Positions 1 through 64,000 of a stretch of 64,000 nucleotides of DNA are shown one piece after another (position 1 is the stretch's first letter; every line of letters starts with the position of its first letter). The stretch spans positions 62,001 through 126,000 of the forward strand of contig CANLEQ010000010.1 in NCBI GenBank assembly GCA_947489705.1, read 5' to 3'. The notes under the pieces were generated by a model that searched no databases, was not told the origin of the DNA, and saw only the letters and a program-made list of their open reading frames with translations. Source of the stretch: an uncultured Paracoccaceae bacterium. GTDB lineage: Bacteria; Pseudomonadota; Alphaproteobacteria; Rhodobacterales; Rhodobacteraceae. The translations under genes and the position numbers were made by a program.

Positions 1-182
1 GCTATGCGCATCAGTCGAAAATCCGTGTCAAGGTCGGGCAGCGGGTCTCGCGCGGAGACCGGATCGGTGATATGGGGAATACCGGTCGGTCGACCGGCAC
101 GCATCTGCACTACGAGGTGCGCGTGGGCGGCACTCCCGTCAATCCGATGACCTATATCAAGGCAGCGCAAGATGTTTTCTAA
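1..182 (+). CDS. M23 (LytM-type) metallopeptidase, C-terminal end only
   Basis: This is the last 59 codons of a gene whose start lies left of the window; the frame begins at base 3. The visible part has the typical end of a peptidase M23 domain, including the HLHYEV segment that carries the second His of the HxH zinc motif, preceded by a GDxIGxxGNTGxSTGTH stretch. Such enzymes cut peptide cross-links in peptidoglycan in the periplasm. The gene overlaps the start of the bactofilin gene by 11 nt. A membrane-bound M23 peptidase next to a bactofilin is a known alphaproteobacterial partnership (LmdC-type) in which the bactofilin positions the hydrolase. That this copy works so is inferred from the linkage, since the N-terminal membrane part is not visible. 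Confidence 0.85.
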   Translation, partial: YAHQSKIRVKVGQRVSRGDRIGDMGNTGRSTGTHLHYEVRVGGTPVNPMTYIKAAQDVF

Positions 183-732
183 GAGCAAGATCAACGAGCC
201 CGGCCCAAAGCAGGGCGGCGAGGCCGCTTCCCGATCCACCAGTGAGACCCCAATGAACGCACCCAAGACCAATACCGACGCGCCCTCCACCGGATCCAAG
301 GCCAAGCCGCCGGCATCGATCCTGTCATCGGACCTGACGGTAAAAGGCAATCTCAAGACCACCGGCGACATCCAGATCGAGGGCACGATCGAGGGCGATA
401 TTCGCGCCCACCTGCTGACGGTCGGCGAAGGAGCGACGGTCAAGGGAGAGGTCATGGCCGACGATGTGGTCGTCAACGGTCGCGTCGTCGGGCGCGTTCG
501 CGGTCTCAAGGTGCGCCTGACATCGACCGCGCGCGTCGAGGGCGATATCATTCACAAGACCATCGCGATCGAGAGCGGCGCGCATTTCGAGGGATCCGTC
601 GCCCGCCGCGACGATCCGCTCAATACGACCGGAAATTCGCGTCCGTCCGGCTCGTCCGGCGGAAGCCAGGGGGCGGCGCCCGCGCAGCAAGCCGCGCCCG
701 GCACGACCGCGCCGGCCGACGCCCAGAGCTGA
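172..732 (+). CDS. Bactofilin family cytoskeletal protein
   Basis: The protein has a disordered polar N-terminus rich in Ser, Thr and Lys, a central beta-helical bactofilin domain (about residues 45-140, with repeats such as GNLKTTGDIQIEGTIEGDI), and a Gly/Ser/Ala/Pro-rich tail. Bactofilins self-assemble without nucleotide into membrane-associated filaments that recruit cell-wall enzymes. The 186-residue length is normal. The chosen ATG lies inside the end of the M23 gene, so the two are probably translationally coupled; a second in-frame ATG at 252 would remove only disordered residues. A strong hairpin with a T-run follows the stop codon, so this is the last gene of its operon. Confidence 0.9.
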   Translation: MFSKSKINEPGPKQGGEAASRSTSETPMNAPKTNTDAPSTGSKAKPPASILSSDLTVKGNLKTTGDIQIEGTIEGDIRAHLLTVGEGATVKGEVMADDVVVNGRVVGRVRGLKVRLTSTARVEGDIIHKTIAIESGAHFEGSVARRDDPLNTTGNSRPSGSSGGSQGAAPAQQAAPGTTAPADAQS

Positions 733-755
733 CCACACAAGCTGCCGCAGGCATG

Positions 756-792
756 ACGGGCATCCCGGCTTGCGCCGCGGTGCCCGTTTTTC
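756..792 (+). terminator. Rho-independent terminator after the bactofilin gene
   Basis: The arms ACGGGCA and TGCCCGT pair perfectly (756-762 with 781-787), extended by two inner pairs, and are followed by five T residues. It lies 24 nt after the bactofilin stop codon. Confidence 0.8.
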
Positions 793-891
793 GTACGAAG
801 ACCTTAGCCGCATTGGCCGAGTTACCGCACCTGAACCTTGCAAGGCTTACAACGAGGCACGGAAGCTAAGCATCGCGTGCCATGCCGAGGA

Positions 892-2019
892 TCAGTCGCT
901 ACCTGAGGCCTCGGCGCGCGATTTGCCCGACACGTTCTGCGCCAGGGTCGCCGCCATGAATCGGTCGAGATCGCCGTTGAGAACGCCTTGCGTATCGCTC
1001 GTCTCGACGTTGGTGCGCAGATCCTTGACCATCTGATAGGGCTGGAGGACGTAGGACCGGATCTGGTTGCCCCAGCCCGCATCCCCCTTGTTCTCGTGCG
1101 CCTCGTTGATGGCGGCGTTGCGACGATCGAGCTCCATCTGGTAGAGGCGCGATTTCAGCGCCTTCATGGCGATGTCACGGTTCTGATGCTGCGACTTCTC
1201 CGACGACGTCACAACGATTCCCGTCGGCTCGTGCGTGATCCTGACCGCGGAATCCGTGGTGTTGACGTGCTGGCCGCCCGCCCCGGACGAGCGGTAGGTG
1301 TCGATGCGGATATCGGACGGGTTCACCTCGATGTCGATATTGTCGTCAACCACCGGATAGACCCAGACCGAGCTGAACGAAGTATGCCGGCGGGCGGCGG
1401 AATCGTAGGGCGAGATGCGGACGAGACGGTGAACGCCGCTTTCGGATTTCAGCCAGCCATAGGCATTGTGGCCGTTGATCTTGTAGGCGGCGGACTTGAT
1501 GCCCGTCTCCTCGCCCGCGGATTCGGATTGCAGCTCGACCTTATAGCCCTTCTTCTCGGCCCAGCGGACATACATGCGCGCCAGCATCGATGCCCAGTCA
1601 CAGGATTCGGTCCCGCCCGCGCCGGAATTGATCTCGAGAAAGGTGTCGTTGGCGTCAGCCTCTCCGTCGAGGAGCGCCTCGATCTCGGCCGCGGCCGCGC
1701 GGTCGCGCAATTTCGAGAGGGCGGCCTCTGCGTCCGCGATGACCTCGGCATCCCCTTCCATCTCGCCGAGCTCGATCAGTTCGACATTGTCCGAAAGCTC
1801 CTGCGCCATACCCTCGTAGGCCGCGATCGCATCGACCAGCGCCTGGCGATCCCGCATCAGCGTCTGCGCCTTCTCGGGGTCGTTCCAGAGCGTCGGATCC
1901 TCGACCCGGGCGTCGAACTCCTCCATCCGGTGCGAGGCCGTATCCCAGTCCATCCGCTGGCGCAGCAATTCCAGCGATTTTTCGATGGCCTCGACACTGT
2001 TCTGGGTCTCTGCGCGCAT
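892..2019 (-). CDS. prfB: Peptide chain release factor 2
   Basis: RF2 recognises UAA and UGA stop codons and triggers peptide release. The 375-residue protein has the coiled N-terminal domain, then the codon-recognition region and the catalytic GGQ in [14 protein letters not shown], whose Gln is the target of PrmC, also encoded in this window. The codon-recognition tripeptide, SPF in E. coli, reads SPY here ([15 protein letters not shown]). The reading frame is continuous from the ATG, so the autoregulatory +1 frameshift used by many bacteria is absent. It is the last gene of a minus-strand series amidase-mrcA-prfB and begins about 60 nt after mrcA ends. Confidence 0.97.
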
Positions 2020-2079
2020 GTGGAACCTCCGTTACAGGCGCATCATCTAGCAAGGCGACGCCAGCCCCGCAACGGGGCG

Positions 2080-4569
2080 CTAATAGAGTCCGCCGGAGCT
2101 CATCGTGCCGAAGGTGGCCTTCTTCTGCGGGATCGTCACCGTATTGCCCGAGGCGTTCTGCACCTGCTGGCCACGGCCGGCCTCCTCGAAGAGCGGAAGG
2201 TTCGCGCCCATCGCGAAACCGCCGTCGAAGGTCACACCGAAGACGGGCTCTTCGCCCAGGCGGAAATACTCGGCCACGACATTGTCGCCGCTGGCGTCAT
2301 CGGAGAGGCGCGCGCCGGTGAAGCGGTCGATCTTGATGAATTGCCCGCCCGGGGGGACGTCGAAGGGACCACCGCCGTATTTCTCGGTCGCCTTCTGCAT
2401 GAACTGGTTGAAGACCGGTGCACAGAGGCCGCCTCCGGACCCGCTCCGCCCCATGGGACGCGGCTGGTCGTAGCCGATATAGCAGCCGGCGGCGATGTTC
2501 GACGTGAAGCCAACGAACCACGCATCCTTTTCGTCGTTGGTCGTGCCCGTCTTGCCTGCCACGGGCACGCCGAGGTCGATCTTGCCTGCGGCGGTGCCGC
2601 GTTCGACCACGCCCTTGAGCATCGAAGTCAACTGATAGGCCGTGATCGCATCCATCACCTGCTCGCGATCCGAAACGATGCGCGGACCCAGACCCGGATC
2701 GAGCGATGCGACCTGGCAGTCGAGGCAGTCCCGCTCGTCATGGCGATAGACGGTCTTGCCGTATCGATCCTGCACCCGGTCGACCAGCGTCGGCTGCACC
2801 CGCTCGCCGCCATTGGCGAACATCGAGTAGGCCGCGACCATCCGGTAAAGCGTCGTCTCCTCGGCGCCGAGCGAGTTGGCGAGAAAGGTCGTCATGTTGT
2901 CGTAGACCCCGAAGCGCTCGGCATAGCTCGCCACGACATCCATTCCAACTTCCTGGGCCAGGCGGACGGTCATCAGGTTGCGCGACTTTTCGATGCCCGT
3001 CCTGAGCGGCGTCGGTCCGTAGAACTGGTTGGTATAGTTTTTCGGCCGCCACATGCCCTGCGGCGTGTTGATCTCGATCGGCGCGTCGACCACGATCGTC
3101 GCGGGCGAGAACCCGCTGTCGAGCGCCGCGGCGTAGACGAAGGGCTTGAAGGACGAGCCCGGCTGGCGCGTCGCCTGCGTCGCGCGGTTGAAGACCGAAT
3201 GCTGGTAGGAAAATCCGCCCTGCATCGCCAGGACGCGTCCCGTCTCGACATCCATCGCCATGAAGGCGCCCTGGACCTGCGGCACCTGCCGCAACGTCCA
3301 CCGGATCAGCGACCCGTCGGAATCGTCGGTCATGCGGCGCACATGGACCACGTCCCCGAGCTCGAAATTGTCGCGGAAACTGCCGCGGATCCAGGCGATG
3401 TCGTCCCGCGGGATGGATTGCTCCCCCTCGCCCTCGACCCCGACCCGCAGGAATTGATCGCCGATTTCGAGCACGACGGCCGGGTGCCATTCATGCTCCA
3501 GAAAGATGTCGCGGGCGATCCGGACATCGCCGAGCGCCTTTTCCCAATCGCCGAGCTGGTCCTCGGGGACGGTCTTGCCGGTTCCGCGCCACCGGCCTAG
3601 GCCGCGGTCGTATTGCTCGAGCGCCTGCCGCAGACTCTCGGCCGCGACTTCCTGCAGTTCGCGGTCGATCGTGGCCCGAACCGAAAGGCCGGCGGAAAAG
3701 AACTCCCCCTCGCCGTAATCCCGGCTCAGCTGGCGTCGGATCTCGTCGGTAAAATAATCGCGCGGCGGGATCTCGTCGTGGAAGCTCGGGAAGTCGCCGC
3801 CCTGCACGGTGAGCAGCGGCGCGACGCGGGCCTCGCGGTATTCCGCCTCGTCGAGATAGCCGTTGTCGAACATCTCGCGGAGCACGTAGTTGCGCCGCGC
3901 GATCGCGCGCTCTTTCTGGTAGACGGGATGGTATGTCGAGGGCGCCTTCGGCAGCGCCGCGAGATAGGCCGCTTCCTCGGGCTCGAGCTCGGAGAGATCC
4001 TTGTTGAAGTAGGATTGCGCCGCCGCGGTGACACCGTAGCTGTTCTGGCCGAGGAAGATCTCGTTGAGATAAAGTTCGAGGATTTTGTCCTTGTCGAGTG
4101 TCTCCTCGATCCGGCTCGCGAGGATCAGTTCCTTGATCTTGCGCTCTGCCGAGCGTTCGCCGCCGAGCAGGAAATTTTTCATTACCTGCTGCGTGATCGT
4201 CGAGGCCCCGCGCAGCGCGCCGCCCTGCGCCATGTCGAGCGCGGCGGCGACCATGCCCCGCGGATCGTAGCCCTGGTGGTTGTAGAAGTTCTTGTCCTCG
4301 GCGGAAATGAAGGCGTGCTTGACGAGATCGGGGATGTCGCCGGCCTCGGTGAAGAGCCGACGTTCCTTGGCGAATTCGTCGATGATCTCGCCCTCGCCGG
4401 AATAGATCCGGCTGATCGTCGGCGGCTGGTACTGGCTCAGCTGGTCCATGTTGGGAAGATCGTTGCCATACATCCAGAAGATCGCGCCGATGGTCAGCGC
4501 GACCGCCAGGATCCCCATCGTGACCAGGGTGAAGATGCCTCCGAAGATCGAAAGGATGAAACGCATCAT
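2080..4569 (-). CDS. mrcA: Penicillin-binding protein 1A, bifunctional glycosyltransferase/transpeptidase
   Basis: Class A PBPs polymerise lipid II into glycan strands and cross-link them in the periplasm. After one N-terminal membrane segment (about residues 3-30) comes a GT51 domain with EDKNFYNHQG and GASTITQQ, then a linker/OB-like region, then the transpeptidase domain with the active-site serine in SSFK, an SRN triad (KSRNLM, where SxN is usual) and KTGT. The 829-residue length is typical of PBP1A. I prefer the ATG at 4569 over a TTG six codons upstream; ATG 4566 is equally possible. It sits between amidase and prfB on the same strand, an arrangement common in Rhodobacterales. Confidence 0.96.
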   Translation of the reverse strand: MMRFILSIFGGIFTLVTMGILAVALTIGAIFWMYGNDLPNMDQLSQYQPPTISRIYSGEGEIIDEFAKERRLFTEAGDIPDLVKHAFISAEDKNFYNHQGYDPRGMVAAALDMAQGGALRGASTITQQVMKNFLLGGERSAERKIKELILASRIEETLDKDKILELYLNEIFLGQNSYGVTAAAQSYFNKDLSELEPEEAAYLAALPKAPSTYHPVYQKERAIARRNYVLREMFDNGYLDEAEYREARVAPLLTVQGGDFPSFHDEIPPRDYFTDEIRRQLSRDYGEGEFFSAGLSVRATIDRELQEVAAESLRQALEQYDRGLGRWRGTGKTVPEDQLGDWEKALGDVRIARDIFLEHEWHPAVVLEIGDQFLRVGVEGEGEQSIPRDDIAWIRGSFRDNFELGDVVHVRRMTDDSDGSLIRWTLRQVPQVQGAFMAMDVETGRVLAMQGGFSYQHSVFNRATQATRQPGSSFKPFVYAAALDSGFSPATIVVDAPIEINTPQGMWRPKNYTNQFYGPTPLRTGIEKSRNLMTVRLAQEVGMDVVASYAERFGVYDNMTTFLANSLGAEETTLYRMVAAYSMFANGGERVQPTLVDRVQDRYGKTVYRHDERDCLDCQVASLDPGLGPRIVSDREQVMDAITAYQLTSMLKGVVERGTAAGKIDLGVPVAGKTGTTNDEKDAWFVGFTSNIAAGCYIGYDQPRPMGRSGSGGGLCAPVFNQFMQKATEKYGGGPFDVPPGGQFIKIDRFTGARLSDDASGDNVVAEYFRLGEEPVFGVTFDGGFAMGANLPLFEEAGRGQQVQNASGNTVTIPQKKATFGTMSSGGLY

Positions 4570-4693
4570 GTCGGAAGGGCCCCCCAATGTCGCCCGATGG
4601 CCCGCTATAGCGTGACGGACTTAAGAAATCAAAAGCTCGCGCGGCCTTGGGCACGCGGGATGACGTGGATTTGAGTATACGCTTCCGCGCGGT

Positions 4694-5944
4694 CTACTGC
4701 CGCAGCAATTGCGCCTCGCGCGCATCTTCCTCGGCCCAGACGTCGATCGCCTCGCGGATACCCGCAACCGCGCGTGCGCGCCAGTCGGGATCTGTGAGAT
4801 TGGCGCGATCCCCGGGGCTGCTGAGAAATCCGAGCTCGACCAGGACCGACGGGATCTCCGGTGCGCGCAACACAGAGAACCCGGCGCGAAGCCGCGGACG
4901 CTTGTGCATGTTGCGGGTATGCCGGGCCAGCCCGTCGACGAGTTTCGCCGCCAGCCGTTCGCTGCGCGGTGTCGTCTCGCGGCGGGCCATCTCCATGAGG
5001 ACCAGCGCCACGTCGTCCTCCTGCGCGGCGAGGTCGATGCCGGCCAGAAGATCGCCGCGATCGTGGCGCTCGGCTAACCGCCGGGAGCGCGCGTCCGACG
5101 CCTCCTCGCTCAGCGTGTAGACCGTCGCGCCGGTCGCGCGGCCCATCGCCAGCGCATCGGCATGCAGCGACAGGAACATGTCGGCACGCGCGGCGCGGGC
5201 TATGCTGACCCGCCCGGCGAGCGGCACGAAGACATCGCCGTCGCGGGTCATCGTGACCGCGTGCCCGTCGCGCACCAGCGCGTCTCGCAATTCGCGCGCG
5301 ATGCCGAGCATCACGTCCGCCTCGCTCAGACCGCCCGCCTGCGCGCCGGGATCGAGGCCGCCATGGCCCGGATCGATGACGATGCGCAACGGACGCTCGC
5401 CATCCTGCCTCTCGACGGGCGCATCGAGGATCTCGGCCTCCGGAAGCGAGAAGAGCTCGCTGTCGGGCGCGCCGATCGTGTCGAGGAACTCGCGCTCCGA
5501 AGCCGGCGCCAGCGACATCTTGAGCACGGCCGCATCCGCATCCTGGGCAAGCGAAAGCCCGGCGGTCTCGACACGCATGGGCTGCGCGAGGATCAGCACC
5601 ATCCGCGACCAGCCTTCGCGGTAACGGCCATGCGTCACCCCCTGGACGTTGTCTGATTCGATCAGCGCGCCGAGATCGCTTTCGTCAAAATCCACCTCGC
5701 CGAAATCGGCCACCAGCCGGTACGGCGCGTCGAGGGTGAAGACGCGCCAGGGCACCGCCCTGCTCATCGTCAGCTCGACCTGAAGATCCGACCCGAAATC
5801 CTCGATCCGGCTGGCATCCATGTCGATCCGCGCCACGCCGACCGCCTCGTCGGGGCTCGACCCGGCCCCTGGTGTCGCGCAGCACGTTGCGACAAGTACC
5901 AGCAATGCCCGGATGGTGCGCCCGCGAGACGTCTGAAATCGCAT
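4694..5944 (-). CDS. amiC: N-acetylmuramoyl-L-alanine amidase (AMIN + Amidase_3)
   Basis: This periplasmic zinc amidase removes stem peptides from peptidoglycan, usually during cell separation. The protein begins with a signal peptide (about residues 1-28), followed by an AMIN localisation domain (about 35-140) and an Amidase_3 catalytic domain. Zinc and catalytic motifs are visible: IDPGHGGLDPGA, SLHADA and LVELGFLS near the C-terminus. Length (416 residues) fits AmiC/AmiB. It lies upstream of mrcA on the same strand, 124 nt away, so synthesis and cleavage of the wall are probably co-transcribed. The assignment to AmiC rather than AmiB is by architecture only. Confidence 0.93.
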   Translation of the reverse strand: MRFQTSRGRTIRALLVLVATCCATPGAGSSPDEAVGVARIDMDASRIEDFGSDLQVELTMSRAVPWRVFTLDAPYRLVADFGEVDFDESDLGALIESDNVQGVTHGRYREGWSRMVLILAQPMRVETAGLSLAQDADAAVLKMSLAPASEREFLDTIGAPDSELFSLPEAEILDAPVERQDGERPLRIVIDPGHGGLDPGAQAGGLSEADVMLGIARELRDALVRDGHAVTMTRDGDVFVPLAGRVSIARAARADMFLSLHADALAMGRATGATVYTLSEEASDARSRRLAERHDRGDLLAGIDLAAQEDDVALVLMEMARRETTPRSERLAAKLVDGLARHTRNMHKRPRLRAGFSVLRAPEIPSVLVELGFLSSPGDRANLTDPDWRARAVAGIREAIDVWAEEDAREAQLLRQ

Positions 5945-6033
5945 TACCGATGCCTTCGATCACTGCCCTGGGGGTCTTGGCGCCCCTCTGGCAACATTCC
6001 TACCGCGCACACCCGGATCGGGGAAGGGAAAAC

Positions 6034-7173
6034 CTACCGCGTTTCGCGCCAGCGCTTCAGTCGCGCGAGGCCCTCGGCGATCTCGGAGGTCGAGCCGGCA
6101 TAGGAGAACCGTAGCATGCGCGCGCCTCTCACCGGGTCGAAATCGAGGCCCGGCGTCACCGCGACGCCCGCCCGTTCCAGGATCTCCGCGGACAGCGTCA
6201 CCGCGTCGTCGGTGAGGTCGGAGACGTCGGCATAGACGTAGAACGCGCCGTCGGGCGGCGCGAAGGATGCGAAGCCCGCCGCGGCGAGACCTTCGATCAT
6301 CGCCTGGCGGTTCGCCGCGTAGACGGCGAGATTACGCTGCAATTCGTCGCCGCAGTCGAATGCGGCGAGCGCGGCGACCTGGCTTGCATGCGAGGGGCAG
6401 ATGAACATGTTCTGCGCCAGACGCTCGACCACGCGCACGTGATCGGAAGGCACCACCATCCACCCGACACGCCAGCCCGTCATCGAGAAATACTTGGAGA
6501 ACGAATTGATCACATAGGTGTCGTCCGTCAGCTCCAGTGCCGAGACGGGCCGACGCTCGTAGTCGATTCCGTGATAGATCTCGTCGGAGATGACCGCGAT
6601 GTCGCGCTCGGCCGAAGCCTCGACCAGCGCGCCGAGTTCCGGTTTGCCGAGCATCGTGCCCGCCGGGTTCCCCGGCGAGGCCAGGATCAGCCCTGCGACA
6701 TCCTCCGGGATCTCGTCGGGCACGGGCTGGAACCGCGTCTCCATCCGTGTCTCGATGCCGACCGGCACGAGGCTCAATGCGCTCAGGATGTGACGGTAGG
6801 ACGGATATCCGGGAAGCCCGAGCGCCACCCGTTCGCCCGCCTCGAAGAGCGCGGTGAAGGCCAGCACGAATCCCGCCGACGCGCCGGCCGTCACCACCAC
6901 CCGGGCAGGATCGAGATCGACGCCGTAGGTCTCGCCGTAATGGCGCGCGATACGCGCGCGAAGCGCGGGAAGGCCGAGCGCCACGGTATATCCCATCGGC
7001 CCCGCCGCCATGGCCTCCTGCAATGCGCGGCGCGCACCCTCGGGGGCGGGCGTTCCGGGCTGGCCCACCTCCATGTGCACGATATCGCGACCGGCGCTTT
7101 CGGCCGCGCGGGCTTGCTCCATCACGTCCATCACGATGAACGGGTCGACCTGCCCCCGTTGGGAAATCCGCAT
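6034..7173 (-). CDS. PLP-dependent class I/II aminotransferase
   Basis: The fold-type I aminotransferase signature is clear: the PLP lysine lies in NSFSKYFSMTGWRVGW, with upstream SPGNPAGT and SDEIYHGI segments. Length (379 residues) and sequence resemble the aspartate/tyrosine/aromatic aminotransferase group (AspC-like subfamily Ia). The substrate cannot be read from the sequence. The ATG at 7173 is preceded by AAAGGAG at 8 nt; the open frame extends 23 codons further upstream but those codons are unlike the family. It is divergent from the dsbA-like gene and is not obviously part of the amidase operon, from which it is 90 nt away. Confidence 0.9.
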   Translation of the reverse strand: MRISQRGQVDPFIVMDVMEQARAAESAGRDIVHMEVGQPGTPAPEGARRALQEAMAAGPMGYTVALGLPALRARIARHYGETYGVDLDPARVVVTAGASAGFVLAFTALFEAGERVALGLPGYPSYRHILSALSLVPVGIETRMETRFQPVPDEIPEDVAGLILASPGNPAGTMLGKPELGALVEASAERDIAVISDEIYHGIDYERRPVSALELTDDTYVINSFSKYFSMTGWRVGWMVVPSDHVRVVERLAQNMFICPSHASQVAALAAFDCGDELQRNLAVYAANRQAMIEGLAAAGFASFAPPDGAFYVYADVSDLTDDAVTLSAEILERAGVAVTPGLDFDPVRGARMLRFSYAGSTSEIAEGLARLKRWRETR

Positions 7174-7317
7174 GCGCCGGGCTCCTTTGTTTCGATGTCG
7201 GCCTTGCCTGCCCCGGCGCGCGCAAGGCGTCAAGCGCATCACATTCGCCTCAGCGCGGGTTGCGGATCATCCGCGATCTGCGAAGTTGGCGCGCGAAATT
7301 CGATGGAGCATCCCGAG

Positions 7318-8052
7318 ATGAGAAAGTCCCTGATCCTCACCGCGCTGGCCCCTGCCCTGCTGCTGGGTCCGCCCGCGATCGCGCAGGATGACGACGCGGC
7401 CTTCGGCGAACGGGTCCGTGAATACCTGATGGAGAACCCGCAGGTCATCATGGAGGCCGTCGCTGTGCTCGAACAGCGCCAGGCCGAGGCGCAGGTCGCA
7501 AGCGACAGCGAGCTCGTCGCGGCGAATTCCGTGGCGCTCTTCGAGGACGACGCGTCCTGGGTCGGTGGCAATCCCGAGGGCGACGTAACGATCGTCGAAT
7601 TCTTCGACTATCGCTGCGGCTATTGCCGGCGGGCCCATCCCGAGGTGGCCGAACTGATCGAATCCGACGGCAATATCCGGCTGATCTTGAAGGAGTTTCC
7701 CATTCTGGGGGCGCAATCGGCGCTGGCGTCGCGCTTTGCGCTGTCGACAAGGGCGGTGGCGGGCGACGATGCCTATGCCAAGGTCAACGATGCGCTGATG
7801 GCGATGTCGCAGGACGTCACGGCGCAATCGCTCGAGGCGCTCGCCGAGGATCTGGATCTCGACGCGCAGGCCATCCTGGGCCGGATGGGCGACCCAGAGA
7901 TCGACTCGACGATCGCCCAGAACCTCGCGCTGGGTCAGGCCATGGGGATCAGCGGCACGCCGAGCTTCGTCTTCGGCGACCAGATGGTGCGGGGTTATCT
8001 GCCGCTCGACGCGATGCGCGAGATCGTCGAGGACGAGCGTTCCGAGGGCTGA
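7318..8052 (+). CDS. DsbA/ScsC-like periplasmic thiol-disulfide oxidoreductase
   Basis: A signal peptide (about residues 1-22, cut after PAIAQ) precedes an N-terminal helical segment with REYLMENPQVIMEAV, typical of the ScsC/Com1-type oligomerisation region, then a thioredoxin-fold DsbA domain with the redox motif CGYC in FDYRCGYCRRAHPEV and a cis-proline loop GISGTPSFVFG. It is expected to oxidise or isomerise disulfides in exported proteins. LptD, encoded in this window, needs disulfides in other bacteria, but a link is only inferred. The ATG at 7318 has GGAG nine nt upstream; an ATG five codons earlier lacks one. Confidence 0.92.
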   Translation: MRKSLILTALAPALLLGPPAIAQDDDAAFGERVREYLMENPQVIMEAVAVLEQRQAEAQVASDSELVAANSVALFEDDASWVGGNPEGDVTIVEFFDYRCGYCRRAHPEVAELIESDGNIRLILKEFPILGAQSALASRFALSTRAVAGDDAYAKVNDALMAMSQDVTAQSLEALAEDLDLDAQAILGRMGDPEIDSTIAQNLALGQAMGISGTPSFVFGDQMVRGYLPLDAMREIVEDERSEG

Positions 8053-8140
8053 TGCCGCCGCCGTCCTTGCCGCGCATGCTTTGACTTCGAATCAAATCCG
8101 CTAAGTCTCGTCCTAACCCAATTCAACAGGAGATGCAGCC

Positions 8141-8890
8141 ATGGCCCCGCAGCGCAAGCTTGCCGCCGGCAACTGGAAGATGAACGGACTGTCCGGGCAA
8201 CTGAGCGAGATCGACGCACTCGTCGGGTCGCACGCCGATGCGGGCTGCGAGATCCTGATCTGTCCGCCCGCGACGCTGATCGCCCCCATGGCGGACCGCG
8301 CCGACGGCAGGATCGCGGTGGGCGGCCAGGATTGCCATGCAGAGGCCAAGGGTGCCCATACCGGCGATCTCTCGGCCGCGATGCTCAAGGATGCCGGCGC
8401 CACCTACGTCATCACCGGCCATTCCGAAAGGCGCGCGGATCACGGAGAGAGCGATGCCGTCGTCCGCGCCAAGACCGAGGCCGCCTGGGAAGCCGGCCTC
8501 GCCGCCATCGTCTGCATCGGCGAGACCCTCGATCAACGCGAGGCGGACGAGACGATCGCCGTGATCGACGCCCAGCTCGGCGGCTCGATCCCCGATGGCG
8601 CGACGGGCGAGAATCTTGTCATTGCCTACGAGCCGGTCTGGGCCATCGGTACGGGCAAGGTGCCCACCATCGACCAGATCGCGGAGGTTCACGACCACAT
8701 TCGCAAGACGCTTGCGGATCGGTTCGGCGAGGGGACGGCTCAGGATGTACGCCTGCTCTATGGCGGCTCGGTGAAGCCCGACAACGCCAAGGAGATCTTC
8801 GCGGTGGACAATGTCGACGGTGCGCTGGTGGGCGGCGCGTCCCTCAAGGCGGCGGATTTCGGCGGCATCATCGAGGCGCTCGACGGCTGA
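8141..8890 (+). CDS. tpiA: Triose-phosphate isomerase
   Basis: The enzyme interconverts dihydroxyacetone phosphate and glyceraldehyde 3-phosphate in the cytoplasm. Family landmarks are all present: AAGNWKMNG with the catalytic Lys, the catalytic His in VITGHSERR, the catalytic Glu in [12 protein letters not shown], and the phosphate-binding [12 protein letters not shown]. The 249-residue length is standard. An AGGAG lies about 7 nt before the ATG. TTGACT at 8081 and TAAGTC at 8102 upstream look promoter-like but are separated by only 15 nt. The gene converges with the FAD monooxygenase gene. Confidence 0.98.
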
Positions 8891-8914
8891 TCACTGCAGA
8901 CGTCTTGCGTCGGG

Positions 8915-10054
8915 CTACGGCGTTTCGGCGGTCGTCACGTCATGGCCATAGAGCCAGTCGAACCGCTTAAGCATCAGTGCGGGTGCGAGCCCCGCGATCC
9001 GGAGGGCGGCATGCGCCGCATGCTTGCGCCCTCCCGACAGGTGATAATTTCGCGCATTGGCGTTTGCAGCCGCGATCGCCCTCCGGACGCGCGGCGCACG
9101 CTCCGACTGGTAGGCCGCGAGAGCAGCAGCCCGATCAGGTGCTGCAATCGCTCGCGCCAGGCACCAGCCATCCTCAATCGCGAGGTTCGCCCCCTGGCCC
9201 AGGAACGGAAGGGTCGGATGCGCCGCGTCGCCGAGAATCGCGACCGAGCGGCCGTACCAGTTCCGCGCAACCGGATGACGAAAGAGGCCCCAGAGATGAC
9301 AGGTCTCGACCTTGTCGAGCCATTCCGTCACCGGATCGGCGAACCCGGCAAAGGCGCGGCGCAGCGCGGCAGGATCGCCCGGAACATGCCAGCCTTCCTC
9401 GGCCCAGTCCGATCGCTCTTCGACCGCGACGAGATTGAGCCTGCCGCCTCCGAGAGGATAGGCGACGAGGTGATGCCCCGGCCCGGTGAAGACCTGCGCT
9501 TCCGGCGGCGCGTCGCACGCGACGATCGCGCGCCAGGCGATCTGGCCCGTGAAGGTCGGCCGATCCACCCCGTTCAGCGACGCGCGTACCACCGAGTTGA
9601 TCCCGTCCGCCCCCACGACGAAAGGCGCCGTCTCGGTCTCGTGGTCGATGTCGAAGCTCGCAGCAAGACCGTCCCTGACGGTGTGGACCCGCGTGTCGAG
9701 CCGGACGCGCACTCCGGCCTCCCCTGCGGCCGCCGCCAGCATGTCGATCAGCGCGGCACGATGGACCAGGTAATAGCCACCCTGGGAGAGTGGCATGCGG
9801 ATGAGGGGCCGCCCGGAGGGCCCGTCGCTTAGGCGAATGCCCCGGCTTTGCACTGCCGCCTGCCGCAGCCGCGCCGCAAGACCCAGCTCGCTGAGCACCG
9901 CAAGGCCATTGGGACTGATCTGTACGCCAGCCCCGACTTCCGAGATCCGAGGCGCGCGTTCGAGTACCATGGCACGTATGCCGCGACGGGCCAAAGCGAT
10001 GGCGTGGGTCAGGCCGCCGATGCCGCCGCCCACGATGGTGACGTGATCCGGCAT
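8915..10054 (-). CDS. FAD-dependent aromatic-ring monooxygenase (salicylate hydroxylase-like)
   Basis: The protein starts with an FAD-binding Rossmann motif (VTIVGGGIGGLTHAIALARRG), has a DG motif (FVVGADGINSVVRASL) and the second FAD motif GDAAHPTLPFLGQGANLAIED, so it belongs to the class A flavoprotein monooxygenases related to salicylate or 6-hydroxynicotinate hydroxylase. It probably hydroxylates an aromatic or related small molecule using NAD(P)H and O2; the substrate cannot be inferred. The ATG at 10054 has GAGG 8 nt upstream, and the first 14 codons of the longer open frame are dropped. It lies 60 nt downstream of dksA on the same strand and could be co-transcribed. Confidence 0.9.
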   Translation of the reverse strand: MPDHVTIVGGGIGGLTHAIALARRGIRAMVLERAPRISEVGAGVQISPNGLAVLSELGLAARLRQAAVQSRGIRLSDGPSGRPLIRMPLSQGGYYLVHRAALIDMLAAAAGEAGVRVRLDTRVHTVRDGLAASFDIDHETETAPFVVGADGINSVVRASLNGVDRPTFTGQIAWRAIVACDAPPEAQVFTGPGHHLVAYPLGGGRLNLVAVEERSDWAEEGWHVPGDPAALRRAFAGFADPVTEWLDKVETCHLWGLFRHPVARNWYGRSVAILGDAAHPTLPFLGQGANLAIEDGWCLARAIAAPDRAAALAAYQSERAPRVRRAIAAANANARNYHLSGGRKHAAHAALRIAGLAPALMLKRFDWLYGHDVTTAETP

Positions 10055-10114
10055 CGGCCGTTCCTCACTTTGCAAGGCGCCAGAACGCTCCGGCATTGTC
10101 CCGCGGCGAAGGGA

Positions 10115-10537
10115 TCAATCGTCGCGATGGACCTTCTCGCGGCGTTCGTGACGTTCCTGCGCCTCGAGGCTCAGGGTCGCGATCGGGCGCGCGTCCAGAC
10201 GTTTGAGTGAAATCGGCTCGCCGGTGACTTCGCAATAGCCATACTCGCCATCCTCGATCCGCCGCAGGGCGGCGTCGATCTTGGCGACGAGCTTGCGCTG
10301 GCGATCGCGGGTCCGAAGTTCGAGCGCGCGGTCGGTCTCTTCCGAGGCGCGATCGGTTACATCGGGGATATTGCGGGTGCCATCCTGCAATCCGTTGATG
10401 GTACTACGACTTTCGTCCAGAAGTTCGTTGCGCCAATCGAGCAGCTTGCGTCGAAAATATTTCAGCTGACGGTCGTTCATGAACGGCTCGTCTTCCGCCG
10501 GGCGGTACTCTTCCGCCGTGATGGCATCCACCTTCAT
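10115..10537 (-). CDS. dksA: RNA polymerase-binding transcription factor DksA
   Basis: DksA inserts a coiled coil into the RNA polymerase secondary channel and, with ppGpp, tunes promoters during starvation. The coiled-coil region (about residues 20-90) keeps the tip residues D-x-x-D-x-A in DVTDRAS. The C-terminal globular domain (GYCEVTGEPISLKRLDARP) has one cysteine only, where the canonical protein has a four-cysteine zinc finger. Reduced-cysteine DksA proteins are known in alphaproteobacteria. The ATG at 10537 follows AAGGGG at about 8 nt; an adjacent upstream ATG (10540) is an alternative. It is divergent from the MoxR gene. Confidence 0.94.
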   Translation of the reverse strand: MKVDAITAEEYRPAEDEPFMNDRQLKYFRRKLLDWRNELLDESRSTINGLQDGTRNIPDVTDRASEETDRALELRTRDRQRKLVAKIDAALRRIEDGEYGYCEVTGEPISLKRLDARPIATLSLEAQERHERREKVHRDD

Positions 10538-10647
10538 CATGTATTCCCCTTCGGCCGCCGAAAGATGCCGGCGATCCACTTTCCCCGTGGCTACTGCGGC
10601 GCGAATTAACGCAATGCCAACGGCTTGTCACGCGTCATATGCACGTG

Positions 10648-10676
10648 TTGCGGTGTCATCCCCTGCGCTCTAAGGT
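10648..10676 (+). promoter_or_regulatory. Candidate sigma-70 promoter for the MoxR cluster
   Basis: TTGCGG and TAAGGT are separated by exactly 17 nt, and the predicted start is about 28 nt before the MoxR ATG. The match to consensus is partial, so this is a candidate only. Confidence 0.4.
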
Positions 10677-10710
10677 CCGGCCACGTCGCGTCGCGCAGGA
10701 GAACGCCCCG

Positions 10711-11550
10711 ATGAAATTCACGTCCACGACGCGTTACGTTGCGACCGACGACCTTGCCCTTTCGGTCAATGCGGCGATCACCCTCGAACGGCCTCTCCTC
10801 GTGAAGGGCGAGCCGGGAACCGGCAAGACCGAACTTGCGCGCCAGGTCAGCGCGGGACTGGGCCTGCCGATGATCGAGTGGCATATCAAGTCGACGACCC
10901 GCGCGGCACAGGGGCTCTATGAATATGATGCGGTCAGCCGCCTGCGCGACAGCCAGCTCGGCGACGCCCGCGTCCACGACGTGGCGAACTACATCCGGCG
11001 CGGCAAGCTCTGGGAGGCGTTCGACCGCGACGATCGCTGCGTTCTGTTGATCGACGAAATCGACAAGGCCGATATCGAGTTTCCCAACGACCTGTTGCAG
11101 GAACTCGACCGGATGGAATTCCACGTCTACGAGACGGGCGAGACCGTCCGGGCGCGGCAACGTCCCATCGTCATCATCACCTCAAACAACGAGAAGGAAC
11201 TGCCGGATGCGTTCCTGCGCCGCTGTTTCTTCCACTACATCACCTTTCCCGACATCGAGACCATGAGGCGGATCGTCGAGATGCATCACCCCGGCATCAA
11301 GGATGCCCTGCTGACCACCGCGCTCACGCAATTCTACGAGCTGCGCGATCAGCAGGGCCTGAAGAAGAAGCCGTCGACATCCGAGGTCCTCGACTGGCTG
11401 AAGCTGCTTCTGGCCGAGGACATGACGGCCGAGGATCTTCGCCGCGAGGGTCCGTCGGCATTGCCGAAACTGCACGGGGCGCTTCTCAAGAACGAGCAGG
11501 ACGTCCACCTTTTCGAACGTCTGGCCTTTCTCGCCCGCGGTCAGCGGTGA
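10711..11550 (+). CDS. MoxR/CoxD-family AAA+ ATPase
   Basis: The 279-residue AAA+ protein has Walker A GEPGTGKTE (about residues 31-39), Walker B VLLIDEIDKAD (about 112-122), sensor-1 ITSNNEKELPDAF and an arginine-finger region FLRRCFFH. MoxR proteins act as ATP-driven chaperones that work with VWA-domain partners to insert cofactors or activate complexes. A VWA protein lies two genes downstream, supporting this pairing. The ATG has AGGAG about 8-9 nt upstream; the open frame begins 24 codons earlier without family similarity. It is divergent from dksA and starts a four-gene series. Confidence 0.93.
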   Translation: MKFTSTTRYVATDDLALSVNAAITLERPLLVKGEPGTGKTELARQVSAGLGLPMIEWHIKSTTRAAQGLYEYDAVSRLRDSQLGDARVHDVANYIRRGKLWEAFDRDDRCVLLIDEIDKADIEFPNDLLQELDRMEFHVYETGETVRARQRPIVIITSNNEKELPDAFLRRCFFHYITFPDIETMRRIVEMHHPGIKDALLTTALTQFYELRDQQGLKKKPSTSEVLDWLKLLLAEDMTAEDLRREGPSALPKLHGALLKNEQDVHLFERLAFLARGQR

Positions 11551-11663
11551 TCCCCGCCGCGCATGTCCGCGCCGCGCGCCTGCGCGGCAGATCACCGCCG
11601 AGGCGCCTGTGCCGCGCGCGCGCCGGTGGCACCTTGGTCGGTTTCGTGAGATATGCGGCGCCG

Positions 11664-13040
11664 ATGGCCCCGCGATCTCTTCTCCTGACCGCCGTTCTGG
11701 TGCTGTCCGCCTGCGCGCCCCGACTGCCCGAAATGCCGGAAAGACGCGCGGAGGCGCCCGCCTCGCTGCCCCCGATGAAGCTCTTTTCCGAACCGCGCGT
11801 CACCCGGCCGGCGCGCGCCAATACCGACATAGCGCGCGACTTCCTCGATCTGACCTTCGAGCTCGAATCCGGGCGCGCGGTTCCCGTCTTCACCAGGTTC
11901 GAGGAACCGATCACCCTGCGCGTCACCGGCGCGATCCCGAAGACGCTTGAACATGATCTGACGGGTCTCCTGACGCGTCTGCGCCGCGAAGCGAAGATCG
12001 AGATCGCGCGGGTGCGTCCTGCGGGCCCCGCCAACATCACGGTCCAGACGATCTCGCGCAGGGACCTGCAGGGCAGCGTTCCCGAGGCCGCGTGCTTCGT
12101 CGTGCCGCGCGTCGGCAGCTGGGACGAGTTTCGCGCCAACCGCCGCGGCGAGCGCACCGACTGGACGAAGCTGCAACGGCGCGAACGGCTCAGCATCTTC
12201 ATTCCCCGCGACGTCGCCCCGCAAGAGTTGCGCGATTGTCTCCACGAGGAGATGGCGCAGGCTCTCGGCCCCCTCAACGACCTCTATCGCCTCGAGGATT
12301 CCGTCTTCAACGACGACAATTTCCACACGGTACTGACCGGGTTCGACATGCTGATCCTGCGCATGACCTATGCGCCGGAACTACGCACCGGCATGACCCG
12401 CGACCAGGTGGCCGCGCGCCTGCCCTCGATCCTCGCGCGCCTCAATCCGGCGGGGGTCGGCAAACCCGGCGACGGGCGCGGCGCGACGCCCCGGGCATGG
12501 ATCGATGCGGTCCAGCGTGCGATCGGCCCCCGCGCGGGGTCCTCCACGCGGCGCGACGCGGCCGTCCGGGCCGTCGCGATCGGCCGTGCCGAAGGCTGGA
12601 ACGACAACAGGATGGCGTTCTCCCTTTTCCTTCTGGGCCGGCTTAGCCTCGACATGGCCCCAGACCTCTCGCTGGCGGCCTTCTTGCAGGCCGCGAACAT
12701 CTACGCGAGCTCGCCCGCGATGCAGATCCACGAGGCGCATCTGGCCATGCAGCTGGCCGCCTTCGCGCTGAGCGCGGGAGCCGCCGAGCAGGCGATCGCC
12801 ATCGTCGACGCCAATACCGATGCGGTGATCGCCGCCGAGAACGCCGCGCTTCTGGCGACGCTCCTGCTCGTCAAGGTGGAGGCGCTGGAAATCCAGGGGC
12901 GCACCGCGGATGCGGGACGCCTCAGGACCGAGGCGCTCGGCTGGGCGCGCTACGGCTTCGGCTCGGACGCCGAGGTCCGTCGTCGCATGGCTGAGATTGC
13001 CGCGATCTCGCCGCGAAACTCAGAGGAGAACGCCTCATGA
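11664..13040 (+). CDS. DUF2927 lipoprotein with C-terminal helical repeats
   Basis: The N-terminus has a lipoprotein signal peptide with lipobox LSAC (Cys at about residue 17), so the protein is probably anchored to the periplasmic side of a membrane. Residues about 55-270 match what I know of DUF2927, including a HEEMAQALGPLND segment that resembles a metal-binding His-Glu motif without the second His of HExxH. The last 180 residues are alanine-rich helices resembling TPR-like repeats. The function is unknown. It follows the MoxR gene by 113 nt and its stop codon overlaps the start of a 55-codon membrane-protein gene (ATGA). No strong ribosome binding site precedes the chosen ATG. Confidence 0.8.
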   Translation: MAPRSLLLTAVLVLSACAPRLPEMPERRAEAPASLPPMKLFSEPRVTRPARANTDIARDFLDLTFELESGRAVPVFTRFEEPITLRVTGAIPKTLEHDLTGLLTRLRREAKIEIARVRPAGPANITVQTISRRDLQGSVPEAACFVVPRVGSWDEFRANRRGERTDWTKLQRRERLSIFIPRDVAPQELRDCLHEEMAQALGPLNDLYRLEDSVFNDDNFHTVLTGFDMLILRMTYAPELRTGMTRDQVAARLPSILARLNPAGVGKPGDGRGATPRAWIDAVQRAIGPRAGSSTRRDAAVRAVAIGRAEGWNDNRMAFSLFLLGRLSLDMAPDLSLAAFLQAANIYASSPAMQIHEAHLAMQLAAFALSAGAAEQAIAIVDANTDAVIAAENAALLATLLLVKVEALEIQGRTADAGRLRTEALGWARYGFGSDAEVRRRMAEIAAISPRNSEENAS

Positions 13041-13204
13041 TCATTCTGATCGGCATCGTCATCGGCATCGCCTGGGGCATCTACACGGCCCGCAAACGCA
13101 GGGGGAACCGGCTCGACATGGCGCAGTACGCCGCCGCCGCGGCCATCGCCGGGGCTCTCGGGGGGCTGATCCTCACGGTCCTGATCGAGCGGCTGGCGGG
13201 CTAG
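13037..13204 (+). CDS. Small two-segment membrane protein (55 aa)
   Basis: The 55-residue product begins MIILIGIVIGIAWGIYTARK, has a basic centre (RKRRGNR) and a second hydrophobic segment (AAAAAIAGALGGLILTVLI), so it should be an inner-membrane hairpin protein. Its ATG overlaps the stop codon of the DUF2927 gene by 4 nt, and GAGGAG lies about 8 nt upstream, both arguing that it is translated. The next gene, encoding a VWA protein, starts 27 nt later. I do not recognise a family. Its position inside the MoxR-VWA cluster suggests it may be a membrane partner of that machinery. Confidence 0.75.
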   Translation: MIILIGIVIGIAWGIYTARKRRGNRLDMAQYAAAAAIAGALGGLILTVLIERLAG

Positions 13205-13231
13205 CCGGCCACGGCGCAAGGAGGCGCGCCC

Positions 13232-14416
13232 ATGTTCCTTCCCTTCTTTTCGCAACTGCGCCGCCGCAAGGTGCCCGTGAGCCTGCGCGAATTCCTCGAC
13301 TTTCTCGCAGTGCTCAAGACCGGCCGCGTCACCTACGACGTGGACGGATTCTACTATCTCGCCCGGACCGCTCTGGTGAAGAACGAAGCCCATCTCGACC
13401 GCTTCGACCAGGCGTTCGGTGCGACGTTCCGCGGCATCGAGGCGATCCCGCCCGAAGCGGTGATCGAGGCGCTGGCCCTGCCCGAAGATTGGCTTCGCAA
13501 GATGGCCGAGACGCATCTGACGCCGGAGGAACGCGCCGAGATCGAAGCCGCGGGCGGGTTCGACAAATTGATGGAGACATTGCAGCGTCGGTTGCGCGAA
13601 CAGAACGAACGCCACCAGGGCGGCAACAAGTGGATCGGAACCGCCGGCACGTCGCCATTCGGCGCTCATGGCTACAATCCCGAGGGCGTCAGGATCGGTC
13701 AGGACCGCTCGCGCCATCGTCGCGCCGTCAAGGTCTGGGACCGGCGCGAGTTCCACAATCTCGACGACGACCGCGAGCTTGGCACACGCAACATCAAGGT
13801 TGCGCTCAAACGCCTGCGCCGCTGGGCCCGCGACGGCGCCGCCGACGAGCTCGATATGCCCGGCACGATCCGCTCCACGGCCAGCCACGGATATCTCGAC
13901 GTCAAGACCAGGCCCGAGCGGCGCAATGCGGTGCGTGTCCTGCTCTTTCTCGATGTGGGCGGGTCGATGGACGATCACGTCCATGCGGTGTCGGATCTGT
14001 TCTCGGCGGCGAAATCCGAGTTCAGGCATCTCGAGCAATTCTATTTCCACAATTGCCTCTACGAAGGGGTCTGGCGCGACAATCGCCGGCGCCGGACCGA
14101 GCAGATCGCAACCTGGGACGTGCTGCACAGATACGGACCCGAATGGCGCTGCATCTTCGTAGGGGACGCGGCGATGAGCCCCTACGAGATTGCCTATCCC
14201 GGCGGCGCAAACGAGCACTGGAACGCCGAAAGCGGCGAGACCTGGCTGACGCGCGCGCGAGACCAATGGCCAGCGCATCTCTGGATCAATCCCGCGCCCG
14301 AACGCGCCTGGCCCCACACCCAGTCCACGCAGATGATCCGCACCATCTTCGGGTCGGACCGCATGGTGCCGATGACGCTCGAAGGGCTGTCGCGGGGCAT
14401 GAAGGCGCTCGGATAG
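13232..14416 (+). CDS. VWA-domain protein, CoxE-like
   Basis: The 394-residue protein resembles CoxE-type VWA proteins that act together with MoxR/CoxD ATPases. The N-terminal half is helical and charged; the C-terminal half is a von Willebrand factor A domain. The metal-ion-dependent adhesion motif DxSxS is altered to DVGGSMDD (LFLDVGGSMDD), and a later Asp lies in IFVGDAAMSPYE. An AAGGAGG lies 8-9 nt before the ATG. It is the last gene of the MoxR-DUF2927-small membrane protein-VWA series. The client of this chaperone pair is not identifiable; no CO dehydrogenase or methanol dehydrogenase genes are present nearby. Confidence 0.88.
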   Translation: MFLPFFSQLRRRKVPVSLREFLDFLAVLKTGRVTYDVDGFYYLARTALVKNEAHLDRFDQAFGATFRGIEAIPPEAVIEALALPEDWLRKMAETHLTPEERAEIEAAGGFDKLMETLQRRLREQNERHQGGNKWIGTAGTSPFGAHGYNPEGVRIGQDRSRHRRAVKVWDRREFHNLDDDRELGTRNIKVALKRLRRWARDGAADELDMPGTIRSTASHGYLDVKTRPERRNAVRVLLFLDVGGSMDDHVHAVSDLFSAAKSEFRHLEQFYFHNCLYEGVWRDNRRRRTEQIATWDVLHRYGPEWRCIFVGDAAMSPYEIAYPGGANEHWNAESGETWLTRARDQWPAHLWINPAPERAWPHTQSTQMIRTIFGSDRMVPMTLEGLSRGMKALG

Positions 14417-14505
14417 AGCCGACCATCTGCGCGCTGCGAGGAACGGAAGGCCGCAAGGGCGCGTTCGGCATCCGAATTTACGTCACAGGACGAAAGGGAC
14501 ACGAC

Positions 14506-14934
14506 ATGATCAAGAAGCACGGCAGCGCGAACTGGAAAGGCTCGCTTCAGGACGGAAACGGAACGGTTTCGACCCAGACCGGCGTCCTCGACGAGCAGAA
14601 TTACGGATTCAAGTCGCGCTTTGAGGATGGCACGAACACCAATCCCGAAGAACTGATCGGTGCGGCGCATGCCGCGTGCTATTCGATGGCGCTCAGCATG
14701 ATCCTCGGCAAGAGCGATCTGACGCCCGACAATGTCGACACAAAGGCGACCGTTTCTCTGGAAGAAGTCGAAGGCGGGTTCGCGATCACCAAGATCCATC
14801 TCGACGTCACCGCCTCCGTACCCGGTGCGAGCGCGGAACAGTTCGAAGAGGCCGCTCAGGCCGCCAAGGAAGGTTGCCCCGTCTCCAAGGTTCTGACGGG
14901 CGCGGAAATCACGATGGATGCCAAGCTCGCCTGA
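14506..14934 (+). CDS. osmC: OsmC family peroxiredoxin
   Basis: OsmC reduces organic hydroperoxides with two redox cysteines. Both are visible, in HAACYSMALS and in EGCPVSKVL, at the spacing expected for the Ohr/OsmC family. The 142-residue length is standard, and the N-terminal stretch (SANWKGSLQDGNGTVST) favours OsmC over Ohr. The ATG is preceded by AAAGGGA. The gene stands alone, with an 89-nt gap before it and a strong hairpin after it. A longer open frame reading in from upstream is not the real start. Confidence 0.93.
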   Translation: MIKKHGSANWKGSLQDGNGTVSTQTGVLDEQNYGFKSRFEDGTNTNPEELIGAAHAACYSMALSMILGKSDLTPDNVDTKATVSLEEVEGGFAITKIHLDVTASVPGASAEQFEEAAQAAKEGCPVSKVLTGAEITMDAKLA

Positions 14935-14962
14935 TACCGGCCGAGCAGCCCTGAAACTCTGA

Positions 14963-14990
14963 AACGCCGGCCCGTCCTCGGGCCGGCGTT
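14963..14990 (+). terminator. Hairpin terminator after osmC
   Basis: A perfect 12-bp stem (AACGCCGGCCCG with its complement) closes on a TCCT loop. There is no real T-run, only TTCGTCGT, so termination may be inefficient or Rho-assisted. The hairpin lies between osmC and the helicase gene. Confidence 0.6.
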
Positions 14991-15108
14991 CGTCGTGGAA
15001 GAACGCGGCATGGCCGAGGCCCCCTATACATTCGCCCCGGACATGCCTATTGCACCGCCGACGCTGATGCCGCATGCAACCGCCCGCGGCCGGAACGGAG
15101 CGACCCCC

Positions 15109-17082
15109 ATGCACACGACCTTGACCGACGCCCTCGCGGAGCGCGGGTACGATACGCTGACCGAAGTGCAGCAGGCGGTGACCGTTCCGGAACTTCAGGA
15201 TGCCGACCTGCTGGTCTCGGCGCAGACGGGATCGGGCAAGACCGTGGGCTTCGGGCTTGCCATCGCGCATACCCTTCTCGGGGCGTCCGACCGGTTCGAA
15301 CATGCCGCTGCCCCTCTGGCCCTCATCATCGCGCCGACGCGCGAACTGGCCTTCCAGGTCATGCGCGAACTCGACTGGCTCTATGCCAAGGCGGGGGCGC
15401 GCGTCGTCTCCTGCGTGGGCGGCATGGACATGCGCGACGAGAGGCGCGCGCTCGACCGCGGCTCGCATATCGTCGTCGGAACGCCCGGGCGCCTGCGCGA
15501 CCACATCACGCGCGGATCGCTCGACATGTCGTCGCTGCGCGCGATCGTCATGGACGAGGCCGACGAGATGCTGGATCTCGGGTTCCGCGAAGACCTCGAA
15601 TTCATGCTGGCCGAGGCGCCGTCGGACCGGCGCACGCTGATGTTCTCGGCCACCGTGCCCCCGGCGATCGCCAAGCTGGCCGAGCGGTATCTGCGCAATG
15701 CAGAACGGGTCAACACCGTCAGCGGCCGCGCGCAGCATAGCGACATCGCCTATCAGGCCCTGCGCGTGTCGCAGGCCGATGCCGAGAACGCGATCGTCAA
15801 CGTGCTGCGGTTCCACGAGGCGGCCAACGCGATGGTCTTCGCCAACACGCGCGCGGCGGTGAACCGGCTGACCGCCCGGTTCGGCAATCGCGGCTTCAGC
15901 GTGGTGAGCCTTTCGGGCGAGCTGTCGCAGACCGAACGGACCCATGCGCTTCAGGCGATGCGCGACGGCCGCGCGCGGGTCTGCGTGGCGACGGACGTGG
16001 CCGCCCGCGGCATCGACCTGCCCAACCTGGAACTCGTGATCCACGCGGAGCTTCCGTCGAATGCCGAAGGTCTGCTGCACCGGTCGGGCCGGACGGGCCG
16101 CGCCGGCCGCAAGGGGATCTCGGCGCTGATCGTGACGCCGAAATCCGTCAAGAAAGCCGAACGGCTTCTGAAATTCGCGAAGATCACGGCCGATTGGACG
16201 ACCGCGCCCGGCGCCGACGACGTGTTGCGCGCCGACGAGGCACGGATGCTGGCCGATCCCGCCTGGGAAACCGAACTGACCGGTGACGAACGCGCCTTCG
16301 CCACCACGCTTCTCGACCGCCATTCCCCCGAGGCCATCGCGGCGGCCTATCTGCGGCTCTATCGCACCCGCCATACCGCGCCCGAGGATCTCTCCGCGCC
16401 GGACGCGCCGCGTGCGGACCGTCGCGAGCGGGCACCGTTCGGCCCTTCGGCCTGGATCACGCTGTCGGTCGGGCGCGACGCGCAGGCCGAACCGCGCTGG
16501 CTTCTGCCTCTGCTGTGCCGCGCCGGCAATCTCGACAAGGATCAGATCGGCGCGATCCGCGTGCAGCCGTCGGAAACGCTGGTCGAGCTGTCCCAGCCCG
16601 CGCTTGCGGGCTTCCTCGCAGCCCTCGGACCCGACGGCGAACTCGAAAAGGGCGTGCGCGCGCGGCCGGTGGATCAGAACTCCGAAACCGCCGGGCCACC
16701 CCCCGCAGCCGCGCCGGAGCCTGCTGCGCAGGAAACGCTGCGCCGGCCTGATCCCGCGCCGGCACCGCACCGCGACAAACCTGCATTCGACAAGCCGAAG
16801 CCGCGGGACAAGCCGAAATTCGACAAGCCCCGCCCGCAGGACAAGCCGCGCGACAAGCCCAAGCGGCCCAAGACCGCGCCCCTCGACGAAACCCGGGACG
16901 GCAGCGTCACGCGCCTGCGCCAACCGAGCGATCCGCGCCCCAAGGACAAGCCGGGCGCCAAGCCCAAGACCTTCCGCAAGGGGGCCTCCGATCCGTCCCA
17001 GCGCATGGAACGGCCCGACAAACCGGGGGCCAAGCGCAAGCGTCCGGGCGGCGACAAGCCCCCGCACCGCAAACCCCGCTGA
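15109..17082 (+). CDS. DEAD-box RNA helicase with DbpA-like domain and DKP-rich tail
   Basis: Helicase motifs run in order: AQTGSGKT (about residues 39-46), PTRELAFQ, MDEADEML, SAT, and HRSGRTGRAGRKG. Residues about 440-510 look like a DbpA/CsdA-type RNA-binding domain (WITLSVGRDAQAEPRWLLP). The last 100 residues are disordered and basic with many Asp-Lys-Pro units (DKPKPRDKPKFDKP). The protein probably remodels structured RNA, in ribosome assembly or cold response; the exact role is inferred. I chose the ATG at 15109, which has GGAG 8 nt upstream and begins just before the Q motif; a GTG at 14995 and an ATG at 15010 would add 33-38 residues. Confidence 0.92.
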   Translation: MHTTLTDALAERGYDTLTEVQQAVTVPELQDADLLVSAQTGSGKTVGFGLAIAHTLLGASDRFEHAAAPLALIIAPTRELAFQVMRELDWLYAKAGARVVSCVGGMDMRDERRALDRGSHIVVGTPGRLRDHITRGSLDMSSLRAIVMDEADEMLDLGFREDLEFMLAEAPSDRRTLMFSATVPPAIAKLAERYLRNAERVNTVSGRAQHSDIAYQALRVSQADAENAIVNVLRFHEAANAMVFANTRAAVNRLTARFGNRGFSVVSLSGELSQTERTHALQAMRDGRARVCVATDVAARGIDLPNLELVIHAELPSNAEGLLHRSGRTGRAGRKGISALIVTPKSVKKAERLLKFAKITADWTTAPGADDVLRADEARMLADPAWETELTGDERAFATTLLDRHSPEAIAAAYLRLYRTRHTAPEDLSAPDAPRADRRERAPFGPSAWITLSVGRDAQAEPRWLLPLLCRAGNLDKDQIGAIRVQPSETLVELSQPALAGFLAALGPDGELEKGVRARPVDQNSETAGPPPAAAPEPAAQETLRRPDPAPAPHRDKPAFDKPKPRDKPKFDKPRPQDKPRDKPKRPKTAPLDETRDGSVTRLRQPSDPRPKDKPGAKPKTFRKGASDPSQRMERPDKPGAKRKRPGGDKPPHRKPR

Positions 17083-17129
17083 TCGGTCGCATTGCATAAG
17101 GCTGCGCCGCGCCCCATCTTGGTGGGGAC

Positions 17130-17813
17130 ATGCTGAAGTTCACACCGATCCTGCTGGCGATTCTCTACGGGCTTGCGATGTATCGCTTTTCCGTCTGGCG
17201 CACGTCGAAGGATCTCGACTCCAAATCGACGGAACTCGCAGACGGCAAGCTGCGCGCGGTATGCGACCGCATGGCCGCCTCGCTCGATCTGGAACGGATC
17301 AAGGTGCATATTTACGAGGTCGACCCGGTGAACGGGCTGGCGGCCCCCGACGGTCGGATCTTCATCACCCGTGGATTCTACGAGAAATACCGCCAGGGCC
17401 ATGTCACGGCCGAAGAGATCGCCTCCGTCATCGCGCATGAACTCGGCCATGTCGCCTTGGGCCATTCGAAGCGGCGCATGATCGATTTTTCGGGTCAGAA
17501 CGCGCTCAGGACCGCTCTCGCGTTGATCCTGGGGCGATTCCTGCCCGGGATCGGCATCATGATCGCCAACGCGCTTGCCTCCCTGCTCGCCGCTGGATTG
17601 TCGCGCAGCGACGAGTACGAGGCCGACGCCTATGCTTCGGCGCTGCTGATCAAGTCGGGCATCGGCACGGCGGGACAGAAATCGCTTTTCGACAAGCTCG
17701 ACAAGCTTACGGGCAATTCCGGCAGGGCGCCCGCCTGGCTGCTGAGCCACCCGAAGACGGCCGAGCGCATTGCGGCGATCGAGGCAAACGAAGCCAAGTG
17801 GCTGCGCGCCTGA
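17130..17813 (+). CDS. M48 family membrane metallopeptidase
   Basis: A membrane segment at residues 4-20 precedes a zinc peptidase domain with HELGH in IAHELGHVALGH and the third ligand region SDEYEADAYA. At 227 residues it is a short M48 (Oma1/HtpX-like) protein with a second hydrophobic stretch between the two metal motifs (GRFLPGIGIMIANALASLL). It probably degrades damaged membrane or periplasmic proteins; the substrate is unknown. It starts 47 nt after the helicase gene and converges with the PIN gene, with only 3 nt between their stop codons. Confidence 0.92.
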   Translation: MLKFTPILLAILYGLAMYRFSVWRTSKDLDSKSTELADGKLRAVCDRMAASLDLERIKVHIYEVDPVNGLAAPDGRIFITRGFYEKYRQGHVTAEEIASVIAHELGHVALGHSKRRMIDFSGQNALRTALALILGRFLPGIGIMIANALASLLAAGLSRSDEYEADAYASALLIKSGIGTAGQKSLFDKLDKLTGNSGRAPAWLLSHPKTAERIAAIEANEAKWLRA

Positions 17814-17816
17814 CGC

Positions 17817-18368
17817 CTAGCGTGTCACCGCCTTGCCGAGCTTCGGGAGCCGCGCCCTCTTGAGCAGGCCGCGCAAAGGCCATGCCTCCCCCGAGAGGCG
17901 TTCCGCCGTCGCATGGACCCCCATCACGACGGCGCGCACCGCATCCGCGTCGTCGGACCGGAAATGCGCCAAAAGCTGATCGGGATCGAGCCGGACAACC
18001 CCTTCGGCCGCGAGCGCTGCCTTGGGAAAATCCCTCGCATTGAAGGTGCAGATCGCATCGGCGCTCGCCGCGATTGCCGCGGCGAGGACATGCACGTCGT
18101 CGGGATCGGGCAGCGACAGACGCGCGAGGTCCCCCTCCCGTGGACGTGTCTCGGCCGCCGGCCATCGGGCGCGCAGCATGGCAATCTCGCCCCGCGCGAC
18201 GTCCTCGGCGCCGGGCCCGAGCTTATGGGTCGCCCGCGCCCATTCCTCGAGGATCCGCGCGGACCAGACGGGCACGAACAGGCCCTCCTCGGCGCAGCCC
18301 ATGAGAATCTCGCGAAGCACCGTGGGATAAAGCACGCAGGCATCGAGGCAGACCCGCATCCGGCTCAC
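17817..18368 (-). CDS. PIN-domain protein
   Basis: The N-terminus RVCLDACVLYPTVLRE and the internal SLPDPDDVHVLAAA and TFNARDFP segments are the acidic active-site motifs of a PIN ribonuclease. The protein resembles a Rhodobacterales PIN family that is not paired with an antitoxin, and no small antitoxin-like gene is adjacent. The GTG at 18368 overlaps the stop codon of the methyltransferase gene (GTGA), which suggests coupling to an rRNA modification gene; an ATG at 18359 is an alternative start. Whether it is an RNase, and of what target, is not shown by the sequence. Confidence 0.85.
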   Translation of the reverse strand: MSRMRVCLDACVLYPTVLREILMGCAEEGLFVPVWSARILEEWARATHKLGPGAEDVARGEIAMLRARWPAAETRPREGDLARLSLPDPDDVHVLAAAIAASADAICTFNARDFPKAALAAEGVVRLDPDQLLAHFRSDDADAVRAVVMGVHATAERLSGEAWPLRGLLKRARLPKLGKAVTR

Positions 18369-19558
18369 AGGCGAAAGAACAGGGCCTTAAGATACCCTGT
18401 TTCGGCCAATTGCGGCAGTTGCGGGTGGTCCGGCCCGGCAAAGCCCGTATGGATCAACTGGCCCCGGCGCCCCGCCCGGCCGATTCCGCGCGCGCTGGCA
18501 TCGCGGAACGCGGCGAGATCCGCCGCATGCGAACAGGAGCACAGCACGAGATACCCGTCTTTGGCGACAAGGGGTGCTGCCAGTCGCGCGACCTTCTCAT
18601 AGGCCCGCAGGCCGGCGTCGCGCGCGGATTTCGAGGGCGCGAAGGCCGGCGGGTCGCAGACGACCATATCGAACGAGGCGCCCTCCCGCGCCAGCGCTTC
18701 CAGCGTCGCGAAGGCGTCCCCGCGCCGGGTCTCAAATGCGCCGCCCATATTGCCGGCTTCCGCGCCCGCCTCGGCGAGCGTCAGGGCCCCGGCCGACCCA
18801 TCGACGGCCAGCGCGGCTGTCGCGCCGTTCGCAAGCGCCGCGAGCCCGAACCCGCCGACATGCGCGAAGACGTCGAGCACCCGGCCCCCCGCCCCCAGAC
18901 GCGCGGCGAAGGCGTGATTGTCGCGCTGATCGAAGAAGAGCCCGGTCTTCTGGCCGCCTTCGAGATCCGCCATGTAGGTGGCGCCGTTCATCACCACGGG
19001 GATCGGGCCGTCGAGCGCGCCGCGCAGGATCCCGCCTTCGTCGTCGAGCCCTTCGAGCCCGCGCGCCCGGCCCGAGGCACTCTTGACGACGGTGCCCACG
19101 CCCGTCACCCGAACCAGGGCGTCGACGAGCGGCTCCAGCAGGCGCTCGGCCCATGCGGCGTTCGGCTGGATCACCGCGGCGTCGCCGAACCGGTCGATCA
19201 CCACGCCGGGAAGGCCATCCGCCTCGGCATGGACGAGCCGATAGAACGGCTGCGGATAGAGCCGCTCGCGATGCCTGAGCGCGCGGGCGATCCGATCCTC
19301 CAGCCAGGCCTCGTCGATCGCTTGCGCGGGATCGCGGTCCAGCATGCGGGCGATGATCTTTGAATGCGGGGTCACGCCGACAAGCCCCATCGGCGTCCGG
19401 TCGGCATCCTCGAGGATCGCGATCGTACCGGGCGCAAGCGCCTGGGTGCGACGGTCGGTGACCATCTCGCCGGCATAGATCCACGGAAATCCGTGACGGA
19501 TGGCACGGGTATTGGCCTTTGGCCGCAGCCGCACGACGGGAAGGGATGTGTCATTCAT
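18365..19558 (-). CDS. Class I SAM-dependent rRNA methyltransferase, RlmI-like
   Basis: The 397-residue protein has an N-terminal PUA-like RNA-binding domain (RLRPKANTRAIRHGFPWIYAGE) and a C-terminal Rossmann methyltransferase domain with VLDVFAHVGGFGL for SAM binding, VCDPPAFAPSKSA as the catalytic DPP motif, and LCSCSH near the end. This is the architecture of RlmI, which makes m5C1962 in 23S rRNA, although the precise target is inferred. The start was taken at the ATG at 19558, where PUA similarity begins; the open frame runs much further upstream only because of high GC. It is divergent from edd. Confidence 0.9.
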   Translation of the reverse strand: MNDTSLPVVRLRPKANTRAIRHGFPWIYAGEMVTDRRTQALAPGTIAILEDADRTPMGLVGVTPHSKIIARMLDRDPAQAIDEAWLEDRIARALRHRERLYPQPFYRLVHAEADGLPGVVIDRFGDAAVIQPNAAWAERLLEPLVDALVRVTGVGTVVKSASGRARGLEGLDDEGGILRGALDGPIPVVMNGATYMADLEGGQKTGLFFDQRDNHAFAARLGAGGRVLDVFAHVGGFGLAALANGATAALAVDGSAGALTLAEAGAEAGNMGGAFETRRGDAFATLEALAREGASFDMVVCDPPAFAPSKSARDAGLRAYEKVARLAAPLVAKDGYLVLCSCSHAADLAAFRDASARGIGRAGRRGQLIHTGFAGPDHPQLPQLAETGYLKALFFRL

Positions 19559-19600
19559 CCCGCCGCAATAGGCCAGGTTCGGCACGGTGAAAAGCGCGCC

Positions 19601-19629
19601 CTGTCTGGTAGCGCTATCCGCGCTATGGT
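19601..19629 (+). promoter_or_regulatory. Candidate edd promoter with LacI-type operator
   Basis: TGGTAGCGCTATCC (19606-19619) is an imperfect palindrome with a central CG step, the form of many LacI-family operators. A second half-like copy GCGCTATGG follows immediately (19620-19628). A possible -35 CTGTCT (19601) and -10 TATGGT (19624) flank the site at 17 nt spacing, so a bound repressor would block RNA polymerase. The regulator is not encoded in the window. Confidence 0.4.
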
Positions 19630-19663
19630 AAGGATCATGCGACACCGCAGAAGTGAGGCCAGC

Positions 19664-21469
<1,806 letters not shown>

Positions 21470-21523
21470 CGCCGCATCGAGTTCGACCTAGAGACATCAC
21501 AGACATACGTAAGGACGCCTTTC

Positions 21524-22165
21524 ATGACCCCCGAGACCGCTTCCGACCACGCCGAGGAAATCTGCCGCCTCGCCCCCGTCATTCCGGTGCTGGTGGTGCA
21601 CGATCCGGCCCATGCAGATCCGCTTGCCCGCGCGCTTGTGGCAGGCGGGCTGCCAGCGCTCGAGGTGACCCTGCGCACACCGGCGGCCCTCGAAGTGATT
21701 GCCGAGATGGCAAGGGTCGAGGGCGGCACGGTCGGCGCCGGAACCCTGCTCACGCCCGACGACGTGGAGAAGGCCGTGGCGGCAGGCGCGCGGTTCGGGG
21801 TCTCGCCCGGATCGACGGCCCGGCTTCTCGATGCGGCCGAGGGTGCGGATCTGCCCATGCTGCCCGGCGCCGCCACCTCGACCGAGGCGATGACGCTGCT
21901 GGAACGGGGCTACCGGGTGCAGAAATTTTTCCCGGCGGAAGCAAGCGGGGGCGCATCCGCCCTGAAGGCGATCGGCGCGCCTCTGCCGCAGATACGCTTC
22001 TGCCCGACGGGCGGGGTAACGTTGGACAACGCGCCGGACTATCTCGGCCTGGCCAACACCCTTTGCGTCGGCGGATCCTGGGTCGCCCCTCGCGACAAGG
22101 TCGAGGCCGGCGATTGGGAGGGGATCACCGCCCTTGCCCGGGAGGCCGCGAACCTGGCGCGCTGA
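21524..22165 (+). CDS. eda: KDPG aldolase (bifunctional 4-hydroxy-2-oxoglutarate/KDPG aldolase)
   Basis: The enzyme cleaves 2-keto-3-deoxy-6-phosphogluconate to pyruvate and glyceraldehyde 3-phosphate. The class I aldolase features are present: catalytic Glu in ALEVTLRT, Schiff-base Lys in VQKFFPAEASGG, and FCPTGGV for phosphate binding. Length (213 residues) is normal. AAGGA precedes the ATG by about 7 nt. It is almost certainly co-transcribed with edd, and tpiA at 8.1 kb handles the downstream triose phosphate. Confidence 0.97.
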   Translation: MTPETASDHAEEICRLAPVIPVLVVHDPAHADPLARALVAGGLPALEVTLRTPAALEVIAEMARVEGGTVGAGTLLTPDDVEKAVAAGARFGVSPGSTARLLDAAEGADLPMLPGAATSTEAMTLLERGYRVQKFFPAEASGGASALKAIGAPLPQIRFCPTGGVTLDNAPDYLGLANTLCVGGSWVAPRDKVEAGDWEGITALAREAANLAR

Positions 22166-22310
22166 ACGAGCGCCGCGCAAGGCCGGTTTGCCGCGGAATG
22201 TGAGTATTTCTGGATAGATGAAGCCAGAGCGCCATTGTCCCGTAGCATTCCTTCGTGTTGCCCAAAGCCGTCATGTTCCTACGGTGCAGATCGAGGTCGG
22301 CGTTGCAGGG

Positions 22311-22580
22311 TCAGGATAGCCTTCCTGCGCGACCGCCCCGGCGGCCGGTCCGGACCGGTATCTCGAACCCTTCTCGCATCACCGCCAGCATCGGATGTTC
22401 GGACGGGGCGTCCTTATGCCGCGCGACCAGCCTGCGCAACGCCGCTTCGGGCGTCATGCCGGGCGGCAGCGACAGGGCCCAGTCGACGAAGATCGACCGA
22501 CATTCCGCAAGCGTGATACCATCAATCCGGAACGCCTCCCGGATCAGCCCCTTGGGGTCGGCGGGGTCGGTCTCGCCCAT
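22311..22580 (-). CDS. Conserved small hypothetical protein downstream of glnE
   Basis: The 89-residue product (MGETDPADPKGLIREAFRID at its start) is mostly helical, has a CRSIFVDWALSLP segment and ends in an Arg/Gly-rich tail. I do not recognise a named domain; similar short proteins follow glnE in related bacteria, from memory. The ATG at 22580 has AAGGAG 6 nt upstream, and the stop codon of glnE lies just 11 nt before the start, so the two are co-transcribed. This ties it, loosely, to nitrogen control. Confidence 0.75.
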   Translation of the reverse strand: MGETDPADPKGLIREAFRIDGITLAECRSIFVDWALSLPPGMTPEAALRRLVARHKDAPSEHPMLAVMREGFEIPVRTGRRGGRAGRLS

Positions 22581-22591
22581 CGCATTCTCCT

Positions 22592-25375
22592 TCACCCGTC
22601 TTCCCTTGCAATCCCTTTAAGCGGCGTAAGGCAGGCGTCGATGATGGCGGATGCGCGTGCCGCCTGCGCCTGTAGCGCCGGGCGGACATCCGTCATTCGG
22701 GCCTGGCCCGTCGCGCGCAAGACCAACGCTTCGCCCGAGGCTCCGAGAGCGTCTGGTGCGATCGGCCCCTCGCCCAGAAGCCGTATGGCGATCTTGTAAT
22801 CCGACAGGGCCTCATGTGCGCCTTGCAAATCCGCCGCATCGCCCGCCGCGATCCATCCGGCCCGCACACCGTCCCGGATCTGCTCGGCGACCGCGCGCGC
22901 CGGGCTTCGGGCGAGAAGCCCCAGCATCGTCGCCAGAAGCTCGATTTCCTGCAGATGGCCCGGCCCGGCCGTCGGGTCCCAGGGCGCTTCGGGCCGCGCC
23001 TTCTCAAGCCGACGGCGCATGTCGGTTACGTCGGCCTTGATCGCCGCCGCGTCCCTCGGCGCGGCGAGAACCGCATCGCGCACGCCCTCGACCGCGTGGC
23101 AGAGGGTTTCGGGGCCAGCGATGACGCGCGCTCGGGTCAGTGCCAGATGCTCCCAGGTCCATGCCTCGCTCCGGTGGTAGCTTGCGAAGGATTTCAGGGA
23201 CGCGGCCACGGGACCCTGCCGACCCGAGGGACGCAGCCGCATGTCGACCTCGTAAAGGCGGCCTTGCGCCATCGGGGCCTGCAATGCCGTGACCAGTGCC
23301 TGGGTCAGCCTCGTGTAATAGACACGCGAAGCAAGCGGGCGGCGACCCTCGGACATCTCGACGCCGGCATCGTCGTAGAGGACGATCAGGTCCAGATCGG
23401 AGCGCGCATTGAGGCGGCCCGCCCCGAGCGACCCCATGCCGAGAACCATCGCGCCCTCGCCCGGCGGAGCCCCGTGGCGGACAGAGAATTCCTCGACCAC
23501 GACAGGCCAGATCTGACGCAGGATTGCCGTTGCGAGGTCGGAATATTGCGCGCCCGCCTCGGCCGAAGGGATCAGGTCGCGAAGGTGATGGACGCCGATG
23601 CGGAAGTGCCAGTCCCGCGCCCAGGCCCGCGCCGCATCGAGCCGTGCCTCGTAGGTTCGCGCCCGCGACAGACGCCGCGCCAGGGACGCCTCGAGCGCCG
23701 CCTGCCCCGGCCATTCGGAAAAGAACGCCCCTCCGATCACCGCATCAAGAACCGCAGCGTTGCGCGCGAGATAAGCCGCAAGGTCCGGCGTCGTGCCGGC
23801 AATATCGGCAATGAGGTCGATGAGCTGTGGATTGGCCTCGAAGAGCGAGAAAAGCTGCACGCCTGCGGGCAGTCCGCCGAGAAAATCGTCGAACCGTGCG
23901 AGCGCCTGATCGGGGCGCGGGCTTGCCAATAGACGTTCCAGAACCCGGGGCCGGATCCGGTCGAAGATATCCAGCGCGCGCTCGGAGCGCAGGGCCGGCA
24001 GACCGCGCCACTTGGCGACCAGCGCCGCCTGCGCCTCGCTCAGGGCGGGATCTTCGGCCCTTGGGGGAGCATCGGGGGCGAAGAAATCCTCGGTCAGCTC
24101 CGAAACCTCCCGAAGGCGCGCGAGGATGTCCTCCCGTAGCTCGGATGCATCGCGGTCCATCATCGCCGCGACCCGTTCGAAGCCATCGCTGGTCTCCGGC
24201 AGGCTGTGGGTCTGTGCATCGGCGATCATCTGCAACCGGTGCTCGACGTTGCGGTGGGAAGTGTAATGCTCGGACAGGCGCCGCGCCGCGTCGTCGGGAA
24301 TCCAGCCGGCCTCGGCCAGCCGAGAGAGACCGTCGAGCGTGGCGCGCACGCGCAGCGACGGGTCGCGTCCGCCGGCGATGATCTGCCGGGTCTGGGTGAA
24401 GAATTCGATCTCGCGGATGCCGCCCCGGCCGAGCTTCATGTCGTGGCCGGGAAGCGTCAGTGCCCCGCCGAGACCGCGGTGGTCGCGGATCTTGAGGCGG
24501 ATGTCATGCGCGTCCCTGATCGCCGCGAAGTCGAGATGACGGCGCCAGACGAACGGCCTGAGCCGCTCCAGATAGGCCTCTCCCACGGCGATGTCGCCGC
24601 CGCAGGGCCGCGCCTTGATATGTGCTGCACGCTCCCATGTTCGGCCAAGCGATTCGTAATAGCGTTCGGCCCGTGCCATTGCCATGGCGACGGGGGTCAC
24701 GGCAGGGTCCGGCCGGAGCCGAAGGTCGGTGCGAAAGACATATCCCTCCGCGGTCTGGTCCGACAGCAGGGTACAGATCCCGCGCGTGGCCTTGACGAGA
24801 GCCGCCTGCGCGGCCGGATAATCGTCCGGCGTGTACCGCGTCTCGTCGAAAAGACAGATGAGGTCGATATCGCTCGAATAGTTGAGCTCTCCGGCCCCCA
24901 TTTTGCCCATGGCGAGCACCACCAGACCGCCGCAATCTTCCTCGTCATCGATCCCGGGAAGCTTGCCGCGTTGAACCTGGCGCGCGACCTGGTCCCTGAG
25001 GGCCAGATCGACCGCGCGATCGGCCAGCCGGGTCAACGCGCCGGTCACGTCCTGCAAGGACCAGACACCCCCCAGATCGGCCAGCCCCGCGATCAGCGCG
25101 ACGCGCCGCTTGGCGATGCGCAAGGCCGGCCCGAGCGCACCGTCGATCTGCTCCAGCGCCACATCCACCGCCGCTTCGGGGCCTTGGGCGAGCGCCTCGC
25201 GCACCCAATCCGGCTCCCGCGACATGAGGCCCCGGAGGTAGGGGCTGCACCCGGCGGCGCCGCTCAGCAGCGCGCGAAGCTCGGGCGGCTGGTCGGCGAA
25301 CGCTGTCTCGGCTTCCCGGGCGTGGTCGGGTTCGAACGGGCGGGGCGTACGGGTCAGGCGGCTGGCGAAATCCAT
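22592..25375 (-). CDS. glnE: Bifunctional glutamine synthetase adenylyltransferase/deadenylase
   Basis: GlnE attaches AMP to, or removes it from, glutamine synthetase in response to PII and glutamine. Two nucleotidyltransferase domains are visible: GAGELNYSSDIDLICLFDE (about residues 160-180), the deadenylase half, and GAGRLNARSDLDLIVLYDD further on, the adenylylase half, each followed by a helical domain. The 927-residue length is standard. The ATG at 25375 was chosen where the family begins; the open frame runs 167 codons further upstream through the divergent ybaK gene. No strong ribosome binding site is seen. Confidence 0.96.
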   Translation of the reverse strand: MDFASRLTRTPRPFEPDHAREAETAFADQPPELRALLSGAAGCSPYLRGLMSREPDWVREALAQGPEAAVDVALEQIDGALGPALRIAKRRVALIAGLADLGGVWSLQDVTGALTRLADRAVDLALRDQVARQVQRGKLPGIDDEEDCGGLVVLAMGKMGAGELNYSSDIDLICLFDETRYTPDDYPAAQAALVKATRGICTLLSDQTAEGYVFRTDLRLRPDPAVTPVAMAMARAERYYESLGRTWERAAHIKARPCGGDIAVGEAYLERLRPFVWRRHLDFAAIRDAHDIRLKIRDHRGLGGALTLPGHDMKLGRGGIREIEFFTQTRQIIAGGRDPSLRVRATLDGLSRLAEAGWIPDDAARRLSEHYTSHRNVEHRLQMIADAQTHSLPETSDGFERVAAMMDRDASELREDILARLREVSELTEDFFAPDAPPRAEDPALSEAQAALVAKWRGLPALRSERALDIFDRIRPRVLERLLASPRPDQALARFDDFLGGLPAGVQLFSLFEANPQLIDLIADIAGTTPDLAAYLARNAAVLDAVIGGAFFSEWPGQAALEASLARRLSRARTYEARLDAARAWARDWHFRIGVHHLRDLIPSAEAGAQYSDLATAILRQIWPVVVEEFSVRHGAPPGEGAMVLGMGSLGAGRLNARSDLDLIVLYDDAGVEMSEGRRPLASRVYYTRLTQALVTALQAPMAQGRLYEVDMRLRPSGRQGPVAASLKSFASYHRSEAWTWEHLALTRARVIAGPETLCHAVEGVRDAVLAAPRDAAAIKADVTDMRRRLEKARPEAPWDPTAGPGHLQEIELLATMLGLLARSPARAVAEQIRDGVRAGWIAAGDAADLQGAHEALSDYKIAIRLLGEGPIAPDALGASGEALVLRATGQARMTDVRPALQAQAARASAIIDACLTPLKGIAREDG

Positions 25376-25453
25376 GGCCGAGGCTGATCCTACGACGGGC
25401 GCGCGGTCAAGGCGGGGCTTGCGTCGCAGACCGCGGGAATGACAGAAAGCCCC

Positions 25454-25924
25454 ATGAGCAAGAGTTTGAAACGCGTGACCGCCGCCCTGGCGCAGGCGGG
25501 AATCGACAAATTGCCCGTGGAGGCACAGGCCACCACGAAGACCGCCGCGGAAGCGGCCGCTGCTCTCGGCGTCGAGGTGGACCAGATCGGCAAATCGATC
25601 ATCCTTCGGGGTGAAGCATCCGGACGGGTCGTTCTGTTCCTGACAGCCGGCGGCAAACGCGTCGATATTGAAAAGGCCGCTGCGCTCGCGGGCGAGCCGC
25701 TCGGCAAGGCCGATGCGACGGCAATCCGGGACCAGACCGGCTTCGCGATCGGCGGCGTGGCGCCCGTGGGTCACGTGGGGCCGGTCAGGGGATGGGTCGA
25801 CGAGCGGCTGCTCGATTTTGACGTAATCTGGTGCGCGGCCGGAACGCCGCGCCATAACTTTCCGATCGATCCGCATGCTCTCATTGAGAAATTCGATCTC
25901 ATGCCGGGCGGTTTCACGCAGTGA
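25454..25924 (+). CDS. YbaK/EbsC-type aminoacyl-tRNA deacylase-like protein
   Basis: The 156-residue protein matches the YbaK/ProX editing-domain family: the GKSIILRG and FAIGGVAPVGH segments contain the conserved Lys and the substrate-loop Gly/His region. These stand-alone domains hydrolyse mischarged aminoacyl-tRNA such as Cys-tRNA(Pro) or Ala-tRNA(Pro); which one cannot be told here. The ATG at 25454 was preferred over one five codons upstream, although neither has an ideal ribosome binding site. It is divergent from glnE. Confidence 0.88.
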   Translation: MSKSLKRVTAALAQAGIDKLPVEAQATTKTAAEAAAALGVEVDQIGKSIILRGEASGRVVLFLTAGGKRVDIEKAAALAGEPLGKADATAIRDQTGFAIGGVAPVGHVGPVRGWVDERLLDFDVIWCAAGTPRHNFPIDPHALIEKFDLMPGGFTQ

Positions 25925-25929
25925 GCCAA

Positions 25930-26007
25930 ATGTAAAAACTATTTACATGGGGTCTTGAATGGTCCCGTATCCGTGCGCATGTCCTATCAAGTGAAACGAA
26001 TTTACAT
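25930..26007. promoter_or_regulatory. Two operator-like inverted repeats upstream of the DUF2852 gene
   Basis: Site 1 is a perfect palindrome, ATGTAAA-5 nt-TTTACAT (25930-25948). Site 2 has AAGTGAA-5 nt-TTTACAT (25989-26007), matching five of seven bases in the left arm and all in the right. The centres are 59 nt apart. The 8-mer ATTTACAT occurs in both, in the same orientation. A dimeric regulator could bind both sites. The protein is unknown, and no obvious regulator gene lies next door. Confidence 0.55.
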
Positions 26008-26035
26008 TTCACCATCAAACATGAGGACGCAACGG

Positions 26036-26440
26036 ATGACCACATTTGCAGACGTTCCCGCGCAACGGGAGAACTGGCTGACACGCGGTGAAGCATGGCT
26101 CGACAGGCGCGGCAAGGCCGCGTGGATCGCGGCCATGGTGGTGGGGTTCATCGCCTTCTGGCCAGTCGGGTTGGTGCTCCTTGCCTACATGCTCTACCGC
26201 GGCAAATTCACAATGGAGAAATCGTTGTGCCGCGCTAACCGGTTCAGGAGCGCCGGATCGTCCGGCAATGCCGCGTTCGACGCATACCGCAACGAGACGC
26301 TAAGGCGGCTCGAAGAAGAGCAGGATGCGTTCGAAGCATTCCTCAAGCGCCTGCGCGAAGCCAAGGACAAGGCGGAATTCGACGAATTCATGAACGATCA
26401 GGCACGCAAGCGCGACACGGACGCGCCGGCTCGGGCTTGA
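26036..26440 (+). CDS. DUF2852 membrane protein
   Basis: The 134-residue protein has one hydrophobic segment, [20 protein letters not shown] (about residues 24-50), followed by a charged helical C-terminus with coiled-coil character ([20 protein letters not shown]). It fits DUF2852, a family common in alphaproteobacteria with no known function. The ATG at 26036 has GAGG 9 nt upstream; longer in-frame starts run into the operator-like repeats and are rejected. The upstream inverted repeats suggest the gene is specifically regulated. It ends 59 nt before the RDD gene. Confidence 0.88.
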
Positions 26441-26455
26441 GACGGACCGCACGAC

Positions 26456-26480
26456 TCCCGCTCCGGATCTCGGAGCGGGA
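26456..26480 (+). terminator. Perfect hairpin between the DUF2852 and RDD genes
   Basis: TCCCGCTCCG and CGGAGCGGGA form a perfect 10-bp stem with loop GATCT. There is no T-run, so it may be an attenuating or mRNA-stabilising hairpin rather than a strong terminator. Confidence 0.5.
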
Positions 26481-26499
26481 CAGCTTCGAGGAGATCAGG

Positions 26500-26940
26500 A
26501 TGACAGTTACGGGCCTGCCGGATCCGGATACGATGACGGAATTCTATTCGGACGTTCCGACCAAGCGAGCGATGGCCTGGGTGATCGACGTGATCGTTAT
26601 CGCGATTCTCTCGCTCGTTCTGACGCCGTTGACGCTGTTTACCTCGATCTTTTTCTTTCCTCTGTTCTATCTGTGCGTCGGATACGCTTACCGCGTCGCG
26701 ACGTTGGCACGCGGCTCTGCAACGTGGGGCATGCGTCTCATGTCGATCGAGCTCCGCGACCACGAGGGCCGCAAGCTCGACCTCGCCGCGGCGTTCCTTC
26801 ACACGACCGGATACGTCGTGTCCGTGACGGTCTTTCCGCTCCAGCTCATCTCGGGCGCTTTGATGCTCGCCACGCCGCGGGGCCAGGGACTGACCGATCA
26901 CGTCATGGGCAGCGCCGCCATCAATCGTGTGGCGATTTGA
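26500..26940 (+). CDS. RDD family membrane protein
   Basis: The 146-residue protein has the RDD signature start ([16 protein letters not shown], with a conserved Arg and Asp in the first membrane helix), a second helix rich in Phe ([19 protein letters not shown]) and a third near the C-terminus ending in [18 protein letters not shown] proteins are poorly understood integral membrane proteins, some linked to ion transport. The ATG at 26500 has AGGAG 6-7 nt upstream; the longer open frame begins 21 codons earlier inside the preceding hairpin. Confidence 0.9.
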
Positions 26941-26965
26941 CGGTCGAGCGTTTCGAACCGGGGGC

Positions 26966-26994
26966 TTGGCGGCGCCGGGCACCATTGCTAGGCT
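26966..26994 (+). promoter_or_regulatory. Candidate sigma-70 promoter for bpt
   Basis: TTGGCG and TAGGCT are separated by 17 nt, and the predicted transcription start is about 18 nt before the bpt ATG. The -10 box is imperfect but resembles those seen upstream of MoxR and ilvB. Confidence 0.42.
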
Positions 26995-27017
26995 TGCGCG
27001 AGATCCGAGAGGTGTCC

Positions 27018-27845
27018 ATGCGCCACACGCTTCCCATAGCGCCCCAATTCTACGTGACGGCCCCGCAGCCCTGCCCCTATCTGCCCGGACGGATGGAACG
27101 GAAGCTCTTTACCGGGCTTCAGGGTGACGAGGCGCCGCTGCTCAACGACAGCCTGTCGAAACAGGGATTCCGGCGATCACAGAATGTCCTTTACCGGCCG
27201 AGCTGCGCGGAATGCTCCGCCTGTCTGTCGGCGCGCATCCGCGTGGCCGATTTCGCGCCGACGCGGACGCAGCGCCGGATCAACCGCAGGAACGCCCACC
27301 TGCGCCGAAGTTCGAACGCGCCTTGGGCGACCGAGGATCAATACGCGCTCTTTCGCGACTACCTCGATTCGCGACACGCCGATGGCGGCATGGCCGACAT
27401 GGACATATTCGAATTCGCCGCGATGATCGAGGAGACACCGATTCGCAGCCGGGTGATCGAATATACCGATCCGAGCGGGGATCAGGCGGAACTGGCCGCG
27501 GTCTGCCTCACGGATATCCTCGATGACGGGCTGTCGATGGTCTATTCCTTCTTCGATCCGGACCGCGCCGGCGACAGCCTGGGCACCTACGCAATCCTCG
27601 ACCATATCGAGATCGCGCGCGAGGCTGGGCTGCCTTACGTCTATCTGGGCTATTGGGTGCCCGGCTCGCCGAAGATGGGCTACAAGTCCAAGTTCGACGC
27701 GCTGGAGATCTACCTCGGCCGCGCCTGGCAGCCGTTGCGCAATCCCGAGGCATTCGAAGCCGCCTTGCATCCGCGGTCGTCCGATCCCATCGCCGAGCAG
27801 GTGGCCCGCATCTCCCTTCCCGACACCATGACCCGGCGCGGCTAG
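27018..27845 (+). CDS. bpt: Bpt/Ate-type aminoacyl-tRNA-protein transferase
   Basis: The 275-residue protein is of the Bpt/Ate1 family, which adds an amino acid from aminoacyl-tRNA to the N-terminus of proteins and marks them for ClpAP via ClpS. Family marks are [16 protein letters not shown] near the N-terminus, the Cys pair in [14 protein letters not shown], and [17 protein letters not shown] in the C-terminal GNAT-like fold. Bacterial Bpt transfers Leu to N-terminal Asp or Glu; databases often label it arginyltransferase. GAGAGG precedes the ATG. The gene converges with the TRAP operon. Confidence 0.94.
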
Positions 27846-27860
27846 TGCCAGCCGAGCGCT

Positions 27861-27876
27861 GTCGCGCGGCCGCGAC
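27861..27876. terminator. Short GC hairpin between convergent bpt and dctM
   Basis: GTCGCG-CGGC-CGCGAC forms a perfect 6-bp stem between the two stop codons. It has no T-run on either strand, so a terminator role is tentative. Confidence 0.3.
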
Positions 27877-27884
27877 CCGCGCGA

Positions 27885-30239
27885 TCAGTTCGGGAAGAGC
27901 GCGGGCACCAGCGTGACGACGCCGGGAAAGAACCACAGCAGCGCCAGCCCCAGGATCTGGATGCCCACGAAGGGCAGCACGCCGCGATAGATGTGGCCCG
28001 TCGTCACCGATTTCGGCGCAACCCCCCGCAGATAAAACAGCGCGAAGCCGAATGGCGGCGTGAGGAACGACGTCTGGAGGTTCACGGCGATCATGATCGT
28101 CACCCATTTCGGGTCCATCGTGCCGCCATAGATCACGGGACCCACGATCGGGACGACGATGTAGATGATCTCGAGAAAGTCGAGGACGAAGCCAAGGACG
28201 AAGAGGACCAGCATGACGATCAGGAATACCACCATCTCGTTGTCGAAGCTGCGCAGGAATTGCTGGATGTAATGCTCACCGCCAAAGGAGATCACGACGA
28301 GATTGAGAAGCTGCGAGCCGATCAGGATGGTGAAGACCATCGATGTCACCTTGGCCGTCTCGCGCACGATCGCGGGCAGAACGCCCCCATACCAGAGCAC
28401 GAAGCATGCATAGAGCAGGCCGAAGATCGCGAAGAGATACGCCGCCTGCGCGACGATGTAGGCCACCCATTGCTCGAATGTCGTCTCGCCGAGGCCCACG
28501 CGCAGGTCGAAATTCACGCCGACGAGGATCATCACGATGATCGCATAGGTCGTCCAGAGGATGATCCACCCGGAATTGCCCTGATCCTGGAGCTTGCGGA
28601 ACGCCGCCAGCATGATGGCACCGCCCGCTCCTAGCGCGGCCGCGGGGGTGGGATTGGTGATGCCGCCCAGGATCGAGCCGAGAACGGCGACGATGAGAAC
28701 GAGCGGCGGAAAGACGACCCGCACCAGGTCGTTGCGCATGAGCATCGCCGCACCCGCGCGCAGCCCGTAGAGGATCAGCAGGATCGGCACCAGCAGGACA
28801 AGGAAGGTGACGCCCGGCGTCGTCGTCGGCGCGATGAGGACGATGTCGAGGATCAACGCCAGCACCATGCCGAGCGCGCCGACGGCCAGCGGTCGGGCAT
28901 CGGCGGTGGGCGCGACACCCCGGGCGAAGCCCAGCACGAGACCTGCAAGCAGAAGCCCCACCGCGATGCCCGTGCCGATCGGTGCGCGCGTGTCGATCCG
29001 TGTCTCGATCGCCGCGGCACGTTCCTCTTCGGTCAGGCGCACTGCCTCGGCCGCGCCGCCATCCGCGTCGAGCGCCGCCTGTTCGGCGACGGCCCGGTCC
29101 CAGGCCCCTTGCCCGTGCAGATCGATCATCGCCGCCTGGCATTCGGGAGAGACGGCCGTGCGCAAGGACGCGCCCTCGCCCGCCGCGGTGAAGCTGCCGA
29201 CGGTGTAATCCTGCGACCCGACGATGCCGGTCGCGCTGAGCACGAAGAACCCTGCGAGCAAGGCGACGGGCACGCCGAGGAACCATGTCAGTGCCTCGCC
29301 CCGCGTGATGATCTCGCCCGTACCGGCCTGGGTGGCCACAGGCGGCGCTTTGGAGGGGTTCAGCAGCGCATAGACCAGCGCATAGCCCGCGTAGAGCAAG
29401 GCCAGCAGGATGCCCGGCAAGAGGGCCGCCTGGAAAAGTGTCCCGACCGAGACGACCGCCGCCTCGCCGAGATAGGTCAGCGCGTCGGAACATCCCGCCA
29501 TCTGAGCGCGCGTTTCCTGCGCCGTGGAATAGATGTCGCCGGCCAGCGTTCCCAGAAGGACGATGACGATCGACGGCGGTATGATCTGCCCCAGCGTGCC
29601 CGAAGCGGCGATCACGCCGGTCGCGAGTTCAGGCGAATAATTGTGCCGCAACATCGTAGGCAGCGAGAGCAGCCCCATCGTCACCACGGTCGCGCCGACG
29701 ATGCCGGTCGATGCGGCAAGGAAGGCACCCACCACCACGACCGACACCGCGAGCCCGCCCGGAAGCGGCCCGAAGACACGCGCCATCGTGGTCAGCAGAT
29801 CGTTGGCGATCCGGGAGCGCTCGAGCGTGATCCCCATCAGCACGAACATCAGCACGGCAAGCAGGGTCTCGATGCTCTGCCCGGCGAGGACGCGCTCGTT
29901 GATCCGATTGACGATAAAGCCGATATTGCGGTCTAGAGCGGTCTCCCACCCCTGCGGGAAAAGCGGTTCGGTATAGGTGGCAAGATCGGGATACCGAAAT
30001 CGCGAGATCGACTCTGGGCGAACGCCTTCGCCGACCAGCGCGCGATACGCCTCCGACCCCGTATCGACGGCCTGATGCACCAGAATGCCCGCGGAATCGA
30101 GCATTGCGATGATCGCGAACGAAATCACGGCCGCCCCGCCGATGGCGAAAGCAACCGGAAAGCCCGAGAGGATGCCCCCGAAGAGGCACAGGAACACGAT
30201 GATCAGGCCGATCTCGACCCCGTCCAAACCGAAAAGCAT
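27885..30239 (-). CDS. dctM: TRAP transporter large permease subunit (DctM), extended
   Basis: This is the ion-coupled permease subunit of a tripartite ATP-independent periplasmic transporter, with the DctM start GLIIVFLCLFGGILSGFPVA and end TSFLTPPFGFALFYLRGVAP. At 784 residues it is much longer than the usual 430 or so. The extra length lies in two places: a soluble insertion after the first helices (about residues 55-110) and a central stretch (about 300-560) with an acidic loop rich in Ala/Glu and extra membrane helices. Long DctM variants are known for TRAP systems of keto acids and related compounds. It starts 16 nt after dctQ ends. Confidence 0.93.
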   Translation of the reverse strand: MLFGLDGVEIGLIIVFLCLFGGILSGFPVAFAIGGAAVISFAIIAMLDSAGILVHQAVDTGSEAYRALVGEGVRPESISRFRYPDLATYTEPLFPQGWETALDRNIGFIVNRINERVLAGQSIETLLAVLMFVLMGITLERSRIANDLLTTMARVFGPLPGGLAVSVVVVGAFLAASTGIVGATVVTMGLLSLPTMLRHNYSPELATGVIAASGTLGQIIPPSIVIVLLGTLAGDIYSTAQETRAQMAGCSDALTYLGEAAVVSVGTLFQAALLPGILLALLYAGYALVYALLNPSKAPPVATQAGTGEIITRGEALTWFLGVPVALLAGFFVLSATGIVGSQDYTVGSFTAAGEGASLRTAVSPECQAAMIDLHGQGAWDRAVAEQAALDADGGAAEAVRLTEEERAAAIETRIDTRAPIGTGIAVGLLLAGLVLGFARGVAPTADARPLAVGALGMVLALILDIVLIAPTTTPGVTFLVLLVPILLILYGLRAGAAMLMRNDLVRVVFPPLVLIVAVLGSILGGITNPTPAAALGAGGAIMLAAFRKLQDQGNSGWIILWTTYAIIVMILVGVNFDLRVGLGETTFEQWVAYIVAQAAYLFAIFGLLYACFVLWYGGVLPAIVRETAKVTSMVFTILIGSQLLNLVVISFGGEHYIQQFLRSFDNEMVVFLIVMLVLFVLGFVLDFLEIIYIVVPIVGPVIYGGTMDPKWVTIMIAVNLQTSFLTPPFGFALFYLRGVAPKSVTTGHIYRGVLPFVGIQILGLALLWFFPGVVTLVPALFPN

Positions 30240-30255
30240 GTCTATGTCCCTGTTC

Positions 30256-31140
30256 TCAATGCGTTCCGGTCACGGCGTCGTCATCGCCCATCGTGTCGCG
30301 ATCGAGGTACTTCCCCCCGCTCGCCGGGCCTTCCCTAAGTTCGAGGTAAGACCTGTAGAGCACTGCGATCGCTTGTAAAAACACCATCGCGGTGAAGGTC
30401 AGGAGCAATACCTTGAAAAGGAAATACGCGTTGAACCCGTTGGGTGAAAAGCCGATCGTCTCGACGTTCCAGCGCAAGGCGCGTGCCCGCATCAGAAGCT
30501 GGCCGAGCGTGTTGCTGGCCGAGGGGTTCGGCACCACCAGCACGCGCCAGAGAAAGAACCAGGCGTAAAGCCAGGTGAGGATCGCGAACGGCATCATGAA
30601 AACCACGGCGCCCACCATGTCGATGATCTTCTTCGTGCGGAACCGGGCGGGCCCGTAGATCAGGTCGACGCGCACATGGCCGCCCTGCACGAAGGTGTAA
30701 GCGCAGCACATCACCACGACGAGCGCATTGTAGAGCTTGAGTTCCTCCGACCACCAGCTGACGTCGAAACTGAGGGCGCTGCCGAAGCCGAAACTGAGTT
30801 CGGACGCGGCAAAGATACGTTGCATGAAGATGATCACGATCTGCTGCAACACCATGAGCAGGCCCGCCCAGGCGAAGAACCGGCCGACCGAATTGGCGAA
30901 TGTCTCGAGCACACGGACCGCGCCCCACATGATCGCGCTCCGCCAGAGCCCGAGCCCCGTCAGGATGGCGAAGGCGACCAGCACTACGAAGAGGAATTCG
31001 ACCGACGCACCGTAATAGATGAAGCGCATCAGGGCCTCGGGATTGCTCCAGTCGAGCCACAAGCCCGGATGCGACAGAGCGTAGGCGACATTGTAGAATG
31101 TCATCGCGATGTTGCTGATGAACCAGATCAACCCGTCCAA
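30256..31140 (-). CDS. dctQ: TRAP transporter small permease subunit (DctQ), extended
   Basis: The small membrane subunit of the TRAP transporter is 294 residues, longer than the usual 160-200, with several hydrophobic helices and the typical basic loop in a GGHVRVDLIYGPARFRTKK segment. The start codon is TTG (31140), supported by GGGGAG 7 nt upstream; no ATG exists until well inside the first helix. It lies between dctP and dctM and is preceded by an intercistronic hairpin, so it is likely translated at a lower level than dctP. Confidence 0.88.
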   Translation of the reverse strand: MDGLIWFISNIAMTFYNVAYALSHPGLWLDWSNPEALMRFIYYGASVEFLFVVLVAFAILTGLGLWRSAIMWGAVRVLETFANSVGRFFAWAGLLMVLQQIVIIFMQRIFAASELSFGFGSALSFDVSWWSEELKLYNALVVVMCCAYTFVQGGHVRVDLIYGPARFRTKKIIDMVGAVVFMMPFAILTWLYAWFFLWRVLVVPNPSASNTLGQLLMRARALRWNVETIGFSPNGFNAYFLFKVLLLTFTAMVFLQAIAVLYRSYLELREGPASGGKYLDRDTMGDDDAVTGTH

Positions 31141-31172
31141 CGTGCCGCTCCCCGACAGTTTTCCCCCTCATG

Positions 31173-31204
31173 CCTGCCTGCCGCCGGCGAAGGCAGCAGG
31201 CAGG
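31173..31204 (-). terminator. Intercistronic hairpin between dctP and dctQ
   Basis: On the coding (minus) strand, CCTGCCTGC pairs perfectly with GCAGGCAGG (9 bp, 14-nt loop). It lies 24 nt after the dctP stop codon and about 33 nt before the dctQ start. Such hairpins commonly reduce downstream transcription or protect the binding-protein mRNA, giving an excess of binding protein. Confidence 0.55.
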
Positions 31205-31228
31205 ATGATATCACCCGATTGCCGCGCC

Positions 31229-32314
31229 TCAGTAGCCGCGAACGCGGTCGCGCTGCTGCGTGAAGGCCCCTTCGGAGGTGCTGATCCAGCCGGCGGAGGT
31301 TTCGAGCGATGCCATGTAGCTGTCGTAGATGCGCGCGTAGAGCTCGTCGCCCATGGGCTCCTGAACGACTTCCTCGGCCGCCGTCCCGAATGCGTCCCAG
31401 ACGGCGTCGGGGAATTCGAGGACCTGCACGCCGCTCGATTGCAGGCGCTGGAGCGCGGCACCGTTATTCGCCATGAAGAGCGACATGGTCCAGATGTTGC
31501 ACGACCTTGCGGCATGCTGAATGACCTTCTGATGCGCCGGGCTCAGCCCTTCGAACATCTCGAGATTGACGGTCAGGTTCAGGTTGGGGCCGGGCTCGTG
31601 GAAGCCGGCCGTGTAGTAGTTCTTGGTGATCTCCTGGAAGCCCGCCGTCTCGTCGGCCCAGGGTCCGATCCATTCGGTGCCGTCGATCGCGCCCGACGAC
31701 AGCGCTTGATAGACTTCGGCACCGGGCAGGTTCTGGACCGAAGCGCCGAGCTTGCCGAGGACCTGTCCGCCCTGCCCCGGCATCCGGAACTTGAGCCCCT
31801 GGAAATCCTCCGGGGCGTTGATCTCGCGCGAGAACCAGCCGCCCGATTGCGGCCCGGTATTGCCGACCGGAAACGGCCGCAGACCGAAGATCGAGTAGAG
31901 TTCATGGGCAAGTTCCATGCCGCCCTGGTGATAGTACCAGTTGTTGAACTCGATGAAGGTCATGCCGAACGGCACTTGCGAGAAGAAAGAGAGCGCCGGA
32001 TGCTGCCCGAGGAAGTAGTAGTCCACACCGTGATACATGTCGGCCTGCCCGGCGGATACGGCGTCGAACACCTCGAACGCTCCGACGAGTTCGCCCGCGG
32101 CGCGCAGATCGACGGTCAGCTGACCGTCGCTCATCTCGGTGATGGCGTCGGCCACGTATTGCGCGCTGTCATGCACCCCGGCGAGCCCGCGGCCCCACGT
32201 CGTGACCAAAGTCAGCGTGCGGTTGCCCTGGGCATAGGCCGGTGCCGCGAGACTCGATGCGGCGGCAGCACCTCCGCCCAATGCGGACGTGCGAATGAAT
32301 GATCGACGATCCAT
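31229..32314 (-). CDS. dctP: TRAP transporter substrate-binding protein, TakP-like
   Basis: The 361-residue protein begins with a Tat-type signal (MDRRSFIRTSALGGGAAAA; twin Arg followed by a hydrophobic stretch and AYA) and is a DctP-family periplasmic receptor. The segments FRMPGQGGQVLGKLGA, GAIDGTEWIGPWADE and YTAGFHEPGPNL resemble the keto-acid binding protein TakP, so I infer 2-oxo acids or similar carboxylates as ligands. GGGAGG lies 6 nt before the ATG. It is the first gene of the dctP-dctQ-dctM operon and has a palindrome in its 5' leader. Confidence 0.93.
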   Translation of the reverse strand: MDRRSFIRTSALGGGAAAASSLAAPAYAQGNRTLTLVTTWGRGLAGVHDSAQYVADAITEMSDGQLTVDLRAAGELVGAFEVFDAVSAGQADMYHGVDYYFLGQHPALSFFSQVPFGMTFIEFNNWYYHQGGMELAHELYSIFGLRPFPVGNTGPQSGGWFSREINAPEDFQGLKFRMPGQGGQVLGKLGASVQNLPGAEVYQALSSGAIDGTEWIGPWADETAGFQEITKNYYTAGFHEPGPNLNLTVNLEMFEGLSPAHQKVIQHAARSCNIWTMSLFMANNGAALQRLQSSGVQVLEFPDAVWDAFGTAAEEVVQEPMGDELYARIYDSYMASLETSAGWISTSEGAFTQQRDRVRGY

Positions 32315-32334
32315 CGTGTTCCTCCCATGGAAGT

Positions 32335-32352
32335 CCGGACGGGACCGTCCGG
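32335..32352. repeat. Palindrome in the dctP 5' leader
   Basis: CCGGACGG and CCGTCCGG flank a two-base centre, giving an 18-bp near-perfect palindrome 20 nt upstream of the dctP ATG. It could be an operator for regulation of the TRAP operon or an mRNA hairpin close to the ribosome binding site. Confidence 0.5.
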
Positions 32353-32406
32353 GCAGATCTGTTTCGGTCCGCCGACGTTAGCGGCCCGGTTCCATGGAAG
32401 AAATAC

Positions 32407-32433
32407 CAAAATCCTCGTGAAACGGTGATTTTG
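32407..32433 (-). terminator. Possible terminator after the yihY-like gene
   Basis: On the minus strand CAAAATC and GATTTTG form a perfect 7-bp stem with a 13-nt loop, 43 nt after the YihY stop codon, followed by GTATTTCTT. The weak A/T stem makes this tentative; it might instead be a protein-binding site upstream of dctP. Confidence 0.35.
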
Positions 32434-32475
32434 TGAGCTGCGGAAGGCAGTTCTGCTCGCGAAGCTGCGCGTCGA

Positions 32476-33324
32476 TCAGTCGGTCGAGCGACGGCGCTCC
32501 AGAAGTTTGGAAACGAGCGCCCCGAGCAGGATGATGCACGACGACAGCCACATCCAGACGAGGAGAATGATCGTGCCACCGATGGCGCCGAATGTCTCGT
32601 TGTAGGAGCCGAAATACCGAACGTAGATTGCGAAGCAGATGCTTCCGATGATCCAGAGTACGCATGCTAAGGCGGCACCGGGGACGAGCGCACCCCAGCT
32701 CGAGAAATGCCGCGACGGTGCGATCCGGTATGTCATCACGATCCCGAGCGCCGCAATCACCAGCAGAACGGGCCAGCGCAACATCATCACCAGCGTCTCC
32801 TCCGACTGTCCCAGTGGCAGCCACGCCATGATCGCCGGAACGATGGCCGCCAGCGCCACGCAGAGGATGATCCCCAGGATCAGCCCCAGCGTCAGCCCGA
32901 TCTTGGTAAGTGTCGCCTGCACGAGACTGCGCTCCTCCTCGGTCTCGTAGACGAGGTTGAGCCCGTCCATCAAACCCTGCATCGCGTTCGACGCGGAGTA
33001 GAGCGTCAAAAGAAGACCTGCGACCGCCGCAATGCCGAGACCGCCCGTATCCGCACCGGCGACCGCCGTCGCCTGCCCGATGATGATGTCGTATGCCGCC
33101 TGCGGCAGCACGCCCTGAAGAACAGACATCTGGTCGACCACGGATTGCGGGTTCACCAGAAGCCCGGCAATCGCCATGAGGGCGCCGATCCCCGGAAAGA
33201 GGGCGAGAAGTCCGAAAAACGCGACACCCGCCCCGATGAGGGTCAGTTTCATGCGCACGATCTCGGCCCATAGGGCCTTGCCGAAGCCCACGGCTCCGTG
33301 CGGGGCGTCTGTTGTCTCGGTCAT
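32476..33324 (-). CDS. YihY/virulence factor BrkB family membrane protein
   Basis: The 282-residue protein has six or so membrane helices and the family pattern (ALFPGIGALMAIAGLL, YSASNAMQGLMDGLNLVYE, WGALVPGAALACVLWIIGS, FGSYNETFGAIGG). The family has no established biochemical role despite an old RNase BN label. AAGGA lies about 8 nt before the ATG at 33324; the open frame extends 32 codons upstream without family similarity. It lies upstream of the TRAP operon on the same strand, separated by 161 nt. Confidence 0.9.
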   Translation of the reverse strand: MTETTDAPHGAVGFGKALWAEIVRMKLTLIGAGVAFFGLLALFPGIGALMAIAGLLVNPQSVVDQMSVLQGVLPQAAYDIIIGQATAVAGADTGGLGIAAVAGLLLTLYSASNAMQGLMDGLNLVYETEEERSLVQATLTKIGLTLGLILGIILCVALAAIVPAIMAWLPLGQSEETLVMMLRWPVLLVIAALGIVMTYRIAPSRHFSSWGALVPGAALACVLWIIGSICFAIYVRYFGSYNETFGAIGGTIILLVWMWLSSCIILLGALVSKLLERRRSTD

Positions 33325-33500
33325 GTCGGGGTCCTTCTTGAGCGTTGATACGCAACTCCAGCGAGAGCCGTGCGTTCCACTTCGTATCGCGCAGGCAGGA
33401 ACTGCGCGTCGATTTTTCAAAACCGCGCCCCGAGGACAATCAGGCGCAATTAAAGTTCAAATAGCGCCGCCCGAAAGCCATATTTGTTGCGCTTTCGGTG
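33325..33500. other. Non-coding stretch between yihY and the ilvB promoter
   Basis: This divergent spacer carries no open frame I can support. It is slightly more A/T-rich near 33445-33485 and should contain the minus-strand promoter for yihY. A short GGCGC/GCGCC inverted repeat flanks an A/T-rich core near 33449-33474. Nothing else is recognisable. Confidence 0.5.
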
Positions 33501-33529
33501 TTGACGCTACACCGGGCGTTGCCTAAGCA
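33501..33529 (+). promoter_or_regulatory. Candidate promoter of the ilvB leader
   Basis: TTGACG (five of six consensus bases) is followed after 17 nt by TAAGCA. The predicted start near 33536 would place the leader-peptide ATG about 24 nt into the transcript, with a GAGG site between, which fits an attenuated operon. Confidence 0.5.
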
Positions 33530-33559
33530 GGGTCTCAGCAAGCAGAGGTCAGGTAGATC

Positions 33560-33607
33560 ATGACGATCGTGGACGTAATTATGACGAAAGGGCGCGGGGG
33601 CCGGTAG
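33560..33607 (+). CDS. ilvB operon leader peptide (15 aa)
   Basis: ATG to TAG encodes MTIVDVIMTKGRGGR. Four of codons 3-7 are Ile or Val, two of the three end products of the pathway that begins with the downstream acetolactate synthase. A GAGG and an AGGT lie 11 and 5 nt before the ATG. The second half of the frame overlaps one arm of an antiterminator, and a strong terminator follows 27 nt after the stop codon. This is the layout of a ribosome-mediated attenuator: stalling at Ile/Val codons favours the antiterminator, while completion of the peptide favours termination. Translation and regulation are inferred. Confidence 0.75.
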   Translation: MTIVDVIMTKGRGGR

Positions 33608-33638
33608 TGACCGACCCTTCCTGAACGACACGCGCCCT
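33589..33638 (+). promoter_or_regulatory. Antiterminator pairing of the ilvB attenuator
   Basis: AGGGCGCG (33589-33596), inside leader codons 9-13, is perfectly complementary to CGCGCCCT (33631-33638). The second element overlaps the first five bases of the terminator stem, so the two structures exclude each other. A ribosome resting at the leader stop codon would cover the first element and leave the terminator free to form. Confidence 0.65.
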
Positions 33639-33664
33639 CGACTGATCCTCGGGGGCTTTTTCTT
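33634..33664 (+). terminator. Attenuator terminator upstream of ilvB
   Basis: GCCCTCGA pairs with TCGGGGGC (8 bp with one G-U, loop CTGATCC), followed by TTTTTCTT. It lies between the leader peptide and ilvB, 80 nt before the ilvB start codon. A further 8-bp inverted repeat (GCAACGCT/AGCGTTGC, 33667-33701) follows and may shape the remaining leader. Confidence 0.8.
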
Positions 33665-33743
33665 GCGCAACGCTTGGTTCCCACTCGAATGACAGCGTTG
33701 CTTACCGACCGCGCCCACGGGCGCCGATGTGGAGACCGAAACG

Positions 33744-35498
33744 ATGACAAAACCGATGACGGGTGCAAAAATGGTGGTTCAGGCCCTGAAGGATCAGGGC
33801 GTCGAGGTCGTGTTCGGTTATCCCGGCGGCGCGGTCTTGCCAATCTACGACGAGATCTTTCAGCAGGACGATATCCGGCACGTCCTCGTCCGGCACGAGC
33901 AGGCGGCGGTGCATGCCGCCGAAGGCTATGCGCGATCGACCGGCAAGGTGGGCGTTGCGCTGGTGACGTCCGGACCGGGCGCCACGAACGCCGTCACCGG
34001 GCTGACCGACGCGCTGATGGACTCGATCCCGATCATCGTGCTGTCAGGTCAGGTGCCGACCTTCATGATCGGCAACGACGCGTTTCAGGAGGCTGATACC
34101 GTCGGCATCACCCGCCCCTGCACCAAGCACAACTGGCTGGTAAAGGAGACCGATGCCCTGTCCGGCGTCATCCACGAGGCGTTCCACGTCGCCGCGTCGG
34201 GACGTCCGGGGCCCGTTCTCATCGACATCCCGAAGGACGTGCAATTCGCCAGCGGCCGCTACACCCAGCGCGAGAAGGCGCGGCTCAGCCGGTATCAACC
34301 GCAGGTCAAGGGCGACGCGGAAACCATCGCCGCCCTCGCTCAGGCCATGGCCACCGCGAAAAAGCCGGTCATTTACTCCGGGGGAGGCGTCATCAATTCC
34401 GGAAATCAGGCCTCGCAACTGCTTCGCGAACTGGTGGCCGAGACGGATTTTCCCATCACCTCGACGCTCATGGGGCTCGGCGCCTATCCGGCGTCGGGCA
34501 AGAACTGGCTCGGGATGCTGGGAATGCATGGCCTTTACGAGGCCAATCTCGCCACCCATGGCTGCGATCTGCTGATCAATATCGGTGCGCGGTTCGATGA
34601 CCGCATCACCGGCCGTGTTGATGATTTCAGCCCGCATTCGCTCAAGGCGCATATCGACATCGATGCCTCGTCGATCAACAAGATCGTCCATGTCGACCTG
34701 CCCATCCTCGGCGATGTGGCCAACGTCCTTGAGGATCTCCTCCGGATCTGGCGCGATCAGGGGAGCGTGACCAACCGGGAAGCCGTTGCCAAATGGTGGC
34801 GTCAGATCGAAGAATGGCGGGCGGTCGAATGCCTCAAGTTCTCTCCGTCGGGAAAGGTCATCAAGCCCCAGCACGCGCTGTCGCGGCTCGAGGCGCTGAC
34901 CAAGGATCACGACCGCTACATCACGACCGAAGTGGGTCAGCACCAGATGTGGGCCGCGCAATATATCGGGTTCGAGGCACCGAATCGATGGATGACGTCG
35001 GGCGGGCTCGGGACGATGGGCTACGGCCATCCCGCGTCGATCGGGGTGCAGATGGCGCATCCCGACGCGCTCGTCATCAACGTCGCGGGCGAAGCGTCCT
35101 GGCTGATGAACATGCAGGAGCTCGGGACGGCGGTGCAGTATCGCCTGCCCGTCAAGCAGTTCATCCTCAACAACGAACGACTCGGTATGGTGCGCCAGTG
35201 GCAGGAGCTCCTGCATGGCGAGCGGTACTCGCATTCCTGGTCGGAGGCCCTGCCCGACTTCGTGAAGCTGGCCGAGGCGTTCGGCGCCAAGGGCATCCAG
35301 TGCAAGGATCCCGACGATCTCGACGATGCGATCCGCGAGATGATCGAGCATCCCGGCCCCGTGATCTTCGACTGCCTGGTCGAGAAGCACGAGAATTGTT
35401 TCCCGATGATCCCGAGCGGTGAGCCCCACAACAAGATGTTGCTCGCAAATGCCGAGACGCAGGGGCAGATCACCGCGCCCGGGGCGGTCCTGGTGTAA
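33744..35498 (+). CDS. ilvB: Acetolactate synthase large (catalytic) subunit
   Basis: The ThDP- and FAD-dependent enzyme condenses pyruvate to acetolactate, or with 2-oxobutyrate to acetohydroxybutyrate, starting Ile, Val and Leu synthesis. Landmarks include FGYPGGAVLPIYD, the catalytic Glu in RHEQAAVHAAEGYA, TSGPGATN and ILNNERLGMVRQWQ. The ThDP/Mg motif, usually GDG or GDA followed by NN, reads GEASW here, with Glu in the metal-ligand position. The 584-residue length is standard. The ATG at 33744 has GGAG 9 nt upstream. Expression is probably set by the upstream attenuator, and ilvH follows 90 nt later. Confidence 0.96.
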   Translation: MTKPMTGAKMVVQALKDQGVEVVFGYPGGAVLPIYDEIFQQDDIRHVLVRHEQAAVHAAEGYARSTGKVGVALVTSGPGATNAVTGLTDALMDSIPIIVLSGQVPTFMIGNDAFQEADTVGITRPCTKHNWLVKETDALSGVIHEAFHVAASGRPGPVLIDIPKDVQFASGRYTQREKARLSRYQPQVKGDAETIAALAQAMATAKKPVIYSGGGVINSGNQASQLLRELVAETDFPITSTLMGLGAYPASGKNWLGMLGMHGLYEANLATHGCDLLINIGARFDDRITGRVDDFSPHSLKAHIDIDASSINKIVHVDLPILGDVANVLEDLLRIWRDQGSVTNREAVAKWWRQIEEWRAVECLKFSPSGKVIKPQHALSRLEALTKDHDRYITTEVGQHQMWAAQYIGFEAPNRWMTSGGLGTMGYGHPASIGVQMAHPDALVINVAGEASWLMNMQELGTAVQYRLPVKQFILNNERLGMVRQWQELLHGERYSHSWSEALPDFVKLAEAFGAKGIQCKDPDDLDDAIREMIEHPGPVIFDCLVEKHENCFPMIPSGEPHNKMLLANAETQGQITAPGAVLV

Positions 35499-35588
35499 CT
35501 TTCACCGGGCCCTCCGCGACGCGGACGTGCCAGCAAGCAGTCTCGGAAAACCAGATACGGGCGCCCCGATGTGCCAAAGGACACCAGC

Positions 35589-36143
35589 ATGACGTTGAAG
35601 ATCAAGAAGGGTACGTCGAAGCATTCGGCCTACGATCTGCGCAACCCCAATTCCTCCGTGAGCGAACGCCATACGCTGGCGGTGATCGTGGACAACGAGG
35701 CCGGCGTGCTGGCGCGCGTGATCGGCCTTTTCTCGGGCCGGGGCTACAATATCGAAAGCCTGACCGTGGCCGAGATCGACCATACCGGGCATACCTCGCG
35801 CATCACCATCGTGACGACAGGAACCCCGGCGGTGATCGTGCAGATCAAGGCTCAGCTCGGGCGCATCGTCCCTGTCCACGAGGTGCATGACCTGACGGTC
35901 GAAGGTCCGAGCGTCGAGCGCGAGCTCGCGCTCTTCAAGGTTTCGGGACAGGGCGAAAAACGGGTGGAGGCGCTGCGGCTGGCGGATGTGTTCCGCTCCC
36001 GCGTGGTCGACAGCACGTTGGAGACATTCACCTTCGAGCTGACGGGAAGCCCGCAGAAGATAGACGCCTTCGCCGATCTGATGCGCCCCCTAGGCCTCAA
36101 GGAACTCGCGCGCACAGGTGTCGCTGCTTTGTCGCGTGGCTAG
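35589..36143 (+). CDS. ilvH: Acetolactate synthase small (regulatory) subunit
   Basis: This subunit activates IlvB and confers feedback inhibition by valine. It has an N-terminal ACT domain (HTLAVIVDNEAGVLARVIGL, then FSGRGYNIESLTV) and the ALS_ss_C domain ending in LKELARTGVAALSRG. At 184 residues it is slightly longer than E. coli IlvH because of an N-terminal extension (TLKIKKGTSKHSAYDLRNPN). AAAGGA precedes the ATG at 35589; a GTG six codons earlier is rejected. Confidence 0.96.
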   Translation: MTLKIKKGTSKHSAYDLRNPNSSVSERHTLAVIVDNEAGVLARVIGLFSGRGYNIESLTVAEIDHTGHTSRITIVTTGTPAVIVQIKAQLGRIVPVHEVHDLTVEGPSVERELALFKVSGQGEKRVEALRLADVFRSRVVDSTLETFTFELTGSPQKIDAFADLMRPLGLKELARTGVAALSRG

Positions 36144-36268
36144 CATGCAACAGATCGCCGGAAGACTAGCCTCGGCAGGCCATCTTGCCGCTGACGGCTG
36201 AATGCTCAACGAATTCCTTACCTTTCGCGTCGAACTTGACCGTATCTTCTGATGCAAGGGACAAGCCG

Positions 36269-36361
36269 ATGTCGAAACAGGATCAACCGAAGCCGAAGCC
36301 GCGCGGCACGAACGAGACACCACGACCGATCGTGCGGTTCCACGACTGGGCGAGCATCTGA
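36269..36361 (+). CDS. Possible 30-residue basic small protein
   Basis: A short frame with AAGGGA 8-9 nt before its ATG encodes a Lys/Pro-rich peptide (start MSKQDQPKPKPRGTNETPRP, end VRFHDWASI). The proline-rich, basic composition and the good ribosome binding site favour translation, but I recognise no family and the frame is short enough to arise by chance. It fills most of the 293-nt gap between ilvH and the DUF4112 gene; the rest of that gap shows nothing clear. Confidence 0.4.
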   Translation: MSKQDQPKPKPRGTNETPRPIVRFHDWASI

Positions 36362-36436
36362 GACGAACGGACCGGTCGCGATTCATTCGCGGTCGGACTG
36401 CGCGGAACTCCGGCATGACCCGCCGTGTTGGGCCGC

Positions 36437-36859
36437 ATGAACCAGCACCCCCATCTCAAGCGCCTCGAACGGCTTGAACGCCTTTCGGTACGACTCGACA
36501 GCGCGTTTCGCATTCCTATGACGTCGATCCGCGTCGGGTGGGACCCGATCGTCAGCGTCGTGCCCGTGATTGGCGACGCGTTGGCGCTCGCCCCGGGCGC
36601 CTACATCATCAACGAATCCCGCGCGGCGGGCTTGCCGCGACATAAATTGATCCGTCAGGCGATCAATTGCGGCATCGATTTCGCGATCGGCTCGATCCCC
36701 GTTCTCGGAACCATTTTCGATGTCGGTTTTCGCTCCAACCGCCGGAACGTCGCGATCCTCAGAGAGCATCTGGAGGATCAAATGCGAAAGACCCCCGCCG
36801 AAGGCGAGGGCCATTTGTCGTCCCACCATCCCGAAACGGGCGGTAGCCGCGGAGCTTAG
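36437..36859 (+). CDS. DUF4112 protein
   Basis: The 140-residue protein has the DUF4112 pattern: a charged N-terminal helix ([20 protein letters not shown]), then [26 protein letters not shown] and [24 protein letters not shown], two glycine-rich hydrophobic segments that could be membrane-associated. The function of the family is unknown. The ATG at 36437 is chosen over a TTG four codons upstream; neither has a clear ribosome binding site. Its stop codon overlaps the ndk stop by 4 nt on the opposite strand. Confidence 0.85.
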
Positions 36860-37278
36860 CCCACGATCTCCAGCCCGGCAAAGAAGAACGAGATCTCTTC
36901 CTTGGCGGTTTCGGGAGCATCGGAGCCGTGAACTGAATTCTCGCCAACCGATTCGGCAAATTCGGCGCGGATCGTCCCGGCCTCTGCATCGGCGGGATTG
37001 GTGGCGCCCATAACTTCGCGATTCTTCGCGATCGCGCTCTCGCCTTCCAGAACCTGAACGATCACGGGCTCGGAGGCCATGAATTCGCAAAGCTCGTCGT
37101 AGAACGGCCGTTCCGCATGCACCCGGTAGAATTCGCCGGCTTGTGCCTTGGTCAGCTGGATCCGCTTTTGTGCCACGATGCGAAGGCCCGCATCCTCGAA
37201 CTTGGCATTGATCTTGCCGGTCAGGTTGCGCCGGGTCGCGTCGGGCTTGATGATGGAAAGTGTACGCTCGGTGGCCAT
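36856..37278 (-). CDS. ndk: Nucleoside-diphosphate kinase
   Basis: Ndk transfers phosphate from NTPs to NDPs through a phospho-histidine. The N-terminal [11 protein letters not shown] and the active-site His in [13 protein letters not shown] are plain, and 140 residues is the usual size. A perfect AGGAGG lies 6 nt before the ATG at 37278; the longer open frame upstream is not supported. The gene converges with the DUF4112 gene with overlapping stop codons, so each may interfere with the other's 3' end. Confidence 0.98.
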
Positions 37279-37436
37279 GTCTTGCCTCCTGTTATGCTCA
37301 AGCAGACACCGTGTCCGCCTACAATTTGCGCGTTCCGATAGCATGCGGTCACGCCATTGAAAAGCGCCGCGATCTCCGCGGTGCGCGATCCGTCGCGAGG
37401 CTTCCCCCCCGCCGCGCGCTCTGCTAAGCGCCGCGC

Positions 37437-39284
37437 ATGCTTCGCATCAACGATATCACCTATGCCGTCGAAGGCCGGACCCTCTTCGAAGGGGCCTCCG
37501 CGACCATTCCCGAGGGGCACAAGGTCGGCGTGGTCGGCCGCAACGGAACCGGCAAGACGACGCTCTTCCGTCTGATAAGGGGCGAGCTTGTGCTCGAGGG
37601 CGGCACGATCGGCCTGCCGCCCCGCGCGCGGATCGGCGGCGTGCGTCAGGAGGTTCCGTCGTCGGACGTCTCGTTGCTCGATACCGTGCTGGCCGCGGAC
37701 GCCGAGCGGGCGTCGCTTCTGGCCGAAGCCGAGACCACGACCGATCCCGGCCGCATCGCCGAGGTTCAGACCAGGCTCGCCGATATCGACGCGTGGTCCG
37801 GGGAGGCGCGCGCCACGCAATTGTTGCGGGGCCTGGGCTTCACGCAGCAGGAAGTCGCGATGCCCTGCAGCGCCTTCTCCGGCGGCTGGCGGATGCGCGT
37901 GGCGCTTGCCGGCGTGCTGTTCTCGCAGCCCGACGTCCTGCTGCTCGACGAGCCCACGAACTACCTCGATCTCGAAGGGGCGCTGTGGCTGGAGAGTTAC
38001 CTGACGCGCTATCCGCACACCGTCATCATCATCAGCCACGATCGCGGCCTTCTCAACCGTTCGGTCGGCGCGATCCTGCATCTCGAAGCCAAGAAGCTGA
38101 CGCTCTACACCGGCAACTACGACACCTTCGCGCGGACGAAAGCCGCGCAAGCGGCCGCGGCCGAGAGCCAGGCCAAGAAAACCGATGCGCGTCGCGCCCA
38201 TCTTCAGAAATTCGTCGACCGCTTCCGCGCGCAGGCCACGAAGGCCAAGCAGGCGCAGTCGCGCATCAAGATGATCGAGAAGCTCGAAACCATCCAGACG
38301 CCGCAGGAAGCCGCCCTGCGCGCCTTCACCTTTCCCGAGCCCGAGGAATTGTCACCTCCCATCGTCAATCTGGAATCGGCCAGCGTCGGCTATGGCGAGC
38401 GTGTCGTGCTGGGCAAGATGACGCTCAGGATCGATCAGGACGACCGGATCGCGCTCCTTGGCCGGAACGGCGAAGGAAAATCGACGCTTTCCAAGCTGCT
38501 GGCCGGTAAACTTGATCCAATGGGCGGCAATATCACCACCGCGTCCAAACTGCGTGTGGGTTATTTCGCGCAGCATCAGGTGGACGAACTTCATATCGAC
38601 GAGACGCCGATCGACCATATCCGACGCCTGCGCCCCGAGGAGGCGCCGGCCCGGCATCGGTCACGTCTCGCCGGGTTCGGGCTCGGAGCCGATCAGGCCG
38701 AGACACTGGTCGGCAAGCTTTCGGGCGGGCAGAAGGCGCGCCTGTCGCTGCTGCTCGCGACGATCGACGCGCCGCACATGCTCATCCTCGACGAGCCGAC
38801 GAACCATCTCGACATGGAAAGCCGCGAGGCGCTGGTCGATGCGCTGACGGCCTATAGCGGCGCGGTCATTCTCGTCAGCCACGACATGCACCTTCTGAGC
38901 CTCGTGGCCGACCGGCTCTGGCTGGTGAAGGGCGGACGCGTCGTGCCGTTCGACGACGATCTCGACGCCTACCGCCGTATGCTGCTGCAACCCGAAGAGC
39001 CGAAGAAGAAGGAGGCGCCCAAGCCCGCACCGAAACGCGCCAGTCGCGATGACATCCTCGCGCTTCGTTCGGAGGTCCGGAAGGGCGAGGCGCGCGTCGA
39101 GAAGCTGAGCGAGATGCGCGACAAGCTCGCCAGGAAGCTCGCCGATCCCGCTCTCTACGACGACGGCCGCATGGGCGAGCTCGAGACATGGAATCGCAAA
39201 TACGCTGAAGTGATGGACGGGCTGGGACGGGCCGAAGCGCTCTGGATGGCAGCGCTCGAAAAGCTCGAAAGGGCCGAGGCGTGA
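37437..39284 (+). CDS. ABC-F family ATPase
   Basis: Two ABC domains lie in one 615-residue chain without membrane segments: Walker [10 protein letters not shown] and signature FSGGWRMR in the first, GRNGEGKST and [10 protein letters not shown] in the second, each followed by [11 protein letters not shown]-type or [11 protein letters not shown]-type Walker B motifs. Between them is the ABC-F linker (about residues 235-300), rich in Lys/Ala, and the C-terminus is a charged coiled coil. ABC-F proteins act on the ribosome. The architecture is closest to YheS/Uup types; a resistance role is not suggested. No ribosome binding site is evident before the ATG, and the mRNA may be leaderless. Confidence 0.93.
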
Positions 39285-39342
39285 CAGGACGCGTGCCGCG
39301 CGCGGGCAACCCGCTCCGCGCCTGCCGACCAAGTGCCCCCTG

Positions 39343-39969
39343 ATGCCGATGGAGTTCTACGTCACCACGTTCGTGACGCTCTTCGTCATCATCGATCCGA
39401 TCGGCACGACGCCGATCTTCGTGGCCCTGACGCAAGGGATGAACCGCGCCCGCCGGCGCGCCATCGCGATCCGCGCCTGCATTCTGGGCACGGTCATCCT
39501 CTTTCTTTTCGGGATCCTGGGCGAGCAATTGCTGAGCTTCGTGGGCATCTCGATGCCGGCCTTCCGGATTGCCGGCGGGATATTGCTGTTTCTCACGGCG
39601 CTGGAGATGCTCTTCGGGCGCCGGACGCAGCGGCGACAGGACCAGGCGGAAGCCGACGAGACCGAACCCGGCGACGATCCGTCGGTCTTTCCGCTGGCGA
39701 TACCGCTCCTCGCCGGGCCGGGGGGCATCGCCTCGATCATCCTGCTCACGAACCAGACGGGCGGCGATTTCTGGGCACAGGCAGGCATCTTCCTGGTGAT
39801 GCTCGGGATCTTCGCGATCGTCTTCGTTCTCTTCCTGCTCGCCAACCTGATCGAACGGGCGCTCGGCGATACCGGTATCCTGGTCGTCACGCGCCTTCTG
39901 GGGATGCTGCTCGCGGCGTTGTCGGTCCAGTTCGTGCTCGAAGGACTTGCCAACTTCGGGATCGCCTGA
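39343..39969 (+). CDS. MarC family integral membrane protein
   Basis: The 208-residue protein has six predicted helices and the MarC pattern, with VVIIDP-like FVIIDPIGTTPIFVALTQG at the start and PLAIPLLAGPGGIASIILL in the middle. Despite its name, the family has no proven role in drug resistance. The start could be either of two ATGs two codons apart. A second MarC gene lies at the other end of the window (60.7 kb). Confidence 0.9.
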   Translation: MPMEFYVTTFVTLFVIIDPIGTTPIFVALTQGMNRARRRAIAIRACILGTVILFLFGILGEQLLSFVGISMPAFRIAGGILLFLTALEMLFGRRTQRRQDQAEADETEPGDDPSVFPLAIPLLAGPGGIASIILLTNQTGGDFWAQAGIFLVMLGIFAIVFVLFLLANLIERALGDTGILVVTRLLGMLLAALSVQFVLEGLANFGIA

Positions 39970-40005
39970 GTTGGCAAGGCGGCCGGCGATGCATATCTCG
40001 GCGGC

Positions 40006-40581
40006 ATGACCGGATCATCTTTCGCCTCCATTCTCTACCTCGTGCTGCTGGGGTGTTTCATCGGCAGCTATTTCCTCGTGGCACGCCAGAATCTCGGCAA
40101 GACGATGCAGCAGGCGGCGATCTGGGCTTTGATCTTTTTCGGCGCCGTGGCCGCGGCGGCCCTCTGGTCGGATGTCAGCGACGAGGTCATGCCGCGCCAG
40201 AACCTCGCTTCAGACGGGACGATCGAGGTGCCGAGGGGTTTCGACGGGCATTACCGCGTGACCCTCGAAATCGACGGGGCAGAAGTGCCGTTCATCGTCG
40301 ATACCGGCGCGTCGGACCTGGTCCTGAGCCGCGACGATGCCATGCGGGTGGGGATCGATCCCGATGCGCTGGCCTATCTCGGCCGCGCCCAGACGGCAAA
40401 CGGCACCGTGCCCATGGCGCGCGTCGTGCTCGACCGGGTGAGCCTCGGGGGGGTCGTCGAACGCGATGTGGGGGCTTCCGTGAATGGCGGCGACATGGAC
40501 GCCTCGCTGCTCGGAATGAGCTACCTCGCCCGGTTCGGCCGGATCGAGATCGAGGGAGACACCCTGAGCCTCACGCGCTGA
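40006..40581 (+). CDS. Retropepsin-like aspartic protease (TIGR02281 type)
   Basis: Two N-terminal hydrophobic segments (about residues 8-26 and 36-53) anchor a C-terminal retropepsin-like domain with the active-site motif DTGAS in VPFIVDTGASDLVLS and a later LLGMSYLARF. This matches the clan AA membrane aspartic proteases of alphaproteobacteria. Such proteins may act as dimers in the periplasm; the substrate is unknown. It lies 36 nt after marC and converges with holC. Confidence 0.9.
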   Translation: MTGSSFASILYLVLLGCFIGSYFLVARQNLGKTMQQAAIWALIFFGAVAAAALWSDVSDEVMPRQNLASDGTIEVPRGFDGHYRVTLEIDGAEVPFIVDTGASDLVLSRDDAMRVGIDPDALAYLGRAQTANGTVPMARVVLDRVSLGGVVERDVGASVNGGDMDASLLGMSYLARFGRIEIEGDTLSLTR

Positions 40582-40582
40582 G

Positions 40583-40609
40583 GGCGCTTGCCCGAAATTT
40601 CGGGGCGCC
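40583..40609. terminator. Nested palindrome between convergent genes
   Basis: GGCGC-TTG-CCCGAAATTTCGGG-GCGCC is an inverted repeat with a perfect 14-nt core, located just after the protease stop codon and 25 nt after the holC stop on the other strand. It could act as a bidirectional terminator, though no T-run follows on either strand. Confidence 0.45.
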
Positions 40610-40633
40610 GGACACGTCTTCGTTCCCGAAGTT

Positions 40634-41092
40634 TCAGCTTTCGGCCTTCTTCTCCCATTTGCCCGATTCCTCCGACCAGTATTGCGCCGACGCGCCCCCT
40701 CTGGTCAGCGTGCGCCATTGTCCCCGCGCCTTCTCGAGCGCACCGTCATCCGTTCCGTCGAAGAGGATGCAGACCCTTTCGAGCGCGGTGACCTCGCCCA
40801 GCGCGATGTCGGCGCCGTCCACGCTCATGAGGCAAGCGATCCCGGGCGGAAGCTCGGCGGAGGGGCTCAGCAGGATCGGCTGCGCATCGTCATGGGCCCC
40901 GCCGGCCATTCCGTGCGGCAGAAACCCGTCATCCGAATGGGTCCACAAGGCGAGGTCGAGCGCCTCGAGCCGCACGGCGTTGCCACCGCGGATGCAAATC
41001 CGCCAGCCCGCCCCGAGCGCCCGTTCCAGAAGGCTCGGCAGGACCATTTCCACCGGGCGACGGGTCAGGTGATAGAAATACGCGGCGCCCAT
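40634..41092 (-). CDS. holC: DNA polymerase III subunit chi
   Basis: The 152-residue protein has the HolC start (AAYFYHLTRRPVEMVLPSLLERAL) and the LALWTHSDDGFLPHG segment of the chi subunit, which links the clamp loader to single-strand binding protein at the replication fork. Its ATG overlaps the pepA stop codon by 1 nt (TGATG), so it is translationally coupled to pepA. The pepA-holC arrangement divergent from lptFG is also seen in gammaproteobacteria. Confidence 0.93.
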   Translation of the reverse strand: MGAAYFYHLTRRPVEMVLPSLLERALGAGWRICIRGGNAVRLEALDLALWTHSDDGFLPHGMAGGAHDDAQPILLSPSAELPPGIACLMSVDGADIALGEVTALERVCILFDGTDDGALEKARGQWRTLTRGGASAQYWSEESGKWEKKAES

Positions 41093-42561
41093 CACCGCTC
41101 CGACATGTCGCGGATCATCCGGTCTAGGGCGCGCACGCCCCAGCCCGATGCCCCCTTGGGCGCGAAGGGACTGTCGGATTTGGTGCTGGCAACGCCTGCG
41201 ATGTCGATATGGCACCAGGGCGTCCCGTCCTTGACGAAGCGGTGCAGGAACTCGGCGGCGGTGATCGATCCCGCGGGGCGTCCGCCCACGTTCTTCACAT
41301 CGGCGATGCGCGACTCCAGCAGCTTGGCATAGCTCTTGCCGAGCGGCATGCGCCATGCCCCCTCGCCCTCGCGCCCCGCGGCATCGAGAAGTGCCGCGCA
41401 CAGGCCGTCGTCGTTGGAGAACACCCCTGCATTCTCGTGGCCGAGGCCCACGATGATCGCACCGGTGAGGGTCGCCAGATCGATCAGGCCAGAGGGCTTG
41501 AACCGATCCTGCGCATACCACATCACGTCGCACAGAACGAGGCGGCCCTCGGCGTCGGTATTGATCACCTCGATCGTGTCGCCCTTCATCGACCGCACCA
41601 CGTCGCCCGGACGGGTCGCGTTCGGGCCCGGCATGTTCTCGACGAGGCCCACGAGACCGACGACATTGGCGCGCGCGCCGCGCAGGGCCAGCGTCTTCAT
41701 CACCCCCGCGACCACGCCCGCGCCCCCCATATCCATCGTCATGTCTTCCATGCCCCCGGCGGGCTTGAGCGAGATGCCTCCCGTATCGAAGACCACGCCC
41801 TTGCCCACCAGGGCGAGCGGCGGCTCGTCGCCACCCCCCTCCCAGCGCATGACGACCACCTTGGAGGGGCTGTCGCTGCCCTGCCCCACGGCGAGAAGCG
41901 CCCCCATCCCGAGCTCGGCCAGAGCCTCCTCGTCGAGCACCTCGACCTTGAGACCGTACTCCGCGAGGGCTTCGAGCTGGCGCGCGAATTCCACGGTCGT
42001 CAGCATGTTGGCCGGCGCGTTGACCAGATCGCGGGTGAAGAACACCCCCTCGGCCACCGCGCTGAGCGCCGCGCCGTCGATCCCGGCCGGATCCGTCACC
42101 ATGAACGTGAGCTTGCGCGGCCCGGGCGTGTCGTCGTCGGGATCGGCGGTCTTGTGGTCGAGATACTCGTAGCCGCGCAGCAACGCCCCGAGCGCGATCG
42201 CCTCGGCGTTGCGACGATTGCCGGCGACGATCGTCAGGTCCCCGGCGGCCGCGCGCGCCAGGCCGACGCCCGCCTGCCGCGCAAGATCCGCATCCGCCCG
42301 CTTGTCGAGGCGCGCGACCAACACGCTCTCGGCGACCATGCCTGCGGGCCAGGCGATGGCGCGGGTCTCGCCGGGTGACATTCGCCTGGCCGACGCGCTC
42401 TCGGCGAAGCGCGCGACCGCTCCCTTCGTCAGCCGGTTGACCCGCCGCCCCGCCGTCCCGAGCCGCCCTTCCTCGCCCAGGATGACCGCGACGCTGCCTT
42501 TGGCCTCGGCGAGCCGATCCAGGTCCACGGGCACGATCTCGAGAGTGGCGGGGCGGGTCAT
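41092..42561 (-). CDS. pepA: Leucyl aminopeptidase (M17)
   Basis: The 489-residue protein is a cytoplasmic M17 aminopeptidase with two metal ions. The signature NTDAEGRL, the metal-binding VGKGVVFDTGGISLKP, and the catalytic region near MDMGGAGVVAGVMKTLA are all present. It removes N-terminal residues from peptides and, in some bacteria, binds DNA as a regulator. It is divergent from the lpt operon with about 130 nt between starts, and co-transcribed with holC. Confidence 0.96.
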   Translation of the reverse strand: MTRPATLEIVPVDLDRLAEAKGSVAVILGEEGRLGTAGRRVNRLTKGAVARFAESASARRMSPGETRAIAWPAGMVAESVLVARLDKRADADLARQAGVGLARAAAGDLTIVAGNRRNAEAIALGALLRGYEYLDHKTADPDDDTPGPRKLTFMVTDPAGIDGAALSAVAEGVFFTRDLVNAPANMLTTVEFARQLEALAEYGLKVEVLDEEALAELGMGALLAVGQGSDSPSKVVVMRWEGGGDEPPLALVGKGVVFDTGGISLKPAGGMEDMTMDMGGAGVVAGVMKTLALRGARANVVGLVGLVENMPGPNATRPGDVVRSMKGDTIEVINTDAEGRLVLCDVMWYAQDRFKPSGLIDLATLTGAIIVGLGHENAGVFSNDDGLCAALLDAAGREGEGAWRMPLGKSYAKLLESRIADVKNVGGRPAGSITAAEFLHRFVKDGTPWCHIDIAGVASTKSDSPFAPKGASGWGVRALDRMIRDMSER

Positions 42562-42628
42562 GGGGCATCCTTTCCGGGAAATGTCGCGCCGAACCTAGTG
42601 GGCCTCGTCCACCATGACCAGAAGGCAG

Positions 42629-42657
42629 TTTCCACGCCCTGCCCGTTGAGCTAGTCT
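42629..42657 (+). promoter_or_regulatory. Candidate promoter of the lptF operon
   Basis: TTTCCA and TAGTCT are spaced 17 nt apart. The predicted transcription start near 42664 supports the TTG at 42691, rather than an upstream TTG at 42661, as the lptF start. Similarity to consensus is modest. Confidence 0.35.
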
Positions 42658-42690
42658 CGATTGTTCAGGGACGTTCGATGGGATGGCGAA

Positions 42691-43809
42691 TTGGGTCGAT
42701 TCGACAGGTATCTTCTGTCGCAGCTCTTGATGCTGTTCGGCTTCTTCAGCCTGGTCCTGGTCCTCGTCTACTGGGTCAACCGGGCGGTCGTCCTGTTCGA
42801 ACAGTTGATCTCCAACGGCCAGTCGGCGCTGGTCTTCCTGGAATTCACCGTGCTGAGCCTGCCGAACGTCATCCGGGTGGTCCTGCCGATCTCGGCATTC
42901 GCGGCCGCGGTCTACGTAGCGAACAGGATGCGCGGCGAGAGCGAACTCGTCGTGATCCAGTCCGCCGGTTTCTCGCCCGCCCGCCTGGCCCGACCCGTCG
43001 CCGTCTTCGGCCTCTTCTGCGCCGTGGTGACGTTGGTGCTCACGCATCTGCTGGTTCCGATGTCGACCGGCCGGCTCGAGGAGCGGGGTGCCGAGATCGC
43101 CCAGGACGTGACGGCCGGCCTTCTGACGGATGGCGAATTCCTGCACCCCGCCGACGACATCACGGTTTTCATCCGGGAGATCACGCCCCGGACCGAACTC
43201 ATGGGGCTTTTCCTGTCGGATATGCGCGACCCGGCCCGGCGTGTGACCTACACGGCGCAGCGCGGATTGCTGGTCCGTACCGAGGATGGGCCGCGGCTCC
43301 TCATGTATGCGGGAGTGGTCCAGGATCTGACCCTCTCGACCGGGCGGCTCGCCACCACGCGGTTCGACAGCTTCGCCTTCGACATTTCCGATCTCGTGCA
43401 GATGTCAGACCAATCCGACCGCAGGACGGCCGAGGTCCCGACGGCGGAGCTGCTGTCGCCGACCCCGGCGCTCGTCGCGGAAACCGGCGACACGCTCGCC
43501 GAACTCGGCTTCGAGGGGCACGAACGGTTCACCCAAGGGTTGGCCGCGCTCGTCGCCCCGCTGGTGGGCTTTGCGGTGATGATGCTCGGCGGGTTCTCGC
43601 GGTTCGGGGCGTGGCGACAGATCATCGGCGCGATCTGCTGCCTCATCGGGATCGAGATGATCGACAACGTCACCGCGGGGCTGGTCCTGTCGGGCGCACC
43701 CTGGCCGCTGGCCTACCTGTCGACGGCGATGGGGCTTGCGCTCGCCGCAGGCATTCTGGCTCTGGCCGCGCGTCCGGTCCGAAGATCGCGAAGCGTGGTG
43801 GCCGCATGA
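42691..43809 (+). CDS. lptF: LPS export ABC transporter permease LptF
   Basis: LptF with LptG forms the inner-membrane permease that, powered by LptB, extracts lipopolysaccharide. The 372-residue protein has the YjgP/YjgQ pattern: first helices with DRYLLSQLLMLFGFFSL and LVYWVNRAVVLFEQLI, a periplasmic beta-jellyroll domain, and C-terminal helices with APLVGFAVMMLGGFSRFG. No ATG is available near the family start; I take TTG 42691, preceded by GGGATGG, so the protein begins (M)GRFDRY. It heads a six-gene operon and overlaps lptG by 4 nt (ATGA). Confidence 0.93.
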   Translation: MGRFDRYLLSQLLMLFGFFSLVLVLVYWVNRAVVLFEQLISNGQSALVFLEFTVLSLPNVIRVVLPISAFAAAVYVANRMRGESELVVIQSAGFSPARLARPVAVFGLFCAVVTLVLTHLLVPMSTGRLEERGAEIAQDVTAGLLTDGEFLHPADDITVFIREITPRTELMGLFLSDMRDPARRVTYTAQRGLLVRTEDGPRLLMYAGVVQDLTLSTGRLATTRFDSFAFDISDLVQMSDQSDRRTAEVPTAELLSPTPALVAETGDTLAELGFEGHERFTQGLAALVAPLVGFAVMMLGGFSRFGAWRQIIGAICCLIGIEMIDNVTAGLVLSGAPWPLAYLSTAMGLALAAGILALAARPVRRSRSVVAA

Positions 43810-44903
43810 TCCTGCACCGGTATTTCGCCCGGCGGTTCTTCGCCAGCTTCTGCCTTGTCGGCGGGATCTTCGTCGGGATCCTCCTGCTTCTCGATCTGGT
43901 GGAACAGGTCCGCCGGTTCGACGGCGACGACGCGCCGTTCGCCACGCTGCTGCGGCTTACGCTGCTCAGCGTGCCGGAAACGCTCTACCGGATCCTGCCG
44001 CTGCTGGTCATCATGGCCACATTGACCCTTTTCCTGAACCTCGCGCGGACATCGGAACTCGTGGTGACGCGCGCTTCGGGACGCTCGGCGCTCAGGGCGC
44101 TGAAGGCGCCCCTGGTCGTGGCACTGGTGATCGGCGCCGTTGCGGTCGCCGCCTTCAATCCCATCGTCGCCGCCACGACCAAGCAATACGACATCGCCGC
44201 GGCGCGCATCTCCGGCAACGACCGCAGCGCCCTGTCGATCAGCGACGAGGGGCTCTGGCTGCGCCAAAGCGGTGCCGCAGGCGGGCAGACGGTGATCCGG
44301 GCCTCTCGCGCCAACCGCGAAGGCACCGTGCTCTACGGGACGAGCTTTCTCGGCTTCGTCTCGTCGGGCGATCCGGTCTTCCGCATCGAGGCGCGATCCG
44401 CGCGGCTGGAACAGGGGATCTGGATCCTCACCGATGCCAAGGAATGGCGGTTCGACAGCCCCAATCCCGAACAGGGTGCACGTCTCTACGACACGCTCGA
44501 AATCGAGGCGACGCTGACGGCGACGCAGATCCTCGAAAGCTTCGCCACCCCTTCGGCCGTGTCGATCTGGGACCTGCCGGCCTTCATCTCCCGCCTCGAG
44601 AATTCGGGCTTCTCGGCGCGTCGCCACCGCGTCTGGCTTCAGATGGAGCTTGCGACCCCGCTTCTGCTGGTGGCCATGGTACTGGTCGGCGCGGGCTTCA
44701 CGATGCGCCATACCCGGTTCGGGCGCACGGGGATGATGGTGCTGCTGGCGCTCGGAATGGGGTTCTCCCTTTTCTTCATCCGCAATTTCGCGCAGATCCT
44801 GGGTGAGAATGGCCAGATCCCCATCCTTCTGGCCGCCTGGGGGCCGCCGGTCGCGGCCATATTGCTGCCGCTGGGGCTGCTGCTGCATTGGGAGGACGGC
44901 TGA
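43806..44903 (+). CDS. lptG: LPS export ABC transporter permease LptG
   Basis: The 365-residue partner of LptF starts with ILHRYFARRFFASF, has two N-terminal helix pairs (LVGGIFVGILLLLDLVEQV; YRILPLLVIMATLTLFLNLA), a jellyroll periplasmic domain and C-terminal helices with GFTMRHTRFGRTGMM, as in LptG. Its ATG overlaps the lptF stop codon. The periplasmic bridge component LptA, LptC and the ATPase LptB are not in the window. Confidence 0.95.
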   Translation: MILHRYFARRFFASFCLVGGIFVGILLLLDLVEQVRRFDGDDAPFATLLRLTLLSVPETLYRILPLLVIMATLTLFLNLARTSELVVTRASGRSALRALKAPLVVALVIGAVAVAAFNPIVAATTKQYDIAAARISGNDRSALSISDEGLWLRQSGAAGGQTVIRASRANREGTVLYGTSFLGFVSSGDPVFRIEARSARLEQGIWILTDAKEWRFDSPNPEQGARLYDTLEIEATLTATQILESFATPSAVSIWDLPAFISRLENSGFSARRHRVWLQMELATPLLLVAMVLVGAGFTMRHTRFGRTGMMVLLALGMGFSLFFIRNFAQILGENGQIPILLAAWGPPVAAILLPLGLLLHWEDG

Positions 44904-44904
44904 G

Positions 44905-47046
44905 ATGCGGGCGATCTGGCTGACCCTTCTGCTGGCGTTCGCTCCGCTCGCCGCCGCGGCGCAGGACCTCGCCACCCTCGTGGCGGACGAATTGCGCGTG
45001 GAACGCGACAACCGCCTGGTCGCCGAGGGGGGCGTCGAGGTGCTCTACCGCAACAACCGCCTGCGCGCGTCGCGCCTCGTCTACGACCAGAATACCGACC
45101 GGCTGAGCATTGCGGGGCCGATCACGCTCGACGATGGCGAGGATGTCCTGATCGTCGCCGACACGGCCGAGCTCGACGGGGATCTCCAGGACGGCATACT
45201 GCAATCGGCGCGGCTCGTTCTCGACCAGCAACTTCAACTCGCCGCAGCGCAGATCGCGCGCGTCGGCGGACGGTATACGCAACTTTCCAACACCGTCGCG
45301 TCGTCCTGCGAGATCTGCGCCGCCAATCCCATCCCCACATGGGAGATCCGCGCCCGCCGCGTGATCCACGACCAGCAGGACCGGCTGCTCTATTTCGACA
45401 ATGCGACGTTCCGCCTCTTCGGCGTGCCCGTGGCGTATTTTCCGCGTCTGCGCCTTCCCGATCCGACGCGCGAACGGGTGAGCGGGGTGCTGATCCCGCG
45501 CATCCGCACCACCTCACGCCTCGGGACCGGGCTGAAACTTCCCTTCTTCGTGCCGCTGGGGGCGCATGCCGACGTGACGCTGACGCCCTATGTCTCGGGT
45601 TCGACCACAACGCTCGAGACGATCTACAGGCAGAATTTCCGCTCCGGCGCGCTTCGGTTCGACGGCGCGATCACCCGCGACGACCTCAACCCCGACGAGA
45701 CGCGGTACTACATCCTGGGGCGCGGCGCGTTCGATTTGCCGCGGCAGTTCCAGCTCGAGTTCAACATCGAGGACGTATCCGACGAATCCTATCTCATCGA
45801 TTACGGATATGCCGACCGCGATCGGCTGGAGACCGGGTTGCGGGTGTTCCGGGCACGATCCAAGGATCTCTTCAACGCCAGCATCGTGAGCTTCGACACC
45901 CTGCGCGACGCCGAGGCGCCGATCTCCGACCGGCTGCCCTCCTATTACGGGACGATCGACTACCAGCGCGCAGTGCCGTTCCGCCGCGGCGAAATCGTGC
46001 TCGACGTGAATGCGGCGACTGTGTCGCGGGCCTCCGAGCTCGACGGGGCGGGCCGCGACGTGTCGCGTCTGGGATTCGGGGCGAGCTACCGCCGCGACTG
46101 GATCTGGAACAGCGGCATGATCGGCGCGGCGCAGGCGGGCCTGTCGGGCACCGCGTACAACATCCACAACGATTCCCGCTTCGGCGACGGCGCGGCGCGC
46201 ATCTCGCCCCACGCCTCGGCGGAGTTTCGCATGCCGCTCCGGCGCGGCGGCCCGGGCGGGGTGAGCGAGCTGATCGAGCCTGTGGTGCAACTGGCCTGGT
46301 CGGAGGTCTCGGGCGACGACGTCCCGAACGAGGACAGCATCCTTCTGGAATTCGACGAGGGTAATCTCTTCGCGATGTCCCGGTTCCCCGGCGAGGACCG
46401 GATCGAGACCGGCTTTCGCGCCAATCTCGGCGTCCGGTTTACCCGCACGGCGCCCGGCGGCTGGACGCTCGGCGCGGTCGCGGGCCGCGTGCTTCGCACC
46501 ACGCGCGACAACGATCTCGATCTCGATGCCGCCGACGGCACGGGCGGGTTCACGGCGGGGGCCGGCCTGGACGGCCTGACGTCGGACTGGCTCGCCGCCG
46601 CGCAGGTCCGGTTCGGCGAACGCATGGCCCTTACCGGTCGTACCCTCTTCGATAACGATTTCGAGTTCACCAAGAACGAGGCGCGCCTGACCTATGAGGG
46701 GGACCGCATGGCGCTCGAGACGGCTTACGTGTTTCTCGACGGCGAACCGTTCGAGAATCGCCCCCGCGACACCCACGAGATGACGCTCGAAGGGGCTGTG
46801 CGCCTGTCGCGTCACTGGAGCGGCAAGTTCGACGCCCGCTACGATTTCGACGAGGATCAGGCGCAGCGTACCGGCCTCGGTCTCGAATACCGGTCCGAAT
46901 GCGTCGTGGTCGACCTGTCTGTGTCGCGCCGATTCACCGAAACCGATGTCGTCGACCCCGCGACCGAATTCGGCTTCGCCGTTTCGCTGGCGGGGTTCGG
47001 CGCGACCGCCCGAGACGAGACCTTTCGCAAGCAATGCAATGGATGA
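44905..47046 (+). CDS. lptD: LPS assembly outer-membrane protein LptD
   Basis: LptD is the outer-membrane barrel that places LPS in the outer leaflet. A signal peptide (about residues 1-19, cut after AAAAQ) precedes an OstA/LptA-like jellyroll domain and a large beta-barrel domain ending in QCNG. A CEIC cysteine pair lies at about residues 133-136 (VASSCEICAANPIP), with another Cys in the C-terminal part, suggestive of the disulfides this family needs. At 713 residues it is normal for alphaproteobacteria. It starts 1 nt after the lptG stop codon, and its chaperone gene surA follows. Confidence 0.95.
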   Translation: MRAIWLTLLLAFAPLAAAAQDLATLVADELRVERDNRLVAEGGVEVLYRNNRLRASRLVYDQNTDRLSIAGPITLDDGEDVLIVADTAELDGDLQDGILQSARLVLDQQLQLAAAQIARVGGRYTQLSNTVASSCEICAANPIPTWEIRARRVIHDQQDRLLYFDNATFRLFGVPVAYFPRLRLPDPTRERVSGVLIPRIRTTSRLGTGLKLPFFVPLGAHADVTLTPYVSGSTTTLETIYRQNFRSGALRFDGAITRDDLNPDETRYYILGRGAFDLPRQFQLEFNIEDVSDESYLIDYGYADRDRLETGLRVFRARSKDLFNASIVSFDTLRDAEAPISDRLPSYYGTIDYQRAVPFRRGEIVLDVNAATVSRASELDGAGRDVSRLGFGASYRRDWIWNSGMIGAAQAGLSGTAYNIHNDSRFGDGAARISPHASAEFRMPLRRGGPGGVSELIEPVVQLAWSEVSGDDVPNEDSILLEFDEGNLFAMSRFPGEDRIETGFRANLGVRFTRTAPGGWTLGAVAGRVLRTTRDNDLDLDAADGTGGFTAGAGLDGLTSDWLAAAQVRFGERMALTGRTLFDNDFEFTKNEARLTYEGDRMALETAYVFLDGEPFENRPRDTHEMTLEGAVRLSRHWSGKFDARYDFDEDQAQRTGLGLEYRSECVVVDLSVSRRFTETDVVDPATEFGFAVSLAGFGATARDETFRKQCNG

Positions 47047-47091
47047 TATGTGCTTTTGCGACACCGCCCCAGTGACGAAAGCCAGCGCCCC

Positions 47092-48318
47092 ATGACGTTC
47101 CGCCGCCTGCCTCCGATCCTGCTGTGCCTGCTTTGCGTCTCCGCGCCGACGATCGCTCCGGCGCAGAACCTCTTCGCCCCCGTGGCGCAGGTCGATGGCC
47201 GTGTTATCACCGAGTTCGAGCTCGATCAGCGCGCGCGGATGCTGGAGCTCTTCCGTGCCCCCGGCGATCCGCGCGAAGAGGCGCTCGACGCGCTCGTCAA
47301 CGAACGACTGCAGCTGGCCGAGGCGGCGCGCATGGGCATCACCGTCTCCGACGAGGAGCTGCTGGCCGGCATGGACGAGTTCGCGGCCCGCACCGATCTG
47401 GAGCGCGAGGATTTCGTGGCCGCCCTCGCCCGCGACGGCGTCGACGTGACAGCGTTCGAGGATTTCGTGCGCGCCGGCATCGTGTGGCGACGGATCGTGC
47501 GCGAGCGGTTCGGCGCGCAGGCGGCCACGATCGACGATGCGGATGTGGAAGACGAGATCCGCGCCGCCCCCGAACCGAGCCTGCGCGTTCTTCTGAGCGA
47601 AGTCATCCTGCCGGCCAACACCCCCCGGAACACGGCACGTTCGACCGAGCTTGCGCCGAGGATCGCGGAGATTTCGAGCCTGCCGGCCTTCGCTGCGGCG
47701 GCGCGGCAATACTCCGCCTCGCCCTCGCGCGAACGCGGCGGGCGGCTGGACTGGCTCGAATTGTCGGAACTGCCGCCGCCCCTGCGCAGCGCGATCAGCC
47801 CCCTGCAGGTGGGCGAGGTCGCAGGCCCGCTCTCGGCACCCAACTCCCTCGCCTTCTTCCAGCTGCGCGCGATCGAGGAAACGGAACCGCAGGCCCCCGT
47901 GCAGACCATCGACTATGCCGCCTTCTACATCCCCGGCGGCCGCTCGCCCGAAGCTCTCGCGACGGTCGCGGAGCTCAATGCGAACGTGCAGACCTGCGAC
48001 GATCTCTATGGCGTTGCCGCAGGTCTGCCCCCCTCGCGGTTGCAACGCGACCGCCTGCCGCCCGCCCAGATCCCCGCGGACGTCGCCGTCGCCCTCTCAC
48101 AGCTCGACCCCAACGAGGTGTCGACCGCGCTCACCCGGGCAAACGGCCAGACGCTCGTCTACCTCATGCTCTGCCAGCGGTACTACGAGACCGAGGAGAC
48201 GCTCGAGGCCGTCAATCGCAACGCCGTGCGCGATCGCCTCGTCAATTCCCGGATCGGCCGCGTCGCCGACGCCTATCTCGCCGATCTGCGGGCGAACGCC
48301 GAAATCATCTATCGATGA
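47092..48318 (+). CDS. surA: SurA-type periplasmic chaperone/peptidyl-prolyl isomerase
   Basis: After a signal peptide (about residues 1-24, cut near PAQN) the 408-residue protein has a SurA N-terminal chaperone region (VAQVDGRVITEFELDQRARM) and one parvulin-like domain (PSLRVLLSEVILP through SPLQVGEVAGPLS). SurA escorts outer-membrane proteins, including LptD, to the BAM complex. The order lptD-surA-pdxA-rsmA is the same as in E. coli. The ATG at 47092 begins the signal peptide; the ribosome binding site is weak. Its stop overlaps the pdxA start by 4 nt. Confidence 0.93.
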   Translation: MTFRRLPPILLCLLCVSAPTIAPAQNLFAPVAQVDGRVITEFELDQRARMLELFRAPGDPREEALDALVNERLQLAEAARMGITVSDEELLAGMDEFAARTDLEREDFVAALARDGVDVTAFEDFVRAGIVWRRIVRERFGAQAATIDDADVEDEIRAAPEPSLRVLLSEVILPANTPRNTARSTELAPRIAEISSLPAFAAAARQYSASPSRERGGRLDWLELSELPPPLRSAISPLQVGEVAGPLSAPNSLAFFQLRAIEETEPQAPVQTIDYAAFYIPGGRSPEALATVAELNANVQTCDDLYGVAAGLPPSRLQRDRLPPAQIPADVAVALSQLDPNEVSTALTRANGQTLVYLMLCQRYYETEETLEAVNRNAVRDRLVNSRIGRVADAYLADLRANAEIIYR

Positions 48319-49292
48319 CACGACCCATCGCGCTCAGCTGCGGCGAGCCGTCCGGCGTCGGGCCCGAGATCGCGGTCACGGCCTGGAAGGCCCTCGGCGA
48401 CGCGCTCCCCTTCTTCTGGATCGGCGATCCGTCGCATCTGCCGGATGGAACCCCGATCGCCGAGATCGACGACCCCGCGGACGCGGCAAAGGCCGCCCGA
48501 CAGGCATTGCCGGTACTCACGCATCGCTTTCCGGCGCCTGCCGTGCCTGGCCTGCCCGACCCCACGAACGCAGCGGCGGTGGTGTCGGCCATCATGCGCG
48601 CCGTCGAACTGGTGCAATCGGGCGCGGCTGCGGCCCTCTGCACCGCGCCGATCCACAAGAAGGCTTTGATCGACGGGGCGCATTTCGCCTATCCCGGTCA
48701 TACCGAATATCTCGCGGCATTAGCGGGGGTCGAGCGCGTCGTGATGATGCTGGCCTGCGACGCGTTGCGGGTCGTGCCCGCCACGATCCACATCCCCCTC
48801 TCGCAGGTGCCCGGCGCGCTGACGCAAGATGGGCTCGAAGCCACCATCCGCATCACCCACGCCGCCCTGATCCGCGATTTTGGGATTGCAGAGCCGCGTA
48901 TCGCGGTGGCGGGCCTCAACCCGCATGCGGGCGAAGGGGGCGCCATCGGCCACGAGGATGCGGCGATCATCGCGCCGGTCGTCGACCGGCTGAGGGCCGA
49001 GGGGATGGACCTGCGCGGTCCCGCTTCGGCCGATACCATGTTCCACGCCGCCGCCCGGGCGCACTATGACGCGGCCATCGCCATGTACCACGATCAGGCC
49101 CTGATCCCGATCAAGACCATCGATTTCGCCGGTGGCGTCAACGTCACGCTGGGGTTGCCGTTCATCCGCACGTCGCCCGACCACGGGACCGCCTTCGACA
49201 TCGCGGGCACCGGTACCGCCGACGCGACCTCGCTGATCGCCGCGTTGCGCATGGCCGAGCGCATGGCGCATGCCCGGCAGTCGATCCGATGA
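48315..49292 (+). CDS. pdxA: 4-hydroxythreonine-4-phosphate dehydrogenase
   Basis: PdxA oxidises 4-phosphohydroxy-L-threonine in pyridoxal 5'-phosphate synthesis. The 325-residue protein has the metal-ligand regions [23 protein letters not shown] and [11 protein letters not shown] and the N-terminal [11 protein letters not shown] motif. Its ATG overlaps the surA stop (ATGA), and its own stop overlaps the rsmA start the same way. It has no metabolic link to LPS; the clustering with surA and rsmA is conserved across proteobacteria. Confidence 0.96.
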
Positions 49293-50131
49293 GCGGAATC
49301 GACGACCTTCCTCCGTTGCGCGCGGTCATTGCCGAACACGGCCTCTCGGCCAAGAAGTCGCTGGGACAGAATTTCCTCCTGGATCTCAATCTCACCGCCA
49401 AGATCGCGCGCCAGGCGGGGGATCTCTCGGCCTGCGACGTGCTGGAGGTCGGGCCGGGGCCGGGCGGCCTCACCCGCGGATTGCTGGCGCAGGGGGCCCG
49501 CCGCGTGCTGGCCGTCGAAAAGGATGCGCGGTGCCTGCCCGCCCTCGAGGAGATCGCGGAGCGCCATCCCGGCCGGCTGGAGGTGGTGAACGCCGACGCG
49601 CTGAGCCTCGATCCGCTGGCGCATCTCACGCCGCCGATCCGCATCGTGGCGAACCTGCCCTACAATGTCGGAACCGAGCTTCTCACGCGGTGGCTCGACC
49701 CGGGCCATTGGCCGCCCTTCTGGAACTCGCTTACGCTGATGTTCCAGAAGGAGGTGGCGCAGCGCATCGTCGCTCCGCCCGGTGGCAAGGCCTACGGCCG
49801 TCTCGCGATCCTGTCGCAATGGCGCAGCGATGCACGTATCGTGATGGAGATACCGCCAGAGGCCTTCACGCCGCCGCCCAAGATCCGATCCGCAGTGGTG
49901 CACATCACCGCCCTGCCAGAGCCGCGCTTTCCGGCCCCCGCGAAAACCCTTTTCGCGCTGACGGCGGCGGCCTTCGGACAGCGTCGCAAGATGCTGCGCG
50001 CGTCGCTCAGATCGCTCGACCCGGAGATCGAGGAACGTCTGCGAAGCGTCGGGATCGCCCCCACACGCCGGGCGGAGGAACTGTCGCTCGAAGAATTCTG
50101 CGCGCTCGCGCGGGCGCTCGACCGGGGATAA
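49289..50131 (+). CDS. rsmA: 16S rRNA adenine dimethyltransferase RsmA (KsgA)
   Basis: RsmA makes the paired N6,N6-dimethyladenosines in helix 45 of 16S rRNA and checks late small-subunit assembly. Visible motifs are SLGQNFLLD, the SAM-binding [11 protein letters not shown], and the catalytic NLPYN in [13 protein letters not shown]. The 280-residue length is normal. It is the last gene of the lptF operon and converges with the DUF4167 gene after a gap of only 5 nt, with no visible terminator. Confidence 0.97.
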
Positions 50132-50136
50132 GGGTC

Positions 50137-50817
50137 CTACTCGACCGTCTGGCTTTCGCCGTCACCGCTTTGGGGAGACTTTTCGTCGTCCGTCTTGCGC
50201 TTGCGGGTGCGGCGCGGCTTCGGTGCGTTCTCGGGCGTCTCGACCAGACCGGATTGCTGCTCGTCGCTGCCGGTGTCGATCACGTCGTCCTTGGGCGCGG
50301 CCTTGCGCCGGCTGCGCGGCTTGCGCGGCTGCTCGGCGCCGGCAGTGCTCTCCTGCGCGGCGCGATTGTCCTGGGCTTGGGTCTCGTCGCCATTGCCCTG
50401 CGGACGCTCGTCTTCCTGTTGACGCGACGTGTCGGGCTGCTGGCGCGGAGCGTCCGACCCGTCGTTATTCCCGTTGCCGTTCCCATTGCCGTCGTTCTGC
50501 TGACGGTTCTGGTCGTTCTGCTGGCGGTTCTGGTTCTGCTGTTCGTGCTGCTCGCGCTTCTGATCCATCTCGCGCTGCGCCTCGGCCAGCATGCGGGTGT
50601 AGTGTTCGGCATGCTGCGCGAAGTTCTCTGCGGCGACACGGTCACCGGACAATTGCGCGTCGCGGGTCAGCTGATTGTACTTGTCGATGATCTGCTGCGG
50701 CGTTCCGCGGACCTTGCCCTCGGGTCCGGAGCTGTCGAAGACCCGGTTGACGATATTGCCGCCAGACGGGCGATTGCGGTTATTCTTGGACCGCGAGCGT
50801 TTGTTCGAAGTTCGCAT
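50137..50817 (-). CDS. DUF4167 protein (basic, low-complexity)
   Basis: The 226-residue protein has the DUF4167 N-terminus (MRTSNKRSRSKNNRNRP, then GTPQQIIDKYNQLTRDAQLS and QHAEHYTRMLAEAQRE) followed by a disordered region with Gln/Asn-rich runs and a basic tail (RKPRSRRKAAP, PKPRRTRKRK). The composition suggests nucleic-acid binding, but the family function is not known to me. The ATG at 50817 matches the family start; no ribosome binding site precedes it. It lies downstream of prfA-prmC, an order common in alphaproteobacteria. Confidence 0.9.
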   Translation of the reverse strand: MRTSNKRSRSKNNRNRPSGGNIVNRVFDSSGPEGKVRGTPQQIIDKYNQLTRDAQLSGDRVAAENFAQHAEHYTRMLAEAQREMDQKREQHEQQNQNRQQNDQNRQQNDGNGNGNGNNDGSDAPRQQPDTSRQQEDERPQGNGDETQAQDNRAAQESTAGAEQPRKPRSRRKAAPKDDVIDTGSDEQQSGLVETPENAPKPRRTRKRKTDDEKSPQSGDGESQTVE

Positions 50818-51025
50818 ATGGAAAAGGTTCCGGCCTGTTTTTGACACGCGTCCGACCCCGTCGAATTGTATGGGCCGCGAAAGGCAGCCATGGGGTCGGC
50901 GTCGATGTTTTGGCTGTGCCAGAGGAGAACGCAACCGCGTCCCGCCGTCTGTGCAATCGTTCAGACCACGATCGCCGCCCGATGACAAGCAGTTTTTGGC
51001 CAGATCGCGCGAAATACGCCTTAAC

Positions 51026-51859
51026 TTAGCCTAAAATTGCCGAGATCGCCCTGTCCCGGCCCTCCATGTCGCGATGGCAGGCGATCCCCTCGAAGCCCCG
51101 CCCTTGCAAGAGCGCTTCGACGCCCGCGCGCTGCCGCCACCCGATCTCGACCAGGAGGCTCCCGCCCGCGAAAAGGTGATCGCGGGCGCCCGCGATGATC
51201 GCGCGATAGGCCCCGAGCCCGTCGCCCTCGTCCGTCAGGGCAAGACGCGGGTCGTGCAGGCTGACTTCGGGCGACAGCGTGTCCATCTCGCGGGCCGCGA
51301 TATAGGGCGGGTTCGACACGATGAGATCGAACCTGCCCGAAACCGCTCCGTACCAGTCCGAAAGCTGCAACTCGACGCGATCCGCGACACCGATCTCGTC
51401 GGCATTGCGCCGCGCGACATCGAGCGCGGCGGAAGAGATGTCGGTGCCGGTCCCCGTGGCCCCGGGCCTTTCCGCCAGCAGACTGAGCAGGATGGCACCC
51501 GATCCCGTGCCGAGATCGAGGCAGCGCGACCAGTCCAGTTCCAGCGCACACGCCACCAGCGTCTCGGTGTCGGCACGCGGGTCGAGCACCGCGTCGCTCA
51601 GATGAAAGCGATGTTTCCAGAAGTCCCGATAGCCCAGAAGACGGGCCAGCGGACGGCCTCCGGCCCGCTGCGCCAGAAGGTCGCGGTATCGCCGCAGCAC
51701 GTCGTCGCCCAGATCGTCAGAACCGGGATCGTGGAGCCGTTCGCGCCCGATCCCCGCCGCATGGGCCAGCAGCGTGCGCGCCTCGCGCATCGGATCAGGA
51801 AGATGGGCCAAAGCCTCGCGCCCGTCGGCGAGCGCCTGCGCCAGACGCGGATCGCTCAT
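51026..51859 (-). CDS. prmC: Release factor glutamine methyltransferase PrmC
   Basis: PrmC methylates the Gln of the GGQ motif in RF1 and RF2, both encoded in this window. The 277-residue protein has an N-terminal helical domain, the SAM motif [15 protein letters not shown] and the catalytic NPPY in VSNPPYIA. The ATG overlaps the prfA stop codon by 4 nt (ATGA). The 208-nt gap after it holds an A/T-rich patch near 51020-51035 but no clear terminator, and is the likely promoter region of the DUF4167 gene. Confidence 0.96.
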
Positions 51860-52917
51860 CCCTCCATCTCGGCCAGTCGCGCGGCCTGGTCCTCGGAGGC
51901 AAGGGCGTCAACGATCTCACCGAGATCGCCCTGCATCACCTGGTCGAGCTTGTAGAGCGTCAGGTTGATCCGGTGATCGGTCATGCGCCCTTGCGGGAAA
52001 TTGTAGGTGCGGATCCGTTCGCTGCGATCGCCCGATCCCACCTGGCTCTTGCGGGCGCCGGCCCGTTCGTCGGCCATCCGTTGACGCTCCGCATCGTAGA
52101 GCCGCGCGCGCAGAACCTGCATGGCGATCTCGCGGTTGCGGTGCTGCGACTTCTCGCTGCTCGTCACGACGATACCGCTGGGGATATGGGTGATGCGGAC
52201 GGCGGAATCGGTCGTGTTCACGTGCTGGCCACCCGCCCCGCTCGCGCGCATCGTGTCGATCCGGATATCGGCGGGGTCGATCTGGATATCGACCTCCTGC
52301 GCCTCGGGCAGAACGGCCACGGTCGCGGCGGAGGTGTGGATGCGGCCGCCGGATTCGGTCGTCGGCACCCGCTGGACGCGATGGACGCCGGATTCGAACT
52401 TCAGCTTGGCGAAGACGCCCTCGCCGCGGATATTCGCCACGAGCTCCTTCACGCCGCCAAGCTCGGTCTCGGAATGCTCGACCACGTCGAAGGTCCATCC
52501 CTGCGCCTCGGCGAAGCGCTGATACATGCGCATCAGGTCCGCCGCGAAGAGCGAGGCCTCGTCTCCTCCCGTTCCGGGCCGGATTTCGAGGATCGCGGGC
52601 CGCGCGTCGGCCGCGTCGCGCGGCAGCAGCGACACGCGCAGGCTCTCCTCGACCCGCGGCAGGCGCGCGCGCAGGATCGGCAGCTCGTCCTGCGCGAGCT
52701 CGCGCATCTCGGGGTCACCGAGCATCGCTTCGGCCTCCGCAATGCCGGCCAGCAACGCGCGATATTCGTGGATCTCGGCCACGACGGGGCGCAGCTCGGC
52801 ATATTCGCGGCCCAATGCGGCGATGTCGCCGCCGCCCTGGGACATGGCCGCTTCGAGATACTCGAAACGTTCGGTAATCTGCGCAAGTCTGTCTAGGGGA
52901 ACCATGACCCGGCTCAT
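51856..52917 (-). CDS. prfA: Peptide chain release factor 1
   Basis: RF1 reads UAA and UAG. The 353-residue protein has the catalytic GGQ in [14 protein letters not shown] and, at the codon-recognition position, [13 protein letters not shown], where E. coli has PAT. The switch between SPY in the prfB product and PTT here clearly separates the two factors. The start could be ATG 52917 or ATG 52905; I keep the first, although the second begins (MVPLDRL) like many homologues. It is coupled to prmC. Confidence 0.96.
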
Positions 52918-52951
52918 TCCCCGAAACCGGGGCCGTGGTCAAGGCCCAACG

Positions 52952-53377
52952 CTAGAGCCCGGCCCGCTCCAGCCAGCCGCGCACCCGCCGGGCATTGACG
53001 CCCAAATCGCCGGCGCCCATCACAAGATGGCCGCTGACATAGATCCGCCCGTCCTCGGTCCAGACATGCGTCACGTCGGGAAATCCCATGACGCGCGAGC
53101 GGGTGACCGCGATCATCCTGTCGGCGTTCGGGCCCCCCTCGCGGATCTCGGTCCGGGGCGTGTTGGCGATGATCCCGGCAAGCCGCGAGAACGCCGCCCG
53201 CGGATCCTGCGGCGTGCGCACCGCCACGATGCCGCCGCGGCTCTGGTGATCGCCGGGCTCCCACGTGCCTTGCGGCCATGCCAGCGCCTCGGCGGGTACG
53301 GGGCGCGCGCGCGTCCAGATCGACAGACCACCGACCGCCATGGCGATCACGACGAAGAGTCCGAGCGTCCATTTCAT
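52952..53377 (-). CDS. DUF1499 protein
   Basis: The 141-residue protein has an N-terminal membrane or signal segment (LGLFVVIAMAVGGLSIW) and the DUF1499 core (TPQDPRAAFSRLAGIIANTP, SRVMGFPDVTHV). The family has no known function. Its ATG overlaps the stop codon of the M20 hydrolase gene (ATGA), so it is coupled to that gene. It ends 34 nt before prfA starts, on the same strand. Confidence 0.85.
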   Translation of the reverse strand: MKWTLGLFVVIAMAVGGLSIWTRARPVPAEALAWPQGTWEPGDHQSRGGIVAVRTPQDPRAAFSRLAGIIANTPRTEIREGGPNADRMIAVTRSRVMGFPDVTHVWTEDGRIYVSGHLVMGAGDLGVNARRVRGWLERAGL

Positions 53378-54552
53378 GCAGCGGCCTCCCGGCTCAAGGG
53401 TTGGCGACGCTCCACCAGCCGGGCGAAGAAGCTCGCCCCGAGCGGCGAGACCTCGTCGCGGAAATCGAAGGCCGGATGGTGGCAGAGCGGTCCGCCGCCC
53501 GTGCCCAGCATCAGATATGCGCCGGGTCGCGCCGCGAGCATGTAGCCGAAATCCTCCGCACCCATCGAGGGACGCATCGCGCGCTCCACCCGCGCCTCGC
53601 CCACCAGTTCGGCGGCGATGTCCGCGGCAAGCGCGGCCTCGTGGGCATGGTTCACCGTGGCGGGATAGTCCCGCAGATAGTCGATGGCGATCTCGACCCC
53701 GAACATCCGCGCCGCGCCCTTGGCGATCTCGCGGATCCGGGCTTCGGCCAGATCCCGCATCGCGGGGGTGAAGCTGCGCACCGTCCCGCCGAGCGTGGCC
53801 GTGCCGGGGATCACGTTGAAGGCGCTGCCCGCATGGATCTGCGTCACCGACACGACGAGGCGGTCGATCGGATCGGCGTTGCGCGACACGATCGTGTCGC
53901 AGCCTTGCGCGATGGCCGCAACCGGCGGGATCGGATCGATGCAGGTCTGCGGATGGGCGGCGTGACCGCCCTTGCCCATGACGGTGATGGTGAATTCGTC
54001 AACCGCGGCCATGATCGGCCCCGGAGCGGTCTGAAACGAGCCGAACTCGAATTGCGGTGCGTTGTGGAGGGCATAGACCTCGGCGATGTCGAACCGGTCC
54101 ATTACGCCCTCCTCGACCATCACGCGGCCGCCGCCGCCGGTCTCCTCGGCAGGCTGGAAGAGCAGCGCCACGCGCCCCGCGAAATTGCGCGTCTCGGCGA
54201 GATAGCGCGCCGCGCCCAGCAGCATCGCGGTATGCCCGTCATGGCCGCAGGTATGCGCACGGCCCGGGGTGATCGAGGCGTGCTCGGCGCCGCTTTCGTC
54301 CTGCATCGGCAACGCATCCATATCCGCGCGCAGGCCGATCGTCGGCCCCGGCGCACGCCCGTCGATGATCGCGACCACGCCCGTGCGCGCGACGCCCTCA
54401 TGGATCTCGTCGATGCCGAACTCTCGCAGCCGCCCGGCCACGAACTCCGCCGTCCGCGTGCAGTCGAACCCGATCTCGGGATGCCGATGCAGATACTTGC
54501 GCCAGGCCGTCATGTCCTCTTCGAAGGCGGCGATCCGGTTCAGGACGGGCAT
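53374..54552 (-). CDS. M20 family amidohydrolase (hippurate hydrolase/AbgB-like)
   Basis: The 392-residue metallohydrolase has TCGHDGHTAMLLG with metal-binding His and Asp, QPAEETGGGGR with the catalytic Glu pair, and SMGAEDFGYML near the end, with a dimerisation lid domain in between (VMGKGGHAAHPQTCIDPIPP). This group cleaves N-acyl or aryl-amide bonds of amino acids, such as hippurate or indole-3-acetyl conjugates; the substrate is not known. GGAG lies 7 nt before the ATG at 54552. It is divergent from mazG with a 63-nt gap. Confidence 0.93.
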   Translation of the reverse strand: MPVLNRIAAFEEDMTAWRKYLHRHPEIGFDCTRTAEFVAGRLREFGIDEIHEGVARTGVVAIIDGRAPGPTIGLRADMDALPMQDESGAEHASITPGRAHTCGHDGHTAMLLGAARYLAETRNFAGRVALLFQPAEETGGGGRVMVEEGVMDRFDIAEVYALHNAPQFEFGSFQTAPGPIMAAVDEFTITVMGKGGHAAHPQTCIDPIPPVAAIAQGCDTIVSRNADPIDRLVVSVTQIHAGSAFNVIPGTATLGGTVRSFTPAMRDLAEARIREIAKGAARMFGVEIAIDYLRDYPATVNHAHEAALAADIAAELVGEARVERAMRPSMGAEDFGYMLAARPGAYLMLGTGGGPLCHHPAFDFRDEVSPLGASFFARLVERRQPLSREAAA

Positions 54553-54615
54553 CTGGACACTCCGGTCTGGGTGGGGGATGGATGTTCTGTGTTTCTCAAA
54601 ACCCGGGGGTGCGCA

Positions 54616-55428
54616 ATGGCTGATCCGATCTTCGACATGCCCGACGGCCTGCCGCGGCTGCGCGCCGTGATGGCGCGGCTCCGCGATCCCGAGCACGGCT
54701 GCCCGTGGGATCTGGAGCAGGATTTCGCCAGCATCGCGCCCTACACGATCGAGGAGGCCTATGAAGTGGCGGACGCCATCGCGCGCGGCGCCATGGACGA
54801 GCTGCCGGGAGAGCTCGGGGATCTGCTCTTCCAGTCGGTCTATCACGCGCAGATGGCCGAAGAGGCGGGGCATTTCGATTTCGACGACGTCATCGCGGCG
54901 ATCACCGCCAAGATGATCCACCGCCATCCGCATGTCTTCGGCGACAGTTCCCGCGACAAGTCAGCCGCCGAGCAGACAGCCGACTGGGAATCGGCCAAGG
55001 CGCGTGAAAGGGGGACTGCCGGCGTGCTCGACGGTGTGGCGCTCGGCCTTCCGGCATTGACCCGCGCGGAGAAGCTGCAGAAGCGGGCCGCGCGGGTCGG
55101 CTTCGACTGGCCCGAAACGGCGCAGGTCGCCGCCAAGATCGCCGAGGAGGCGGCCGAGCTCGGCGCCGCCGCCGAAACGCAGGATCCCGCGCAGGTCGCG
55201 GACGAGATGGGCGATCTTCTCTTCTCGCTCGCCAATCTCGCGCGGCATCTGGGCGTCGATCCCGAAGCCGCCCTGCGCGCCACGAACGACAAGTTCACCC
55301 GCAGGTTCGCCCATGTCGAGGCCGAGCTGGCCGCCCGCGGGCGCCGCCCCGAGGACAGCGACCTCACCGAGATGGACGCGTTCTGGACCGATGCCAAGCG
55401 CCGCGAGAAGGCCGCCCCGCGCGGGTGA
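54616..55428 (+). CDS. mazG: Nucleoside triphosphate pyrophosphohydrolase MazG
   Basis: The 270-residue protein contains two MazG domains. Each shows the Mg-binding acid clusters: TIEEAYEVADAI with GELGDLLFQ in the first, and IAEEAAELGAAAE with ADEMGDLLFSLANLARHLG in the second. MazG hydrolyses NTPs to NMPs and lowers ppGpp in starved E. coli. No mazEF toxin genes are adjacent. A GGGGGT lies about 6 nt before the ATG at 54616; the much longer open frame upstream crosses the M20 gene on the other strand and is an artefact. Confidence 0.95.
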   Translation: MADPIFDMPDGLPRLRAVMARLRDPEHGCPWDLEQDFASIAPYTIEEAYEVADAIARGAMDELPGELGDLLFQSVYHAQMAEEAGHFDFDDVIAAITAKMIHRHPHVFGDSSRDKSAAEQTADWESAKARERGTAGVLDGVALGLPALTRAEKLQKRAARVGFDWPETAQVAAKIAEEAAELGAAAETQDPAQVADEMGDLLFSLANLARHLGVDPEAALRATNDKFTRRFAHVEAELAARGRRPEDSDLTEMDAFWTDAKRREKAAPRG

Positions 55429-55503
55429 CGGGCGCCGCAATCCGCTTGATCCCGCCGCGCGAGTGTAGGACGCTCCACCCGCGCGCCGTCCGTCCGGAGG
55501 ATC

Positions 55504-56637
55504 ATGACCGCCTTTCGCTTCATTCATGCCTCGGATCTGCATCTCGGTCGCGGCTTTTCGACCATTCCGCAGGCCGATGACGGCAATGTCCGCGGGCGTC
55601 TCGGCGAGGCGCGGCATGCGGCGTTGGGGCGATTGGCGCGCGCCGCCCGCGATCATGGCGCGCAGCATATCCTGTTGGCCGGCGACACGTTCCACACCGC
55701 CACGCCGTCACAATCGCTGCTTCGCCAGACGCTGAGCGCGATGGGGGCGGAGGGTGGGATCGACTGGTGGCTGCTGCCCGGCAACCACGACAATCTGCGC
55801 GATGCGGAACCGCTCTGGGACGCGATCCGCCGGGATGCGCCCGCCAATGTGCATCCGCTCTGCGATGCGGCGCCCGTCGATCTCGGCGCCGAGGTGGCCC
55901 TCCTGCCCTGCCCCGTGACGCATCGCGATCCCGGGCGCGACCTGACCGAGGCCCTCGTGCATGCAAAGACGCCCCACGGCACGCGTCGGCTCGGCCTCGC
56001 GCATGGCGCCGTCACCGATTTCGCCGAAGGCCGCGCCGTCATCCCGCCCGATCGGGACCAGAGCGCCGGGCTCGATTATCTGGCGCTCGGCGACTGGCAC
56101 GGCCGGCTCGAGGTGAGCGCGCGCGTGCAGTATAGCGGCACGCCCGAGCAGGACCGCTTCCGGCACGACCGGCGCGGCGTCTGCCTGGCGGTAAGTCTGC
56201 CCGGTCCCGGCGTTGCGCCCGAGGTCGAGGCGATCGAGACCGGCATCTTTTTCTGGCAGCAATCGGAGCTGCGTCTGGGCGAAGGCGCGGATGCGCGCGC
56301 CGCTCTCGACGCGATCCTGCCCGCGACCGACCGGCGCGACACGCTGCTCCGCATCGCCGCCACCGGCTGGGCCGCGCTGCCGCAGCGCGCCGATCTCGGG
56401 GCCGCGATCGACGCGGCAGCCCCCGATTTCGCGCTGCTGGAGCTCGATCTCCGCGCGCTCGGCACGCTCTACGATCCGGCCGATCTCGACGAGATCGACC
56501 GAGGCGGCGCATTGCGCCTCGCCGCCGACGACCTTCACGGGGCGGCATGCGACCAAGCCCTGCCGGAAGCCGAGCGCGAGATCGCGGGCGCCGCCCTCGC
56601 CCGGCTCTATGCCTATATGCGCGAGATCGACGCGTGA
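55504..56637 (+). CDS. Mre11/SbcD-like DNA repair exonuclease
   Basis: The 377-residue protein is a calcineurin-like metallophosphoesterase with ASDLHLG, LAGDTFH, LPGNHDN and LGDWHGR motifs, as in Mre11, SbcD and YhaO. It probably acts as a Mn-dependent nuclease on DNA ends. Its stop codon overlaps the GTG start of the following Rad50/SbcC-like ATPase gene, so the two very likely form a complex. AGGA lies 3-4 nt before the ATG as part of CGGAGGATC. It is less similar to SbcD than to YhaO-type nucleases, by layout only. Confidence 0.9.
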   Translation: MTAFRFIHASDLHLGRGFSTIPQADDGNVRGRLGEARHAALGRLARAARDHGAQHILLAGDTFHTATPSQSLLRQTLSAMGAEGGIDWWLLPGNHDNLRDAEPLWDAIRRDAPANVHPLCDAAPVDLGAEVALLPCPVTHRDPGRDLTEALVHAKTPHGTRRLGLAHGAVTDFAEGRAVIPPDRDQSAGLDYLALGDWHGRLEVSARVQYSGTPEQDRFRHDRRGVCLAVSLPGPGVAPEVEAIETGIFFWQQSELRLGEGADARAALDAILPATDRRDTLLRIAATGWAALPQRADLGAAIDAAAPDFALLELDLRALGTLYDPADLDEIDRGGALRLAADDLHGAACDQALPEAEREIAGAALARLYAYMREIDA

Positions 56638-59246
56638 AACTGCGCGGCATCAGGCTCGAGAACGTGCGCCGCTTTACAGATCCCGTCGCGATCCGCGGCA
56701 TTTCCGACGGTCTCAATATCCTGAGCGAACCCAACGAGGCCGGCAAGTCGACCCTCTTCGACGCGCTGAGGACGCTCTTTTTCGTGCCGTACCGATCGAA
56801 GGGCAAGGAGGTTCAGGCGCTCAGGCCCCATGCCGACGGCGCGCCCGAGATCACCGTCACGATCGAGACCGATACCGGCACGTTCGACATCCACAAACGC
56901 TATTTGTCGAAGCCTGCGGCGCGGATCCTGCGCGACGGCATGCTCATCGCGCAGGCCGATGCGGCCGAGGACTGGATCGCCGCGCAGATCTCGGGCGGCG
57001 ACGGGGGCCCGGCGGGTCTGATCTGGGTGCGGCAGGGCGCGGTGGACCTGACCGGCGGCACGCCGAAGGAACAGAACTCGGCCCTCGAAGCGCGCCGCGA
57101 TTTGCTGTCGTCGGTCACCGGCGAGGTCGAGGCGATGACCGGCGGCCGGCGGATGGATGCGGCGCTCGCCCGTGCCCGCGCCGAACTGCGCGAGCTTGCG
57201 ACCCGCACGGGAACCCCGAAGGCCCACGGGCCCTGGAAGATCGCACGGGACCGTCTTGCCCATCTCGACGAACGCTGCGCCGAACTCGAGGATACCGCCC
57301 GGGCGCTCTATCAGGCGCTCGATCTGCGCAAGGCGCACCGCGCGGCCCTCGCCGAGCTTCAGGATCCCGAGCGGATCGCGGGTCGCCGGCAAAGGCTCGC
57401 CGAAGCCGAGGCCGCGCATGCGCAGGCCGAGCGTCACGCCCAGGCGGCCGAGACCGCCGCGCGCGCGGTCGAGACGGCCACCCTTGCCTTCGAGGCGGCA
57501 GAGACGCGGCACGACGCGATCCGCCGTGCCCGCGCGGACCTCACCGACGCCACCCGCGCGGCACAGGCGGCGCGAAGCGCGGCCGGGCGTGTCACCGCCA
57601 CTCTCGCAGAAGCCGAAGCGCAGGCCCGGACGGCCCGCATCCGCGCAGACGAAGCCGATACGGCGGCCGACGGGGCCCGGTCGCATCATGCCCTTGCCCA
57701 ACGGCAGCTGGCCGCCCGCGAAGGGGCGGCCCATCGCAGCGACCTCGCCCGTCGGATCGAGGCGGCAGAGCATGCCCGCCGCGCCGCCGAAGAGGCCGAG
57801 GCGTCGGCCGCGACATTTCCTGACGCTCCTGCCCTGCGGGAGATCGAGGCGCTGGCGGCCCGCGATGCCGCAGCCCGCTCCGCGCGCGACGCCGCCGCCG
57901 CGCAGCTTGTCGTGCGCTACGACACGCCGCAGGCACCGCGTATCCTGCTGCACGGGGCGACACTCCAAGATGGCGCCCGCGTCACTCTCGACCGCGCGAG
58001 CGAGATCCGGGTGGACGGCATCGCCTCGCTCGCCTTCACCCCCGCCGCCGGAACCTCCGGGCCCGATCCGGTGACCGACGCGCAAGCGGCCCTCGCCCGC
58101 GCCCTCTCCGATCTGGGGGCCGGGGATCTCGACGACGTGCGGCGGATGGCCGAGTGCCGTCTCGACGCCGAGCGGCGGGCCAGCGAGGCGCGCGCGACGC
58201 TGAAGGGAATCGCACCCCAGGGGATCGACGCGCTGCGCACCGCGCTTGCGCGCATTCCGGCCGCCGATCCCGAGGGCGAAACACTCGATCCCGCAGAAAC
58301 CGCAGCCGCGTTCGAACGCGCGGAGGAGGCCCGGCTGGCCGCCCAGACCGCGCTTGGTACCGCGCGGGAAGCCCTATCGGCGACGCAGGCCGATGCGGCG
58401 CGCGCCGATGCCGCATCCGAGGCGGCAACGGAACGGCTCGAGCGGGCCGAGGCCGCGGTCGCGCGTCTCGGCGATCTGTCGGAAACCGACGCGGCCGACG
58501 CCCTCGATCGGGCGCGCGGCGATCTCGCCCGGCGCAAGACCGCGTGGGAGACCGCGGCGGCCGACGCGCCGGATCTCTCCGCGACCGATGCCGCGCTCAG
58601 CCGTGCCCGCGCCGTGGAAGAGACCGCGCGCACCCGCATCGCCACGCTCACCCCCGAGATCGCGACCCTCGACGAGCGGATCCGCCGGGCCTCGGGCGAT
58701 GCGGTCGAGGAACGGCTGGCCGAGGCCCGCCAGATGCGCGAGGCGGCCCGCGACACGCTCGCCCGGATCGAGCGCGAGGTCGCGATCCTCCAGCGGCTGC
58801 AATCGGCGCTCGAAACCGCGCAGGATACGGCCCGGGACCGCTATTTCGCCCCGGTCGCGGCCGAACTGCGCCCGCTTCTCCATCTTCTCTGGCCGCGCGC
58901 CGAACTGAGCTGGGCGCAGGACACGCTCCTGCCCGACGCCCTGATCCGCGACGGCATCCCGGAACCGGTCGAGATCCTGTCCGGCGGCACGCAGGAGCAG
59001 ATCGCCATCCTGGTGCGGCTGGCTTTCGCGCGCATGCTCGCCAAGGGCGGGCGCCATGCCCCCGTCATCCTCGACGACGCGCTGGTCTTCACCGACGACG
59101 ACCGGATCGAGCGGATGTTCGACGCCCTGCACCGCCAGTCCGGCGCGGCGCAGATCATCGTGCTGTCGTGCCGGCAACGCGCCTTTCGCGATCTCGGCGG
59201 CCACGAATTGCGCCTTTCGCCCGCGATGGACGACGGCGCGCCTTGA
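56634..59246 (+). CDS. Rad50/SbcC/YhaN-like AAA ATPase
   Basis: The 870-residue protein has an ABC-type ATPase split at its ends: N-terminal P-loop EPNEAGKSTLFDALR (about residues 33-47) and C-terminal signature LSGGTQEQIAILVRL with Walker B VILDDALVFTDDDR. Between them lie about 600 residues rich in Ala, Arg and Glu, predicted coiled coil, without an obvious CxxC zinc hook. This is the YhaN/Rad50-like architecture that pairs with an Mre11-like nuclease. The GTG at 56634 overlaps the nuclease stop codon (GTGA); the family start KLRGIRLENVRRF follows at once. Confidence 0.9.
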   Translation: MKLRGIRLENVRRFTDPVAIRGISDGLNILSEPNEAGKSTLFDALRTLFFVPYRSKGKEVQALRPHADGAPEITVTIETDTGTFDIHKRYLSKPAARILRDGMLIAQADAAEDWIAAQISGGDGGPAGLIWVRQGAVDLTGGTPKEQNSALEARRDLLSSVTGEVEAMTGGRRMDAALARARAELRELATRTGTPKAHGPWKIARDRLAHLDERCAELEDTARALYQALDLRKAHRAALAELQDPERIAGRRQRLAEAEAAHAQAERHAQAAETAARAVETATLAFEAAETRHDAIRRARADLTDATRAAQAARSAAGRVTATLAEAEAQARTARIRADEADTAADGARSHHALAQRQLAAREGAAHRSDLARRIEAAEHARRAAEEAEASAATFPDAPALREIEALAARDAAARSARDAAAAQLVVRYDTPQAPRILLHGATLQDGARVTLDRASEIRVDGIASLAFTPAAGTSGPDPVTDAQAALARALSDLGAGDLDDVRRMAECRLDAERRASEARATLKGIAPQGIDALRTALARIPAADPEGETLDPAETAAAFERAEEARLAAQTALGTAREALSATQADAARADAASEAATERLERAEAAVARLGDLSETDAADALDRARGDLARRKTAWETAAADAPDLSATDAALSRARAVEETARTRIATLTPEIATLDERIRRASGDAVEERLAEARQMREAARDTLARIEREVAILQRLQSALETAQDTARDRYFAPVAAELRPLLHLLWPRAELSWAQDTLLPDALIRDGIPEPVEILSGGTQEQIAILVRLAFARMLAKGGRHAPVILDDALVFTDDDRIERMFDALHRQSGAAQIIVLSCRQRAFRDLGGHELRLSPAMDDGAP

Positions 59247-59325
59247 ATCCGCGCAAGCGCGCAAGTGGCGGTTGCGGCGCGCCCTCAAGACGGTAGCATC
59301 CGCCGCAGCAAGGAACCCGATCCCC

Positions 59326-60735
59326 ATGACCGAGCGGCGCAGATCCGACGAAGCGGCAGGCCTGCTGGTCGCGGCCACGATGATCCTCGTGGCGATCCAC
59401 GAATGGGGCGGCTCGGCGTGGTTCTCGGCGGCGGGCATGGCGACGAGCGTCGCCGCGCTGGCGCTCTTCTCGCGCACCATCCGCTGGACGCGGCGGGTCT
59501 TCCTCCTGATCGGACTGGCGCTTCTGGCGATCGCCGTCGCGTTCCTGCCCGACTGGCCGGGAGCCGTGTGGCGCGCACTGCAGAGCATGGGCTTCATCAT
59601 CGCGTTCTTCACCGCCCTGACGAGCCTGCGGAGTGCTGCGATCAGTTCGCGCCCGGTGGCCGAGGCCGGGCAGTTCCTCGCAGATCAGCCGCCCGGGCGA
59701 CGCTACCTCGCGCTGACGCTCGGCGGGGCGCTCTTCGGGCTCATCCTGCTTTACGGGGCGATCACCCTCCTGGGGTCGCTGTCGCAGACCAGCGCCCGCC
59801 GCGATCCCGACCCGAGAATCGCCGAGATCCGCATCCGGCGCATGATGGTGGCGATCCAGCGCGGCTTCATCGCGACGCTGCCATGGTCGCCGCTGACCTT
59901 CGCGATGGCGATCTCGACCAGTCTCGTACCCGGCTCGACCTGGGCCGGCGCCGTCCTGCCCTGCCTGGTGAGCGGGCTGCTGCTGGCCGGGATCGGGTGG
60001 GCGCTCGACGCCGCGCTCAAGCCGCGGCTGAGCGGCCCGCGCCCGGAGAGCCGCGCCCCCGAGGGGCGCTGGAGCCGCAAGCTGGCCCCCCTGCTTGCAT
60101 TGCTGTGCCTGCTGGGCGGGCTGATCACGATCCTGCATTTCGTCACCGGAGTCGGCGTGGTGGGCGTGGTGATGATCGTGGTTCCGATCCTGTCGCTGCT
60201 GTGGATGGTGGAACAGGACGTGCTGGAGCACCGCAAGGGAATCGCCGGCCACGTGGCCCAGCGGGCGCGGGATTTCGCCACGATCGAGATGGCGGGCCTG
60301 CGCGCCGAAATCGTGCTGCTGGCGATGGCGGGCTTCATCGGCTCGCTCGGCGCCAGCCTTGTGGCGCCCGTGGTCGCGGCGAGCGGCATCGATCTGAGCG
60401 GCGTCTCGGCGGTCCTTCTCCTGCTGGGGATCTTCTGGATCATCCCGATCACGGGCCAGTTCGGCATGAACCCGATCCTCGCCGCCTCGCTGGTCGTGCC
60501 GCTCCTGCCCGCGCCCGCGGCGATGGGCGTGGCGCCCTCCGCCGTCATCCTCGCCATCACCAGCGGCTGGGCCCTGAGCGGGGCCACCTCGCCCTACACC
60601 GCCTCGGTGATGATGGTGGGGCAATATGGCGGGGTCAGCGCGCTTCACGTCGGGCTGCGCTGGAACGGGCTCTATGCGCTGCTTTGCGGCGTCGCGCTGT
60701 CGGGGTGGATCTGCTTCGGCGCCATCCTGCTCTGA
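59326..60735 (+). CDS. Multi-pass membrane protein of unrecognised family
   Basis: The 469-residue protein is hydrophobic over most of its length, with about 11-12 predicted helices and a charged cytoplasmic loop (KPRLSGPRPESRAPEGRWSR). The C-terminal part (TSGWALSGATSPYTASVMMV, then GLRWNGLYALLCGVALSGW) loosely recalls ion-transporter superfamily proteins such as dicarboxylate or arsenite permeases. I do not recognise the family and cannot name a substrate. AAGGA lies 11-12 nt before the ATG. It follows the nuclease-ATPase pair by 79 nt and converges with marC after 4 nt. Confidence 0.75.
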   Translation: MTERRRSDEAAGLLVAATMILVAIHEWGGSAWFSAAGMATSVAALALFSRTIRWTRRVFLLIGLALLAIAVAFLPDWPGAVWRALQSMGFIIAFFTALTSLRSAAISSRPVAEAGQFLADQPPGRRYLALTLGGALFGLILLYGAITLLGSLSQTSARRDPDPRIAEIRIRRMMVAIQRGFIATLPWSPLTFAMAISTSLVPGSTWAGAVLPCLVSGLLLAGIGWALDAALKPRLSGPRPESRAPEGRWSRKLAPLLALLCLLGGLITILHFVTGVGVVGVVMIVVPILSLLWMVEQDVLEHRKGIAGHVAQRARDFATIEMAGLRAEIVLLAMAGFIGSLGASLVAPVVAASGIDLSGVSAVLLLLGIFWIIPITGQFGMNPILAASLVVPLLPAPAAMGVAPSAVILAITSGWALSGATSPYTASVMMVGQYGGVSALHVGLRWNGLYALLCGVALSGWICFGAILL

Positions 60736-60739
60736 CCGC

Positions 60740-61393
60740 TCAGGGCAGCGCGGAGGAACTCGGCGGCTCGGGCACGCTCAGGATCGTGAGCGCGTCGAGT
60801 CCCCCGATGATCGCATCGACCGCAATCGTGGCCAGGATGATTCCCATCACCCGGCTGATGATGTTGGCGCCGGTATTGCCGATCAGCCGGTGGATGTAGC
60901 TCGCCAAAAAGAGCAGGATCAGCGTGATTACCAGCACCAGCAACAGAAGCCCTGCCGTGACCGCCTGTTCCGACAGGGTCTGGCGGTGGTTGTCGGTCAG
61001 CACGACGATGGCCAGCATCGCGCCGGGCGACGCGATCGACGGTATGGCCAGCGGAAACACCGCGCGCGAGAGATCGCCGGTCCGCGCTTCCTCGATCTCG
61101 ACGTCGGGCTTCGACTCGCCGAAGATCATCGACATCGCAAAGAGGAAGAGGACGATGCCGCCCGCGATCTGGAACGACCCGAGCCGCAACCCGAGCGTCT
61201 CGAGCACGAACTGACCGCCCACCAGAAAGGCAAGCAGCACGAAGGTGGCGATGATGACGGCGCGCAACGCGAAGCGCCGGTGAAGTGATCGCGGCACCTG
61301 TGCCACGGCATAGAGAAACACGGGAACCGACCCGACCGGATCGATCACCACCAGCAGCGTGATGAATTCGCGGACTAGATCGGCCATCTGCAT
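60740..61393 (-). CDS. MarC family integral membrane protein (second copy)
   Basis: The 217-residue protein has the MarC start (LVREFITLLVVIDPVGSVPV) and the central FPLAIPSIASPGAMLAIVVL, with six predicted helices. It is clearly diverged from the MarC at 39.3 kb, so the two are paralogues rather than a recent duplication. The ATG could be 61393 or 61387. The tRNA-Asp pair lies upstream on the same strand. Confidence 0.9.
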   Translation of the reverse strand: MQMADLVREFITLLVVIDPVGSVPVFLYAVAQVPRSLHRRFALRAVIIATFVLLAFLVGGQFVLETLGLRLGSFQIAGGIVLFLFAMSMIFGESKPDVEIEEARTGDLSRAVFPLAIPSIASPGAMLAIVVLTDNHRQTLSEQAVTAGLLLLVLVITLILLFLASYIHRLIGNTGANIISRVMGIILATIAVDAIIGGLDALTILSVPEPPSSSALP

Positions 61394-61426
61394 GTCGGGT
61401 CGGCGCTCCCGCCGTGAAGGGATGGC

Positions 61427-61450
61427 ACCGATCTCGCGGACGCGATCGGT
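61427..61450 (-). repeat. Inverted repeat downstream of the tRNA-Asp genes
   Basis: ACCGATC and GATCGGT form a perfect 7-bp stem with a 10-nt loop that includes GCGTCCGCGA on the minus strand. It lies 13 nt after the last tRNA and may help end or process the tRNA transcript. There is no T-run. Confidence 0.35.
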
Positions 61451-61462
61451 CTTTACGGGGAA

Positions 61463-61539
61463 TGGCGCGGTTGACGGGGCTCGAACCCGCGACCTCCGGC
61501 GTGACAGGCCGGCACTCTAACCAACTGAGCTACAACCGC
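61463..61539 (-). tRNA. tRNA-Asp (GTC)
   Basis: The 77-nt cloverleaf includes an encoded CCA end. The acceptor stem GCGGTTG/CAACCGC pairs fully, the D-loop TAGCTCAGTTGGTTAGAG and T-arm GGTTCGAGCCC are standard, and the anticodon loop CTGTCAC carries GTC. It is the second, promoter-distal gene of an identical pair. Confidence 0.97.
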
Positions 61540-61568
61540 ACTCGGCGTCTTCGGGGCGGGGGCAATGG

Positions 61569-61645
61569 TGGCGCGGTTGACGGGGCTCGAACCCGCGACC
61601 TCCGGCGTGACAGGCCGGCACTCTAACCAACTGAGCTACAACCGC
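61569..61645 (-). tRNA. tRNA-Asp (GTC), identical copy
   Basis: The sequence is the same as that of the neighbouring tRNA-Asp over the full 77 nt, including CCA. The spacer between the copies is 29 nt, so both are probably processed from one transcript. Confidence 0.97.
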
Positions 61646-61707
61646 CCATTGCCCGCCCGGACCCTGTCCGAACGTGAGGGGCGTTCTAGAAGCGCCATCC
61701 GTGGCCG

Positions 61708-62268
61708 TCAAGCAGGTTCCGGGCGCAATTCGCCGATTTTCGGAACGAGCGGCCCGAGCCGGTTCCAGACCACCGCGAGAACCGGGGTCGGATGCCCCAG
61801 AACGGGCTCGATCCCCTGCCCCGCCTCGACCCCGCCGTGGCGCGCATAGAACCGCCGCGCGCCCATGTTGCCCGCGATCACGGTAAGCCAGACACGGCCC
61901 GATCCGTCGGCCTGCAACCGCTCGCCCGCGGCCTGGATCAGGACCGCACCGATGCCTTCGCCCCGCCGCTCCGGCAGGGCATGCAGATTGTCGATATAGG
62001 GCCAGCCCTGTCGCGTCTTCAGCCGCACGAAACCGACCATCCGTCCGCCGTCATGCGCGCAGATCACGCCGCTCGGCAGCTCCGCCCATCGCGCCGCCAT
62101 TTCCTTCGGCAAATCCTGCAGAGCTGCGTTGGGAACAAAGGGGGCGTAGGCCGATCGCCAGCTTTCCGTATGCAGGGTGCGGATGTCATCGAGATCCGCC
62201 TCGCGCGCCTCTCGAAGCGTGATCCCGTCGCCCACGGCTTTGACCGATATGCCGGGCTCGCCCCTCAT
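61708..62268 (-). CDS. GNAT family N-acetyltransferase
   Basis: The 186-residue protein has the GNAT core, with the acetyl-CoA binding loop in ALPERRGEGIGAVLIQAA (RRGEGIG) and the following VIAGNMGARRFYARHGG segment. The start ITLREAREADLDDIRTLHTES is typical. The acetyl acceptor is unknown. The ATG overlaps the stop codon of the upstream 82-residue gene (ATGA), so the two are coupled. The tRNA-Asp pair follows about 60 nt downstream. Confidence 0.88.
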   Translation of the reverse strand: MRGEPGISVKAVGDGITLREAREADLDDIRTLHTESWRSAYAPFVPNAALQDLPKEMAARWAELPSGVICAHDGGRMVGFVRLKTRQGWPYIDNLHALPERRGEGIGAVLIQAAGERLQADGSGRVWLTVIAGNMGARRFYARHGGVEAGQGIEPVLGHPTPVLAVVWNRLGPLVPKIGELRPEPA

Positions 62269-62513
62269 TCCATGTCGCCAAGGGGCATCGTCTTGCGTTC
62301 CAGCCGCGCCGAAATCTGCACCAGATCCGCCACCGAAGACGGTGACCAGACGCCAGCATTATCAAAGGCCACGAGTTCGCACAGGCGCGCCGAAAGGTTC
62401 AGGAGAACGCGGTCGCGAGAACGGTTATCCAGGTCGCGCACCTGGATATTGAGCTTCTCGAACAAGCTGTCCAGAATTTCGCGATCGCCTCGCGAAAGGT
62501 AGTGGTGCGGCAT
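62265..62513 (-). CDS. 82-residue protein of unknown function
   Basis: The small acidic-basic mixed protein starts MPHHYLSRGDREILDSLFEK and is probably helical, with LSARLCELVAFDNAGVWSPS in the middle. I recognise no domain. An in-frame TGA directly precedes the ATG, which fixes the earliest possible start; the ribosome binding site is weak. The 4-nt overlap with the GNAT gene supports a real gene. The region upstream to tRNA-Val (62514-62707) is less G/C-rich than the rest of the window and holds no other gene I can support. Confidence 0.6.
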   Translation of the reverse strand: MPHHYLSRGDREILDSLFEKLNIQVRDLDNRSRDRVLLNLSARLCELVAFDNAGVWSPSSVADLVQISARLERKTMPLGDME

Positions 62514-62707
62514 TCAATTACCCAGAGCGTTGAAGAGATGATCCCTTCGGTCATGAAAAAGAAATTCGGAAAGCGCCTCATGGGGGCACAACCCGGACGT
62601 GTGAATATCACCTGTCGCAGGTTGGCGCAATCGATCGGAACGATACGGACTGAGACGTAACGGCACAGCCTCGCAAATTGCGGGTCCCGACGAAACTTTT
62701 GTGTTCG

Positions 62708-62783
62708 TGGTGGGCGATGACGGGCTCGAACCGCCGACATTTTCGGTGTAAACGAAACGCTCTACCAACTGAGCTAATCGCCC
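62708..62783 (-). tRNA. tRNA-Val (TAC)
   Basis: The 76-nt gene includes an encoded CCA. The acceptor stem GGGCGAT/ATCGCCC pairs fully, the D-arm TAGCTCAGTTGGTAGAG and T-arm GGTTCGAGCCC are standard, and the anticodon stem-loop TTTCG-TTTACAC-CGAAA carries TAC. Confidence 0.96.
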
Positions 62784-62839
62784 TTCAGGGCCGCGTTATA
62801 CCCAGCTTGTCGCGATCGGCAAGCCCTTCCGCCGGGGTC

Positions 62840-63346
62840 TCAGCCAGCCGCATCCCCGTCGAACTTGCGGCGCAGCGCCTGTGCCACCGGCGCCGGGACG
62901 AAATGCGACACGTCTCCGCCCAGCCGGGCGATCTCCTTGACGAGCTTGGACGCGACCGCCTGGTGTTCCGTATCCGCCATCAGGAAAACGGTCTCGACCG
63001 AATTGTCGAGCACCCTGTTCATGCCGACCATCTGGAACTCGTACTCGAAATCCGCAACCGCCCGCAGACCGCGGATGATGAGTTGCGCCCCCACGTCGCG
63101 GGCGCACTGGATGAGCAGATTCTCGAACGGATGCGCCCGGATCTTCACGCCGAACCGCTCGCTCAACAGACCGCATTCGGCCTCGATCATCGCGACCCGT
63201 TCGTCGAGCGAGAAGAGAGGCCCCTTGTCGCGATTGATCGCGATGCCGATGACCAGCTCGTCGACCAGCGGCGCCGCGCGCCGGATGATGTCGAGATGCC
63301 CCAACGTGACCGGGTCGAACGTCCCGGGATACAATCCAGTTCTCAT
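62840..63346 (-). CDS. coaD: Pantetheine-phosphate adenylyltransferase
   Basis: CoaD transfers AMP from ATP to 4'-phosphopantetheine, the penultimate step of coenzyme A synthesis. The 168-residue protein has the nucleotidyltransferase motif TGLYPGTFDPVTLGHLDII with the catalytic His, IIRGLRAVADFEYE, and a C-terminal SKLVKEIARLGGDVSHFVP, all diagnostic. GGAGGG lies about 5 nt before the ATG at 63346. The tRNA-Val gene is downstream on the same strand. Confidence 0.97.
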   Translation of the reverse strand: MRTGLYPGTFDPVTLGHLDIIRRAAPLVDELVIGIAINRDKGPLFSLDERVAMIEAECGLLSERFGVKIRAHPFENLLIQCARDVGAQLIIRGLRAVADFEYEFQMVGMNRVLDNSVETVFLMADTEHQAVASKLVKEIARLGGDVSHFVPAPVAQALRRKFDGDAAG

Positions 63347-63409
63347 GAGGCCCTCCGCATCCACCCGGCGCACGCAACTATATTGATCGGATGATTGCAA
63401 GAGGCCGGA

Positions 63410-63844
63410 TCAATACCCCATCACCATCCCCTCGAGTGCGTCGCGTTCCATCCTGAGTTCGGCGAGCCGCGCCTTCACGACGTCGCCGATCGAGATCAGA
63501 CCGATCATCTTCTTTCCATCCATTACCGGAACGTGGCGGAACCGCCCTTCGGTCATCTGGGTGAGAACCGTCTCGGCATTGTCCTCGGCCTCGCAACAGG
63601 TGAGCGTTCGCGTCATCATCTCCTCGACCAGATCGTCGAGGCAGACCGGGCCGCGCCGGCCGAGCTCGCGCACGATGTCGCGTTCCGACAGGATGCCGTC
63701 GGGCGCCTCGCCGTCGCGCGATACGACCAGCGCCCCGATCCGCCTTTCCGACAGGATGCGTGCCGCGTCGGCCACGGACGCATCGGGCGCGATGGTCGCC
63801 ACACCCGGCGCACCCTTGGACTCGAGGATCTTCTGTACCTTCAT
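63410..63844 (-). CDS. CBS-domain pair protein
   Basis: The 144-residue protein consists of two CBS domains: VATIAPDASVADAARILSER with GALVVSRDG and SERDIVRELG in the first, and the second around TVLTQMTEGRFRHVPVMDG and LISIGDVVKARL. Such stand-alone pairs bind adenosine nucleotides or similar ligands and regulate partners; the partner is unknown. A GGAGGAG lies 5 nt before the ATG at 63844; the longer open frame upstream is rejected. It lies upstream of coaD, 63 nt away, on the same strand. Confidence 0.92.
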   Translation of the reverse strand: MKVQKILESKGAPGVATIAPDASVADAARILSERRIGALVVSRDGEAPDGILSERDIVRELGRRGPVCLDDLVEEMMTRTLTCCEAEDNAETVLTQMTEGRFRHVPVMDGKKMIGLISIGDVVKARLAELRMERDALEGMVMGY

Positions 63845-64000
63845 CGTCTCTCCTCCCTGCAAAGACGGTTCAACCCCGAGCATACATGGCAATCCCGTTC
63901 CGCGAAGAGGTTTCGCCCCCTGCCGCGCCGATTTGCGCGACGCGACGCCGCCGCGCCACCCTCGCGGCATCGGGTCCGGCATGCGGGGAGTGGAAGATCC
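63845..64000. other. Right-hand edge, no gene recognised
   Basis: The last 156 nt contain the ribosome binding site of the CBS gene and GC-rich sequence (GCGCGACGCGACGCCG). It may hold the CBS promoter or the 3' end of a further gene. Nothing can be supported. Confidence 0.4.

Follow-up and report, generated by a model that had tools for sequence, protein, structure and literature searches.

A putative ribosome-mediated attenuator upstream of ilvB in Rhodobacteraceae, with relatives upstream of MFS transporter genes

The window considered here, a stretch of 64,000 nucleotides from an uncultured Paracoccaceae bacterium, includes an ilvB gene that is followed by a gene for the small subunit of acetolactate synthase. 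Between a promoter-like sequence and ilvB lies a short, codon-enriched open reading frame, and an intrinsic terminator stands before the gene (Table 1). A GGAG at 33731-33734 precedes the ilvB start codon, which we take to be the ATG at 33744. The original prediction, made from this region by itself, had described a promoter-like pair of hexamers, a 15-codon leader frame with Ile or Val at four of codons 3-7, an arm within the frame complementary to a segment downstream, and a terminator with five T residues whose stem overlaps that segment. Each of these parts is present: the hexamers can be read directly, the four Ile/Val codons are codons 3, 4, 6 and 7, AGGGCGCG is complementary to CGCGCCCT, and the terminator, which was also detected by a terminator scan, shares five nucleotides with the second arm. 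The hairpin at the stop codon, here called P2, did not figure in that description. The window's leader has Asp at codon 5 and Met at codon 8, and its Ile/Val block is therefore weaker than that of its family.

Table 1. Features of the ilvB leader region and the genes that follow it, in window coordinates.
Feature	Position	Strand	Details	Basis
Promoter	33501..33527	+	-35 TTGACG 33501-33506; -10-like CCTAAG 33522-33527	sequence
Leader ORF, MTIVDVIMTKGRGGR	33560..33607	+	stop codon TAG 33605-33607	sequence; homologous leaders
Ile/Val control codons (3, 4, 6 and 7 of leader)	33566-33571 and 33575-33580	+		sequence
P1 5' arm (antiterminator), AGGGCGCG	33589..33596	+	in frame	covariation; codon constraint
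P2 hairpin, CGGU-AGUG-ACCG	33602..33613	+	stop codon at loop	sequence; family conservation; covariation
P1 3' arm, CGCGCCCT	33631..33638	+	33634-33638 common to terminator	sequence
Intrinsic terminator	33634..33661	+	stem 33634-33656; T5 33657-33661	terminator scan; conservation
ilvB, acetolactate synthase large subunit	33744..35498	+		NF006581 equivalog, above cutoff
Acetolactate synthase small subunit	35571..36143 (approximate start)	+	ALS_ss_C, ACT	gene after ilvB

Taken alone, the window is unremarkable in folding stability (MFE z-score of 0.18 in single-sequence folding), and a promoter scan of it did not report the leader promoter, whereas comparison across the family did. The evidence that the element is real is comparative, since a single sequence would not make it conspicuous.

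A search with the ilvB protein gave a match in all 198 genomes of the family that were covered (198/198), and the best 150 loci among the matches listed were taken for comparison. A layout script, which looks for a short ORF with its stop codon 10-70 nt before a terminator, called the layout upstream of ilvB in 142 of these 150 best-listed loci; 141 of the calls are true, after exclusion of the false positive L093. Four more elements were recognized by eye: one leader without a standard start codon (L098), two elements with a broken T run (L128 and L134) and one leader of 8 codons, MRHNVVLI (L140). The genomes of all four also match model R2, which is described below. Five of the 150 upstream regions (L035, L041, L084, L093 and L148) hold no recognizable element. 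With 141 of 150 ilvB upstream regions sharing it, the layout is not a product of chance. Model R2 matches 165 of the 198 family genomes at an E value of 0.01, a count made with stricter filters by which some members were lost, including G066 from the window's own genus. In that genus the leader is found in 13 of 14 genomes, and no leader element was recognized upstream of ilvB at L236.

All of the first 30 loci (30/30) carry a leader of 14-16 codons. The typical leader reads M...LVVIVGxxRMGR, with an exact RMGR in 109 of 141, and its stop codon lies 26-32 nt upstream of the terminator in 140 of 141. A TTGAC is present 20-110 nt before the leader start in 140 of 141 sequences, as against 8 of 141 in the preceding 90 nt; it stands 52-61 nt ahead of the start (5th-95th percentile). 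One genome (G024) has two copies of ilvB (L030 and L072), with a full leader before each. At L228, in the window's genus, the leader has 9 codons and ends just ahead of the P1 5' arm, close enough that a ribosome on its stop codon would still cover the arm. At 27 other ilvB loci of the class (L250-L276) no ORF rich in Ile, Leu and Val was found with a terminator upstream of the gene, in a search that had only 60 nt of upstream sequence for L275 and whose script may miss other designs.

Among the 116 leaders of fifteen codons, Ile, Leu and Val together account for 94, 98, 94, 91 and 92% at codons 4 through 8, for 15-16% at codons 2-3, and for 0-8% at codons 9-15. Where the original prediction named Ile and Val, the block of the family is one of Ile, Leu and Val rather than of Ile and Val alone. 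Of the Val codons in the leaders, 197 of 379 are GTA, compared with 4.1% in the ilvB genes of 30 loci, and of the Leu codons 70 of 202 are CTA, compared with 1.6% in the same genes. Lower sensitivity was reported when the CUA control codons of the Salmonella leu attenuator were replaced, according to an excerpt of PMC1183508. We also observed that, at codons -8/-7, GTA occurs in 83 and GGA in 75 of 141 leaders. Leaders with GGA, GGG, GAA, GAG or AGA as codon -7 retain a stretch rich in purines at this place, and GTAGGA inside the leader frame resembles a Shine-Dalgarno sequence.

The helix P1 pairs the last codons of the leader with bases just upstream of the terminator, and its arm contains GCGCATGGG in 108 of the 142 script calls. 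At codon -5 the amino acid is variable (W, R, T, K, M, G, A and others) and the third base is G in 136 of 141 leaders. Codon -4 is CGC in 129, TGC in 5 and CGT in 2 of 141; TGC and CGT both leave a G-U pair possible, and one of the two changes the amino acid. These patterns suggest that the P1 arm is under constraint at the level of the RNA. As examples of departure from the consensus we point to L073, L139 and L143, whose divergent arms still pair. In two of these, both arms have changed and the peptide is altered: L073 has GGTGCATGGG paired with CCCATGCACC, and L139 has GCGCAGTCGC paired with GCGACTGCGC. In shuffling statistics, which ignore the kinship of the sequences, the own-partner score for P1 in 27 non-consensus sequences was 20.09 against a mean of 16.59 (sd 0.62, maximum 18.53, 300 shuffles), and that for P2 in 44 non-consensus sequences was 10.67 against 7.31 (sd 0.59, maximum 8.89, 500 shuffles).

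The stop codon lies within the loop of P2 or next to it, and 148 of 152 sequences reach the score threshold set for this hairpin, which is at least 3 bp. It takes such different forms as CCGG-TAG-CCGG (L229), CGGGGCT-AAAC-AGCCCCG (L238) and TGAGG-TGAA-CCTCA (L143). In a subset of 45 sequences with identical spacing (A2), the three P2 pairs all vary on both sides. No change on both sides was seen for P1 in this subset, because the arm is nearly invariant there, and the P1 covariation test consequently rests on the 27 non-consensus sequences. In a set of 12 mixed sequences (A3) the shuffles were not convincingly exceeded. Taken together, the alignments indicate that P1 and P2 are kept by compensatory change. 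With the frame, the Ile/Leu/Val block, the arms and the terminator all conserved, and with non-consensus arms that still pair in relatives, the attenuator interpretation offered in the original prediction is supported in outline. The comparative outcomes that would have told against it, a frame that is not conserved and arms that lack compensatory changes, did not appear.

The arrangement of the helices differs from that of the trp type. No protector hairpin that competes with the antiterminator is conserved among the helices seen, and the 1:2, 2:3, 3:4 topology was not found. P2 is instead nested within P1, and since the two are compatible they fold together. Possible functions of P2 include pausing of RNA polymerase, slowed release, or stability of the junction.

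We then consider how far P1 and the terminator compete. Their overlap amounts to 5 nt in the window and to 2-3 nt in most of the family (123 of the 142 script calls), and the best ungapped stem has no overlap in L119, L133, L139, L142 and L143, which are five true members. The term "mutually exclusive", used of these helices in the original prediction, suits the window, but it describes the family poorly, and our modelling points to a competition that is partial family-wide. As a measure of switching we took the free energy of terminator completion in two situations: RNA available from stop-15, which represents a ribosome stalled at the control codons, and RNA available from stop+15, which represents a ribosome at the stop codon. 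Folding of 141 sequences gave medians of -2.7 kcal/mol (stop-15) and -6.4 kcal/mol (stop+15), and the median loss of terminator stability with P1 free is 3.7 kcal/mol. The corresponding values for the window are -0.1 and -5.0 kcal/mol. When the boundary was moved along the window's leader, the energy stayed at -0.2 to +0.7 kcal/mol for boundaries between stop-24 and stop-15, and lay at -4.2 to -5.4 kcal/mol for those from stop-12 onward. The front edge of a ribosome lies about 12-15 nt ahead of its A site. With such a footprint, the step between stop-15 and stop-12 would separate ribosomes at codons up to about 6-7, which is where the window's Ile/Val codons are, from those at later codons.

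TGCG also occurs just past the T run of the window, at 33664-33667, where it matches part of the P1 arms. Among the 142 script calls, 63 have TGCG at most 9 nt beyond the end of the T run, and it is a possible further arm.

When the last 15 nt of the frame were permuted, the mean difference was -1.4, compared with an observed -3.6, and the observed value was the stronger in 142 of 152 sequences; the switch energy of the window itself is reached by 23 of 500 such permutations. In 8 of 141 members (L039, L065, L081, L092, L131, L139, L142 and L149) the difference is weaker than 0.5 kcal/mol, and the model therefore does not explain every member. The terminator with P1 free is weaker than -1 kcal/mol in just 20 of 141. 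Since termination would still be favoured at equilibrium in most members, P1 must act kinetically or by weakening the base of the stem.

We consider it very probable that the element is a ribosome-mediated transcription attenuator of ilvB and, probably, of the small-subunit gene that follows. Transcription would begin just upstream of the leader. With Ile, Leu and Val plentiful, the first ribosome to translate the leader would pass the control codons and reach the stop codon, where its footprint would cover the P1 5' arm and P2; the P1 3' arm would then be left free, and the terminator would be expected to form in the cell. With charged Ile, Leu or Val tRNA scarce, the ribosome would stall within codons 3-8, too early for its front edge to reach the P1 arm. 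The helix P1 would then form before the 3' half of the terminator is made and would take the base of its stem, and RNA polymerase would read on into ilvB. Because there is no protector hairpin, and because P2 is nested in P1, an untranslated leader should read through and not terminate. The default of an untranslated trp leader is the reverse.

This predicted default bears on a broader possibility, that the leader monitors translation in general and not amino acids in particular, so that any stalled or absent ribosome would free P1 and inhibitors of translation would also induce ilvB. The P1 arm would indeed be free until a ribosome passes stop-12, and with no protector hairpin detected an absent ribosome predicts read-through; moreover, a uORF attenuator that responds to translation inefficiency is reported for S. 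meliloti in passages of PMC12218461. However, a five-codon block of Ile, Leu and Val at a fixed distance from the arm, together with the rare GTA and CTA codons, is hard to explain without amino acid sensing, and we consider a purely general monitor unlikely. The two responses, to amino acids and to translation in general, may coexist in a leader of this design.

We give little credence to either of two further readings. That the terminator is constitutive, P1 incidental and the small ORF of some other function, for instance a trans-acting peptide, finds a precedent in peTrpL, a trans-acting leader peptide of this class (PMC7298713, as excerpted), and in the conserved C-terminal RMGR noted above. 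Yet variation in the C-terminal codons follows the pairing of the RNA, and in L073 and L139 both arms have changed in a way that alters the peptide; we hold this reading to be very improbable. A metabolite-binding aptamer, with the ORF present by accident, would fit a conserved P1 that encloses P2, and passages of PMC8632094 describe ilv-linked riboswitch candidates in other bacteria. The conservation observed nevertheless tracks the codons and the position of the stop codon, and there is no match to Rfam 15: window positions 32500-34500 gave three matches up to an E value of 5, all far below the gathering score, eight ilvB loci gave none at the gathering score, and eight MFS loci gave none up to an E value of 0.1. 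A riboswitch strikes us as barely credible.

The leader element has relatives ahead of a different gene. Model R1, built from 45 ilvB leaders only and run on 385 genomes of the class, matches 22 of these 385 at an E value of 0.1, five of them in the window's family. In ten of its matches (L159-L168), with E values from 8e-13 to 0.004, all of the parts are present, namely leader, P1, P2 and terminator, but they stand upstream of a gene for an MFS transporter and not of ilvB. The MFS gene next to the leader is supported by tblastn (some loci were renamed L174, L176 and L177), and two of the MFS proteins are assigned to TIGR00710, Bcr/CflA efflux, above cutoff. Seven other R1 matches are weak and were left uncounted: L169-L173, which lack the layout, and G492 and G211. 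The training set of model R2 consisted of nine MFS loci and three ilvB leaders, and its matches to those are by construction; the ten MFS loci had first been found by R1, from ilvB leaders alone. Of the weak matches L178-L191, L179 alone lies upstream of an MFS gene, among those read, which are all but L182 and L190; six further matches were likewise left uncounted.

An exact pattern searched in named genomes identified 26 loci, 16 before ilvB, 9 before an MFS gene and 1 at a contig edge. The nine MFS loci belong to Kiloniellaceae (two), Pelagibius litoralis, Rhodospirillales, Rhodospirillaceae, Sneathiellales, Bradyrhizobium sp. sGM-13 and one bacterial MAG (two loci), and two of the nine repeat loci from the R1 search. 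The MFS-linked loci, some of which are the same place, are L159-L168, L174, L176, L177, L179, L203, L207, L209, L211, L212, L217, L221, L225, L226, L240 and L241. Three other candidates, L242-L244, had no MFS match and were not counted.

In 19 MFS leaders the control block occupies codons -11 to -8, with 78-89% Ile, Leu or Val, mostly valine, and Leu is rare. GTA makes up 12 of 52 Val codons in 17 MFS leaders, as against 4.7% in the MFS genes. The weaker control blocks of L177 and L179 speak against a strict sensing of valine. For 18 MFS loci (two skipped, and some redundant) the median of the computed switch is -3.8 kcal/mol, and in L168, L179, L209 and L217 there is next to no switch. In both the ilvB-linked and the MFS-linked forms the stop codon lies in the hairpin loop, and from the sequences we infer that the two forms share common descent. 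The ten genomes of L159-L168 were searched up to 330 nt from ilvB, and none of them showed an Ile/Leu/Val-rich leader together with a terminator there (0/10); nor was a leader of this type seen in the 330 nt upstream of the MFS homologue (42% identity) in the window's genome.

Whether these forms represent one attenuator cassette, composed of a control block, P1, a stop-codon hairpin and a terminator, that is wired to two unrelated genes is a matter on which we are evenly divided. In Rhodobacteraceae the cassette would precede ilvB and carry a block of Ile, Leu and Val codons; in Kiloniellaceae, Pelagibius, other Rhodospirillales, Sneathiellales and a Bradyrhizobium it would precede a Bcr/CflA-type MFS gene and carry a block centred on valine. 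If this is true, expression of the transporter would follow valine supply or ribosome stalling, which would hint that the transporter takes part in the traffic of branched-chain amino acids or in protection from inhibitors of translation. The cassette would then be a reusable part and not a property of biosynthetic operons.

The abstract of Vitreschak et al. 2004 is said to predict attenuation of ilvIH in alpha-proteobacteria. Passages of two papers that cite that work mention "an ilvB leader peptide" among known alpha-proteobacterial elements (PMC1273637) and an ilvIH cis-regulatory element in S. meliloti (PMC2573895). As represented in the citing papers, the ilvB/ilvIH leader attenuators of Vitreschak et al. 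2004 share with the present element the gene, the class and the kind of control; the present element adds the stop-codon hairpin and the relatives linked to a transporter, in a comparison that draws on the 2004 work via citations only. We class the window element as an attenuator of a known kind with a variant architecture, and an ilvB leader peptide of alpha-proteobacteria is already in print. We regard the transporter link as the new part: in the titles, abstract openings and passages covered from the open-access literature, no report of an MFS-linked leader element was found.

Enterobacterial trp, leu and ilv attenuators likewise consist of a leader ORF with clustered cognate codons, partly rare, followed by an antiterminator and a terminator (excerpts of PMC1183508). 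In those attenuators hairpin I:II competes with II:III, whereas in the ilvB leader a stop-codon hairpin is nested in the antiterminator, and a ribosome at the stop codon would cover the P1 5' arm itself. The uORFC-8-2 motif before cysS in Rhodobacterales is similar in having a uORF with cognate codons and then a terminator, and differs in its gene and in its structure, the first stem of which contains the cysteine codons (PMC8632094, in part). For the MFS relatives, the closest parallel that we point to is the bmrB leader of BmrCD in B. subtilis, where a transporter is under leader-peptide attenuation as we propose; unlike the MFS relatives, bmrB has a leader of 53 residues, precedes an ABC transporter and is induced by ribosome-targeting antibiotics (passages of PMC4191407).

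The element would constitute a family-wide regulator of an early step in branched-chain amino acid synthesis in Rhodobacteraceae, one that yields predictions at the level of both codons and structure. The topology that its nested stop-codon hairpin represents predicts read-through of a leader that is not translated. The relatives ahead of transporter genes suggest that an attenuator can be reused upstream of unrelated genes, and they offer a regulatory clue to the role of the Bcr/CflA-type transporter.
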